A stretch of DNA of 44,621 nt from Ignavibacteria bacterium RIFCSPLOWO2_12_FULL_56_21 (GTDB lineage: Bacteria > Bacteroidota > Ignavibacteria > UBA10030), in contig MHAK01000123.1 in the NCBI GenBank assembly GCA_001802945.1, positions 662 to 45,282 on the forward strand, read 5' to 3'. Positions 1 through 44,621 of the stretch are shown piece after piece. Each line of letters opens with the position of its first letter. Position 1 is the stretch's first letter. Under the pieces are notes generated by a model. That model saw only the letters and a list, made by a program, of their open reading frames with translations. It did no database searches and was not told the DNA's origin. Made by a program: the position numbers and the translations under genes.

Positions 1-13
1 ATAATTCAAAGAA

Positions 14-64
14 GGCGGGGTCCGCGTCCCGCCAGCAGGCTTGCTACGCAAGTCTGGGCGGGAC
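14..64. repeat. Imperfect palindromic spacer element
   Basis: GTCCCGCC (26-33) pairs with GGCGGGAC (57-64), and inside it CTTGC/GCAAG (40-44 and 48-52) close on a TAC loop. GGCGGG at 14-19 offers an alternative partner for CCCGCC at 28-33. It resembles REP-like intergenic palindromes. The rest of the spacer up to 248 holds no convincing gene, only a small AAACCC/GGGTTT hairpin at 198-212. Confidence 0.5.
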
Positions 65-248
65 GGGACTTTCCTAAAGAAAGCGGCAAAAAAGAATACC
101 ACCGTGGAGAGAGATTCGTGTGGAGCTCTTCATCGAGCAGCCCATTCCAGATTGTGGAACCTTTGCCCCCAGATAAAACCGGCGGCAAGTTAAACCAAAA
201 CCCTTCGGGTTTGAAGGGATTCCCCTGGCACATGAAGATAATACTTCC

Positions 249-941
249 ATGAACATCATCGACGACACACAACGCAAGGCCCTGAGAACTTCAGGACTCC
301 TCTATCTCCTCATGGCCCTCTCCGCCCCCATCGGGCTCTTGTATGTCCCCAGCACACTGATCGTTCCGGGAGATGCGGCCGCGACCGCCGAGCACATACG
401 GGCGTCCGAATGGCTCTTCCGCATCGGCATGGGAAGCGAACTGTTCCACCAGGCCATCGCGGTATTTCTCGTCCTCGCTCTCTACCGCCTCTTCAAACCG
501 GTGAACGAGGATCATGCAAAATTACTCGTGGTCCTGGGAGCCTTGGTCTCCGTTCCCATCATGTTCCTCAACGTGGTCAATGAGATCGCCGCTCTGCTCC
601 TCATCGGCGGAGCCAATGTCCTGTCGGGGTTTGAACAGGCTCAGCGGGAATCGCTGGCACTCCTCTTTCTTCGTATGCATGGACAAGGGATCAACGTCGC
701 GTCGATCTTCTGGGGACTCTGGCTGTTTCCGTTCGGCATGCTGATCATCCGGTCGGGCTTCATCCCACGAATCCTGGGATATCTGCTCTTCGCCGCAGGT
801 TTCGGCTATCTGACCAGCGCCTCGACAACATTCCTCGCGCCGCAATACTCTGACCTTGTCGACCAGGGTGCGTTGGTTCTCGAGATGGGAGAGCTGCCGA
901 TAGTGTTTTGGATGGCATATAAAGGACTGCGACCTGGTTAA
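249..941 (+). CDS. DUF4386-type integral membrane protein
   Basis: A 230-residue protein with about six hydrophobic segments, one near residues 15-35 and others around 60-80, 90-120, 150-170, 175-195 and 210-225. Overall composition and the early segment ending in LLYVPSTLIVPGD match the DUF4386 family of multi-pass membrane proteins, whose function is not known. The ATG at 249 follows only a weak GAAG. The gene stands alone: no gene lies before it in the window, and a repeat-filled spacer of about 210 bases follows. There are no catalytic motifs. The family call rests on remembered pattern, so it is moderately sure; membrane location is quite sure. Confidence 0.7.
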   Translation: MNIIDDTQRKALRTSGLLYLLMALSAPIGLLYVPSTLIVPGDAAATAEHIRASEWLFRIGMGSELFHQAIAVFLVLALYRLFKPVNEDHAKLLVVLGALVSVPIMFLNVVNEIAALLLIGGANVLSGFEQAQRESLALLFLRMHGQGINVASIFWGLWLFPFGMLIIRSGFIPRILGYLLFAAGFGYLTSASTTFLAPQYSDLVDQGALVLEMGELPIVFWMAYKGLRPG

Positions 942-945
942 AGAA

Positions 946-1053
946 GGACACAAAGAACCACAAAGTGAAGAAGTAGGCAGTATTGATTTGCGGTGGTCTT
1001 TTCTTTCTCGTCTTCGTGGCCCTTTCTTATTCCCCTTGGTGGCTCTTTGTGTC
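946..1053. repeat. 9-nt phased inverted-repeat element (CCACAAAG words)
   Basis: The left arm has words ACACAAAGA and ACCACAAAG in 9-nt register (948-965). The right arm has CTTGGTGGC and TCTTTGTGT (1035-1052). The outer ends GGACACAAAG and CTTTGTGTCC are exact inverted copies. It fills the spacer between the DUF4386 gene and the next gene and could fold as a long hairpin at the 3' end of the upstream transcript. Confidence 0.6.
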
Positions 1054-1152
1054 CCGCTTTTTCATAGCCTCTTCCCCTCCTCCAACCCTACACCATTCAC
1101 CGGTATCCTATTGAAACACCGCGAATGGATGCGGTAACAAGGAGGATCAAAG

Positions 1153-2043
1153 ATGAAAAACGTTTTCGTCACACTGCTTTCGCTTGGATTTCTTTTTGCC
1201 GTCAGCGAAGCTCTCGCTCATCCCGGCTCCGGCATCGTTGTAGATCGGTTGGGCAACGTCTATTTCGTCGATACAGGATCGGGCATTTGGAAGATCGACC
1301 GGAACGGCACCCTCACAAAACTCTCGGCCCCCGCGTATCACTGGATGGCTTTTGACATCGATAAGAGACTTGCCGCCGTGCGATTGCCCTACTTCTCACG
1401 CGGCGATGCAACCGTAGCGCGCGATCCCGGCGATCCGCGGATTCTCGTCTCGAGTGATTTTCCCCTTACCGTCGGCCGCGACGGTGCTTTATACTATCCG
1501 TGGAGCCGTTCCGGTGGAGAGCTGCAGATCTTCCGCCTTGCACCCACAGGGTCAACAACGGCCTTCAAAACCTTGCCCGTCCAGACGGAAAGCGGACAAC
1601 TGCTCTGGCTGAATGGCATCGTGGCCGCACTTGATGGATCGATCTACTATTCGGAACATAGGGCGATCAGAAGGATCACGGCGAAGGGAGAAATTATCAC
1701 CGTTGCCGGCGACCCTCGATTGTCCGGATGCGATTCGGTGCCGGAGGTCGGGCCCGAGCAAGGACCGTACTATCGCGGCCTGGATGTGGATTCGTCTGGC
1801 AATGTTTTCGTCGCAACCACAGGTTGCAAGGCGGTCGTCAAGATCTCATCAAACGGAACGATTACGACCATTCTGAAAACATCAAGCCCATGGTCCCCCA
1901 CGGCCGTTGCAGTATCGGGGAGCGATCTCTACGTGCTCGAGTACCTTCACACCCCCGGCGACAACAGGCGGGAATGGCTTCCGAGGGTGAGGAGAGTCGC
2001 TGCCGACGGTACTGTTGTTACGATCGCAGCAATAAAGCGATAA
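1153..2043 (+). CDS. Secreted NHL-like beta-propeller protein
   Basis: A 296-residue protein with a Sec signal peptide (residues 1-22, hydrophobic core ending SEALA). The mature part has recurring units with a Gly-Asn-Val-(Y/F)-(F/V) strand, such as DRLGNVYFVDTGSG and DSSGNVFVATTGCK, as in NHL or SMP-30-type six-bladed propellers. The strong ribosome site AAGGAGG sits 8 bases before the ATG at 1153. It is probably periplasmic or surface exposed. There is no enzyme signature: propellers of this kind bind ligands or proteins, and the partner cannot be told from sequence. Gene ends are certain, fold is likely, role unknown. Confidence 0.75.
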   Translation: MKNVFVTLLSLGFLFAVSEALAHPGSGIVVDRLGNVYFVDTGSGIWKIDRNGTLTKLSAPAYHWMAFDIDKRLAAVRLPYFSRGDATVARDPGDPRILVSSDFPLTVGRDGALYYPWSRSGGELQIFRLAPTGSTTAFKTLPVQTESGQLLWLNGIVAALDGSIYYSEHRAIRRITAKGEIITVAGDPRLSGCDSVPEVGPEQGPYYRGLDVDSSGNVFVATTGCKAVVKISSNGTITTILKTSSPWSPTAVAVSGSDLYVLEYLHTPGDNRREWLPRVRRVAADGTVVTIAAIKR

Positions 2044-2054
2044 CAACAGATTCG

Positions 2055-2108
2055 ACCACAGATCATTCCACAAAAACACTTTTGCGCCTTTTGTGCCTTT
2101 TTGTGGCT
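2055..2108. repeat. 9-nt phased hairpin element (TTGTGCCTT words)
   Basis: Six consecutive 9-nt words run from ACCACAGAT to TTTGTGGCT with unbroken spacing. CCACAAAAACAC (2068-2079) can pair with GTGCCTTTTTGTGG (2093-2106). It lies between the propeller gene stop and the lipoprotein start at 2121 and may double as a terminator-like stem. Confidence 0.55.
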
Positions 2109-2120
2109 ACTATTCTTGAA

Positions 2121-3020
2121 ATGGGTTCTTTCTCCTACCTTGTACGCATCCTGGTTCTCGCCGCAGTAGCATTCTCCGGCTGCAGCCCGCGATCGGATGA
2201 TGGACGGATCTCTCATCCGCTCAGAATAAGCGAAGGAGGATTGATCCTTGTCAATGTGCTGGTCGCAGACAGCATCGAGTGCCGTTTCATTCTGGATACA
2301 GGGGCCGGCATTCATGTCGTCTCTCATGCGCTTTTGAATCGGATCTCTTCTGCTCCCGAGGGACGATTCACCGGTTTTCGCCACACGGGCGAGCGCATCG
2401 ACCTGGATATCCATCGGATCGCATCCTTGACTATCGCCGGCGTCCGTCAAGACAACCCCATTGTGGCAGTCTGGTCGGTCCTCGACTCCTTCAAGATCGA
2501 CGGCATCCTCTCTCTGAAATTCTTTGAGGAACATCCATTCACCCTCGACCTCAAGGACAGCATTCTCTTCTTCGAAACATCGGCTACGCTCTCCGCGAAA
2601 GCTGAGCAGGGCCGATCTGTCCCGATAAGGGTTCACAGCGACAGAGGGAGATCACTGGATGTCTTTGCTGACTTCCGGGTCTCCGATTCGTTGAAGCTGG
2701 AATGCATTCTGGATACCGGTTCGCCGGGAACGGTCGTCGATGCACGATATATCGGCGCACTTGGCATCGATACGACTTCAGCCGCGGTCCGACAAAGGAT
2801 ACGCAAAAGCATCTTGGGAACTCCGGAAGCGGAATATGTAACTGCGGTCTCAGCTATCGCACTCTGGGATGTGCCTCAGACTTCTGTGAAACAACCGCGA
2901 ATCGTGTTCAAACACGGCCTCATTTACGATGGATTGGTCGGCACGGACTTCATGCTGGGCCGAAAGATCACGTTTGACATCTCCGGCCGGCGATTGCACG
3001 TAAATGTGGACGTGGAATAA
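2121..3020 (+). CDS. Two-lobed retropepsin-like aspartyl protease lipoprotein
   Basis: A 299-residue protein. The open frame extends further upstream, but ATG 2121 begins a clean lipoprotein signal with FSGC at residues 18-21, so Cys21 would be lipidated. Two catalytic-type Asp-Thr-Gly motifs follow: DTGAG (Asp59) and DTGSP (Asp198). Each is followed about 70 to 100 residues later by the glycine motif expected of the fold (DGILSLKFF and DGLVGTDFM). The chain therefore holds two retropepsin-like halves, each with its own DTG, which could pair inside one molecule as pepsin lobes do. Bacterial aspartyl-protease families of this sort are often annotated but rarely characterised. It lies 16 bases upstream of a WD40 lipoprotein, probably in one operon. 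Confidence 0.75.
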   Translation: MGSFSYLVRILVLAAVAFSGCSPRSDDGRISHPLRISEGGLILVNVLVADSIECRFILDTGAGIHVVSHALLNRISSAPEGRFTGFRHTGERIDLDIHRIASLTIAGVRQDNPIVAVWSVLDSFKIDGILSLKFFEEHPFTLDLKDSILFFETSATLSAKAEQGRSVPIRVHSDRGRSLDVFADFRVSDSLKLECILDTGSPGTVVDARYIGALGIDTTSAAVRQRIRKSILGTPEAEYVTAVSAIALWDVPQTSVKQPRIVFKHGLIYDGLVGTDFMLGRKITFDISGRRLHVNVDVE

Positions 3021-3036
3021 TCGAAGGATTCGTTTC

Positions 3037-4122
3037 ATGAGCATCGCTGATTTCGGTGTCACTCACCGGCTGCGCTTCGTCGCTGGATTTCTTTCGGCTC
3101 TGGCCCTGTCTGCCTGCGATGATGCTCAGCTAAATTCCAATGGGGGGCCTGTGTTGAGGGCGCACGTGCACACGACGTTTCCGATCCATTCTGCAGAAAC
3201 GAGACAGGTCGCCTTCAGTCCGGACGCCGAGGCCTTTGGCAGCAGCAGCGTCGATGGCACGGTGAAAATCTGCAGGGTCTCCGATGGACAGTTCTTGCGA
3301 ACGTTCCTCCATCCGCAGGGTGTCACCTCGATCTCCTTCAGCCCCGATGGCCGACTGCTCGTCAGCGGGAGCTACGACCGCATCGTCAGGGTCTGGAGCG
3401 TCCGTGAGGGCTCGTTGTTGCAGGAGTTCAGCGGACATGCAGGCACTGTCTGGTCGGTCGCATTCAGTCCAGATGGACAGACCATTGCGAGCAGCGGCGA
3501 GGACAAAACCGCCAAGCTCTGGCGGCAAAGCGATGGTCACCTGCTGCACACCTTACCTGGACATGCTTTGAACGTTTGGTGCGTGAAATTCAGTCCGGAC
3601 GGGGAGTTACTTGGCAGCGGAAGTTTCGACAAGACCGTAAAGCTCTGGCGCGTCAAGACTGGAGACCTTCTGCAAACACTTACCGGCCATACGGAAGCCG
3701 TCGTCCACGTCGCCTTCAGTCCCAATGGCCGATTGCTGGCCAGCGGCGGTGACGATTCGTCGATCAGGCTCTGGAGCGTTCCGGATGGGAAGCTGATCAG
3801 CACGTTCATCGGCGGGACAGATCATGTGTACTCGGTTGCTTTCAGTCCCGACGGTCGATGGCTGGCAAGCGGAGGGCGCGGACAGGGTGCGATCGCCACT
3901 TTATGGAAACAGATCGTCGGCCCTCGGCTCAGTGCCAGAGGTAACACCGTCCGGCTCTGGCGGGTAAGCGATAGGACGCTTCAGCAGGTACTGTCAGAGC
4001 ATGAGGACGATGTGTGGTCGGTGGCCTTCAGCCCGGATGGACAGTGGCTGGTTAGTGGCAGCGAGGATAAAACGGTAAAGTTGTGGCGACTGGAAACCAA
4101 TCGTGCCGATATAGTGAAGTGA
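3037..4122 (+). CDS. WD40-repeat lipoprotein, seven-bladed propeller
   Basis: A 361-residue protein from ATG 3037, chosen because AAGGA lies 8 bases before it and the resulting N-terminus is a lipoprotein signal with LSAC (Cys at residue 27). A start at 3004 would overlap the previous gene and spoil the signal. About seven WD repeats follow at 40-residue spacing, each with a (S/V)xFSPDG strand, an SG(S/G)xD turn and a (V/R)(K/R)LW ending. The sixth carries a longer insertion (near GQGAIATLWK). Seven repeats close a propeller used as a binding platform, here probably on the periplasmic face of a membrane. There is no fused enzyme or kinase domain. Its nearest partner by position is the aspartyl-protease-like lipoprotein just upstream. 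Confidence 0.85.
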   Translation: MSIADFGVTHRLRFVAGFLSALALSACDDAQLNSNGGPVLRAHVHTTFPIHSAETRQVAFSPDAEAFGSSSVDGTVKICRVSDGQFLRTFLHPQGVTSISFSPDGRLLVSGSYDRIVRVWSVREGSLLQEFSGHAGTVWSVAFSPDGQTIASSGEDKTAKLWRQSDGHLLHTLPGHALNVWCVKFSPDGELLGSGSFDKTVKLWRVKTGDLLQTLTGHTEAVVHVAFSPNGRLLASGGDDSSIRLWSVPDGKLISTFIGGTDHVYSVAFSPDGRWLASGGRGQGAIATLWKQIVGPRLSARGNTVRLWRVSDRTLQQVLSEHEDDVWSVAFSPDGQWLVSGSEDKTVKLWRLETNRADIVK

Positions 4123-4165
4123 AATTCGCCCTGGTGCGTTCCCTCTGTGCTTGATGTGCTGTCAA

Positions 4166-4570
4166 ATGAATGCTGAAACCGTCATCAACAGAAATGCTAA
4201 ACGATTGTTCGGATGGATCGGACTGATCTGCTTGTTGCTGATCATTCCGGTCAAGGCGCTACGGTTTGCCGACGATAGTACTTCGAACACATTCCTGGTA
4301 GGAATCGCGCCGAGCTTTTTGGGGCCTGCAGGACTTTTCTTTCTCATCTTGTCCGGTTCGGGGAGGTTGTCGCGCCTTCCACTGCTTCAAGTGGCAGGTT
4401 TGGCGGCTGTCGTTGCTTTGGGCCTGGAGTTCGCTCAGCTTCTCCCCCATCCAGGGATTTTGGTAAATGTGCGTTACACGTTCGATTGGCTTGATATTCT
4501 TGCCAGTCTGCTGAGCATTTCTGTCGGTTATCTCATCGCTTCCACTATGACGAGAAAGAAGATCTCGTAG
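4166..4570 (+). CDS. VanZ-like small membrane protein
   Basis: About 134 residues with four hydrophobic segments: near 17-31, 50-62, 75-95 and 110-127. The stretch GLEFAQLL followed by FDWLDILAS matches the VanZ-like family signature (Glu in the third helix, then D-x-x-D before the last helix). VanZ family members are membrane proteins, one of which raises teicoplanin resistance; most have no known role. The start is uncertain, because TTG 4151, ATG 4154 and ATG 4166 are all in frame and none has a clear ribosome site. ATG 4166 gives the most compact N-terminus. It begins 43 bases after the WD40 gene. Confidence 0.7.
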   Translation: MNAETVINRNAKRLFGWIGLICLLLIIPVKALRFADDSTSNTFLVGIAPSFLGPAGLFFLILSGSGRLSRLPLLQVAGLAAVVALGLEFAQLLPHPGILVNVRYTFDWLDILASLLSISVGYLIASTMTRKKIS

Positions 4571-4629
4571 ACCAGCATCTCGCGGTTTGCGTACGCTGCG
4601 GTACGATCCGGAATGACGGGGATTCACCT

Positions 4630-4704
4630 CACGTCTCACATCTTACGTCTCGCATCTCATGTCTTCCATTTCCAATTCGCGTTTATTCGCGTACATTCGC
4701 GTTT
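4630..4704. repeat. 7-nt and 10-nt phased word arrays
   Basis: Five heptads in register (CACGTCT, CACATCT, TACGTCT, CGCATCT, CATGTCT; 4630-4664) are followed by three decamers (ATTCGCGTTT, ATTCGCGTAC, ATTCGCGTTT; 4675-4704). There is no inverted partner nearby, unlike most other elements here. The remainder of the 4571-4828 spacer shows an AT-rich AAAAATATATAAGG stretch (about 4749-4762) that could hold a -10 box for the methyltransferase gene, but no gene. Confidence 0.6.
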
Positions 4705-4828
4705 GCATCCGCAAGACAGCCCTTGGAGCGACCGAAGCCCTGAAAAGGAAAAAATATATAAGGTCACGAAAATAAAGGCGTCGGTCATCCCCTGTAAATC
4801 CGGGTAAGACAGACGTATTCTGCCCGCC

Positions 4829-5566
4829 ATGCCCACCGACTTCTCCAACGTCTACGACGACACTACCCGCGCAGCGGCCTACGACCGTCTCGAGTTTCCG
4901 GGAACCTACTACCTGGCCTACCGCGATCTCCCGGCCATCATCGCTGAGCACGTGAAAGGCAAGCGGGCTGTCGACTTCGGGTGCGGAACGGGTCGCTCAA
5001 CCCGGTTCCTGAGAAATCTCGGTTTCGACGTCGTCGGGGTCGATAATGCCGAGCCGATGGTCGAGTTGGCGCTCAAACGGGATCCGCAAGGCGACTACCG
5101 CTGCTTTCCCGACGGCAATCTCGATCCCCTCGGGGCCAACACCTATGACCTCGTCCTCTCCGTCTTCACGTTCGACAACATTCCCACCATGGAAAAGAAA
5201 GTCAGACTCTTTGCCGCGCTTGGACGCCTTCTCGCACCCAGTGGACGCATCGTGAATCTGGTTTCGTCGCCGGAGATCTATGTCAACGAGTGGGCATCCT
5301 TCTCCACAAAAGATTTCCCGGAGAACCGTACTGCAAAGAGTGGTGAGAAGGTCCGGATCATCATGCTCGACGTCGAGGACCGTCGTCCGGTGGAAGACAT
5401 CGTCTGGTCGGATGAGGACTACGGGAAAGTCTACACGCTTTCAGGCCTGACACCCATGAAGGCTTATAAGCCGCTGGGGAATGAACAAGAGCCGTATACC
5501 TGGGTAAATGAAACGAGAATAGCCCCGTGGACGGTGTATGTGTTGAAGAGAAAGATGAAGCAGTGA
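4829..5566 (+). CDS. Class I SAM-dependent methyltransferase
   Basis: A 245-residue cytosolic protein. Motif I is VDFGCGTGRS (residues 48-57) and binds the methionine part of SAM. The acidic end of strand 2 is VVGVDNAEPM, and the strand 4 region is YDLVLSVFTFDNIP. The family is the Methyltransf_11/25 type, which methylates small molecules; the substrate cannot be inferred. Length is normal for the family and there is no extra domain. It stands alone between two repeat-filled spacers, so context gives no help on the pathway. The start at 4829 begins the conserved N-terminal helix; no strong ribosome site is visible. Confidence 0.85.
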   Translation: MPTDFSNVYDDTTRAAAYDRLEFPGTYYLAYRDLPAIIAEHVKGKRAVDFGCGTGRSTRFLRNLGFDVVGVDNAEPMVELALKRDPQGDYRCFPDGNLDPLGANTYDLVLSVFTFDNIPTMEKKVRLFAALGRLLAPSGRIVNLVSSPEIYVNEWASFSTKDFPENRTAKSGEKVRIIMLDVEDRRPVEDIVWSDEDYGKVYTLSGLTPMKAYKPLGNEQEPYTWVNETRIAPWTVYVLKRKMKQ

Positions 5567-5569
5567 GCT

Positions 5570-5618
5570 ACGAATGACGAACAAACGAAGTACGAACAGT
5601 GAAGTTCATTCGTTGAGT
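5570..5618. repeat. 7-nt phased word array (ACGAAnn)
   Basis: Seven heptads in unbroken register start just after the methyltransferase stop: ACGAATG, ACGAACA, AACGAAG, TACGAAC, AGTGAAG, TTCATTC, GTTGAGT. The words are inverted versions of those in the element at 5641-5716 (CATTCGT, TTCGTCC, TTCATTC), so the two together can fold as a long imperfect hairpin. Confidence 0.6.
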
Positions 5619-5640
5619 CTTCGAAAGTAGAGCCTCTTGG

Positions 5641-5716
5641 CACTTCCCCATTCGTCGTTCGTCAATCTTGACCCGAGTGAAGTCGTGGGTCGTTGTTCGT
5701 CCTTCATTCTTTCCTG
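5641..5716. repeat. Direct-repeat copy A flanking a small gene
   Basis: It begins CACTTCCCCATTCG, contains TCAATCTTGACCCGAG and ends near TTCATTCTTTCCTG. The copy at 6180-6253 matches it over almost its whole length, with a deletion of about eight bases in the middle. Most of it keeps a 7-nt word phase. It ends 9 bases before the start of the small membrane gene. Confidence 0.75.
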
Positions 5717-5725
5717 TATGCCAGT

Positions 5726-6142
5726 ATGAGAACCCTCCCCTTCTTCTTCTCCCTCAGCGCCTGTTCCTGGATGCCCCACTGGGCCTGCCACTATTATCGC
5801 CTTGAAACCGGAAGTTCGTTTGTCGTTGGAAGTTGGAGTTTCTCTCCATTCGACAGCTATGTGAGCATGGCGGTCTATTCGACCCTGATCCTTCTGAATC
5901 TGGTCTCCGTTGTTACTGTAAAACCGAGGATAACCGCCGCAGCATTTTCGGGTGTACTCCATGTCGGCATCGGAGTGCTACATGTCTATCGATTGTGGAG
6001 TCCGTTTCGCTTCGAAGTGTTCGGTTATGCCTGGTCGTGGAACGCCTCGCTCAGGGAGGTCGCCATTGTGCTGCCGTTCGGTCTTCTCTGTCTGTACATC
6101 GCCTGGAGACTATACATCGCTCCCGCAAGTGCCGACCGCTGA
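5726..6142 (+). CDS. Small multi-pass membrane protein, unknown
   Basis: A 138-residue protein with four hydrophobic segments (about 3-14, 48-68, 74-92 and 112-130), so probably an inner-membrane protein. I do not recognise the family. Notable residues are a WMPHWACHYYRL stretch after the first segment and a YRLWSPFRFEVFGY stretch between the third and fourth. Upstream frame continues into the repeat, but ATG 5726 is the first start outside it. Two near-identical repeat copies lie directly before (5641-5716) and after (6180-6253) the gene, so it may have moved or been copied as a cassette. Confidence 0.6.
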   Translation: MRTLPFFFSLSACSWMPHWACHYYRLETGSSFVVGSWSFSPFDSYVSMAVYSTLILLNLVSVVTVKPRITAAAFSGVLHVGIGVLHVYRLWSPFRFEVFGYAWSWNASLREVAIVLPFGLLCLYIAWRLYIAPASADR

Positions 6143-6179
6143 CTGCATCTGTTAGACCGAATGCCGTAGGACTGTTGCG

Positions 6180-6253
6180 CACTTCCACATTCGTCGCTCG
6201 TCAATCTTGACCCGAGCGAGGGGCGTTGTTCGTACTTCACTCTTTCATCCCTG
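6180..6253. repeat. Direct-repeat copy B flanking a small gene
   Basis: It is in the same orientation as copy A: CACTTCCACATTCGTCG, TCAATCTTGACCCGAG, GCGTTGTTCGT and a TTCACTCTTTCATCCCTG end. Heptad phase is kept (ACATTCG, TCGCTCG, TCAATCT, TGACCCG, AGCGAGG, GGCGTTG, TTCGTAC, TTCACTC). Confidence 0.75.
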
Positions 6254-6336
6254 CTGTTGCTTTCAGTCAACAGCAGAGCATAGGGCCAAGACCTGAATCG
6301 CAATCCACACGTAATGCACTCATAACAGAACAGGCC

Positions 6337-6400
6337 GCTCCTACGGAGCTGGAAAATCATTGGCCATTGAAGGGCTACAAATAGGTCGTCCCTACGGGAC
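6337..6400. repeat. Pair of CCTACGG mini-palindromes
   Basis: Two related hairpins, GCTCC-TAC-GGAGC (6337-6349) and GTCCC-TAC-GGGAC (6388-6400), are each followed by TGG and spaced 51 bases apart. The stem bases differ but co-vary, so pairing is kept. This implies selection for the structure or a shared structural origin. Confidence 0.6.
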
Positions 6401-6479
6401 TGGGGCTTCGGAAGACCTACATACAGATGCCAAAGAAGACTTACTTGGTTTTTGCTGAATTACCCTTATTCAGCCCATT

Positions 6480-6594
6480 TCATTGCGAGGGATTGCGAAG
6501 CAACACCGAAGCCTGCCTGCCATTCCAACGCTCACTGGGGCAGGCGGGCTTCGTCGTTCCGTTCGCCGGAGGCGAATGTCACTCCTCGCAATGA
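6480..6594. repeat. TCATTGCGAGG inverted-repeat element
   Basis: The terminal arms TCATTGCGAGG (6480-6490) and CCTCGCAATGA (6584-6594) are exact inverted copies. A second inner stem pairs CGAAGCCTGCCTGCC (6507-6521) with GGCAGGCGGGCTTCG (6539-6553), one mismatch. This form, outer TCATTGCGAGG ends plus an inner GAAGC stem, is a non-coding palindromic element I recall from many unrelated bacterial genomes. It has no coding capacity. Confidence 0.7.
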
Positions 6595-6640
6595 CAGGTG
6601 CTTGGATAGGGCCCCCTTCCCGGCAAACCTCTTTCTCCGC

Positions 6641-6690
6641 ACTCAGTACTCAGCACTTTAGCCCTGAGTTTACCGAAGGGTCGAGGGGCT
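6641..6690. repeat. Heptads plus AGCCCTGAG palindrome
   Basis: Heptads ACTCAGT, ACTCAGC, ACTTTAG and CCCTGAG run into AGCCCTGAG...GAAGGG...GGGGCT (6660-6690), which can form a stem. The latter resembles a widespread CCCTTCG/CTGAGGG intergenic palindrome family. Confidence 0.55.
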
Positions 6691-6718
6691 GAGCACCGGC
6701 CGTCTTCTCCGCCTCCCG

Positions 6719-6803
6719 CATTACTCATCCCGCATCCCTCATCCCTCATTACTGATCCCGCATCACGAATTCCGATTCCACCATTCCATAATTCCATTAT
6801 TCC
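6719..6803. repeat. 7-nt phased array (CATCCCT words) with ATTCC tail
   Basis: Seven heptads in register: CATTACT, CATCCCG, CATCCCT, CATCCCT, CATTACT, GATCCCG, CATCACG (6719-6767). Five ATTCC units at roughly 8-nt spacing follow. The array ends about 50 bases before the transporter start. The whole 6143-6852 spacer contains only repeats of this kind and no gene. Confidence 0.6.
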
Positions 6804-6852
6804 CTGTTTCTTGTTCGATATTCACTCTTTTGATTGCTATCTTCACCCCCCC

Positions 6853-7752
6853 ATGAATCCCTCTCCTCCTTCTCATCCTCTCAAGTCAGACCTCATCCTC
6901 CTTGTCGGCCCCGGAGTTATCTGGGGCGCTTCGTTTCTGTTCATCGCAGAAGGCCTCGAAGCGATGGGCCCCAATGCGATCACGTTCTTCCGCATCTCCG
7001 TCGGGTTCCTGACGCTCGCGGCGTTTCCTCAGGCGCGTCGTTCGGTCGATCCGAAGCTCTTTTCGAAGATCCTGTTGCTCAGCATCGTCTGGCTCGCCTT
7101 CCCGCTCAGCATGTTTCCCTACGCCGAACGGCATGTCTCTTCGGCGTTGACGGGAATGTTGAACGGTGCGAATCCGCTGTTCGTAGCGGCGATCGCCTTC
7201 CTTATGACGAAAGAAAAGCCGTCGAGGGGAGTTGCCATCGGACTCGCTGTCGGATTCCTGGGAGCCATCATCATGGCTTTACCGACGGTCAACGAAGGGA
7301 AAAACAGCGTCTTCGGCGTTGTCCTGATCCTGTGCGCACTCGCATCGTACGGAGTGGCTCTGAATGTGGCCGGACCTATCCAGCAGAAGTATGGCGTTGT
7401 TCCACTCATTTGGCGGGCACAGGGACTCGCGATTCTCTTTACGGCGCCGCTGGGGGTGCCGGAACTTCTCGAGGCGCAATGGTCGCTCTGGCCGCTGCTT
7501 TCGCTGCTTGCGCTGGGTGCTTTCGGGACGGGAATCGCCTATGCCATGCTCGCGGTCGCGGCGGGACGTGTGGGACCGACGAAAGCTTCCGCGACGACGT
7601 TCCTCATTCCGCCCGTATCGCTGGCTCTTGGATTACTGATACGAAATGAGAGCGTCGCTATTCTGTCAATCGTGGGCGGTGCGATATGCCTTGTTGGCGC
7701 GTGGCTGATACGGAGAGCGAGGATGAAGCCGGTTGCGGAGAGCGGGAAGTAG
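6853..7752 (+). CDS. EamA/DMT family transporter
   Basis: A 299-residue inner-membrane protein with ten predicted membrane segments arranged as two EamA halves (roughly residues 10-130 and 145-285). The first half opens with VGPGVIWGASFLFIAEGLE, typical of drug/metabolite exporters of this family, and the second half ends in an ALGLLIRNE...GGAICLVGAWLIRR helix. The family moves amino acids, metabolites or drugs; the substrate is unknown. ATG 6853 is chosen because it starts just before the first helix, whereas an earlier in-frame start at 6811 would add repeat-derived residues. The gene stands alone between repeat elements. Confidence 0.88.
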   Translation: MNPSPPSHPLKSDLILLVGPGVIWGASFLFIAEGLEAMGPNAITFFRISVGFLTLAAFPQARRSVDPKLFSKILLLSIVWLAFPLSMFPYAERHVSSALTGMLNGANPLFVAAIAFLMTKEKPSRGVAIGLAVGFLGAIIMALPTVNEGKNSVFGVVLILCALASYGVALNVAGPIQQKYGVVPLIWRAQGLAILFTAPLGVPELLEAQWSLWPLLSLLALGAFGTGIAYAMLAVAAGRVGPTKASATTFLIPPVSLALGLLIRNESVAILSIVGGAICLVGAWLIRRARMKPVAESGK

Positions 7753-7790
7753 GTGATGGGTGATGGGGCGGAGGCACTTCTACCAAAACT

Positions 7791-7892
7791 TTCCAAACCG
7801 TCCAAACAATCCAAACAATCCAAACGGAGAGGCTAGAGAACAATCCAGTTTGGCCCGTTTGGCATGTTTGGCATGTTTGTCCCGTTTGGCAC
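7791..7892. repeat. 9-nt phased inverted-repeat element (CCAAACA words)
   Basis: The left arm has TCCAAACAA, TCCAAACAA, TCCAAACGG (7801-7827). The right arm has five exact 9-nt units, GTTTGGCCC, GTTTGGCAT, GTTTGGCAT, GTTTGTCCC, GTTTGGCAC (7848-7892). The arms are inverted copies and would pair into a long stem between the convergent transporter and TPR genes, so a bidirectional terminator role is possible. Confidence 0.7.
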
Positions 7893-7902
7893 GATTGCCC
7901 CT

Positions 7903-9420
7903 CTAGCTTTGCTGTTTCTTCAGCTCTTCCAGCTCCGCAATCCGCTGCTCAAACCTCTCTCGTTCCGCCGGCTTATTCCGCGAGAGCGTCCTATAGGCCT
8001 TAATGGCATCGTCATACCATCCTTGTTTCGCATAGATCTCCGCCAGCGTCGGCGTCACAAAGCCCGTACTTGCCAGCGTGTCGTCGCTCGCTGACGACGA
8101 TTGCGTCTTGGCGGAAAAGTCGATGACCGGAGTGATCTTCTTTGCCGACTTCAACTTCTGTGCAATATCCTCTATGCTTCCGCTCCCCGATACTGGTTCG
8201 GGCCCCGTGAAGGCCGGCCCGGAGAATCCACTGTCGGCGGGAGGCGTCTCCTCGGGTGCCGGGGTGCTTCCAAATTCTTCAGCCGGCGCGGGCTCGGAGG
8301 CGGGTGCTTCGGGAAGACCGCTGAAGTCCGGACCTGCAAAACTCGATGCGTCTTCCGGCGCTGCGGGCGCCGGTTCCGGTTCCTGGGTTTGGGTTGCGCC
8401 GAAATCCGACGATGCGAACGGATCGGACGCGGGCGCTTCCATCGCCGGTTCTTCGGTCTGAACTCCGCCGAAGTCCGACGTGGCAAACGGTTCCGCCGAC
8501 GGCTGTTCTGCGGGCGGCGCTTCCGACTGGGCTGTCTCAAATCCGCCAAATCCCGACGACGCAAAGGGGTCAACTGCTTCTGCGGCTGGCGGCTCCGCTG
8601 CTTGCGGCTCCGAGGTCATCAGCTCGCCGGCCTGCGATGCTGAAACCTCGCCGCTGCCGTTCGTGCCGGCAAAGAACTCCTCCATCGACATCGTTCCGGA
8701 CGGGCCAAGCGACGCTCTCATGCGCTCCGCAAATCTTTCGAAGGTCTCTTCCCCGCTACCCAGTCCGCCCGATGGCATTCCACTTTCTGCGGCGGCGGAC
8801 GGCACGCCAAATCCCTCGCCCCCCTGGCCAAAGGCTGCGAACGCTTCCGGATTTGGCTGCAGCGACTGCTCGGGCTCCGCGGTCATCGTGCCTGCGTCGG
8901 GAGCTACACTCGGAAGTCCAAAGACATTGTCAGTGGGCGGGGCTTCCGGAGTTGTGCCGGTGTCGACGGCGGCTTCGGGCGTTGAACCGCCGGTGATCGC
9001 GCCAAAAAAATCGCCTGACGCCTGCGGTGCCTCTGGCTGCGCCTGTTGTTCGACCTTCGCTTCCTGGACGGGAGCCGCACGCTCCTCTTCCGGAGGGGCG
9101 ACCAGCACCTGGTCGTCAGAAATGGGAACGGACTGGAGCAGGCTGCGAACGGAAGGGTTGGAGGGAAGCCAGTCGCGGACGACTTCGAATTCGCGGCGTG
9201 CCTCGCTGTACATCTTCAGGGCGATGAGGGTCCGCCCCTTGATGAGATGTCCGGTAGAGTAGAAGGGAAAGTTTGCAATGCCTGCGTCGCACACGCGGAG
9301 CGCGTCCTTCGGACGGCCCGCCGCCAGGTACGCATCGGCGAGTTGCGCGAACATGGGCGACTTGGCGTGCGGGCCCACCTGGCGCTCCAGCTGGGCGATG
9401 AGCTGCTGGGACTGGTTCAT
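7903..9420 (-). CDS. TPR protein with long Pro/Ala-rich acidic linker
   Basis: A 505-residue protein in three parts. Residues 1-95 form TPR-like helical hairpins (MFAQLADAYLAAGRPKDALR, then GHLIKGRTLIALKMYSEAR). Residues 100-420 are low-complexity Pro/Ala/Glu-rich and carry several copies of a DPFASSDFG-like unit. Residues 450-505 are a final TPR (TPTLAEIYAKQGWYDDAIKA) followed by a charged helix. There is no signal peptide or membrane segment, so it is probably cytosolic. TPR ends joined by a flexible linker suggest a scaffold. It is last in the minus-strand miaB-to-glycosyltransferase run, behind a repeat spacer of 115 bases. Confidence 0.8.
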   Translation of the reverse strand: MNQSQQLIAQLERQVGPHAKSPMFAQLADAYLAAGRPKDALRVCDAGIANFPFYSTGHLIKGRTLIALKMYSEARREFEVVRDWLPSNPSVRSLLQSVPISDDQVLVAPPEEERAAPVQEAKVEQQAQPEAPQASGDFFGAITGGSTPEAAVDTGTTPEAPPTDNVFGLPSVAPDAGTMTAEPEQSLQPNPEAFAAFGQGGEGFGVPSAAAESGMPSGGLGSGEETFERFAERMRASLGPSGTMSMEEFFAGTNGSGEVSASQAGELMTSEPQAAEPPAAEAVDPFASSGFGGFETAQSEAPPAEQPSAEPFATSDFGGVQTEEPAMEAPASDPFASSDFGATQTQEPEPAPAAPEDASSFAGPDFSGLPEAPASEPAPAEEFGSTPAPEETPPADSGFSGPAFTGPEPVSGSGSIEDIAQKLKSAKKITPVIDFSAKTQSSSASDDTLASTGFVTPTLAEIYAKQGWYDDAIKAYRTLSRNKPAERERFEQRIAELEELKKQQS

Positions 9421-9457
9421 GCGGAGATCAGTGAAGAGCTAAGAGAAGAAGATTAAC

Positions 9458-9525
9458 GCCAAGAGTGCCAAGCGCGCCAAGAAAGATTCCATACAATCCT
9501 TGGCGGTCTTGGCGTTCTTCTTTTC
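9458..9525. repeat. 9-nt phased inverted-repeat element (GCCAAG words)
   Basis: GCCAAGAGT, GCCAAGCGC, GCCAAGAAA (9458-9484) face CTTGGCGGT, CTTGGCGTT, CTTCTTTTC (9499-9525). The two arms pair with a short loop. It sits between the glycosyltransferase stop and the TPR gene start in the direction of transcription and may uncouple them. Confidence 0.65.
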
Positions 9526-9535
9526 CAACCTGCAT

Positions 9536-11056
9536 CTATCCGTGCTTCAGTTTCCTCGAGCCATACGCGTGCTTTATGGACAGCCACGACACGAACGAGA
9601 AGCCCAGGAAGTAGAGCATCTGGAACGGGACCGCGGCGAACTCCTGGTAGTATAATGAGGAAACCACTCCAAAGAAGCAATACACGGCCAGGAGAACCTC
9701 GACATACACGACCCAGTCCATCTTCTTCTTCACATACTTCTTCTCGCTCCACGAGCCGTCCTTGTCGGTGATATTGTATTTAGGCGTCCGTACGAACTCG
9801 CTCTTTTTCTTGAAGAGTGCCTCAAAAACCGCCCGCGAATTGTTCACCGCAAACCCCATGCTTCCCGCCATGAACAGGGGAAACAGCAGAATTCGGCGAC
9901 GCCAGTCGGTATACACCTCTTTCTGCGAGTACATGTAGAACAGGAACGAACCGATGAACGCAAGGACGAACACGGACATGAGCGCAAAGTAGGCCTCATG
10001 ACCCCCCTGGTTCTTGATGAAGATCAGGGGAACGTTGAGCACTCCCGCGAGAATGATGAACGGGAACACGATGTTGTTCGTGAGGTGGAACGTGGAGTGG
10101 ATCTTGACCCGCACCGGCATGTCGGCCTTCCAGACTTCCGGAAGGATCTTCCGCGCGGTCTCGATCGCTCCTTTTGTCCATCGGAATTGCTGCGACTTCA
10201 GTGCGTTGACCTCCGCCGGAAGCTCCGCGGGAGACGTGACGTCGTTCAAATAGACAAACCGCCATCCTTTCAGCTGTGCACGGTACGACAGGTCGAGGTC
10301 TTCGGTAAGCGTGTCCGAATGCCAGTTCCCCGCGTCCAGGATCGCATCCTTTCTCCAGATCCCGCCGGTACCGTTAAAGTTGATGAAGAATCCCGCCCTG
10401 TTCCGGATGTTCTGTTCCATCACAAAATGTCCGTCGAGCGCGAGTGCTTGCGTTCGCGTGAGGAGCGAATATTCGCCGTTGAGATGTTCCCAACGCGTTT
10501 GTACCAGCCCCACGTTCGCGTCGGCGAAATGCGGTATCGTCTTCTCCAGGAAATCCGGGTTGGGCACAAAGTCGGCGTCGAAGATGGCCAAGAATTCGCC
10601 GCGCGCATGTGCAAGACCTTCCTTCAAGGCGCCCGCCTTGTAGCCCGACCTGTTCGTCCGGCGAACGTGCTTAATGTCGTACCCAAGCGTCTTGAATTCC
10701 TCGACGGTCCGGTGGACAACGTCCACGGTCTCGTCCGTCGAATCGTCCAGTACTTGGATCTCCAACTTCTCTTTCGGATAGTCGAGCGCACAAACAGCCT
10801 CGATGAGCCGTCCGACAACGTAGAATTCGTTGTAGACTGGCAGTTGCACGGTCACGACCGGCGTGTCGGTGAGCGGCGGCTGGAACAGCACGTCGCGCCG
10901 TTGCTGCCGCAGGTAGTGATAGACCATTACAAACCCGTGGGCTCCGAACGTGAACAGAATGAGAAGGGAAATGAAATACAGGTACAGCACGAAATCGGTG
11001 AAGAGATCGTTTTCCAGGAATTCCTGGCGAAGCAACATGAGGTAGGCTATGGTCAT
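9536..11056 (-). CDS. Processive family 2 glycosyltransferase, membrane-bound
   Basis: A 506-residue inner-membrane enzyme. One membrane segment (about 24-46) precedes a cytosolic GT2 domain with all expected motifs: LDDSTD (Asp104-105), the DAD metal/UDP motif (160-162), TED catalytic base region (251-253) and QQFRW (289-293) that guides the acceptor. At least four membrane segments follow (about 320-345, 355-375, 390-410 and two near the C-terminus). The Q-x-x-R-W motif is that of processive beta-glycan synthases, and the layout resembles CslA/mannan-type or cellulose-synthase-like enzymes. There is no PilZ domain or partner subunit nearby. It starts 10 bases after lptE, so a role in an envelope polysaccharide is a reasonable inference. 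Confidence 0.88.
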   Translation of the reverse strand: MTIAYLMLLRQEFLENDLFTDFVLYLYFISLLILFTFGAHGFVMVYHYLRQQRRDVLFQPPLTDTPVVTVQLPVYNEFYVVGRLIEAVCALDYPKEKLEIQVLDDSTDETVDVVHRTVEEFKTLGYDIKHVRRTNRSGYKAGALKEGLAHARGEFLAIFDADFVPNPDFLEKTIPHFADANVGLVQTRWEHLNGEYSLLTRTQALALDGHFVMEQNIRNRAGFFINFNGTGGIWRKDAILDAGNWHSDTLTEDLDLSYRAQLKGWRFVYLNDVTSPAELPAEVNALKSQQFRWTKGAIETARKILPEVWKADMPVRVKIHSTFHLTNNIVFPFIILAGVLNVPLIFIKNQGGHEAYFALMSVFVLAFIGSFLFYMYSQKEVYTDWRRRILLFPLFMAGSMGFAVNNSRAVFEALFKKKSEFVRTPKYNITDKDGSWSEKKYVKKKMDWVVYVEVLLAVYCFFGVVSSLYYQEFAAVPFQMLYFLGFSFVSWLSIKHAYGSRKLKHG

Positions 11057-11066
11057 GATAAATGTG

Positions 11067-11591
11067 TTACCATCCAGCGACGGTGTCGTTCAATATGTCT
11101 TCTGTAAGCTTGCGTACGGCGTCGCGAAGACCTTCCTGTCGCTGAGAAAGGCCCCCGCCGGAGGGGTAGTCGCCATAGTTTGAAAACTCTTTTTCCCACA
11201 CTTTTTTTCGAAGCTTCAGGTCGTTGAAGGTCATCAGGACCCGGACTGTGATGCGTCGCTGTGAAACGTTTTCCCCGCCTTCCAAAACATTGGGAGCGTC
11301 CCGCACATCGACAATGGAACCCTCGAGCACGGCGTCGGCTGAACTCCGGTCCGCCAGTTCGAGCGTGGCATCCGTCAAGAACCGCTGCGTGAGCTCTCGC
11401 GTAAAATCATCGCGAAGCGACGGATCGCCGTATCCACTCGCGTCGTTGATTACCGGAATCGCGACGGTCTTGAGGTGCGGCGGGACGGTGCCGCCTTTGA
11501 AGGAGTAGGAGCAACCAAGGAAGAGAAGAAAAATCCATGGGAAATTGCGGATTGTGGAATTCGAAGTGCGGATTATCGGAGGCCGCCGCAC
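11067..11591 (-). CDS. lptE: LPS assembly lipoprotein LptE
   Basis: About 174 residues. A lipoprotein signal ends in LFLGC. The mature part opens CSYSFKGGTVPPHLKTVAIP, the pattern of the LptE family of Bacteroidota/Chlorobiota, and continues with an Asp-Arg strand pair (LRDDFTRELTQRFL, VLEGSIVDVRD) as expected. LptE plugs the LptD outer-membrane pore that inserts lipopolysaccharide. No ATG lies in frame close to the signal peptide; GTG 11591 is the nearest start and lies inside a heptad repeat element, so the first 17 or so residues are repeat-derived. Upstream ATGs would make the N-terminus wholly repeat-encoded. It lies between the sigma54-type activator and the glycosyltransferase. Confidence 0.82.
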   Translation of the reverse strand: MRRPPIIRTSNSTIRNFPWIFLLFLGCSYSFKGGTVPPHLKTVAIPVINDASGYGDPSLRDDFTRELTQRFLTDATLELADRSSADAVLEGSIVDVRDAPNVLEGGENVSQRRITVRVLMTFNDLKLRKKVWEKEFSNYGDYPSGGGLSQRQEGLRDAVRKLTEDILNDTVAGW

Positions 11592-11667
11592 TTTGCTATT
11601 CTGCACTCCACAATCCGAAATCCGCAATCTCACCATACTATTCCGCACTCCACAATCCCAAATTCCC
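11544..11667. repeat. 7-nt phased inverted-repeat element at lptE start
   Basis: The left arm has ATTGCGG, ATTGTGG, AATTCGA, AGTGCGG, ATTATCG (11544-11578). The right arm has ten unbroken heptads from ATTCTGC, ACTCCAC, AATCCGA, AATCCGC to AATTCCC (11598-11667). The arms are inverted copies. The element begins inside the lptE coding region, covers its likely start codon and ends 5 bases from the stop of the activator gene. Confidence 0.72.
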
Positions 11668-11672
11668 ATATG

Positions 11673-12797
11673 CTATTCCTGAAGCCCATACTCTTTGATC
11701 TTCCTATACAGCGTCCGCTCGCTAATATTCAGGTCCCGCGCTGCGAGACGCCGGTTGCCGCTGTGCCGTTCGAGCGCCGTCAGGATCATCTTTCGTTCCA
11801 TCTCGTCAAGGGAAAGATTGCCGTTGCCGTTTGACCCGTTATTTCGTGGCGCAGCTTCCGTCGCGGTCTCCGCCGTTCCCGGATGATTCAGCAGGTCTTT
11901 CAATTCGATCAGGTTGGACTTGATGTCCAGCAATGCACGATAAATGAGCTCGCGTTCCGCCTGTTCGACGCTCTTGTTCGTCACCACCGGAAGATTGCGT
12001 TCCGTTACCACCGTCGTTCGTCCTTTCAGGTACTTCTGCACAGTTCCCGCGTCCAGCCTTTTGCCATTCTCCAGAATGAGCATGCTTTCAACGGCGTTCT
12101 TGAGTTCCCGGAGATTGCCGGGCCAATCGTAGTCCATCAACAGCGCTGTCGCGTCGTTCGTGAACCCCGCGAACCGGATGCCGTTCTTGGCGCTGACTTC
12201 CTGCACAAAGTGGTCTACCAGCGGCGGAAGGTCCTCACGCCGGTTCCGCAGCGCCGGGAGATGGATGTTGACCGACCGAAGCCGGAAGTACAGGTCCGAC
12301 CGGAATCGCTTTTGCTGCACTTCGTATTCGAGCGTCCGGTTCGTTGCGGCGACGATCCTGACATTTGCCGTCCGTACCTGGCTGCTGCCGACGCGCGAGT
12401 ACTCGCCGTTCTCCAACACCCGCAGCAGTTTCACCTGCGTGGCGGCCGGCATCTCGCCAATCTCGTCCAGGAACACTGTTCCGCCGTCGGCTACCTCAAA
12501 GTAGCCCTTGCGCTGTTCAACGGCGCTGGTGAACGACCCTCGCTCGTGTCCGAAGAGCTCGCTTTCAATCAGGCCCTCCGGTATGGCGCCGCAATTCACC
12601 GTGACCATCGGCCTTTCCGAGCGGCGGCTGGCGGCATGGATCGCCCGAGCGACCACTTCCTTCCCGGTACCGCTTTCACCCGTGACTAAAATGGTGATGT
12701 CTGTCGGCGCGACCTGACGGATCGTATCGACGATCTCCAGGATCTCCGGCGAACGCCCGATAATGCCGTTCCGCCGTTGGAATTCCGCCCGGTCCAT
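11673..12797 (-). CDS. Sigma54-interacting transcription activator without receiver domain
   Basis: A 374-residue protein from ATG 12797, chosen because a longer frame would overlap the preceding gene. The AAA+ domain begins at once: Walker A GESGTGKE (40-47), Walker B TVFLDE (107-112), sensor region VRIVAATN and arginine fingers in [10 protein letters not shown]. The C-terminus is a Fis-type helix-turn-helix ([20 protein letters not shown]). There is no N-terminal sensor or receiver domain, so activity must be controlled by level or partner. The sigma54-contact loop reads GSFTSA (87-92) instead of GAFTGA. It sits between SPOR and lptE genes, suggesting an envelope regulon. Confidence 0.9.
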
Positions 12798-12810
12798 CCT
12801 CTCCCTATCT

Positions 12811-13560
12811 TCAACGCGAGTAGACAATTGCGTCCAATCCGAACTTCTTTTTGACTTCGCCGGCAAACCGCCGGGCTTCATCGATGTTCTGAAATTCTCC
12901 AACCCAGACCTTGTGCAACTTCTTCCCATCCCGGGTCATCGTGAAGATATTCGAAGAATAGCCCTCTTTTTCGAACCGTTTCTTGAGCTCTTCGGCGTTT
13001 GCCATGGTCGAAAACGCCCCAACTTGAATGGTGTAGACGGTCGGATATTTCTCCACCGGGCCTTTGGGCGCGAGCACGGCTGGCTGCTGCACCGGCTCAG
13101 CCGGAGCCTGTTCAGCCTGCGGGGGCTGCTGCTGCGTCGTTTGCGGCTTCGCCGGAGCGGGCGGTGCTTCCTCCTCGGATGCGTAGGCGGAGAATGGATA
13201 CTCCAGTTTGAGCTGCGCCATCTTCTGTTCCGCCGTCTTGAAGAGCCCCACCGACGTGTAGTATTGGTAGAGCCTGTAGAGCGCATCGTCCGCCCATTCG
13301 CTCTTCGGGAAGTTGTCGACCACGCTCTGGTAGATCTTTGCCGCTTCCGTTCCGTCCGTCGTCAGAACCCCCTGGAGATACATCACTCCCGGGTTGTTCT
13401 GGTAGGTCGTCATCAGCTGCGACAATTCGGCTTTCACAGCTTCCCCTTGTCCACGCTCCACCATTTCCAGCCGGCGCCGTATATCCGGCTCACCCGTCGA
13501 CGACTGGGCATACAAGCCCGTCATTCCGAGCAGTATCAGGATAGCAATTCGTGAGCTCAT
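12811..13560 (-). CDS. Exported SPOR-domain protein with TPR-like region
   Basis: A 249-residue protein. Start ATG 13560 follows AAGGAGGG by 7 bases and gives a signal peptide (residues 1-18, ending LYAQ). Residues 25-125 form TPR-like helices ([20 protein letters not shown], typical of YbgF/BamD-like repeats). A Pro/Gln/Ala-rich linker (130-165) leads to a C-terminal SPOR domain (about 172-249, beginning [17 protein letters not shown]). SPOR domains bind peptidoglycan stripped of side stems, usually at the division site, so this is probably a periplasmic cell-wall-binding factor. It lies 22 bases after miaB and 13 before the activator gene, all on one strand. Confidence 0.87.
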
Positions 13561-13582
13561 GTCGATCCCTCCTTGCCGTCGC

Positions 13583-14896
13583 TTAGTTCGTGGAAATCGA
13601 TCGCCCGAACAACGTCGCCGCATTGGCCCGCTCGATGATGTAGCGCGCATACTCGCCCGCACGTACGCCGTTCTTCGGGAACACAACAGTCTTGTTCGTG
13701 TCCGTCCGCCCGCAGAATTCGTGCATCGACTTCTTGCTCTCCCCTTCCACCAAAACTTCCACGGTTCGCCCGATCTCTGTTTGGTTCTTCCGGAAAGAGA
13801 TCTGCCGCTGTGTGTCGATGATCTCGTTCAGGCGCCGAAGCTTGACCTCGTCAGGAACGCTGTCTCCCATCGACCACGCCTTCGTGTTCTCACGGGGAGA
13901 ATATTTGAACGTGAACGCGCCGTCGAATTCGACCCCCCGGAGTAGGTCGACCGTCATCTTGTGTTCTTCCTCCGTTTCGGTGGGGAATCCGGAGATGATG
14001 TCGGTGGAAAGGCTGACGCCGGGAATCGTACGCTTGATCTTCTCCACCAACCTCAGATAGTGATCGGCTGTGTAAGTGCGATTCATCAATTCAAGGACGC
14101 GGTCGGAACCCGACTGGACTGGTAGATGAACGTAGTTGCAGATGTTCGGTTGTCCGGCGATGGTGGCGATGAGCTTGTCCGACATGTCCTGGGGATGCGA
14201 TGTCGTAAAACGCACACGGACCGTCCTGTCGACGGCAGCTACCGCCGCCAGAAGGTCCGCAAAGTCTTTTCCATCATCCCGGTACGAATTCACATTTTGG
14301 CCGAGGAGCGTCACTTCCTTGAACCCGCGGGCGACGAGGTCCTCAACTTCACGAACAACGCCGGTAAGCGAGCGGCTCCGTTCGCGTCCGCGCGTGAACG
14401 GCACGACGCAGAACGTGCAAAACTTGTCGCATCCCCGCATCACCGAAACCCAGGCGCTGACGCCATCGGTCCGGAGCGGAATGATGTCGTCATAATTTTC
14501 CACGCGCGACAACCGGACCGCGATCCCTTTCTCCCCCGTCAAAGCTCCTTCAACAAGATCGGGCAGCTTTCGATATTCGTCGGGACCGACGACCAGGTCG
14601 ACAAACGACTCCGTCTCCATCAGGTCCTTCCGCAAGCGTTCGGCCATGCATCCCAGAACGCCGACGACAACGCCTGGATTGCCCTTCTTGAGATGTTTGA
14701 AATCACCCAGTCGGCCATAGACCCGGGCTTCGGCATTCTCGCGGATAGCGCAGGTATTGACAAGGATGACATCCGCATCGGCAGGCGTCGCCACGTTTCT
14801 GAATCCGGCACCGTGCATGATACTCTGCACGACCTCGGAGTCAGCAACGTTCATCTGACAACCGTATGTTTCGACGTAGACCTTTTTCTGTTCCAT
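13583..14896 (-). CDS. miaB: tRNA-2-methylthio-N6-dimethylallyladenosine synthase
   Basis: A 437-residue radical-SAM enzyme that adds the 2-methylthio group to i6A37 of tRNA. The N-terminal UPF0004 domain has its three cluster-binding cysteines: Cys13 (YGCQMN), Cys49 (NTCAIRE) and Cys83 (LGCMAE). The radical-SAM cluster motif is CDKFCTFC (Cys156, 160, 163). The C-terminal TRAM domain (about 370-430) includes VEVLVEGES and CGRTDTNKTVVF. Length and motifs are fully normal. It is first in the minus-strand cluster, and a perfect palindrome lies 33 bases before its start. The role call is secure. Confidence 0.97.
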   Translation of the reverse strand: MEQKKVYVETYGCQMNVADSEVVQSIMHGAGFRNVATPADADVILVNTCAIRENAEARVYGRLGDFKHLKKGNPGVVVGVLGCMAERLRKDLMETESFVDLVVGPDEYRKLPDLVEGALTGEKGIAVRLSRVENYDDIIPLRTDGVSAWVSVMRGCDKFCTFCVVPFTRGRERSRSLTGVVREVEDLVARGFKEVTLLGQNVNSYRDDGKDFADLLAAVAAVDRTVRVRFTTSHPQDMSDKLIATIAGQPNICNYVHLPVQSGSDRVLELMNRTYTADHYLRLVEKIKRTIPGVSLSTDIISGFPTETEEEHKMTVDLLRGVEFDGAFTFKYSPRENTKAWSMGDSVPDEVKLRRLNEIIDTQRQISFRKNQTEIGRTVEVLVEGESKKSMHEFCGRTDTNKTVVFPKNGVRAGEYARYIIERANAATLFGRSISTN

Positions 14897-14928
14897 TTTG
14901 AGCGTCTGGTTAACAACAATAGTGAAAA

Positions 14929-14945
14929 ATTGTCATACTGACAAT
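14929..14945. promoter_or_regulatory. Operator-like palindrome between miaB and pta
   Basis: ATTGTCA-TAC-TGACAAT is a perfect 7-bp inverted repeat with a 3-bp centre. It lies between divergent miaB and pta, close to miaB. A TTATATTAA stretch about 35 bases further upstream could be the miaB -10 region, which would put the palindrome over the start of transcription, as for a repressor site. The binding protein is unknown. Confidence 0.4.
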
Positions 14946-15090
14946 CTGCTTCCTCCGTCATTAAGTTCTTTTAATATAACGGCTTCTGGGAGATTCGACC
15001 GGATTCATCAGCCCCTTCCTTTGACAAAACGACAGATGGGGTGGAAGGTTGGGAGACTTGAAGATATATTGGGGATGGTGCTTCTGCAGA

Positions 15091-15125
15091 CATTCGTCAT
15101 TCGTCAACCGTCATTCGTCAATTGA
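15091..15125. repeat. 7-nt phased array (CATTCGT) before pta
   Basis: CATTCGT, CATTCGT, CAACCGT, CATTCGT, CAATTGA lie in unbroken 7-nt register and end 21 bases before the pta start. The word is the same as in the repeats at 5641-5716 and 6180-6253. No inverted arm is seen here. The rest of the 14897-15146 spacer holds no gene. Confidence 0.55.
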
Positions 15126-15146
15126 TATTCTACCTCTCCTACGACC

Positions 15147-16127
15147 ATGAACTCTCTCCTTGATCAGATCACCTCCCGAGCCAAGTCACTACACAAGCAC
15201 ATAGTTCTTCCCGACGCAACGGACGAACGGGCCATCAAGGCTGCCCGCATCCTCACTGACAAGGGCATCGCAGCCATATCGCTCATCGGGTCCGACAACG
15301 AGATCCGGAAGAAAGCGCAGGTCATCGGCATCGGACTCGAGAAGGTTCGCGTTATCGATCCGTCAACTTCAGACAAGCGGAGCGACTTCGCAAACATCTT
15401 TTTCAATCTGCGGAAAGCAAAGGGAATGACGATTGACGAGGCGCACACGGTCATGCAGCGTCCGCTCTTCTATGGAGCCATGATGGTGCGTGAGGGACTC
15501 GCCGACGGCAGCGTTGCGGGCTCCATTTCAACGACCGGCGACGTGCTGCGCGCCGGCATTCAGGCAATCGGCGTCGCCGACGGCATCAGCACCGTCTCCT
15601 CATTCTTTCTCATGGTCTTCCCCTACATCACATACACGTTCGCCGATTGCGCCGTCGTTCCGGACCCGACCGCCGAGCAGTTGGCCGACATCGCCATCGC
15701 GTCCGCCGACAATCACAGAAAGCTCACCGGGGAAGCGCCACGCGTGGCCATGTTGTCGTTCTCGACGAAAGGAAGCGCCGAGCACGCTCGCGTGGAAAAA
15801 GTACAGAAGGCCACCGCGTTCGTTCGCTCAAAGCGTCCCGACTTGTCCGTCGACGGCGAACTCCAGCTCGACGCGGCAATCGTGCCTTCGGTCGGCGACC
15901 GAAAAGCTCCCGGAAGCTCCGTTGCCGGCCGGGCCAACGTGCTCGTGTTTCCCGACCTCGACGCCGGCAACATCGGTTACAAACTGGCGCAGCGCATGGG
16001 GGGCGCCGAAGCGATCGGTCCCGTGGTTCAGGGCCTGAAGAAGCCCGCCTTCGACCTCTCGCGCGGATGCAGTGTGGAAGATATTGTGAACGTCGTCGCG
16101 ATTAATGCAGTGGTTGGGGCAGTGTAG
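15147..16127 (+). CDS. pta: Phosphate acetyltransferase
   Basis: A 326-residue enzyme of the short (single-domain) phosphotransacetylase type, which converts acetyl-CoA and phosphate to acetyl phosphate and CoA. Family stretches seen are [15 protein letters not shown] near the N-terminus, [20 protein letters not shown] (about 123-142), and [20 protein letters not shown] (about 256-275). The length equals that of the classic short Pta, without the DRTGG domain found in enterobacterial enzymes. No acetate kinase gene lies beside it, so acetate formation would use one elsewhere. A BMC shell gene pair lies about 14 kb away, but this is not the PduL type of microcompartments. The call is secure. 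Confidence 0.95.
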
Positions 16128-16141
16128 AGCAGAACGAAAAA

Positions 16142-16255
16142 CTCCAAACATTCCAAACTGCCCAGACCTGCCAAACCAACGGCATAAGCCGTATTGACTC
16201 TTAGCATTTGTGTTTGGTTCGTGTGGAGGTTTGGACTGTTTGGACCGTTTTCTCT
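16142..16255. repeat. 9-nt phased inverted-repeat element (CCAAAC words)
   Basis: The left arm has CTCCAAACA, TTCCAAACT, GCCCAGACC, TGCCAAACC (16142-16177). The right arm has GTTTGGTTC, GTGTGGAG, GTTTGGACT, GTTTGGACC (16212-16246). Arms pair over about 40 bases. It uses the same word as the element at 7791-7892 but different flanks, so it is not a simple copy. It fills the pta to DUF1624 spacer. Confidence 0.68.
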
Positions 16256-16272
16256 CTTGAAACTACCGCTCT

Positions 16273-17439
16273 ATGCCGCAACTTTCCCGATACTCCTTCC
16301 TCGATCTCTACCGCGGTATCGTCGTTGTCCTCATGCTCGAGGGGCATTTGGTGCGCGAGGTCCTGGGAGCGGGGTGGCATGACACGCCGGGATTCCGCTT
16401 CCATGAAATGATCCACGGGCTCACAGCTCCGGGATTTCTTTTCGGCGCCGGGTTCACATTTGCCATTGCATCGCAAAAAAAGGGGGACCTGCTCCGGGGG
16501 CTAAATCGGCACGTTGTCCGGCGTCTCTGGCGCGGGATCATGCTCATCCTTATCGGCTACGCCCTCCACATACCTTATCTTTCCCTCACCAAAACACTCT
16601 CTCACGCCACACTCCTGCAATGGCGGGAGTTTCTCCAGTTTGATGTTCTTCAGGTAATCGGCCTGGGACTTTTCACGCTTCGCATTCTGTATCTTATCAT
16701 TCGCGAAGAACGGTGGTTTCTTTCAATTATTGCCGCCACGGCGTTCGCGGTCGTGTTTGTGACTCCGATGGCTTGGGAGGTCTCCGCCAGGGGAGATACT
16801 CCGCTGTGGCTGGCAACGGCGATCAGCGGAGCATTCGGATCTCCATTTCCCGTCTTCCCGTCCATCGCATTTCTTTTTGCGGGAGTTGTTGCGTCCTGGG
16901 GATTTCTTTCAGCTGCAAGGGCGGAGCAGGAGAGAGCGTATATGTTACGATTGATGACTGGAGGCGTCTTCATGCTTGGCGGAGGGGCGCTGTTAGACGT
17001 GGTCCCGTTCAATCTCCCGGGACATATGGACTTCTGGTCGACCTCCCCCGGCTTCTTTTGGATCAGGTTGGGCGTGTTGTTCGTCGCACTCGGCGCGTTG
17101 TGGTTTCTCGAAAACTCGGTCTTGGAAACATCTCACGCACGTGTCTGGATGCCGTCATGGTTGACGACGATGGGCATGGAATCGTTCTTCGTCTACATCC
17201 TCCATCTCTTGATGTTGTACGGATGGGTGACGAATCCCGACGAGAACATCGGCGGCTGGTTGGGACACGACCTGGGTCCGTTGCAGGCGGGGCTCTGGTC
17301 GCTGCCATTCATCGGCATCCTCGCGATCGCAGCCCGATGGTGGCAGCATGTCAAACGCCGGCATGCGCCGATCGTGAGAATGGGTTACTGGTGGATGGGA
17401 CTTACGGTGGCGGGGGAGTTTCTCAGGAGAGCTTGGTGA
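16273..17439 (+). CDS. DUF1624/heparan-glucosaminide acetyltransferase-like membrane protein
   Basis: A 388-residue inner-membrane protein with about ten membrane segments. The N-terminus FLDLYRGIVVVLMLEGHLVR, followed by GLTAPGFLFGAGFTFAIA, matches the DUF1624 or YeiB/HGSNAT-like acyltransferase superfamily, in which an early His and Arg lie near the active site (here His25 and Arg14). These proteins are thought to move acyl groups across a membrane onto a sugar or glycan, but few bacterial members are characterised. It starts 12 bases after a repeat element and stands alone. It could instead be assigned to acyltransferase 3; the family is moderately sure. Confidence 0.7.
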   Translation: MPQLSRYSFLDLYRGIVVVLMLEGHLVREVLGAGWHDTPGFRFHEMIHGLTAPGFLFGAGFTFAIASQKKGDLLRGLNRHVVRRLWRGIMLILIGYALHIPYLSLTKTLSHATLLQWREFLQFDVLQVIGLGLFTLRILYLIIREERWFLSIIAATAFAVVFVTPMAWEVSARGDTPLWLATAISGAFGSPFPVFPSIAFLFAGVVASWGFLSAARAEQERAYMLRLMTGGVFMLGGGALLDVVPFNLPGHMDFWSTSPGFFWIRLGVLFVALGALWFLENSVLETSHARVWMPSWLTTMGMESFFVYILHLLMLYGWVTNPDENIGGWLGHDLGPLQAGLWSLPFIGILAIAARWWQHVKRRHAPIVRMGYWWMGLTVAGEFLRRAW

Positions 17440-17446
17440 GGCGGGA

Positions 17447-17551
17447 AGCGCATAGCGCAAGGTGCATAGCGCATAGCGGCAAGCGGTCAGCGGCAAGCGG
17501 TCTGCACTCTGCGCCGTACGCTTGTCAGTTGTTCGTTGTCGATTGTCAGTT
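17447..17551. repeat. 7-nt phased array, fifteen consecutive heptads
   Basis: From 17447 the sequence reads AGCGCAT, AGCGCAA, GGTGCAT, AGCGCAT, AGCGGCA, AGCGGTC, AGCGGCA, AGCGGTC, TGCACTC, TGCGCCG, TACGCTT and then switches word to GTCAGTT, GTTCGTT, GTCGATT, GTCAGTT without losing phase. This is the longest unbroken 7-nt register in the window. It lies between the DUF1624 stop and the T9SS gene stop, which are convergent. Confidence 0.75.
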
Positions 17552-17559
17552 TGCCCGTG

Positions 17560-18255
17560 TTACCTGGCGAGTACCATCCTCGTTACCTTCACCTCTCCCC
17601 CCATCGACAATCTGGCGAAGTACGTGCCTGATGCAAGCGTAGCTCCGTTGTGCTGCGCGACCCAGTTTGCGCTAAACGTTCCAGGAGCAACTTCAGCGTC
17701 GGCGAGCACGCTCACTTCGCGGCCGGTGATATCATATATTGCGAGCCGAACATGTCCGGGTTTGCGCACAGTGTAGCGAAGCTGCGTGGAAGGATTGAAT
17801 GGATTTGGGAAGTTCTGTTCCAGCGTAATGGATGGAGTCGAATCATCTCGAAGCCACGTTCCTTCCGTGCTGACGTCGAGTCCTTGTGCATCGGGGCTTC
17901 CCAAAACTACGTCTGCGAGTCCAACAAAACCGCTACCCGAGAACGGAATGACCGCAACTTCGCCGGTGCCGGACGGCAGTTGATGATCTGTTGAGCTGAT
18001 GATCACGACGCTCATCGTCGTGTCGTTGATCATGTGTCCCGCGACGATCCAGCCTAACGTCCTCCTCCCCTGCGTGATGTTCCCAAGCGAAACCGAAGAA
18101 GAAACGCTCACCCGCATCTGAAGTCCCCCAACGACATCCTCGTTGGAAAGTACCAACCTCAGTTCATTCCCTGATTGCTGAACGGTGAGCTTGTTCCCGC
18201 CGACCGTCGTTCCGACAAGTAAGAGACTCGCTATTAGCATCCATCCCAATCGCAC
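17560..18255 (-). CDS. Secreted protein with type IX sorting domain
   Basis: A 231-residue protein. It has a signal peptide (1-19) and a beta-rich domain (about 22-135, cohesin- or Ig-like with VVGGLQMRVSVSSSV and GTGEVAVIPFSGSG). The C-terminal sorting domain (about 145-231) has the classic LEQNFPNPFNPST start, IYDITGREV middle and LASGTYFARL end. The last domain directs export through the T9SS outer-membrane translocon and is normally cleaved. The protein is small for such cargo and has no enzyme domain, so a surface-binding or adhesion role is possible. It is monocistronic, converging with the DUF1624 gene. The sorting-domain call is secure; the N-terminal domain is less so. Confidence 0.88.
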   Translation of the reverse strand: MRLGWMLIASLLLVGTTVGGNKLTVQQSGNELRLVLSNEDVVGGLQMRVSVSSSVSLGNITQGRRTLGWIVAGHMINDTTMSVVIISSTDHQLPSGTGEVAVIPFSGSGFVGLADVVLGSPDAQGLDVSTEGTWLRDDSTPSITLEQNFPNPFNPSTQLRYTVRKPGHVRLAIYDITGREVSVLADAEVAPGTFSANWVAQHNGATLASGTYFARLSMGGEVKVTRMVLAR

Positions 18256-18523
18256 TGTGAACCTCCGGCTTTCTGGTTGCCAGAGATTCTACCAGAGTGG
18301 TACCATAGACGGCGACTGAGGGCAAAAAATTAGGATGCTATAAGTCGTTATATGTCAATGAATTGGCGGTGTTTAAATTTGCATACAATATCTATCTGTA
18401 ATGCAAGAATTGTAAAATCTACAATGGGACGTAGGGGTATCTCATTGGAAAGTCTTATTGCTCCGTACATCCACTTCTTCAATAGAAGGATGAATCTGGC
18501 TCAAAAAAAATCGGTCCAACCTC

Positions 18524-18552
18524 TTGACAAATGCTCGTGCCGACTGTATATT
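18524..18552 (+). promoter_or_regulatory. Consensus sigma70-type promoter
   Basis: TTGACA (18524-18529), a 17-base spacer and TATATT (18547-18552): the -35 and -10 boxes are one mismatch from perfect in total. Transcription would start near 18559, about 25 bases before the thioredoxin-like gene. The spacer upstream (18256-18523) is AT-rich compared with its surroundings and has a small inverted repeat at 18379-18406 but no gene. Confidence 0.65.
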
Positions 18553-18584
18553 CGCGGAGCGCCAGCGCGTAAAATGTTTCGCGC

Positions 18585-19235
18585 ATGTCGCATTTCATCA
18601 AGAGGGGTGCGTTGTCGCGTCGTATCGTCATCTTTTCAGCAATCCTGCTCTGTACTGTCGGCAGTATTATCGTCCTGCTCACCGCTTTCCATGCGCGTTC
18701 GATCAAAGGGAAGGTGCGCCCCGAACTTTCCTTGCGTTCGCCTGAAGGAGTGCCGTTTCAACTTGGCCTTCCCTATGGACGTCACCACGTGCTTGTGTTC
18801 TTTTCCGTGACGTGTCCGTTTTGTCGCGTGGAGCTCGAACATGTCCGGCGGCTCAGGCCAATGCTGAACGAATGTGACATTATGCTTATCTCCGTCGGTC
18901 CGACAGTCTCGGTTCGATCTTTTCTGGACTCGACACGTTTGACTTTTCCGGCCCTTTTGATGAACCCTGCAGATGCGTATATCCAGTTGGGAATTCGGAA
19001 TATCCCTGCAATCCTGCTTGTCAACGAACGCGATATCATCGAACATGTGGCCGTGGGCTCGCGTTCGTTCATTGAAGATAGTCTGATGCTTGCTGATTTC
19101 TGCCGTGAGCGTGCGCCGGAGCCTTCGGCGTTGGGATCCTCGGGGGGAGGATGGGTCGCCGATGCGTTCTGGCTGCGCCCACGGTGGTTGATCCCGAAAC
19201 TTGAATCTGTGGAAAGGTCACTCTCTGCTCGCTGA
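18585..19235 (+). CDS. Membrane-tethered thioredoxin-like protein
   Basis: A 216-residue protein. One membrane anchor (about 14-34, after an Arg-rich start) leads to an AhpC/TlpA-type thioredoxin fold (about 42-170): HHVLVFFSVTCPFCRVEL holds the CPFC redox motif (Cys77, Cys80), and the cis-Pro loop is IRNIPAILLV. The domain would face the periplasm, where such proteins reduce or reshuffle disulfides. The tail of about 45 residues is not recognised. ATG 18585 has no clear ribosome site; an in-frame TTG 27 bases later follows AAGAGGGG and could be the true start. The next gene encodes a small exported protein with five cysteines, a plausible client. Confidence 0.75.
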   Translation: MSHFIKRGALSRRIVIFSAILLCTVGSIIVLLTAFHARSIKGKVRPELSLRSPEGVPFQLGLPYGRHHVLVFFSVTCPFCRVELEHVRRLRPMLNECDIMLISVGPTVSVRSFLDSTRLTFPALLMNPADAYIQLGIRNIPAILLVNERDIIEHVAVGSRSFIEDSLMLADFCRERAPEPSALGSSGGGWVADAFWLRPRWLIPKLESVERSLSAR

Positions 19236-19370
19236 TCTGATGATGGCGAACTGTGTCGCGGGTCCTGGCCGGCCCCCGGGCACTGCTTCATGGGACGTTG
19301 TCAGCGGAGGGCCGCGGCGGGCGGAGGGTGATTCACATCATCGCTCATCGTCTTTAGAAGGAGATTCGTT

Positions 19371-19676
19371 ATGCGACGCAGTATCGAAACCGGAATCATG
19401 GCGCTGTGCGCCCTGCTTGTGTTGTTGCTGCCATTGACCTCTGCTGCCGCCTCGGTCGATAAAACATCGGCGAACGCAACGCTCAACGAGGCGACGTGCC
19501 TTGCGGGAGCCCAGCAGAGTTGCAGCGACCAAGCGACTTTGGCGTTCTTGAACTGTGCCGAAACGTTCGGTCTGACATGGGAGGACGTCGAGAACGGGAC
19601 CACCGGGGTCTACGTTTGCGCAACCTGGGGTACGCTGGCGTACGTGTGGTGCTCTATCGTGTCAATCTTCGCCTGA
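19371..19676 (+). CDS. Small exported cysteine-containing protein
   Basis: A 101-residue protein with a strong ribosome site (AGAAGGAG, 7 bases before ATG). It has a signal peptide (about 1-26, hydrophobic core LCALLVLLLPLTSAAA) and a mature part of about 75 residues with five cysteines: NEATC, QQSC, FLNC, YVC and VWC. The odd number leaves one free or for pairing between molecules. The C-terminal third is hydrophobic and aromatic (YVCATWGTLAYVWC). I do not recognise a family; it could be a small exported structural or signalling protein. It follows the thioredoxin-like gene by 135 bases and is closed by a strong stem-loop at 19694. Confidence 0.7.
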   Translation: MRRSIETGIMALCALLVLLLPLTSAAASVDKTSANATLNEATCLAGAQQSCSDQATLAFLNCAETFGLTWEDVENGTTGVYVCATWGTLAYVWCSIVSIFA

Positions 19677-19693
19677 CCGCACCCACTCTGCAC

Positions 19694-19724
19694 AATGGAG
19701 CCGGATCACATCTCCGGCTCCATT
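19694..19724 (+). terminator. Stem-loop terminator after the Cys protein gene
   Basis: AATGGAGCCGGA (19694-19705) and TCCGGCTCCATT (19713-19724) form a perfect 12-bp stem with a 7-base loop, followed by a weak T-rich TCTAT. It starts 17 bases after the stop codon. The short T tail makes it a likely but not textbook Rho-independent terminator. Confidence 0.7.
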
Positions 19725-19761
19725 TCTATCCGATCTCTATAGAACAGTGCTTTCCCTCATC

Positions 19762-20334
19762 ATGCTCCGTAACGCTTGTCGACGAAACGGTTCGAATGCG
19801 TTGCTCTGGACGCTCTCATCAGCGCTTGCTCTGTGTACAACGACAACTTCAGGTCAAGCTCAGCTTGTCGATAATCCGGTCGAACGATTTGAATTCGTCA
19901 GCTGGACGGACAAACCGGCCGACCTTATCAATACCTTCGGCTATACGTGGTTTCGAAGCGGACGACTTACCCCTCCATGGGTGGATGTTCCACAGAACGA
20001 CTCGCTGATGTCGTTTACGGGCCGCGACACGGCATTCGGTTCTCAGGTTGCTCTGTTTTTCAATTTTACACGCGACGATTCCGTCCTTGTCGCATTAACG
20101 CTGATCTGCGTGCCCCCGTCAACAAAGGGGGATGTGAACGATCTGCTGGATGACTGTGAGGCGGTCATCCAGGAATCGTATGGCGAACCCCAGTCTTCGA
20201 TCACCATTCCGTTCATCACAAAGACGCTGGTGTGGGAAATGCAACGGTCAACGGTCCGCCTGGTACGTACCCGGACGATGATGGACGCCCTGGCCGTCAT
20301 CTACAAGCCTAATTCGCTTTCACAAGGAAGGTGA
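19762..20334 (+). CDS. Exported protein of unknown function
   Basis: About 190 residues from ATG 19762. An in-frame GTG 15 bases earlier is possible, and neither has a clear ribosome site. It has a signal peptide with an Arg-rich start and hydrophobic core (about 14-26), with likely cleavage after SGQAQ. The mature part is rich in aromatic and polar residues (FGYTWFRSGRLTPPWVDVPQ) and has two cysteines (ICVPP and DDCEA). I recognise no domain. It follows a terminator, so it probably has its own promoter, but it shares the exported character of the two genes before it. Confidence 0.65.
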   Translation: MLRNACRRNGSNALLWTLSSALALCTTTTSGQAQLVDNPVERFEFVSWTDKPADLINTFGYTWFRSGRLTPPWVDVPQNDSLMSFTGRDTAFGSQVALFFNFTRDDSVLVALTLICVPPSTKGDVNDLLDDCEAVIQESYGEPQSSITIPFITKTLVWEMQRSTVRLVRTRTMMDALAVIYKPNSLSQGR

Positions 20335-20387
20335 AGTGCAGAAGTGCGAGCCGGCCTCGTCACAAGCTTGACGCATGCCGTGCTCGT

Positions 20388-20756
20388 CTAGAGGTTTTTC
20401 CAGAAGCCATATGCCAGCATGCCCCATCCCGCCAAAAACGCCAGTCCACCGATGGGCGTAATCGCTCCGATCCATCGGATGCCCGTGAACGCAAGGATGT
20501 AGAGACTGCCGGAGAAGAGAACAATTCCCGCCACAAAACACCAGCCGGAAACCGTGAAGAGCGGCGCCCCGAAACGTTCTACGGCCCAAGCAACGACCAG
20601 CAATGCGAGCGAATGATACATTTGATATCGTACGCCGGTTTCGAACGTGTCGAGCATTGATGCCGTGAGTGTGCCCTTCAGTGAATGGGCGCCGAATGCG
20701 CCCAGAGCCACTCCGAACAATCCGCCCACGGCGCCGATGATCGCAAAGAGTTTCAT
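20388..20756 (-). CDS. DUF423 family membrane protein
   Basis: A 122-residue protein with four membrane segments. It matches DUF423 (YwdK/YgdD-like) closely: the N-terminus has the GALGAFGAHSLK-like stretch (here GVALGAFGAHSLK), then RYQMYHSLALL, FSGSLYILAFTG and ITPIGGLAFLAGW. The family is widespread, of normal length here, and its role is unknown. It lies downstream of the SDR operon on the same strand but is separated from it by a long inverted repeat, so it may be transcribed apart. Confidence 0.92.
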   Translation of the reverse strand: MKLFAIIGAVGGLFGVALGAFGAHSLKGTLTASMLDTFETGVRYQMYHSLALLVVAWAVERFGAPLFTVSGWCFVAGIVLFSGSLYILAFTGIRWIGAITPIGGLAFLAGWGMLAYGFWKNL

Positions 20757-20795
20757 CGATGGATTCCTCGACTTAGACCATGCTTAGAAGATTAT

Positions 20796-20937
20796 CACGC
20801 AACGCACGCAACGACGGTCTTAGAGCTCAGTGTCACGAACGCAACGCATTTGAGTGTGCGATTTCAAAAAGGATTTTGAACTATTTCGTTGCGGACTTGA
20901 AACGCATGCTCTACAAAGTCGTTGCGATCGTTGCGTG
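20796..20937. repeat. 9-nt phased long inverted repeat (ACGCAACGn words)
   Basis: CACGCAACGCACGCAACGAC... (20796-20826) pairs with the arm at 20908-20937 (...GTCGTTGCGATCGTTGCGTG) over about 30 bases with few mismatches. Further ACGCAACGC and TTCGTTGCG words lie inside. Words repeat every 9 bases. It fills the spacer between the SDR and DUF423 genes and would form a long stem in their shared transcript. Confidence 0.7.
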
Positions 20938-20957
20938 TAAATCTTTTCCCAGCGCTT

Positions 20958-21731
20958 CTAAAGTACTTTATGCACGAGAGTCGTCGAGCTCTGCGCCGTC
21001 GGCAGAATGAGCACCTCCGCGATCTGCACGTGCGGAGGCGCGGATGCACAAAACATGACGGCGTCGGCGATATCCTCGGGTTGGAGCGGCTTGTAACCCT
21101 TGTATGTTATTTTCGCCCGCTCCGTATCCCCGCGAAATCGCACCTCGCTGAACTCTGTCTGGACGAGCCCCGGATCCACCGTGCACACGCGGATCGGCGT
21201 ATCTACCAAGTCCATTCGTAATCCCTTCGTCAGCGCATCGACGGCGTGTTTCGTCGCGCAGTACACGTTTCCCTTTGGATAGACTTCATGACCGGCGATC
21301 GACCCGATGTTGACGATCGTTCCGCTCTTGCGCGCCACCATTCCTGGAACGACCACCCTGGACACGTACAGGAGTCCCTTCACGTTCGTGTCGATCATTT
21401 CCTCCCAGTCTTCAATGCTCCCCTCGTGAAGTTTGTCAAGTCCGCGGCTGAGTCCTGCATTGTTCACAAGAACGTCGATCGACTGCCATTCATCCGGCAG
21501 GCGGTTGAAAGCCAGCGTTACTGCTTTGTTGTCCCGCACGTCGAGTTCGATGATGAACGTCTCCGCTCCGTGTTTCGCTTTCAGGTCCGCGGAAAGTTCA
21601 AGCAGTCGGTTCTTCCGGCGCGCCGAGAGGATTACCCTGGCTCCGGCCGCCGCGAAGGCAGCAGCACACGCTTTGCCGATCCCGCTGGAGGCCCCGGTGA
21701 TGAGCGCGATTTTGTTGTTCAATGGATTCAT
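20958..21731 (-). CDS. Short-chain dehydrogenase/reductase, YdfG-like
   Basis: A 257-residue cytosolic oxidoreductase. ATG 21731 overlaps the stop of the previous gene as ATGA, so it is translationally coupled. Motifs are cofactor loop TGASSGIG, ARRKNR after strand 2 (basic, so probably NADP-preferring), NNAG, and the catalytic Ser then YCATK (Tyr-x-x-x-Lys). The stretch PGLVQTEFSEVRFRGD is typical of the YdfG/serine 3-dehydrogenase-like group that oxidises 3-hydroxy acids such as serine or threonine. Placement after a D-threonine-aldolase-like gene fits a beta-hydroxy amino acid substrate, but this is an inference. Confidence 0.9.
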   Translation of the reverse strand: MNPLNNKIALITGASSGIGKACAAAFAAAGARVILSARRKNRLLELSADLKAKHGAETFIIELDVRDNKAVTLAFNRLPDEWQSIDVLVNNAGLSRGLDKLHEGSIEDWEEMIDTNVKGLLYVSRVVVPGMVARKSGTIVNIGSIAGHEVYPKGNVYCATKHAVDALTKGLRMDLVDTPIRVCTVDPGLVQTEFSEVRFRGDTERAKITYKGYKPLQPEDIADAVMFCASAPPHVQIAEVLILPTAQSSTTLVHKVL

Positions 21732-22870
21732 ACGGAACGCCCCTTGAGTATCTGCCATCGTTGTACCGGTTCGTCGTCTTGTATCACAACGTATTCATCG
21801 AAGTGCGCAACTGTCAGACAGGAATGGTTTTCCAGGATCCGTACCCTCTCTCCGACGGAGAACATGCCGTCGAGCGCCATGCCGCCGTCCGTCACCACTT
21901 TCCCGTGTTCCTGCGACAGACTGCCCATGTGAATGTGGGCGAACAGGCGTTTGCGATTATAGTCCTCGTAGATCGGTCCCATATCCATGGGGTTGGGAAC
22001 GTGTGCCGGGCCGAGGTCCTTCGAGAGGGCCAGAGCGCCGGCGTCGGTCAGGAAATGCCTCGCGTGGGGCCGATGGGATATGACGCTCGCGAGAACCGTC
22101 ACCGCGCAATCCTCCACCCCGCAGATACCCAGCGTTGCCATCGTGTAATCGTAGAAAACGTAGTTCCCCGGCCGGGCTTCGGTGACGCCGTCGAGCCGGT
22201 CGATGACTGCCATCGCGGGCGTCGAACCGACGCTAATCCCGGGCACCCTCAGTCCTTTGGCGCGCATACGGCCGGCAAGGTCCACCATGACATCGCGCTC
22301 CTGCCGGGCGGCATCCAGGATCTCATCGGGGTTCCTGCCGGCATACGCATGGCCCGAGTGAGACAAGATCCCGTCGAATTCCAGCACGCTCGACTCATTC
22401 AGCTTGCGAATGAGCTCTTCCGCCTCGGGAGAACGGGGGTCGACGCCGGCCCGATGGTTGCCGCAATCGATCTTGAGCCAGACGTGGAGTTTCCGTTCGC
22501 TTACGCGCGCCGCCTTGTCGAGATGTCCTTTTGCTTCCAGGCTGTCGATGACCACCCGAAACGTGATCCTCGACGCCAGATCTGCCGCCTTCGTTGCATA
22601 GACCGGAGGAATCGGAAACGCCCAAGTGATGTCGTCGAATCCCGCATCGGCGAATTTCTCCGCCTCATAGAATGTCGAGACTGTTATCCCCTTCGCCCCC
22701 AACTCACGCTGGCGTTTTCCGATCTCGAGACACTTGTGCGTTTTCATGTGCGGACGCAGAGAAACGCCGAGCAAATTCGCGCGTTGTTGCATTCGCTGGA
22801 GATTACGTTCGAGAATATCCTGGTCCAACAGCAATGCGGGGGTGAGCAGCGAACCGAGAGGCATGGTCAT
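21728..22870 (-). CDS. D-threonine aldolase/D-serine dehydratase-like PLP enzyme
   Basis: A 380-residue fold-type III PLP enzyme. ATG 22870 shares a base with the preceding stop (TGATG). The N-terminal alanine-racemase-like barrel has TPALLLD and the PLP lysine in RPHMKTHK. The C-terminal D-Ser-dehydratase-like domain has the metal-binding pair: His of QEHG and the His/Cys of NHSC. Members either split D-threonine into glycine and acetaldehyde or deaminate D-serine; sequence alone does not decide which. It is the middle gene of a three-gene overlapped operon with E1alpha/beta and an SDR. Confidence 0.88.
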   Translation of the reverse strand: MTMPLGSLLTPALLLDQDILERNLQRMQQRANLLGVSLRPHMKTHKCLEIGKRQRELGAKGITVSTFYEAEKFADAGFDDITWAFPIPPVYATKAADLASRITFRVVIDSLEAKGHLDKAARVSERKLHVWLKIDCGNHRAGVDPRSPEAEELIRKLNESSVLEFDGILSHSGHAYAGRNPDEILDAARQERDVMVDLAGRMRAKGLRVPGISVGSTPAMAVIDRLDGVTEARPGNYVFYDYTMATLGICGVEDCAVTVLASVISHRPHARHFLTDAGALALSKDLGPAHVPNPMDMGPIYEDYNRKRLFAHIHMGSLSQEHGKVVTDGGMALDGMFSVGERVRILENHSCLTVAHFDEYVVIQDDEPVQRWQILKGRSV

Positions 22871-24876
22871 CAATAGGTCAGAAGTTGGTGCAGTTTGTCG
22901 CCGAGACGAGTTCGACCAAGGAAGTGTTTTTCCAGATGGATATTGTACGGTACAGGAGTATCGAGGGAACCCAGCCGCATGACGGGAGCATCGAGGTCCG
23001 AAAAGCATTCTTCGGAGATGGTCGCAGCGATCTCGCCGATAAAAGAGCCCGTCTGTGTGTCCTCTGTAAGCACGAGGAGTCGGTTCGTCTTTCGCACGGA
23101 AGCGATAACTGTTTTCCGGTCCCACGGCAGCAGGGTGCGCAGGTCGATGACTTCGACGCTTCCTTCGGCCCGATCCGCGGCTTCCAGCGCCCAATGAACG
23201 CCCCAGCCATACGTCACGATCGTGGCATCCGTTCCTTCCCGCACGACGCTCGCCGAAGCAAAAGGCACATTGTAATACTTGTCGGGCACGAGACCGTCAA
23301 CGCTGCGATACAGGAACTTGTGTTCAAAGAACAGCACGGGATTGGGGTCAAGGAAGCTCGTCGTCAGCAGCCCCTTTGCGTCAAAAGGCGTCGATGGATA
23401 CACAACCTTGAGACCCGGGATGTGGGTGAACCATGCTTCCGTGCTCTGCGAATGAAACGGACCGGCTCCGACGCCGGCGCCGGTCGGCATGCGAACGACC
23501 ACGTTCACTGATTGGCCCCATCGATAGTGCGTCTTCGCGAGATTATTGACAATCTGGTTGAAGCCGCACGCGGCGAAATCGGCAAACTGCATTTCTACCA
23601 TTGAAGGACGTCCCGCGATCGACAATCCAAGCGCCGCCCCCAGGATGGCGGATTCGCACAACGGCGTGTTCCGAACCCTCTCTTTGCCGAACTTCTCAAC
23701 GAATCCCTCCGTCACTTTGAAAACGCCGCCGTACTCTGCGATGTCCTGTCCCATGAGCACGAGCCGTGTATCGCGCTCCATCGCCTGTCGAAGTCCATCC
23801 TGCACCGCATTCACGAACCTCTTCTTCGATTGTCGCGAAATATCCGGTGGAACAATCTCCACGTTCAGCCGCGCATAGACATCCTCCATTTCCACGGTGA
23901 TGTCGGGTTCCTTGTTCTCTTGGCCGGTCGATTTCTCCCATGCTGCATCAATGAGTTCTTTGAAGCGTGTGCGCGTCGCCTCGACCTTTTTCCCGGTCAG
24001 GATCCCGGCATCGAGGAGATATTTTTGATAGTTCTCCACCGGATCCTTTTTGCCCCATTGATCGAAGAGCTTTTGGGGAACGTACTTCGTTCCGGATGCC
24101 TCTTCGTGTCCCCGCATGCGAAACGTAAGGGCTTCCAGTAGGATAGGACGACGCGTCGTCCGTACCTTCTCTGCAAGGGAGCGAACCGTATCATACACTT
24201 CAAGAACATTGTTCCCGTCGATCTGCACGCCTTCCATGCCGTATCCGGCCGCCTTGTCGACAAAGAACTTCTGACGGAATTGTTGTGACGAGGGAGTTGA
24301 AAGCCCGTAGCCGTTGTTCTCGACGAGAAAAATGACCGGCAGGTCCCATACGGAGGCCACGTTGATCGCTTCGTGAAAATCTCCTTCGCTGGCTCCGCCG
24401 TCGCCCGAGAATACGAGCGTCACGTCGTTCGTTCTGTCGAGAACACTCGCAAGCGCCAATCCATCCGCGACGCCCAGCATGGCGCCAAGATGCGATATCA
24501 TGCCGATAATGCGGTGTTCCGGGGCGCCGAAATGGAATGATCGGTCGCGCGCCTTTGTGTATCCCGCCGGTCTTCCTTCCCACTGTGCGAACAGTCGATG
24601 GAGCGGAACGTTGCGGGAAGTGAATACCCCGAGATTTCGGTGGAGCGGAAGAATGTAATCGGTTTCGCGGAGGGCCATCGCGGAACCGACGGCGATCGCT
24701 TCTTGGCCGATGCCGGAGAACCATTTGCTCAGCTTTCCCTGACGGAGAAGGATGAGCATCTTTTCTTCGATCATCCGGGGGAGAAGAATGCCTTCGAACA
24801 GCCGGAGAAGTAGTTCGATGTCGAACTTCTTTCGGTCGAATCGAATGTCGTGGGAAGGCGTGTGTGTCGTCGTCAT
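22870..24876 (-). CDS. Fused alpha/beta E1 of 2-oxoacid dehydrogenase
   Basis: A 668-residue enzyme joining both E1 subunits. The alpha part (about 15-320) has the thiamine diphosphate motif GDGGASEGD ... VENN (158-188) and the SGIGQEAIAVG entry loop. The beta part (about 345-668) has MGQDIAEYGGVFKVTEG and the VRMPTGAGVGAGPFHSQS loop. It decarboxylates a 2-oxoacid (branched-chain or pyruvate) and passes the acyl group to a lipoyl E2. The fused form is common in Bacteroidota, and the MVEMQFADF region is like branched-chain E1beta. No E2 or E3 gene is nearby. A hairpin with a T run lies just before the start codon. Confidence 0.93.
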   Translation of the reverse strand: MTTTHTPSHDIRFDRKKFDIELLLRLFEGILLPRMIEEKMLILLRQGKLSKWFSGIGQEAIAVGSAMALRETDYILPLHRNLGVFTSRNVPLHRLFAQWEGRPAGYTKARDRSFHFGAPEHRIIGMISHLGAMLGVADGLALASVLDRTNDVTLVFSGDGGASEGDFHEAINVASVWDLPVIFLVENNGYGLSTPSSQQFRQKFFVDKAAGYGMEGVQIDGNNVLEVYDTVRSLAEKVRTTRRPILLEALTFRMRGHEEASGTKYVPQKLFDQWGKKDPVENYQKYLLDAGILTGKKVEATRTRFKELIDAAWEKSTGQENKEPDITVEMEDVYARLNVEIVPPDISRQSKKRFVNAVQDGLRQAMERDTRLVLMGQDIAEYGGVFKVTEGFVEKFGKERVRNTPLCESAILGAALGLSIAGRPSMVEMQFADFAACGFNQIVNNLAKTHYRWGQSVNVVVRMPTGAGVGAGPFHSQSTEAWFTHIPGLKVVYPSTPFDAKGLLTTSFLDPNPVLFFEHKFLYRSVDGLVPDKYYNVPFASASVVREGTDATIVTYGWGVHWALEAADRAEGSVEVIDLRTLLPWDRKTVIASVRKTNRLLVLTEDTQTGSFIGEIAATISEECFSDLDAPVMRLGSLDTPVPYNIHLEKHFLGRTRLGDKLHQLLTY

Positions 24877-24882
24877 GGGAGC

Positions 24883-24910
24883 AAGAAAAACCGGGGTCCA
24901 GGCCCCGGTT
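24883..24910 (-). promoter_or_regulatory. Leader hairpin with T run (possible attenuator)
   Basis: On the minus strand AACCGGGG-CCTGGA-CCCCGGTT is followed directly by TTTC: a perfect 8-bp GC-rich stem running into five T bases, the form of an intrinsic terminator. It ends only some 10 bases before the E1 start codon, and the gene upstream runs the other way. So it can only act on the leader of the E1 operon itself. Confidence 0.55.
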
Positions 24911-25036
24911 GGAAGGGTAAGATGTCAAAAAATAGGGTGGCGGACAAGAGGACGTGCGAATCGTGTGTCGACGGTTGATTCGGGGATATTGGATATGTAG
25001 GTTACCGTCCCACGAAAGCACATGAAGGAACTGAAC

Positions 25037-26029
25037 ATGGAAGGTTCACCGATCCGTTTCGGTATCATCGGATTTGGACGATTTGCGGAGCGCACTATTC
25101 TGCCGGCGTTGCGCGCTTCAGGGGTTGCTGAAGCAATTGCGCTGCAGAAGCGATCACAGAAAGAAGCCGATGCGAAGGCGCGTGAGTATGGCGTCCCTTA
25201 CGCTTTTCACCGCGCCGCCGATCTTGTACGTCATCCGGAGGTCGATGCCGTCTTCATCGTTTCCGCCAACGCCGCACATTGTGCGGAAACGCTCGCCGCC
25301 GCTGCCGCAGGAAAACATGTTCTCGTCGAAAAACCGATGGCCGCAACGGTCGCACAGGCGCAGAAGATGATCCGCGCCTGCCGGTCCGCCCGGGTAAAGC
25401 TCATGGTCGGCCACATGGTCCGCCTTTCCCCCGTCATCGTTCGCATGAAGCAGCTGATCGCCGAGGGATCGATCGGATCACTCGTGCATGTTCACGCCGA
25501 ATTCTTTTACGATCACCGTTTCAGCCATCGCCGATGGATGTTCGACCGCAAAGTAGCCGGCGGCGGACCGGTGCACGACATCGGCGTGCATTGCCTCGAT
25601 ACCATCCGCTCGATCGTTGCCGATAAGGTGCGGACAGTTCGCGGGGTGGTTTCTCCCGCTCCGAATGCCAAACGCACGGAGACCACATCTGCCGCGTCGA
25701 TCGTGTTTCAGAAGGGAGTGACGGCCTCGATCTACAGCTCGTTCGCCGGTCCATACCGGCGCTCGTTCATTGAAGTGCGCGGTACAGACGCCACGTTGTC
25801 GGCGTTCGATTTCACCAAAAGCGGCGTCCAAGTGAACCTGCACATCGTCCGCGCGAACAACGGGGAACCCCTTCCCCCTGTCGTCGAACCGATCTCCGTT
25901 CCCGACCTGTACGCCGAAGAAATCCGGCTGTTTGTCGACAGCATTCGCACACGCACCGACCCTCCAATCAGCGGCGAGGAGGGATTGATCAATCAGAAGA
26001 TCCTTGACCAGATGCTTCGCCCGCGTTAG
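25037..26029 (+). CDS. Gfo/Idh/MocA family oxidoreductase
   Basis: A 330-residue NAD(P)-dependent enzyme. ATG 25037 follows AAGGA by 8 bases; an ATG 15 bases earlier has no ribosome site. The Rossmann start is FGIIGFGRFAER, and the conserved E-K-P motif is VLVEKPMA (Lys near residue 94). The C-terminal half has the catalytic-region pattern GGGPVHDIGVHCLDTIR, in which Asp and His are usual. The family oxidises or reduces sugars, inositols or related cyclic compounds; the substrate is not clear. It is divergent from the E1 operon and followed by a 53-base gap. Confidence 0.92.
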   Translation: MEGSPIRFGIIGFGRFAERTILPALRASGVAEAIALQKRSQKEADAKAREYGVPYAFHRAADLVRHPEVDAVFIVSANAAHCAETLAAAAAGKHVLVEKPMAATVAQAQKMIRACRSARVKLMVGHMVRLSPVIVRMKQLIAEGSIGSLVHVHAEFFYDHRFSHRRWMFDRKVAGGGPVHDIGVHCLDTIRSIVADKVRTVRGVVSPAPNAKRTETTSAASIVFQKGVTASIYSSFAGPYRRSFIEVRGTDATLSAFDFTKSGVQVNLHIVRANNGEPLPPVVEPISVPDLYAEEIRLFVDSIRTRTDPPISGEEGLINQKILDQMLRPR

Positions 26030-26082
26030 AAAACTGAACATCACCTGAAAATTTGAGGTTGTGTCGAGTCAAACCCGCATGT

Positions 26083-27534
26083 TCACTGTCCCGCGTCTCT
26101 CGGATACCGTTGCAGCATACCCTCTTCTTTCATCGTCTTTTCAATAGCATCCATCTCCATCGGAACGAACCGTGACTCGACCTCGCAACCGGTTTCGGTG
26201 ATGACGATCAGGTCCTCCAGCCGGATGTTGATCCCTTCCTCGCGTACGACAAGCGCGGGCTCAATTGTAAAGACCATGCCGGGCTTATAGACCCCTCCGT
26301 ATTCTCCGACATCGTGCGTCGCCATTCCCGTCCAGTGTCCCAAAGACGCGCGCGGATTCTGGGACTGCATTCTGAACCTCTCCACAAACGTCTTGCAGGC
26401 CGTCTCGTACAACGGTTTTGAGAACTTCGACTGGGCGAGCACCTTGTCCATGTCCTTGACCGCCACTTGGAGTATCTGTTGGCCGGTCAGATTCGGGCGA
26501 ATGGCGCCCAGAATGGACTTATAGCATGCGAGATAGAACCCGTAGAGTTCGCGCTGCCAAGCGTTGAACGTACCGCTTACCGGGATCATGCGGGTGAGGT
26601 CGCTCATATAGTATCCGACATCCGGCGCAAAATCGAACAGCAGCAATTCCCCGTCCCTCATTTTGCGTTTACCAGCGTTGTAATGACCGACCATGGCATT
26701 GGGCCCGGATGCGATGAGCGAATAGTACGCTTCACCCTGGGCTCCGTTGCGATAATATATGTACTTCGCCATTCCGTCAAGTTCATGTTCATAGATCCCC
26801 GGTTCTGTCGACCGCATACCCTCGATCAAGGCGAGACCCGATAAGCGGGTCGCTTTTTTAATACGAACGATCTCCCTCGGACTCTTTATCGAGCGAAGTC
26901 CATCGAGTATCGGCGAGAGATCTTTCACGGAGAACATGGGGAATCGTTCCTTCAGCTTCTCGATCAGAACTCCTTCTCGCGAAGGTCTGCCGTCGAACGG
27001 GTCGGCCATATGGTCCGCCATAACGCGAACAGCGAGGTCGCGGCTCATCGCAAATCCTTCCGCCGGCTGGTGCGCAACATACACCTCCTTCACGCTCCCG
27101 GTCCAACCCATCCGCGCCAGATGCTCTCCCAACAGGTCTGTGCCGAACACAGCATCCACTCCGGTGAACTTCTTGATCTCGTCGGCGTCTTCCGCAGACA
27201 ACAATTTCCCCTCCGATCGTTCCCTGGCCTCGTTGCGATGGGGGACGAACAACGTCGACTGCCTCTGCGAACCGTTGATCAACAGATATGCATGGGGAAC
27301 TTCGAGACCGCAGAGATAATAGAATTCATTCGATTGCCGGAACCGCGTATATCCGGCGGCGTTCGGAGCCCCCTGCGCGAGCGCGACGGCGTTGGAACCG
27401 ATGGCGTCATAGACCCTCACCCGCCGCTGTGTGAATTCTTCGGCCGGGAAGTCCGACGTGAACAGCGGAATATCCTGCGCAACAGTGACAACTGTCAGCG
27501 TCAGGACGAACGAACCAACGGTGATCGGCCGCAT
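26083..27534 (-). CDS. Secreted M24B Xaa-Pro aminopeptidase
   Basis: A 483-residue metallopeptidase. A signal peptide (1-19, ending VAQ) follows a strong AGGAGG ribosome site. The N-terminal domain (about 25-190) is creatinase/prolidase-like. The C-terminal pita-bread domain has its five metal ligands: Asp in LLLFDFAPD, Asp in YYMSDLTRM, His in GMATHDVGEYG, Glu in VFTIEPAL and Glu in NIRLEDL. It removes N-terminal residues before proline, here in the periplasm or outside. It starts 38 bases after pdxJ and is probably co-transcribed with it, with no obvious functional tie. Confidence 0.94.
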   Translation of the reverse strand: MRPITVGSFVLTLTVVTVAQDIPLFTSDFPAEEFTQRRVRVYDAIGSNAVALAQGAPNAAGYTRFRQSNEFYYLCGLEVPHAYLLINGSQRQSTLFVPHRNEARERSEGKLLSAEDADEIKKFTGVDAVFGTDLLGEHLARMGWTGSVKEVYVAHQPAEGFAMSRDLAVRVMADHMADPFDGRPSREGVLIEKLKERFPMFSVKDLSPILDGLRSIKSPREIVRIKKATRLSGLALIEGMRSTEPGIYEHELDGMAKYIYYRNGAQGEAYYSLIASGPNAMVGHYNAGKRKMRDGELLLFDFAPDVGYYMSDLTRMIPVSGTFNAWQRELYGFYLACYKSILGAIRPNLTGQQILQVAVKDMDKVLAQSKFSKPLYETACKTFVERFRMQSQNPRASLGHWTGMATHDVGEYGGVYKPGMVFTIEPALVVREEGINIRLEDLIVITETGCEVESRFVPMEMDAIEKTMKEEGMLQRYPRDAGQ

Positions 27535-27572
27535 GAACCCTCCTGGAGGTATAAGAAGAAATTGAATGACGG

Positions 27573-28316
27573 TTAATGGCGGCTGTGGCTCGCGTCGCGG
27601 ACGACGCCGACCATCTCCCGCACTGCACGGGCAAGACCGACGGACAACGCGCGTACGATAATGGCGTATCCGATGCTCAGTTCCCGGACCTGGGGGATCC
27701 GGACAATGCGGGCCGTATTCGTGTAGTGCAATCCATGACCCGCATGGATTTTGAGTCCAAGGCTCACGCCCAGGGCTGCTGCTGCACGCAATCGATAGAA
27801 CTGACGCAAGCGCGCACGACCGGCGACTGCATCCGCATATTCGCCGGTATGGAGCTCGACCATATCCGCTCCCGCTTCAGCCGAAGCTTCGATCTGAACC
27901 CGTATCGGGTCGACAAAGAGACTTACGGGAATGCCCGCATCGTGGAAGCGCTCGATCACACGTTTCATCCGCGTCTTTTGACGTACAATATCCAGTCCCC
28001 CTTCTGTCGTCAATTCTCTGCGGCGTTCGGGAACGAGAGTGACGAGATCCGGAACCGTGCGCAATGCAATACGAACGATCTCTGGCGTTGCCGCCATTTC
28101 CAGGTCGAATCTCGTTCGCATCTCATGACGCAGGCGATGAACGTCCTTATCGCGAATATGACGCCGGTCTTCCCGAAGATGGCATACGATTCCGTTCGCT
28201 CCTGCACGCACACAGGTTCGGGCTGCATCAACGATGTCGGGAGCTGTGCCGCCCCGTGCATTGCGCACGGTTGCAATATGGTCGATATTGATCAACAGGC
28301 TGACGGGAGAGGCCAT
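27573..28316 (-). CDS. pdxJ: Pyridoxine 5'-phosphate synthase
   Basis: A 247-residue TIM-barrel enzyme that condenses 1-deoxy-xylulose 5-phosphate with 3-amino-2-oxopropyl phosphate, the last ring-forming step of the DXP-dependent vitamin B6 route. Conserved stretches are LLINIDHIATVRNARGG at the N-terminus (catalytic His), CHLREDRRHI, DLVTLVPERR, VELHTGEYA and the C-terminal KIHAGHGLHY phosphate-binding loop. ATG 28316 is preferred over an in-frame TTG 12 bases upstream. The DXP it needs is also the substrate of Dxr, encoded about 10 kb away here. The call is secure. Confidence 0.97.
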   Translation of the reverse strand: MASPVSLLINIDHIATVRNARGGTAPDIVDAARTCVRAGANGIVCHLREDRRHIRDKDVHRLRHEMRTRFDLEMAATPEIVRIALRTVPDLVTLVPERRRELTTEGGLDIVRQKTRMKRVIERFHDAGIPVSLFVDPIRVQIEASAEAGADMVELHTGEYADAVAGRARLRQFYRLRAAAALGVSLGLKIHAGHGLHYTNTARIVRIPQVRELSIGYAIIVRALSVGLARAVREMVGVVRDASHSRH

Positions 28317-28472
28317 CGGTACATCCAAGCTATTTTCACAATTGATACGCGGGTTGAATATACGGATTTTCTGGAGTTTTTCGGGGAAGATGTAGGGTAC
28401 AACGATATATGAAACTTCGACTTACCGGAAATCGTAAACATCAACGACAAGCACTTCCCTCTTGGTGACACC

Positions 28473-30149
28473 ATGAAAACCTTCTCGTTCACAGTCTGTT
28501 TCCTCCTCATGTTCGGAGCGGCCGCAGCGAATGCGCAATCCAAATCGCAGCCGACCAGCAAAGACAATGACGAGTTCACCCAACGACTTGAGAAGGAGAT
28601 CGATCGATTCCTCAGCCGTGTGACCCGCAGCTGGACCCGCATCAACGACTCAGACATTGAAGAGAGCGACACGCTCGACCGCAAGCGTCGCTCCCTCCGA
28701 ACGGCGGATATTTCCAGCGACCCCTATGCGCATTCGTATACCGGACACACGGTCATAGAAGAAGGAGAAACGGTCGACGGCGATGTCGTCGTAAAGGGGG
28801 GAAATCTGACCGTCCTCGGCACGGTCGACGGTGACGTGCTTGTCATTGGCGGAACGCTCTTCGTCAAAGAGGGCGGAACGGTCACGGGGAATGCACGGGT
28901 GATTAACGGCGATATTGTCAAGGACGATGGCGGCACGATCGAGGGGTACGAGGACAAGAGTAATGCGACTGCCAGCAGTTATAGAACGAATCGTTCAAGC
29001 TTTCGCCGTTATGGAACGTCCTTTGAGGTTCCCTGGAAAAGTGAATACAGTAATCTGGACGACGTCGTGCTTCGTTACAATCGCGTGGAGGGGATATTCC
29101 TCGGGCTTGGCTCTGAAAAGCGATACTATTGGGATGGTCGCCGCTCCTGGACTGGATTTGGGAGCTTCGGCTGGGGATTCAAGTCGCACACATGGCGATG
29201 GAACCTCGGCGTTGCACGGCAGTTTCCGCTGACCGAAGAGGGAAGCCATCTCCTGGAATTGGGCGTAGAAGCATACAGCCTGACCGATTCGAAGGACCGA
29301 TGGATCATCGGAACGAATGAGAACACGGCGGCGGCTTTCTTCATCCATGAGGATTTCCTCGACTACTTCAGCCGGCGGGGCATCACAGGTCACGTCGCCT
29401 GGGCGACTCAAGGTTCCGTTCTCCGCACCGAGGTCCGAGTCGGCTATGCAGTGGACAGATATGACTCGCTGACCAACAGGGTCAATTGGGCAATGTTTGG
29501 AGGCGATAAGTCCTTTCGTCCCAATCCTCCAATCACCGAAGGGAATATGCGAAGCGTCGTCGCCACCGTTGGAATGACCACGCTCGACAAGACGGTCCGC
29601 GGTCCGGAAGGATGGGCAATCGTCGCCACGGCAGAACTTGGGCGCCGAATGCCGGGAAGCGATTATTCATTCGACCAGTACATTCTCGATATTCGCCGTT
29701 ATCAGCCACTCGGACGATACGACAACCTGAATGTGCGGTTCCGCGCCGGATCATCCGAGGGTATTCTTCCCGAGCAGCGAATCTTTCAGATCGGCGGGTT
29801 GAGCACCTTGCAGGCCTATCGATACAAGTCCTTTGTTGGCACTCGCATGGTCCTGATCAACGCAGAGTATATTGTCGACGGCAATTTTCTGGACGACCTT
29901 GATTTCTGGCCGTCGTGGATGTTCGGCGGGGTCAATTTCCTCTTTCTCTCAGACGCGGGTTTTGTCCGCACGCCATTCCCGACTACCGCTCCACAGGATG
30001 GTTTTGACAAGGTTACCTGGAGCGAGTTCAATCACAATTTTGGTTTTGGGCTTGCCAATCGCTCCGGCTCATTCCGCTTTGCATACACATGGAGAACAGA
30101 CATCAAGGCTCCCGGCGCGCTCGTCTTTCGTTTTGTCCGGCCGTTCTGA
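28473..30149 (+). CDS. Outer-membrane barrel protein with bactofilin-like domain
   Basis: A 558-residue protein in three parts. A signal peptide (1-22) and charged helix (about 30-60) come first. Residues 91-158 form a polymer-forming cytoskeletal (bactofilin)-like beta-helix with short repeats: GETVDGDVVVKGGNLTV, GTVDGDVLVIGG, GTVTGNARVINGDI. Residues 195-558 are strongly beta-patterned, and near 440-475 FQIGGLSTLQAYRYKSFVG...LINAEY resembles the Omp85/BamA-TamA strand and L6 region. The last residues, FRFVRPF, end in Phe, the usual barrel signature. It probably sits in the outer membrane with the beta-helix on the periplasmic side. I see no POTRA repeats. The function is unknown. Confidence 0.78.
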   Translation: MKTFSFTVCFLLMFGAAAANAQSKSQPTSKDNDEFTQRLEKEIDRFLSRVTRSWTRINDSDIEESDTLDRKRRSLRTADISSDPYAHSYTGHTVIEEGETVDGDVVVKGGNLTVLGTVDGDVLVIGGTLFVKEGGTVTGNARVINGDIVKDDGGTIEGYEDKSNATASSYRTNRSSFRRYGTSFEVPWKSEYSNLDDVVLRYNRVEGIFLGLGSEKRYYWDGRRSWTGFGSFGWGFKSHTWRWNLGVARQFPLTEEGSHLLELGVEAYSLTDSKDRWIIGTNENTAAAFFIHEDFLDYFSRRGITGHVAWATQGSVLRTEVRVGYAVDRYDSLTNRVNWAMFGGDKSFRPNPPITEGNMRSVVATVGMTTLDKTVRGPEGWAIVATAELGRRMPGSDYSFDQYILDIRRYQPLGRYDNLNVRFRAGSSEGILPEQRIFQIGGLSTLQAYRYKSFVGTRMVLINAEYIVDGNFLDDLDFWPSWMFGGVNFLFLSDAGFVRTPFPTTAPQDGFDKVTWSEFNHNFGFGLANRSGSFRFAYTWRTDIKAPGALVFRFVRPF

Positions 30150-30176
30150 TTTCGGAGTTCGCTTCAGTACATGACA

Positions 30177-30208
30177 AAGGGCGATCGTTTGGTCGCCCTT
30201 CGTGTTTT
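30177..30208 (+). terminator. Intrinsic terminator after the barrel gene
   Basis: AAGGGCGA (30177-30184), 8-base loop, TCGCCCTT (30193-30200), then CGTGTTTT. It lies 27 bases after the barrel stop and just before the end of the convergent BMC operon, so it may also help end that transcript. Confidence 0.75.
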
Positions 30209-30226
30209 CAGGCCTGTGTTCGCTCG

Positions 30227-30784
30227 TCAGTTGTTGCGGGCTTTGAGCAGCGCTTCCATCAGCTCCTGTTTGTTCGCTCTGGAGATCTCACGCCCATGAA
30301 TCGGGAGCCCGGAAATTCCACGTGCATGGCGTCGAAGTTCATGTACGGACATGGCGGCAAGCTTCCGGAAGTATGCCTGGTCTTCCGCGTTCAGTCCTTC
30401 CGGCTCCGACGGCTCCGGTCCGCCATCGTCCTCGGCCTCTTCATCTGAATCCTCGCTTCGCTCATCGTGTCCCAGGAGCTCTGCTTCGACGTCGGCGAGG
30501 GAACGCGCACCCCGGGCAAAGATAAGGTCTTCGATCCCCTCGGCGGGGCGTGGTATAACGTGCGTTGAGACCAGCGTGCCCACCCGTTGCGCGGCGGCGG
30601 CGCCGGCATCGACCGCGGACCGAACAGCGGCTGTCTCCCCAACGATCTTGATTGTGATCATCGCCGGGTCGGTGCGTTCCTTTCCCACGAGCACAACGTT
30701 GGCAGCTTTCACCATTGCGTCGGCTGCTTCAATTGCGGCAATGAGCCCGCGGGTCTCGACGAGTCCGAGTGCGTATTCTGGCAT
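30227..30784 (-). CDS. BMC shell protein with acidic linker and Rho-N-like tail
   Basis: A 185-residue protein. Residues 1-88 are a complete BMC-H domain ([20 protein letters not shown] ... STHVIPRP), which forms hexamers tiling microcompartment facets. The pore loop reads ERTDPAM where PduA-type proteins have an IGSG-like loop, so the pore should differ in size and charge. An acidic linker follows (about 105-130, Glu/Asp/Ser-rich). Residues 133-183 then form a helix-extended-helix unit (MSVHELRRHARGI ... SRANKQELMEALLKA) like Rho-N/SAP nucleic-acid-binding folds. EutK of ethanolamine compartments likewise joins a BMC domain to a nucleic-acid-binding-like tail. It lies 49 bases after a plain BMC-H gene, with a hairpin between. 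Confidence 0.9.
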   Translation of the reverse strand: MPEYALGLVETRGLIAAIEAADAMVKAANVVLVGKERTDPAMITIKIVGETAAVRSAVDAGAAAAQRVGTLVSTHVIPRPAEGIEDLIFARGARSLADVEAELLGHDERSEDSDEEAEDDGGPEPSEPEGLNAEDQAYFRKLAAMSVHELRRHARGISGLPIHGREISRANKQELMEALLKARNN

Positions 30785-30792
30785 AGCTCAAG

Positions 30793-30828
30793 ACGACACA
30801 GGCGACGCCGGAGCATCGCCTGTGGTCG
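30793..30828 (-). promoter_or_regulatory. Hairpin between the two BMC genes
   Basis: CACAGGCGA (30797-30805) and TCGCCTGTG (30816-30824) form a perfect 9-bp stem. ACGA and TCGT extend it across a one-base bulge. There is no T run on either side, so it is more likely an RNA-stability or processing element than a terminator. It could set the ratio of the two shell proteins. Confidence 0.5.
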
Positions 30829-30833
30829 TTGGC

Positions 30834-31127
30834 CTACTTCTGGGGACGTTTCGGGAGGATCAATTCCACGTCGCTGTGCGGACGCGGAATGACATGAACA
30901 GAGACCAGCTCGCCGACGCGTTGGGCGGCAGCCGCCCCGGCATCCGTGGCAGCCTTCACCGCACCGACATCTCCCCGCACCATCACGGTAACGTAGCCGC
31001 CGCCGATCTGCTCTTTGCCGATCAGCGTCACTTTCGCGGCTTTCACCATGGCGTCCGCGGCTTCGATTGCTCCGACGAGACCCTTGGTTTCCACCATGCC
31101 CAGTGCATCGAGGGAAATGTCCGACAT
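30834..31127 (-). CDS. BMC-H microcompartment shell protein
   Basis: A 97-residue protein that aligns by eye with PduA/EutM along its whole length: [20 protein letters not shown], a pore loop [26 protein letters not shown] and [16 protein letters not shown]. It would form flat hexamers whose central pore passes small metabolites; the pore loop IGGG is close to the canonical IGSG. A good ribosome site (TAGGAG, 8 bases before ATG) suggests strong translation. It is first in a two-gene operon. No BMC-P (vertex) protein, BMC-T protein or signature enzyme is found within the window, so this is a satellite locus or part of an incomplete system. Confidence 0.96.
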
Positions 31128-31271
31128 GTATGTTCTCCTAAAATCAGGTTATGAACTTACTGCGAGAACTGCGTTTTCGATAGAACTCGAATGATGCAGC
31201 CATACAAAGTGCGTGCAATATAAAGAGGACCTCCATGATTGTCAACGGCGATGCTCCCGATCATGCTCCGG

Positions 31272-31299
31272 TTGAAGTTGAACGAAAATGAGGTATATT
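31272..31299 (+). promoter_or_regulatory. msrA promoter, nearly leaderless
   Basis: TTGAAG (31272-31277), a 16-base spacer and TATATT (31294-31299). The msrA ATG is only 11 bases after the -10 box, so the transcript would begin about 4-5 bases before the start codon. This agrees with the lack of a ribosome site close to that ATG. Confidence 0.5.
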
Positions 31300-31310
31300 C
31301 ACTCGTAATT

Positions 31311-31823
31311 ATGGAAAATCGTGAACAAGCGGTGTTCGGCGCTGGATGTTTTTGGTGCGTTGAGGCGGTGTACGAACGAATTCCCGGCGTACTGTCCGTC
31401 GAAGCTGGTTACGCGGGAGGGAACACGACGAATCCGACGTATGAGCAGGTGTGCTTGGGCACAACAGGTCACGCTGAGGTTGCCCGGTTGACGTTCGACC
31501 CGGCGAAAGTAACCTATGCGCAGCTCCTCGAGCTTTTCTGGCAGGCTCATGATCCCACAACACTGAATCGCCAGGGAGCGGATGTCGGAACACAGTATCG
31601 GTCGGCTATCTTTACGTATACTGACGAACAACTGCGGCTTGCAGGGCGCTCAAAGACCGAAGCCCAGAAACACTTCAGGGACCCCATCGTTACGGAGATC
31701 CAGCCGCTGAAAGAATTCTTTCCGGCGGAAAATTACCACCAGGAGTACTACCGCAACAATCCGAACGCTCCGTACTGCATGTTTGTCATCCGTCCAAAAC
31801 TCAAAAAACTCCACCTCGAATGA
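31311..31823 (+). CDS. msrA: Peptide methionine-S-sulfoxide reductase
   Basis: A 170-residue enzyme that repairs oxidised methionine (S form). The active site is GCFWC (catalytic Cys13), preceded by AVFGAG. Further family stretches are AGYAGGNTTNPTYEQVCLGTTGHAE, in shorter form YEQVCLGTTGHAE (about 45-57), and VGTQYRSAIF (about 94-103). The end ENYHQEYYRNNP is typical. No MsrB domain is fused. ATG 31311 begins just before the core; the frame extends upstream, but the residues there are not family-like and overlap the promoter. The next gene overlaps its stop by four bases (ATGA). Confidence 0.96.
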   Translation: MENREQAVFGAGCFWCVEAVYERIPGVLSVEAGYAGGNTTNPTYEQVCLGTTGHAEVARLTFDPAKVTYAQLLELFWQAHDPTTLNRQGADVGTQYRSAIFTYTDEQLRLAGRSKTEAQKHFRDPIVTEIQPLKEFFPAENYHQEYYRNNPNAPYCMFVIRPKLKKLHLE

Positions 31824-33049
31824 TCGCCCGTTTGGCAATTCGATCTTTGCTCCCTGCCATTATTCCCCTCTTCATCATGACCGCCCAGACACCGTCAGCG
31901 ACGGCCCAGGATGTGGCCGACCGGTTCGACAAAGTAAAAGTCCGCGACGTTATTTCTCGTCGATTCACACAGCAAGAGATGTACGGATGGCTTACGCCCA
32001 TTGTTCAGGCTGGGACGGTACGGACAACGTCTGCGGGCACATCCGCCGAAGGGCGCACGATCAACCTCTACAGGTACGGCACCGGACCTGTCAAGGTCCT
32101 TCTCTGGTCGCAAATGCACGGCGATGAGTCGACAGCAACGATGGCGCTGCTGGACATCATGAGCTTTCTCCGTGCAGAACCCGGGCATCCCATTTCCCGC
32201 GCTGTTCGCGACCGACTGACTGTCCTGATGCTGCCAATGATCAACCCCGACGGTGCGGAGCGATTCACGCGGAGGACCGCCCAAGCGATCGACATGAACC
32301 GTGACGCGATGCGTTTTACGACGCCCGAAGCGCGGGTGTTGAAGTCGGTCCACGACGCTGAACGGCCCGACTTCGGGTTCAACCTTCACGACCAAGATAC
32401 GCGATATACCGTCGGCACGACACGACAGATTACGGCCATTGCATTGCTTGCGCCCGCGACAGATGAGACGCGGGCAGATAATGCCGTGCGGCTTCGCGCG
32501 AAGCGGGTCGCCGCAGGCGTGGCAACAGTCCTCGGGCGCTTCATTCCGGGGAAGGTGGCGAAGTGGGACGATACATTCGAGCCTCGGGCATTTGGCGACA
32601 ACATGCAGCGGTGGGAAACGAGTACCGTCCTGATCGAATCGGGAGGCTGGGCGGGTGATCCGGAGAAAATGCATCTCCGCAAGATGAATTTCGTCGCGCT
32701 GCTGTTCGCGCTTCATGAGATCGCGACCGGCTCCTATGAACGGAACGATCCCGCTCCATACGAGGCGCTTCCGTTCAACATGCGGCTGGCCTTCGACGTG
32801 ATCATTCGAAATGCGAAACTTCAGACCTCACCGGGAATTCCTGCGGCGATCGTCGACGTAGGCATAAACGTTACCCCCGGTACAGACTCGACGGAAGTCG
32901 TCGCTTCCGTTGAAGACATCGGCGACCTGAGCACGTACACGGCGTACAAAGTGTATGATGCCGCGGGCGCCGAGCTCGATGCCCGTCTCGTCATTCTTGA
33001 AAACAAGCTCACCGCAGAACAACTTAGATCACTTCTTCCACAAAACTGA
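31820..33049 (+). CDS. Exported M14-family zinc carboxypeptidase-like protein
   Basis: A 409-residue protein. A signal peptide (1-29, ending ATA) precedes an M14 peptidase domain (about 40-310). Zinc ligands are His100 and Glu103 in MHGDES and His191 in NLHDQ; the catalytic Glu is Glu274 in VLIESGG. INPDGAER and DMNRDA match the substrate-binding region. The C-terminal part (about 330-409) is a small beta-domain of unknown role. It probably cleaves peptides, or amide bonds of cell-wall fragments, in the periplasm. It is translationally coupled to msrA through an ATGA overlap. Confidence 0.88.
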   Translation: MIARLAIRSLLPAIIPLFIMTAQTPSATAQDVADRFDKVKVRDVISRRFTQQEMYGWLTPIVQAGTVRTTSAGTSAEGRTINLYRYGTGPVKVLLWSQMHGDESTATMALLDIMSFLRAEPGHPISRAVRDRLTVLMLPMINPDGAERFTRRTAQAIDMNRDAMRFTTPEARVLKSVHDAERPDFGFNLHDQDTRYTVGTTRQITAIALLAPATDETRADNAVRLRAKRVAAGVATVLGRFIPGKVAKWDDTFEPRAFGDNMQRWETSTVLIESGGWAGDPEKMHLRKMNFVALLFALHEIATGSYERNDPAPYEALPFNMRLAFDVIIRNAKLQTSPGIPAAIVDVGINVTPGTDSTEVVASVEDIGDLSTYTAYKVYDAAGAELDARLVILENKLTAEQLRSLLPQN

Positions 33050-33239
33050 GAATCGCTCTCGTTTCTCAAATTTGCGCATACCCCCCTTTTTCCGTAATTT
33101 TCATTCTTCTCCCCGCTCTTACCGAACGCTTACGTCTGAACACTGCCCGAGAGGAACTCCGATACCTTAGGAATCGTTTACGGAGTGCGGGTTGCTATCG
33201 GGTTGCGTGACGGCAGTAGAGGGGACGTCGAACGCAGCC

Positions 33240-33857
33240 ATGCTACCCATACTCCTTGCCCTACAGAGCGGCTCAGACCGCGACAAGCACCAAGAGTTCG
33301 AATCGGAAGCTCTTCCGCATATGGATCTCCTGTACAGTTTTGCTCTGCGAACCACGGGCAACGAAGACGACGCACGGGATCTTCTCCAAGAAACTTACCT
33401 TAAAGCTTACCGATTTTGGGACAAGTACGAGAAGGGGACAAACATCCGGGCGTGGCTGTTCCGGATCATGAAGAATTCCTACATCAACCGATACCGGAAA
33501 GAGACGCGCGAACCGGACACGGTCGATTATGAGAACGTCGAGAATTTCTATGATTCGATACGGGACGAATCGCGCGACAGTACCGACCTTCAGCATCGGA
33601 TGTTCGGCGGTCTCCTCGGAGACGAGGTCACGAGTGCGCTGCAAGAACTCCCCGACGATTTCCGGACGGTCGTCATACTCTGCGACATTGAAGGCTTGAC
33701 CTACGAAGAGATCGCTGAATTTCTGGATTGCCCCATCGGTACCGTAAGGTCAAGGCTTCATCGCGGAAGAAAGATGCTCCAAAAACAGTTGTTTGAGTAT
33801 GCCCGCGAGCGGGGATATATCGGCAAGGCCGATGGCGATGCCGGCCATACAGGATGA
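33240..33857 (+). CDS. ECF-family RNA polymerase sigma factor
   Basis: About 205 residues. Region 2 has EDDARDLLQETYLKAYRF and the NIRAWLFRIMKNSYINRYRK stretch that binds and melts the -10 element. Region 4 has LPDDFRTVVILCDIEGLTYEEI and the helix-turn-helix GTVRSRLHRGRKML. There is no region 1 or 3, as expected for an ECF sigma. The start is uncertain: ATG 33240 gives a normal N-terminus, while TTG 33192 would add 16 unlikely residues. It lies 31 bases before an anti-sigma gene. The 190-base spacer upstream holds no gene. Confidence 0.93.
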   Translation: MLPILLALQSGSDRDKHQEFESEALPHMDLLYSFALRTTGNEDDARDLLQETYLKAYRFWDKYEKGTNIRAWLFRIMKNSYINRYRKETREPDTVDYENVENFYDSIRDESRDSTDLQHRMFGGLLGDEVTSALQELPDDFRTVVILCDIEGLTYEEIAEFLDCPIGTVRSRLHRGRKMLQKQLFEYARERGYIGKADGDAGHTG

Positions 33858-33888
33858 ATATGTTCCACATTGAACGAGGATGCCCACC

Positions 33889-34716
33889 GTGACTTGTGCA
33901 GAAGTTCAGGATTTGATCGGCCCGATGCTGGATGGATCCGTCGCTGCGCAGACAAAATCTATCTTTTTCGACCACATAGGTTCCTGCGGTCGTTGCGGGA
34001 GGGCGTACGACCTTGAATATCTCGCAAAGATTCTCGTTCAGTCAAACGCACCTCGCGTGGAGACCCCCGCAGGCGTACGCGCCTCGATCCTTCGTGCGCT
34101 TACTGCAGAGCGATTGCAGGCTGGCGTCGGCGTGCGAGCGCGAGGCTGGTTCACCCGCGTCCCCGCTCCTGCGTACGCAGCCGTCCTCGGCGCGATACTG
34201 CTTGCCTACCTGGTGTTCCCTCTCCCCCCTTCTTCCGAAGACCTTCTTCGCCATGTCGGCGAACGCGACATCATGACGCAAGCGACGTCCAATCTTTCGC
34301 TCTTTCAGAATGGAAAGCTGATTCCCTCAATGACCTCCTGTTCGCCGGAAAGCGTCTACGGCTATCTGCTGTCCCAACGCGTTCCATTCAAGGTCAACGT
34401 TCGTCCCATCGAACAATGCGACGCGTATAGCGCCATCGTCAACGAGTATAACGGCGTCAAGCTTGCACATGTCGTCTACAAATTGAACAAAGATCTGCTG
34501 TATGTGTATCAGGTCAATAAGGACGAAACGGTGGGAGACGACGCGCACTTGTCGATGCCGGGAGCTGCGCGCCTGTCGTTGAAGAATACCGGCTGGTACA
34601 TCGACGAGCAACACCCGGATTTCAATGTGGTTTTGTGGGAAGAGAACGGCACGATCTGTGCCGCTGCATCAACGCTGAGCAAGGATAGGATGATGGCCGT
34701 TTTGGCCGTCAGGTGA
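33889..34716 (+). CDS. Membrane anti-sigma factor with zinc-finger N-terminus
   Basis: About 275 residues. GTG 33889 is chosen: GAGGA lies 8 bases before it and the protein then begins MTCAEVQDLIGPMLDG, the usual zf-HC2 opening. An ATG 9 bases earlier touches the ribosome site. The anti-sigma zinc motif is His-x3-Cys-x2-Cys (DHIGSCGRC). A single membrane helix (about 98-115, YAAVLGAILLAYLVF) leads to a periplasmic domain of about 160 residues. That domain has two cysteines in its first half and is not recognised; it may sense an envelope signal. It should hold the ECF sigma encoded just upstream inactive until it is cleaved or changes shape. Confidence 0.87.
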   Translation: MTCAEVQDLIGPMLDGSVAAQTKSIFFDHIGSCGRCGRAYDLEYLAKILVQSNAPRVETPAGVRASILRALTAERLQAGVGVRARGWFTRVPAPAYAAVLGAILLAYLVFPLPPSSEDLLRHVGERDIMTQATSNLSLFQNGKLIPSMTSCSPESVYGYLLSQRVPFKVNVRPIEQCDAYSAIVNEYNGVKLAHVVYKLNKDLLYVYQVNKDETVGDDAHLSMPGAARLSLKNTGWYIDEQHPDFNVVLWEENGTICAAASTLSKDRMMAVLAVR

Positions 34717-34731
34717 TCTTTGTTGTGCGGG

Positions 34732-35433
34732 TTATGTGCCAAAGTATAGTCGTTCCGCGAGTTGGAATGGGAGCCCAACTTCGCGGATTTTTTTTGCCGC
34801 TGCCTCAACGTCGTACGATATCCTGATATTCCGGTAAGAACCGTCCATTGTGTCGAAAATGCCATAGCTCGCATCAGGGCTGCCGTCCCGCGGCTGCCCG
34901 ACGGATCCGACGTTTACAATGTACCGGCGCCGGGAATCAATAACCTCTGCGGGTCCCGCTTCGCCATAGATTATTGGACGGTGCGTGTGTCCTATGAAGC
35001 ATATACGTTGTGTGAAATGAGGAAATGCGTCTCTTGCATCGGCGTCGTCCATAAGATACATCCACGAGGCGGGACTCAGCGGAGTTGCGTGCACGAAAAG
35101 CGCTTCCCCCTCTGTGTGAAAATAGGAAAGCGTGGTAAGATAGGTTTTCCGGTCCAGGCTGAGAGCTGCAGCCGTCCACCCGGCCGATGCTTTCGCCAGG
35201 GGTGTAAAATGCTGTGCGATGGACGCATCAACGGCTGCGGCGTCATGGTTACCCAGAAGAACAATCTGGGCGATCGCCCTGACCCGGTCGACGCACTCGT
35301 TCGGGCTCGCACCGTACCCGACAACGTCACCGAGACAGATTACCCGTTCTGCGCGTTCCGCCCGGATAGACCGTTCAACTGCTTCAAGAGCTTCGAGGTT
35401 GCCGTGGATGTCCGAAATGACCGCGATGCGCAC
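34732..35433 (-). CDS. Calcineurin-like metallophosphoesterase
   Basis: A 233-residue enzyme of the YfcE/Metallophos_2 type. Metal-binding motifs occur in order: ISDIHGN (Asp8, His10), GDVVGYG, LGNHD and, near residue 150, GHTHRP. The NVGSVGQPRDG stretch near the C-terminus is typical of the group. It would hydrolyse phosphodiesters or phosphomonoesters with two metal ions; the substrate is unknown. It starts one base after the stop of the preceding gene, and its own stop lies 15 bases from that of the convergent anti-sigma gene. It is last in a three-gene operon. Confidence 0.92.
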   Translation of the reverse strand: MRIAVISDIHGNLEALEAVERSIRAERAERVICLGDVVGYGASPNECVDRVRAIAQIVLLGNHDAAAVDASIAQHFTPLAKASAGWTAAALSLDRKTYLTTLSYFHTEGEALFVHATPLSPASWMYLMDDADARDAFPHFTQRICFIGHTHRPIIYGEAGPAEVIDSRRRYIVNVGSVGQPRDGSPDASYGIFDTMDGSYRNIRISYDVEAAAKKIREVGLPFQLAERLYFGT

Positions 35434-35434
35434 G

Positions 35435-36709
35435 TCAGGTCTTTTGCTGCTTCTTTTTTGCCGCCGGGAAGAGAATGTTGTTCAGGATCAGCCGGTATCC
35501 GGGGGAGTTCTTGTGGAGCGAAAGGTCGGTTGGCGGATCGCCAACAGCATGTTGGTAATCCTCCGGATCGTGTCCTCCGAACCATGTAAAGGTGCCGCGA
35601 CCGAAATTGCCGTGGATATACCTGACCTCTTCCGTCCCCTCGCGTTCCGCGAGCGTTACGACCGTCCGCTTGATCAGGCTCTTCTTGAACGCCGTCGTCT
35701 GACCCATGAACCCTTTCACGATCGACACGTGGTTTTGCGTCAGCATTGTTGGGACGGGATCGTGCTTCGCGGAAAATTCGAAGAGCGTGAAGAAATCGGT
35801 CGTCTGATCACGCAAGGGGGGTGGGTCGGACGACGGAATGTCGATGTCCGAGTACTCGTACCGATATGCGTTCATGTCCAGCTTGAAATTCTCAAACGCA
35901 AATGCCTTGCTGAAATCGAGCCTTGCCTGCGCACTACGGTCGGGCGGATCGCCGTCGAACATGACGTCGCAGATGTCCACACCCTCTGCCGCCAGAGCGA
36001 TGTCATACGAGTCGGTCGCTGAACACATCGCGAACATGAACCCTCCATTACCGACGAAGTCTTTGATCGCACGGGCGACCGCCTTTTTTTCTTCTCCAAC
36101 TTTCGAATACCCGAGACGCTTCGCTTCACGTTCATACATAGACTGCTGTTCGACATACCACTGCGCCGTCCGGAAATTTGCGTAGAATTTACCGTACTGA
36201 CCGGTGAAGTCTTCGTGATGGAGGTGGAGCCAGTCGTAGTCCGACAGTTTCCCGCCGAGAACCTCTTCATCCCACACTTTTGTATACGGAATCTCGGCAT
36301 ACTCGAGCGCCAATGTCACCGCGTCGTCCCACGGTTTGAAGTCCGGAGGGACATACACCGCGATCCTCGGCGCTTTTTCCAGTCGCACCACGTCCGTGTT
36401 CGCCTCCTCCCGTTGCACGTTCGAGAACACCTGCGCAGCTTCGGCAGCGCTCAGCGGCTCGAAGGCGATTCCGCGAATTCGGCATTCACGCGCCACGACC
36501 TCGCTGTATTCAAGCAGGAACGAGCCGCCCCTGTAGTTGAGCAGCCAGTCGACCTGGCCGTTCTTCTCAAGGACCCAGTACGCCAGTCCATACGACTTCA
36601 AATGGTCCGTTTGGCTCAAGTCCATGGGAACAAGCATTCGTGTCTGGCCCTGCACGCATACGAGCGCATTCGCGAATACCACGGCCACCAGCATCGCCCT
36701 CTTTGTCAC
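35435..36709 (-). CDS. Conserved FCB exported protein (mislabelled asparagine synthetase B)
   Basis: A 424-residue protein. GTG 36709 overlaps the previous stop as GTGA, follows GGAGA by about 7 bases and gives a signal peptide (VTKRAMLVAVVFANALVCVQ). The mature part is very conserved in Bacteroidota/Chlorobiota as I recall it: LVPMDLSQTDHLKSYGLAYW, the HLHHEDFTGQYGKF stretch, GFMFAMCSATDS, HGNFGRGTFTWFGGHDPEDY and a basic PAAKKKQQKT end. Databases often call it asparagine synthetase B. That name is not supported, because neither a Cys-nucleophile glutaminase start nor an SGGxDS pyrophosphate loop is present. HHED and the final HDPEDYQH suggest metal binding or a glutamine-amidotransferase-like (ThuA) fold. 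Role unknown. Confidence 0.85.
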   Translation of the reverse strand: MTKRAMLVAVVFANALVCVQGQTRMLVPMDLSQTDHLKSYGLAYWVLEKNGQVDWLLNYRGGSFLLEYSEVVARECRIRGIAFEPLSAAEAAQVFSNVQREEANTDVVRLEKAPRIAVYVPPDFKPWDDAVTLALEYAEIPYTKVWDEEVLGGKLSDYDWLHLHHEDFTGQYGKFYANFRTAQWYVEQQSMYEREAKRLGYSKVGEEKKAVARAIKDFVGNGGFMFAMCSATDSYDIALAAEGVDICDVMFDGDPPDRSAQARLDFSKAFAFENFKLDMNAYRYEYSDIDIPSSDPPPLRDQTTDFFTLFEFSAKHDPVPTMLTQNHVSIVKGFMGQTTAFKKSLIKRTVVTLAEREGTEEVRYIHGNFGRGTFTWFGGHDPEDYQHAVGDPPTDLSLHKNSPGYRLILNNILFPAAKKKQQKT

Positions 36710-38547
36710 AGGGTATCTCCTCTCAGCGATCGGATACGTTTTCGCACTTCCTCCGTGTACAGCGAGTGCGGAAACACTTCGAGGAACCGTTCGTATTCGC
36801 GCACGGCTCTTGGGGTGTCTCTGAGAATGGTTTCGCAAATCTCGGCGAATCGGAATTGTGCGCGGTCCCGAACAATGCTCGACGGCATCTCCGATACGAT
36901 CTTCTGCAACACCTGCAGGGCATTGAGCGGTTTGCCCAACGCGACGTGCAACTCCGCAGACTGTATCATGGCGTCGTCGGCCAGCAATGCTTGCGGGGCA
37001 GTTCGGAGGATCTCTTCAAACCGTACAAGGGCTTCACTGTGCTTGCGCTGCCGCACGAGAATCTCTGCCCGCACGTAGGCTTCCAGCGCATCCTTGTTCG
37101 CGTTGTTCTCAGCAATGAAGTACTGCAGTGAAAGAGCGTCGTTGGCCAGGTCCCGATCGACCGCCGATGTCAGCGGCGCGAGCAATGCGAGCGCTGTATC
37201 GAAGAGTGTCCCGTAGTATGCTATCTGAGCATTGCGGAATGAGCCCCGATCACGCGTCTCTTGAGGCGCCCCGGCCGGCATGCTTTTCAGAATTTCACGT
37301 GCGGTAACAAGGTCGTTCTTTGCCACGGCAACATCGGAGGAGAGAAGGATGGATTCAGCCACAAGTGCGCCCGCACGGGACTCCCGGCGGATGGAGGCAA
37401 ACGCGGTGAGCGCTCCATCAAGGTCGAACAGACGCGTGTATTTCACGAAGCCGATCCTGAACATGGACTGAAACGCAGGTTCTGTGTTGGGATAGTCGCG
37501 CACGATCTCTTCGTAGAGCGCAACCGAACGGTCGATAGAAATGTAGGACTCTGCGATTGAAGCGCCGGACGCCGGCTCGACAGGCCGCACGGAATCCGCG
37601 GCGCTGAGTTCTTCCACCGCACGTGCATAGCCGAACCGAGCATACGGATGTGTCGGCGCGCTCGCATAGTTATCGAGGATCTCCTTGTAGGCAGCCGCGG
37701 CAATGCGGTACGAACCCTCGCGGGCAGAGCGTTGTGCAAAATTGTAGAGCTCGCTGCCGTTTGCCCTGGCGACCCGGTCTATGACGCGGTAGTGCTCCAG
37801 CGCTGCGTCATAATCCCCCTGTTCCATGGCCAACCATGCGAGCAACGTCCTGACCGGAATATCGTTTGGAGAACGTTTTACTTCCAACGCCACGGTTGCG
37901 CGCGCGGCGGTCAGTCCATCCTGACGCAGAGTAAACGAGGCAATGCGGGATTGGATATAGCCGAGTTGTTGCGGCGCGGACCGAAGAAGCCGGAGGTATT
38001 CCTCCACGGCTCCGCGGTAGTCCTGCGTGGCCGATCGGAGAAGCGCCAAATCTTCTACGAATTCCACGGGATTTCCCGTCGCGACCCTGCCCCTCGTGTA
38101 CATGGCAATGGCCTTGTCATACAGTCGCCGCTCCATCATCTGCTGGGCAATGAGCGCATAGATTTGACGTATCTTTGGTTGTTCGTTGATGGCGGCGTTC
38201 CACAGGGCGGCTGCCTGCACCGTGTCTCCCCGATCGTAATACAACCCGCCGAGTTGAGCCGTCAGAAGCACGTCGCCCGGGCGGAACGCGCGCCGTCGTT
38301 CAACCAAACGGATAGCCTTGTCGTACTCTTTCAACTGGACGTACGCACGCCGAAGGGCTTCAAAGAACACATAGTTCGTCGAGTCGGATTGCACGAGCTG
38401 CTCATAGATGATCGACGCCTGCTCGATCTCGCCGGCCTGCTCAAGCGATTGTGCAAGCTGCAGTTTTCGGGTCTGGTCCGGGTCCTGAGCTACCAGGACG
38501 GACAATGCTCCTGCGATCAGAAACGTAACAGCTGTAAGCGCTCTCAT
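36706..38547 (-). CDS. Exported TPR protein
   Basis: A 613-residue protein with a signal peptide (1-20, ending VLVAQ). The rest is mostly helical TPR repeats, clearest near 30-130 (EQAGEIEQASIIYEQLVQSD, AYVQLKEYDKAIRLVERRR), around 160-290, and near 490-600 (RQRKHSEALVRFEEILRTAP, PRAVREYERFLEVFPHS). Such solenoids bind proteins in the periplasm, as YbgF- or BamD-like factors do. No catalytic domain was seen. It is first in the operon and overlaps the next gene by four bases, so it and the conserved unknown product probably act together. Confidence 0.87.
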   Translation of the reverse strand: MRALTAVTFLIAGALSVLVAQDPDQTRKLQLAQSLEQAGEIEQASIIYEQLVQSDSTNYVFFEALRRAYVQLKEYDKAIRLVERRRAFRPGDVLLTAQLGGLYYDRGDTVQAAALWNAAINEQPKIRQIYALIAQQMMERRLYDKAIAMYTRGRVATGNPVEFVEDLALLRSATQDYRGAVEEYLRLLRSAPQQLGYIQSRIASFTLRQDGLTAARATVALEVKRSPNDIPVRTLLAWLAMEQGDYDAALEHYRVIDRVARANGSELYNFAQRSAREGSYRIAAAAYKEILDNYASAPTHPYARFGYARAVEELSAADSVRPVEPASGASIAESYISIDRSVALYEEIVRDYPNTEPAFQSMFRIGFVKYTRLFDLDGALTAFASIRRESRAGALVAESILLSSDVAVAKNDLVTAREILKSMPAGAPQETRDRGSFRNAQIAYYGTLFDTALALLAPLTSAVDRDLANDALSLQYFIAENNANKDALEAYVRAEILVRQRKHSEALVRFEEILRTAPQALLADDAMIQSAELHVALGKPLNALQVLQKIVSEMPSSIVRDRAQFRFAEICETILRDTPRAVREYERFLEVFPHSLYTEEVRKRIRSLRGDTL

Positions 38548-38672
38548 TGTTCAATCAATATATCAAAAAGACGAGGGGCTGTCCACCGCCGTTCCGTCGC
38601 CTTGACTACCCCTGCGAATTTGGGTACATTGTTGCTATCGAGTCCGGCCGGACGGTCGGACTTTCGTGTTGA

Positions 38673-39827
38673 ATGGCCTCCCGCCCGCAGCATATCGCGA
38701 TCCTCGGCGCCACCGGATCCATCGGTCGGAATAGCCTCGAGGTAATCCGCAGTCTCCCCGATCGTTTCCGCGTCACGTACCTCACGGCGAATACGAATAT
38801 CGATCTTCTGCGGGAACAGATCGCGGAATTTCATCCGCTCGGCGTTGCTGTACTCAATGAGCGTCAGGCAGACAAGCTGCGCTCTATGGTTGGCGGGTCC
38901 GTGGAAGTCCTGGCGGGAGAACAGGGGGTCATGGAGGTCGTTCGTCGCGATGACGTCGACATAGTGATCTCTTCGCTCGTGGGATTTGCGGGCGTGCGTC
39001 CCACCGCGGAGGCTATCCGTCATCGGAAACACATCGCCCTCGCGAACAAAGAAACACTTGTTGCCGCGGGATCGTATATCACCGGGCTTGTTGCGGAGTA
39101 TGGCGTGCGCCTGATCCCCGTCGACAGCGAGCACAGCGCCATACTGCAATGCCTCGCGGGGGAGCAACAAAACCAAGTTACGCGCCTTATTTTGACCGCG
39201 TCCGGCGGGCCCTTCTTGCATACGCCGGCCGACACGTTTTCGAACATTACCGTGGACGATGCGCTTCGTCACCCGAACTGGAAGATGGGAAGCAAGGTGA
39301 CGATTGATTCGGCGACGTTGATGAACAAGGGTCTGGAGGTGATTGAGGCACATTGGCTTTTCCGTCTTCCGCCGGAGAAGATCGACGTCGTCATTCATCC
39401 TCAGTCCATCATTCATTCGATGGTGGAATTCGTCGACGGTTCGATCAAGGCGCAATTGGGATTGCCCGACATGAAGCTCCCCATTCAATACGCGCTGACG
39501 TTTCCCGAACGCGTGTTCTTGAACGGCGGGAGGTTGTCATTCCCGAAACTGGAGCGCATGACGTTCTTTGAGCCCGACCTCGTACGATTCCCCGCGCTGC
39601 CGATTGCCTATGAGGCGCTGGCGTCAGGCGGAACCGCTCCCGCCGTCCTGAATGCCGCGAATGAGATCGCGGTCGGCGCATTTCTGGACAAACGAATTGG
39701 CTTCACGGCGATTGCCGGGATCATACGGCAGTCGCTCGATCGTCACACGATCCACGCATCTCCAGAATTTGAGCACATCCTGGAAGCCGACGCCTGGGCA
39801 CGCACGACGGCAATGTCGATGGTGTAG
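38673..39827 (+). CDS. dxr: 1-deoxy-D-xylulose 5-phosphate reductoisomerase
   Basis: A 384-residue enzyme that converts DXP to methylerythritol phosphate, the committed step of the MEP isoprenoid route. The NADPH-binding start is IAILGATGSIGRNSLEV. The metal and substrate region is LANKETLVAAG, PVDSEHSAI (Asp, Glu ligands) and SGGPF. The flexible loop and later stretches are HPNWKMGSKVTIDSATLMNKG and VIHPQSIIHSMVEF. Length is normal. A perfect 12-bp palindrome GTCCGGCCGGAC lies about 20 bases upstream. rseP follows by 24 bases, an order found in many bacteria. The call is secure. Confidence 0.97.
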   Translation: MASRPQHIAILGATGSIGRNSLEVIRSLPDRFRVTYLTANTNIDLLREQIAEFHPLGVAVLNERQADKLRSMVGGSVEVLAGEQGVMEVVRRDDVDIVISSLVGFAGVRPTAEAIRHRKHIALANKETLVAAGSYITGLVAEYGVRLIPVDSEHSAILQCLAGEQQNQVTRLILTASGGPFLHTPADTFSNITVDDALRHPNWKMGSKVTIDSATLMNKGLEVIEAHWLFRLPPEKIDVVIHPQSIIHSMVEFVDGSIKAQLGLPDMKLPIQYALTFPERVFLNGGRLSFPKLERMTFFEPDLVRFPALPIAYEALASGGTAPAVLNAANEIAVGAFLDKRIGFTAIAGIIRQSLDRHTIHASPEFEHILEADAWARTTAMSMV

Positions 39828-39851
39828 TCACAATCATTCATACTAACCTGC

Positions 39852-41165
39852 ATGGAATTACTCAGCACCCTCTTTTATTTCGCTGTCTCGATCGGCATCC
39901 TGGTCTTTATCCATGAGTTCGGCCATTTCGCCGCGGCAAAACTCTTCGGCATGCGCGTCGAGCGATTCAGCATCGGCTTTCCGCCCCGGGCGTTCGGCAA
40001 ACAAATCGGCGAGACCGACTATTGCGTTTCGTGGATCCCCATCGGCGGTTATGTGAAGATTGCCGGAATGGTGGATGAGAGCATGGACAACGATTTCCTG
40101 TCGCGCCCTCCGGAGCCTTGGGAGTTCCGGTCGAAGCCGGTCTGGCAGCGGGCTGTGGTGATGTCGGCCGGCGTGATCATGAACCTTCTCCTCGCGATCG
40201 GGATCTTCTGGGGTATCGTCTATACGCAAGGTCGCGTTGTTCGTCCCGTGACCGAGATCGGTTATGTCGTCCCCGACAGTCCCGCAGAAAAAAAGGGTTT
40301 TCGCGCGGGCGACCGGATAGTTTCGGTGAACGAACGGAACGTGCAGCATTGGGACGAGATCGAAAGCATCATGTATGCCGAGACGATGGGGCAAGACCTG
40401 ACGATCCTCGTTCAGCGTGCGTCGGAAACGCTGACCTTCAGTGTTTTGCGTGACGATCTTCCGGACCTTACGGAAGAACGGTTCGGGATCTATCCCGCAG
40501 GACTTGTTCCGGTGGTGACCGCTGTCCAAGCCGGAAGGCCGGCCGAGACAATTGGACTCGCCCCGGGTGACACCATTCAGACGGTGGGGGGAGTAGTTGT
40601 TTCCTATGCATCGCTCCCACAGGTCATTCGCAAAAACGCGTCGCACGAAGTGACGATCACGTGGAAGCGGGGCGACACGCTGATGAGAGCCGCCGTCACG
40701 CCGACGTCGGAGGGCATCATCGGCATTTCGTTGTCGGCTGTGTACCGGGGTCCGATGCAGAGGAGGACGTTCGGGCTTCTGGAGGCGTTTCCCGTGGGGG
40801 TGCGAGAGGTGTGGTTCACGAGCGGACTGTTCTTCAAGAACATTCTTCAGCTGTTCACGGGCGAAGCCTCTTTGTCCCGGTCGGTGGGCGGACCCGTGAG
40901 GATCGCTCAGATGGCCAATCGATCGGCAGAAAGCGGCGTCGTGAGCTTTCTCGGATTCGTCGCCCTCCTGAGCATCAGCCTTGCATTGCTCAACATCCTT
41001 CCGTTCCCGGCGTTAGACGGAGGGCATTTGTTATTTCTGAGCTATGAAGCGATTTTTCGGCGGGAGATACCAAATCGCGTCAAAATCGCCCTTCAGCAGG
41101 CGGGTATCGTGCTCCTCCTTGTCTTTATGGCCTTCGTACTCTATAATGATGTGGTCAATTTCTAA
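39852..41165 (+). CDS. rseP: RIP metalloprotease RseP
   Basis: A 437-residue site-2 protease of the inner membrane. The zinc motif is HEFGH (21-25) in the first helix, and the third ligand lies in LNILPFPALDGGH (Asp) near residue 390. Two PDZ domains lie between (about 130-205 and 215-290; SPAEKKGFRAGDRIVSVN and RPAETIGLAPGDTIQTVG), as in E. coli RseP. It cleaves membrane-spanning segments such as those of anti-sigma factors and leftover signal peptides. A membrane anti-sigma factor is encoded about 5 kb away, a possible but unproven substrate. The gene sits 24 bases after dxr. Confidence 0.96.
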   Translation: MELLSTLFYFAVSIGILVFIHEFGHFAAAKLFGMRVERFSIGFPPRAFGKQIGETDYCVSWIPIGGYVKIAGMVDESMDNDFLSRPPEPWEFRSKPVWQRAVVMSAGVIMNLLLAIGIFWGIVYTQGRVVRPVTEIGYVVPDSPAEKKGFRAGDRIVSVNERNVQHWDEIESIMYAETMGQDLTILVQRASETLTFSVLRDDLPDLTEERFGIYPAGLVPVVTAVQAGRPAETIGLAPGDTIQTVGGVVVSYASLPQVIRKNASHEVTITWKRGDTLMRAAVTPTSEGIIGISLSAVYRGPMQRRTFGLLEAFPVGVREVWFTSGLFFKNILQLFTGEASLSRSVGGPVRIAQMANRSAESGVVSFLGFVALLSISLALLNILPFPALDGGHLLFLSYEAIFRREIPNRVKIALQQAGIVLLLVFMAFVLYNDVVNF

Positions 41166-41254
41166 GCGGTTTACGCGGTCATTCAAACCTGACTGCGAAG
41201 ATGTCCGATACAAGTTGCACGGTTTTCGGGCACTTATCCGGGGTGACGGATTGT

Positions 41255-41284
41255 GACTCTGGTCATAACTGTCCGACCGGAGTC
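41255..41284 (+). terminator. Possible stem-loop after rseP
   Basis: GACTCTGGTC (41255-41264) pairs with GACCGGAGTC (41275-41284) with one mismatch, followed by CTCTTACTTT. The tail is only weakly T-rich. It sits about 90 bases after the rseP stop and 50 before the next start. The rest of this spacer holds nothing recognised. Confidence 0.4.
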
Positions 41285-41336
41285 CTCTTACTTTGAAGAC
41301 AACAATATGCCTTCCAAATTTTAGGAGATGTTCCCC

Positions 41337-42524
41337 ATGAACGCGACGACGCGCAACCGTTTGTTCGTGCTTGCAGTGGCGTCCTTGCTGGGCGTCCTCG
41401 GCACCGCCACGGCTCAGACTGGGCGGTTGGTGCTCAACGCTCCGACGTTTGATCTGTTCACACCGACCGACTGGATCAACGCGGCGACGTTCACATTGAA
41501 GGAGAGTATTCCTTCGGGAATCTCCGGGTCGATCTTTATGAGTGGACCGGGAGGACCTCCGTATGAGGTCTACCTGGAAGGCGTTGTGTACAAACAGACC
41601 TCTTCCGACCCGATCCCGGTGAAGCTGGCGACATTCTTCATTACGAAGGGCAAACCCATCAAGGTGGTTGTGCCTTCGGGGTCGGAGTACGAGTATTCTC
41701 TATCGCTGGGAGCGTTGGCCCGCGGGACCGATCTTGATGTAACGTATAACGAGGAAACTGGCCCAGTCAAAGACCTTAAAGACCAGATTCAGTCCGGCAT
41801 TGCCGCGCTCTCCGGTCGGTTCACTGTCAGCGTAAATCTCAGAATTACCGATCCCCAATCCGGACCCATTCTCGATACGTACAGGAATGTGTTCGATATT
41901 CCGTTTGTCTCTGCCAGTCAGGCGAAGATCATTGTTCAGGTCGACCCCGTCGTCACGACTCCCAACCCGTCAATCACGGTTTCTCTGCCCCCCGAACGAC
42001 CGACATTGGAATACGAACTTGCCGTGTATCGGGTCCAAGACAATCCCCGTGATGCCATTCTCAATGGTTCGCCGTTGTGGAAAGAGCGTGTGACGGATGG
42101 TCGGTCACTGTTGGTGTATCCGCAGACTGCCACACCGCTGACGCCCAATTCTCGCTACGTCATCGCGGGCAAATCGTTCATTCAATCAAGCGCCAGTCAG
42201 GACAAGGTCGCCGTTGATGCAGACCTTGCGCTGTTCAGGTATGAGGACCCCTCGGCAGCCGGCGGAGCCAATCAGGGCGGCTCGAGCGGAAATACACCGG
42301 GACCGGACGCCACTCGCCCGGACCCCATTATCGGCGTCTTCGGTTCTGCCGCACCAAATGTGCCGACTGAAATTGCACAACGATTGACCGAAGTGTTGCG
42401 CTCGTTGGAGAACCGAGGATGGACATTCTCTGAATTCCGGTACAACAACCGGATCATCACTCCCGCAGAACTTGCGAACCTCCTCCAGCAATTTGCTGGA
42501 GCGACGGTCACCGTCGTCGAATAA
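41337..42524 (+). CDS. Exported beta-rich protein, unknown
   Basis: A 395-residue protein. ATG 41337 is preferred, since TAGGAG lies 9 bases before it; an ATG at 41328 touches that site. Signal peptide residues 1-24 end ATAQ. The mature part is rich in Val, Pro, Thr and Gly with beta-strand patterning (GRFTVSVNLRITDPQSGP, NPSITVSLPPERPTLEYELAVY), suggesting several Ig-like sandwich domains. A Gly/Ser/Asn-rich linker (about 310-325) joins a small C-terminal helical domain (IAQRLTEVLRSLENRGWTF). There is no sorting domain. It lies 27 bases before a FecR-domain gene with an envelope role likely. Confidence 0.75.
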   Translation: MNATTRNRLFVLAVASLLGVLGTATAQTGRLVLNAPTFDLFTPTDWINAATFTLKESIPSGISGSIFMSGPGGPPYEVYLEGVVYKQTSSDPIPVKLATFFITKGKPIKVVVPSGSEYEYSLSLGALARGTDLDVTYNEETGPVKDLKDQIQSGIAALSGRFTVSVNLRITDPQSGPILDTYRNVFDIPFVSASQAKIIVQVDPVVTTPNPSITVSLPPERPTLEYELAVYRVQDNPRDAILNGSPLWKERVTDGRSLLVYPQTATPLTPNSRYVIAGKSFIQSSASQDKVAVDADLALFRYEDPSAAGGANQGGSSGNTPGPDATRPDPIIGVFGSAAPNVPTEIAQRLTEVLRSLENRGWTFSEFRYNNRIITPAELANLLQQFAGATVTVVE

Positions 42525-42551
42525 CCGATCCCGGCACGAAGGAGCATGGAC

Positions 42552-43313
42552 ATGAATATCAAAAAGAGCGTAGCATTCATTGCCGTCGGGACCCTGGTGG
42601 CATCCAGCCTGGCGCTCAAACCGCAGCAAGACCCGCGCGACATTCAGGCTGTGTTGATCAAGGTCGTCCGGGACGTAGCAAAGAAGAGTCCGGCGAGGGC
42701 CTGGGAAAAGGCGGTTCCGGCTGACCGGCTTCGCTCGGGCTATCAGCTCCGGACCGATGACAAATCACTCGCAATGATCGTTTTCCCCGACCAGAGCAGA
42801 CTCGTCGTGCGTCAGAAGTCGATCGTTGAGATCAAGGGTCAAAAGGAAAAGGGACAGATTGTCGATCGCAGCGTGCATGTCGAGCGCGGACGTCTGGCCT
42901 TTGACGTGAAGAAGCAGGAGCGGGAACAATTCCGATTTTCCTCTCCGATCTCCGTTGCTTCGATCCGCGGAACGAGCGGTGGCGTCGACCACAGCGATGT
43001 TGACACGACCAGCACGTTCGTATGCACGGAAGGCTCATTTGACGTGGACGGCAATACCCTTAATGCAGGGCAAACGTATCAGCGGCACGGATCCGCCAAT
43101 CAAGGCGAGGTTCGGAATTCCACGGTGAACGACGTCAATATAGCCGACACAAACACCGACGAAGATGAGGGCGACCAGCAGCAAGGACAGGGACAGACTC
43201 AGGGCCAAACCCAAGGACAGACTCAGGGACAGGCTCAGGGACAACCGAAACCCAAGCTGGAGATCATCGGTAAAGATGCATCGGGCAAAGAGGTGAAAAT
43301 CAAGATAGAATAA
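42552..43313 (+). CDS. Exported FecR-domain protein
   Basis: A 253-residue protein. ATG 42552 lies 8 bases after GAAGGAG; an ATG 6 bases earlier is too close. It has a signal peptide (1-21). The FecR-like domain (about 35-165) has LRSGYQLRTDDKSLAMIVFP, DQSRLVVRQKSIVEIKG and FRFSSPISVASIRGTSG, the last being the most typical stretch. A low-complexity tail follows: acidic DTNTDEDEGD, then about nine Gln/Gly pairs (GQTQ units), then a short Lys-rich end. Free-standing FecR proteins in this phylum are thought to be envelope structural proteins rather than iron sensors. A strong terminator closes the gene. Confidence 0.85.
   Translation: MNIKKSVAFIAVGTLVASSLALKPQQDPRDIQAVLIKVVRDVAKKSPARAWEKAVPADRLRSGYQLRTDDKSLAMIVFPDQSRLVVRQKSIVEIKGQKEKGQIVDRSVHVERGRLAFDVKKQEREQFRFSSPISVASIRGTSGGVDHSDVDTTSTFVCTEGSFDVDGNTLNAGQTYQRHGSANQGEVRNSTVNDVNIADTNTDEDEGDQQQGQGQTQGQTQGQTQGQAQGQPKPKLEIIGKDASGKEVKIKIE
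43180..43246. repeat. In-frame 12-nt repeat coding Gly-Gln-Thr-Gln
   Basis: The unit GGACAGACTCAG and variants recur about five times inside the FecR gene, coding a Gly-Gln-(Thr/Ala)-Gln tract. The synonymous differences between units show it is not freshly expanded, but its copy number could vary between strains. Confidence 0.75.
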
Positions 43314-43350
43314 GCTGTTTGTTGCATCCCTGAGGCTCATTTCCTACATT

Positions 43351-43389
43351 GAGCGGCAAATCTTGAGTGGTTTGCCGCTCTTCATTTTT
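43351..43389 (+). terminator. Intrinsic terminator after the FecR gene
   Basis: GAGCGGCAAA (43351-43360), 10-base loop, TTTGCCGCTC (43371-43380), then TTCATTTTT: a perfect 10-bp stem with a T-rich tail. It is a textbook Rho-independent terminator, separating the FecR gene from the next gene. Confidence 0.9.
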
Positions 43390-43440
43390 CCAGCCAACCA
43401 CCTACCGGATCCCCTCATCGCTTGGTGTAGGAGACCCCTA

Positions 43441-44621
43441 TGCGCGTTGTACGACTTTTCGCCGTTTTCGTCGTTTTTCTCATACTGCTGATTCCTTCTT
43501 ACGCACAAGTTTCGAAGAGGATCAGCGCAATCAATGCTCCACGGGCCGAGCAAAGCTCTTCCGTGCCAATCAGCATTGAACTGGTTCCCACGGCCAACAT
43601 CAACCGTGCATTGATTCGGTACCGGTCGTTTGGCGTAACGGAATTCACCGAAGTGGAAATGCTGCAGGCCGGCCGATCCGCTTCAGCCACAATTCCCGCA
43701 GAGGCCGTTCAACCTCCGTACCTGCAATACTACTTTGTCATCGAGATGCAGGATGGAACCACGGAGACCTTTCCCGAGGCAGCCCCCGACTTGAATCCGC
43801 TGCAATTGTCGGTCACTCAAGTCGACCCCCGGGAACGGGAGGTGCGGTTCCTGAGCCCCGACCAGGGCGAGACGGTCGCGCTTGAGGAGTTTGTACTTGC
43901 AATCTCGCTGTATTACGCCAGTCCGGCAGTTGCGCCCGCCCGGACGCGCATCTTCTTCGACGATGCGGACGTGTCCAAAGAGGCCATCCTTTCCGACGAT
44001 GTCATTCTTTGGGCTCCGAGAAACTCCTCCGTGCCGATCACTCTCGGAGCACACAGCGTTCGAGTAGAACTGCGGGACACGCTCGGCAACCTGTACTACA
44101 CCCGCGAACGGAGCTTTAGCCTGTCCACAACAGAAGCGCTTGCGGAAGAGGCTGCTCGACTGCAGTTCAACGGCGATGTTCGGTCAGAATATCGCAATGA
44201 ACAAACGGCCAACCCCCAAACCTTCGCCCGGCTGGAAACGCGGGCGAGCGGCACGTATTCATTCCTCACCTTTGGCACAAACCTGCGTCTGGACAATCTA
44301 GAGAGCGGCAGGCGTCAGCCCCAGAACCGGTACTTGTTCTACGCGGACGCCGAGTATGTGCGCCTCGAAGTGGGGGATGCGTATCCACGGTTCCCCAGCC
44401 TGATGATGCTCGGTAAGCGCGTACGGGGAGTCACCGGAGCCCTGCGCTTGGGATTTTTCAATATCGACGTATCGGTCGGCCGGACCGAGCGTATGATAGA
44501 GGGTGCCTGGATCCAGGATACGACATTTGCCGACACGAATTCCGTTCGCAATCGGCCGAACAATACTTTGCCGAAATATCCTGGCACGACGGATGACAGT
44601 TTGTATCGGGCCTTTGAGCTC
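43441..44621 (+). CDS. Large envelope protein, cut by window end
   Basis: An open frame of 393 codons with no stop before the window ends. A signal peptide (1-23) has hydrophobic core LFAVFVVFLILLIPSYA and is cleaved before Gln24. Residues about 30-230 are beta-patterned, with Ig-like modules (SSVPISIELVPTANINRALI; TRIFFDDADVSKEAIL). From about 240 the pattern becomes alternating and aromatic, as in outer-membrane barrels (YSFLTFGTNLRLDN, YLFYADAEYVRLEVGDAYPRF, MMLGKRVRGVTGALRLGFF). A large surface or outer-membrane protein is likely. It has its own transcription unit, as a terminator lies 52 bases upstream. No family is named with confidence. Confidence 0.8.

Follow-up and report, generated by a model that had tools for sequence, protein, structure and literature searches.

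Three consecutive genes in a 44,621-nucleotide stretch of DNA from Ignavibacteria bacterium RIFCSPLOWO2_12_FULL_56_21 (hereafter the window) are, in our assessment, probably a minimal member, devoid of a C39 peptidase, of a family of cassettes for Sec-exported double-glycine peptides, with a disulfide-stapled and most likely bacteriocin-like product. The genes lie on one strand, 3' of a promoter, and encode a redoxin, a peptide precursor, and a partner protein, P3 (Table 1).

Table 1. Positions of the features of the peptide locus, counted from the first nucleotide of the window
Feature	Position	Strand	Remarks
Sigma-70-like promoter, TTGACA-N17-TATATT	18524..18552	+	11/12 consensus positions; hexamers, spacing, and flank also in G001
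Membrane-anchored redoxin, 216 aa	18585..19235	+	CPFC at 18813-18824 (residues 77-80); one N-terminal hydrophobic segment
Precursor of exported twin C-x10-C peptide, 101 aa	19371..19676	+	Conserved in G001; aligned with 15 related precursors
Sec-type signal peptide, residues ~1-26	19371..19448	+	Sequence read by eye: MRR start, hydrophobic core, AAA end
Eroded double-glycine leader, ATLNEATCLAGA	19476..19511	+	Corresponds to LTQAEMDCIVGG in G001; relatives have L-x3-E-M-x4-G-G
Predicted core peptide, 54 aa	19512..19673	+	Cys codons 19521, 19554, 19617, 19650; Cys gaps 10/20/10
12-bp stem-loop, gap between peptide and third gene	19694..19724	+	12 perfect pairs; z=-6.3
Exported partner protein P3, 195 aa	19747..20334	+	Relatives in G001 and 13/26 strong C39 cassettes

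The initial annotation had described a near-consensus promoter upstream of the redoxin gene and a strong stem-loop behind the small ORF, and both were borne out, the promoter recurring in G001, the one other genome of the genus that we examined. The 70-nt stretch holding the stem-loop has a folding energy of -23.3 kcal/mol. A terminator scan did not flag this hairpin because its T tail is too short for the T-tail rule. The peptide ORF is preceded by a strong Shine-Dalgarno sequence. Upstream of the trio, both genomes of the genus carry a gene that we read by eye as an HGSNAT-like acyltransferase (window 16273-17439, forward strand; L010 2833-3210, reverse strand). Between this gene and the redoxin, the window has a gene for a small protein bearing a T9SS type A sorting domain (17560-18255, reverse strand); the matching interval in G001 could not accommodate one.

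The first gene had been read as encoding a membrane-anchored, thioredoxin-like CPFC protein, and the anchor segment, the CPFC motif, and a match to the Pfam AhpC-TSA model (PF00578) are all present, the score barely exceeding the cut-off (27.5 bits against 26; E=3.3e-6). With its thioredoxin-fold match, CxxC motif, and membrane anchor, the protein has the features of an AhpC-TSA/TlpA-like redoxin. It scored below the NCBIfam cut-offs for ResA (35.2 versus 170 bits), StoA (33.5 versus 210 bits), and MauD (23.9 versus 188.6 bits; a weak match, E=2.5e-5). When a profile of the window and G001 redoxins was run over the 98 genomes of the order, the redoxins of the cassettes described below ranked at the top among other genera. 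Their active site is CxHC, the type found in DsbA, in 19 of 24 cases; G001 has CPHC. In a redoxin tree, ordinary redoxins with a WCPPC motif formed a separate branch (100/99 support), apart from the set containing the window redoxin; the tree did not place the window redoxin within the cassette redoxins.

The same three genes occur in identical order in G001, with protein identities of 37% for the redoxin, 28% for the peptide, and 31% for P3. The region upstream of the G001 redoxin shares the promoter hexamers, their spacing, and the flank TATATTCGCxGAGCG. When the small proteins of the two genomes were aligned over their exported parts, the score was 8.2 SD above that of shuffled sequences, and five of five cysteines matched. 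Neither of the two outcomes that the initial annotation had named against itself occurred: the linkage of redoxin and peptide recurs in G001 and in relatives, and the small frame is conserved as protein. TlpA-type redoxins are common, with 12 AhpC-TSA matches in the window genome, and an ordinary TlpA/ResA thioredoxin could lie by coincidence beside two unrelated exported orphans. The shared gene order, promoter, and peptide alignment remove both coincidence and a noncoding small frame; with the linkage in relatives and the split of the WCPPC redoxins from the window's set, we regard a coincidental TlpA neighbor as ruled out, its probability being negligible.

The precursor contains a cysteine at residue 13, within the signal peptide, and five more (43, 51, 62, 83, and 94) in the exported part. 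The earlier description of an exported 101-residue protein with five cysteines thus stands as to export and number, but Cys-43 falls in the leader-like part, at position -5 as in G001 and the relative L067, so the core has four. The complete leader motif, L-x3-E-M/L-x4-G-G, is found in G001 and is incomplete in the window, where ATLNEATCLAGA retains Glu at -8, Cys at -5, and Gly at -2 and has Ala at -12, -7, and -1, giving a Gly-Ala cut site. On its leader sequence, the window peptide is an eroded relative of double-glycine-leader peptides, not a canonical member.

A plain homology search with the 101-residue protein over 61 genomes returned G001 (E=0.0047) as the single convincing match outside its own genome; most of the remaining matches contained stops or were due to chance, and one, in G004, was later confirmed as real. 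Among comparisons of the window core with other cores, G001 reached a Z score of 4.1 and the next best 2.2, and no distant core was significant. In agreement with the statement that neither of the last two ORFs was recognized as belonging to a family, the 101-residue protein matched no Pfam or NCBIfam model, the G001 peptide matched none in NCBIfam, and P3 gave at best a subthreshold DUF6301 match in either collection. At these cut-offs the window peptide likewise matched no described bacteriocin family. Below threshold, the peptide of relative L036 matched a class IIb bacteriocin model over its leader (E=0.021), and one cassette peptide gave E=0.013 with the JUQZ family, reportedly tied to a paper on a Brevibacillus bacteriocin.

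In relatives, the genes form a larger cassette in the order redoxin, stand-alone C39 peptidase, short exported peptide, and often a P3 relative. The peptidases match PF03412 (E values of 5e-24 and 1e-24) and have the invariant Q, C, H, and D; each has an N-terminal hydrophobic segment, a predicted membrane anchor, and no ABC part. C39 frames in the order measure 134-301 aa, against mostly ~730 aa elsewhere in the phylum, and an ABC-linked C39 was rejected for these cassettes. Leader trimming would take place in the periplasm because a Sec signal precedes the leader and the C39 protein has its own anchor and no ABC part. An alignment search with C39 yielded 26 public loci, of which 18 (L066-L083) are cassette-type, recorded as Bacteroidota/Bacteroidetes, Ignavibacteria, or plain "bacterium," with three from Acidobacteria or Terriglobia. 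The Prevotella and archaeal C39 loci (L084-L091) were weak matches in which we found no cassette, and these were discarded.

Several records recur under our genome handles and under public ones (such as L042/L066/L107 and L031/L080/L097). After duplicates were removed by the last 120 C39 residues, 38 C39 loci were examined, comprising 26 strong ones (E<=1e-40) and 12 others (L084-L091, L094, L115, L116, and L157). A redoxin lies immediately upstream in 22 of the 26 distinct strong loci, and 13 have a P3 relative. The four redoxin misses are L068 (a contig edge), L071, L078, and L083; in the last two, the C39 frame is overlapped by a redoxin ORF. In 18 of the 26, a peptide in which the strict leader motif ([LM]-x3-[EDQ]-[LMI]-x4-G-[GAS]) comes after a Sec-like signal lies within 900 bp downstream of C39. 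Among the 2686 small ORFs of these loci, only 20 had this combination; the two beyond the 18 may be copies in duplicated loci (L150 and L156). The eight loci missed by the strict motif (L070, L072, L073, L081, L082, L083, L103, and L153) all show a relaxed motif by eye; the L072 peptide has no signal peptide from its listed start, and the L081 site is Gly-Met. The mature peptides are mostly strongly hydrophobic, Cys-rich, and far more variable than the leaders. This recurrent co-occurrence, checked as had been suggested, argues strongly that the redoxin is a dedicated disulfide partner of a small secreted Cys peptide, as originally proposed.

In three full cassettes scanned with Pfam (L072, L100, and L105), the downstream genes encode MauE homologues (E values from 4.6e-21 to 3.7e-23) and Yip1-domain proteins, the Yip1 match of L105 being barely subthreshold; L072 also has an ABC ATPase gene. 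MauE is the membrane partner of disulfide formation in methylamine dehydrogenase maturation, where it pairs with MauD. No MauE-like ORF was recognized beside the window genes, and one unlinked copy lies on contig C106 of the genome. ABC transporter and Yip1-domain genes were also read 3' of the cassette in L072 (7118-10644; the one checked with Pfam), L073 (6943-10302), and L081 (7504-12337), with MauE following the cassette in L072 and apparently in L073; the transporter and Yip1 genes possibly serve export or self-protection. A second set of loci (L045, L047, L049, L050, L055, and L058) has small exported proteins with 6 to 13 cysteines beside TlpA-like redoxins (CPFC, CPIC, CPYC, and CHFC), and we noticed no double-glycine leader in these exported Cys proteins. 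DoxX/MauE-like genes stand in the same order beside such proteins in L049, L050, and L055, with several copies in L049 and L050.

We then assessed the co-occurrence of peptide and peptidase across the order. A profile of 16 precursors, mostly peptides beside C39 genes (A9), gave 22 matches in 20 of 98 genomes, mostly one copy per genome. C39 was present in 20 of the 98 (weakly in G041), and 18 genomes were common to both sets. Because A9 was built mostly from C39-adjacent peptides, only genomes outside its contributors provide a blind test. In these 87 genomes, eight of the nine with a peptide were among the 10 with C39 (hypergeometric 7e-9, a guide only, as the genomes are related, near copies of A9 members being present in G031 and G085), and each of the eight peptides lies ~1 kb or less from C39. 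The genome of the window and G093 have a peptide and no detected C39; in G018, the C39 is accompanied by a different kind of peptide (L077), which A9 missed. In G093 and G095, loci L174 (228-1752) and L178 (51-1573, reverse complement) combine a redoxin and P3 with a twin C-x6-C peptide whose Gly-Gly is intact, and no C39 is adjacent.

Where the cassette sits bears on the fate of C39. G025 carries it complete, immediately next to dnaX and lon, and a PorV-like gene lies at a few kb on the opposite flank. In G001, C39 stands alone between dnaX and the PorV-like gene, and the trio lies on the same contig at a distance of 48 kb. The window genome has lon, dnaX, and the PorV-like gene side by side, the latter two separated by ~210 bp that contain no C39. 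We take these genes to be lon, dnaX, and PorV-like from a reading of their sequences. The dnaX/PorV-like interval is a recurring home of the cassette (L109 5393-12135, L094 1774-8087, and L141 72-5807). Searches of the window genome found no C39; as the assembly is 95% complete and in 138 contigs, a copy elsewhere could be missed, but the syntenic site is empty nonetheless. The window species thus appears to be a reduced case, in which C39 was lost, the ancestral C39 site stands empty, and Gly-Gly changed to Gly-Ala; peptidase loss and cut-site erosion would coincide here, in a single comparison.

The absence of a detected C39, the empty syntenic site, and the Gly-Ala cut site would also suit a decaying remnant, whose peptide no longer matures and whose genes are drifting. 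We consider this improbable, as five exported cysteines with their two spacings of 10 residues, the promoter, the Shine-Dalgarno sequence, and three open frames have been kept at 28-37% protein identity, and G093 has another trio that lacks C39 yet keeps Gly-Gly intact. Moreover, according to PMC5557850, GA is sometimes cut by C39 domains in addition to GG, so that Gly-Ala is in places an accepted site.

The fixed place beside lon and dnaX would fit a housekeeping or signaling peptide as well as a bacteriocin. A secreted signaling or self-recognition peptide would mature in the same way, its hairpin being sensed by sister cells with no killing, and some double-glycine peptides are indeed signals. 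The vertical-looking inheritance at this site in G001 and G025 and the mostly single copy per genome point in that direction, whereas no sensor kinase or receptor was recognized beside the cassettes inspected, and hydrophobic mature parts that vary far more than their leaders are the usual bacteriocin pattern. We therefore hold signaling to be unlikely, if a serious contender; the surface or signaling peptide raised initially appears less likely than a bacteriocin-like product.

The spacing of the cysteines suggests how the peptide might be stapled. Of 25 tabulated peptides, 16 have four post-leader cysteines, and in nine of these the first gap equals the third, the value always being 6 or 10: 10/20/10 in the window, 10/18/10 in G001, 10/9/10 in L070, L098, and L099, 6/9/6 in L066, 6/12/6 in L067 and L071, and 6/8/6 in L075. 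In 20,000 shuffling trials, at most five such peptides arose, versus nine observed. The other seven have unequal gaps (five at 13/0/8, L069 at 12/15/14, and L158 at 12/13/13). The six-Cys peptide of L077 is also symmetric (6/3/30/3/6), and C-x6-C pairs were read by eye in the L174 and L178 peptides, found by profile. Gaps of 6 and 10 correspond to two and three helix turns.

AlphaFold2, run with the single sequence of the 54-residue window core, predicted helices at residues 4-19, 23-27, and 31-53 with a pLDDT of 89.9 in the best of five models (85.8 to 56.4 in the other four). In this model, Cys-4 and Cys-15 lie on the first helix and Cys-36 and Cys-47 on the last, the arrangement of a twin-CxnC helical hairpin, with equal-spaced Cys pairs on two helices. 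From the Cys spacing and the model, we infer disulfides joining core residues 4-47 and 15-36 (C51-C94 and C62-C83 in precursor numbering). A MAFFT alignment of the cores only (A10) was excluded from folding because it misaligned one window Cys. Searches of solved structures with the peptide and P3 gave nothing useful, and a fold search with the hairpin model gave a single, meaningless match.

The third ORF had been called an exported protein with two cysteines, which is what we see: a signal and two cysteines beyond it. The P3 model had a pLDDT of 72.5, and its best PDB fold match was a modest one to YjgB/DUF4309 (4ygt; E=3.2e-4, TM 0.39/0.49); by sequence, P3 did not match DUF4309/YjgB.

Together, these data lead us to propose the following route. 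The precursor would be exported by Sec and lose its signal peptide, and in the periplasm the membrane-anchored, DsbA/MauD-like redoxin would form two disulfides that staple the two helices. Judging from domains and motif, the membrane-anchored periplasmic C39 of relatives would cut after Gly-Gly and remove the leader; in the window species, since C39 is gone and the site is Gly-Ala, the peptide would keep its leader or be cut by another protease. P3 would be a periplasmic partner, perhaps a chaperone or, as a guess, an immunity protein. Because the leaders are conserved and the cores behind them hydrophobic and hypervariable, we favor a membrane-active peptide of bacteriocin type as the most likely product. 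We recognized no dedicated exporter for the outer membrane. This, the redoxin next door, and the long hydrophobic stretch formed by the last helix of the window core would also be expected of an unsecreted peptide residing in the periplasm or inner membrane, with disulfides as a switch, that modulates an envelope process such as redox or stress sensing. A leader-removing C39 and a hypervariable core, as in the relatives, would be unusual for a regulator, and we think such a resident peptide rather improbable.

According to PMC5557850 and PMC3897388, an ABC exporter normally trims double-glycine peptides with its peptidase domain as they exit the cytoplasm, and the latter paper gives the class II bacteriocin leader consensus as LSX2ELX2IXGG. 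The cassettes resemble class II bacteriocins in their L-x3-E-M/L-x4-G-G leader, variable hydrophobic Cys-containing core, and nearby C39. They differ in that a Sec signal precedes the leader, which would make cutting periplasmic, and in that C39 is stand-alone and membrane-anchored rather than part of an ABC exporter, or, in the window, absent. FapD of the Pseudomonas Fap amyloid system is likewise a C39 peptidase with a Sec signal that acts in the periplasm, and PMC5557850 describes Fap proteins as lacking canonical C39 sequences, whereas the cassette peptides carry a leader. The FapD model matched cassette C39s with E values of 2.7e-6 and 5.3e-7, far under its cut-off, and FapD has other substrates and genes. 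We know of no redoxin in the Fap system. The weak MauD match of the window redoxin and the MauE homologues of the scanned full cassettes recall MauD/MauE, but the cassette substrate is a short peptide, and the window locus has no linked MauE. Mitochondrial twin CX9C (CHCH) proteins have two helices joined by two disulfides between paired, equal-spaced cysteines and a dedicated oxidant. The predicted window hairpin would share the two stapled helices and paired Cys, yet the family is bacterial, its cysteines are spaced at 10 or 6 instead of 9, and searches by sequence and by fold turned up no match.

None of the cassette peptides tested reaches the cut-off of a Pfam or NCBIfam model, and we found no description of such a cassette in the open-access papers that we searched. 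Tentatively, and with slightly less than even confidence, we suggest a new Gram-negative class of ribosomal peptides, in which a Sec signal is followed by a second, bacteriocin-type leader, a DsbA/MauD-like redoxin (with MauE in full cassettes) staples a twin C-x6-C/C-x10-C hairpin, a membrane-bound C39 releases it in the periplasm, and P3 confers immunity. The window lineage would represent a next step, with loss of the peptidase and erosion of Gly-Gly.

The cassette lineages in this set are almost all metagenome assemblies of Ignavibacteria, other Bacteroidota, and some Acidobacteria, from which, to our knowledge, no bacteriocin has been described; the Cys-spacing rule and the leader motif offer a direct search key. 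Combining a Sec signal with a double-glycine leader would move trimming to the periplasm, where the peptide can be oxidized and folded. This would be a different logic for making disulfide-stapled peptides, one that could be borrowed for peptide production, and the window's genus may serve as a natural experiment in protease loss.
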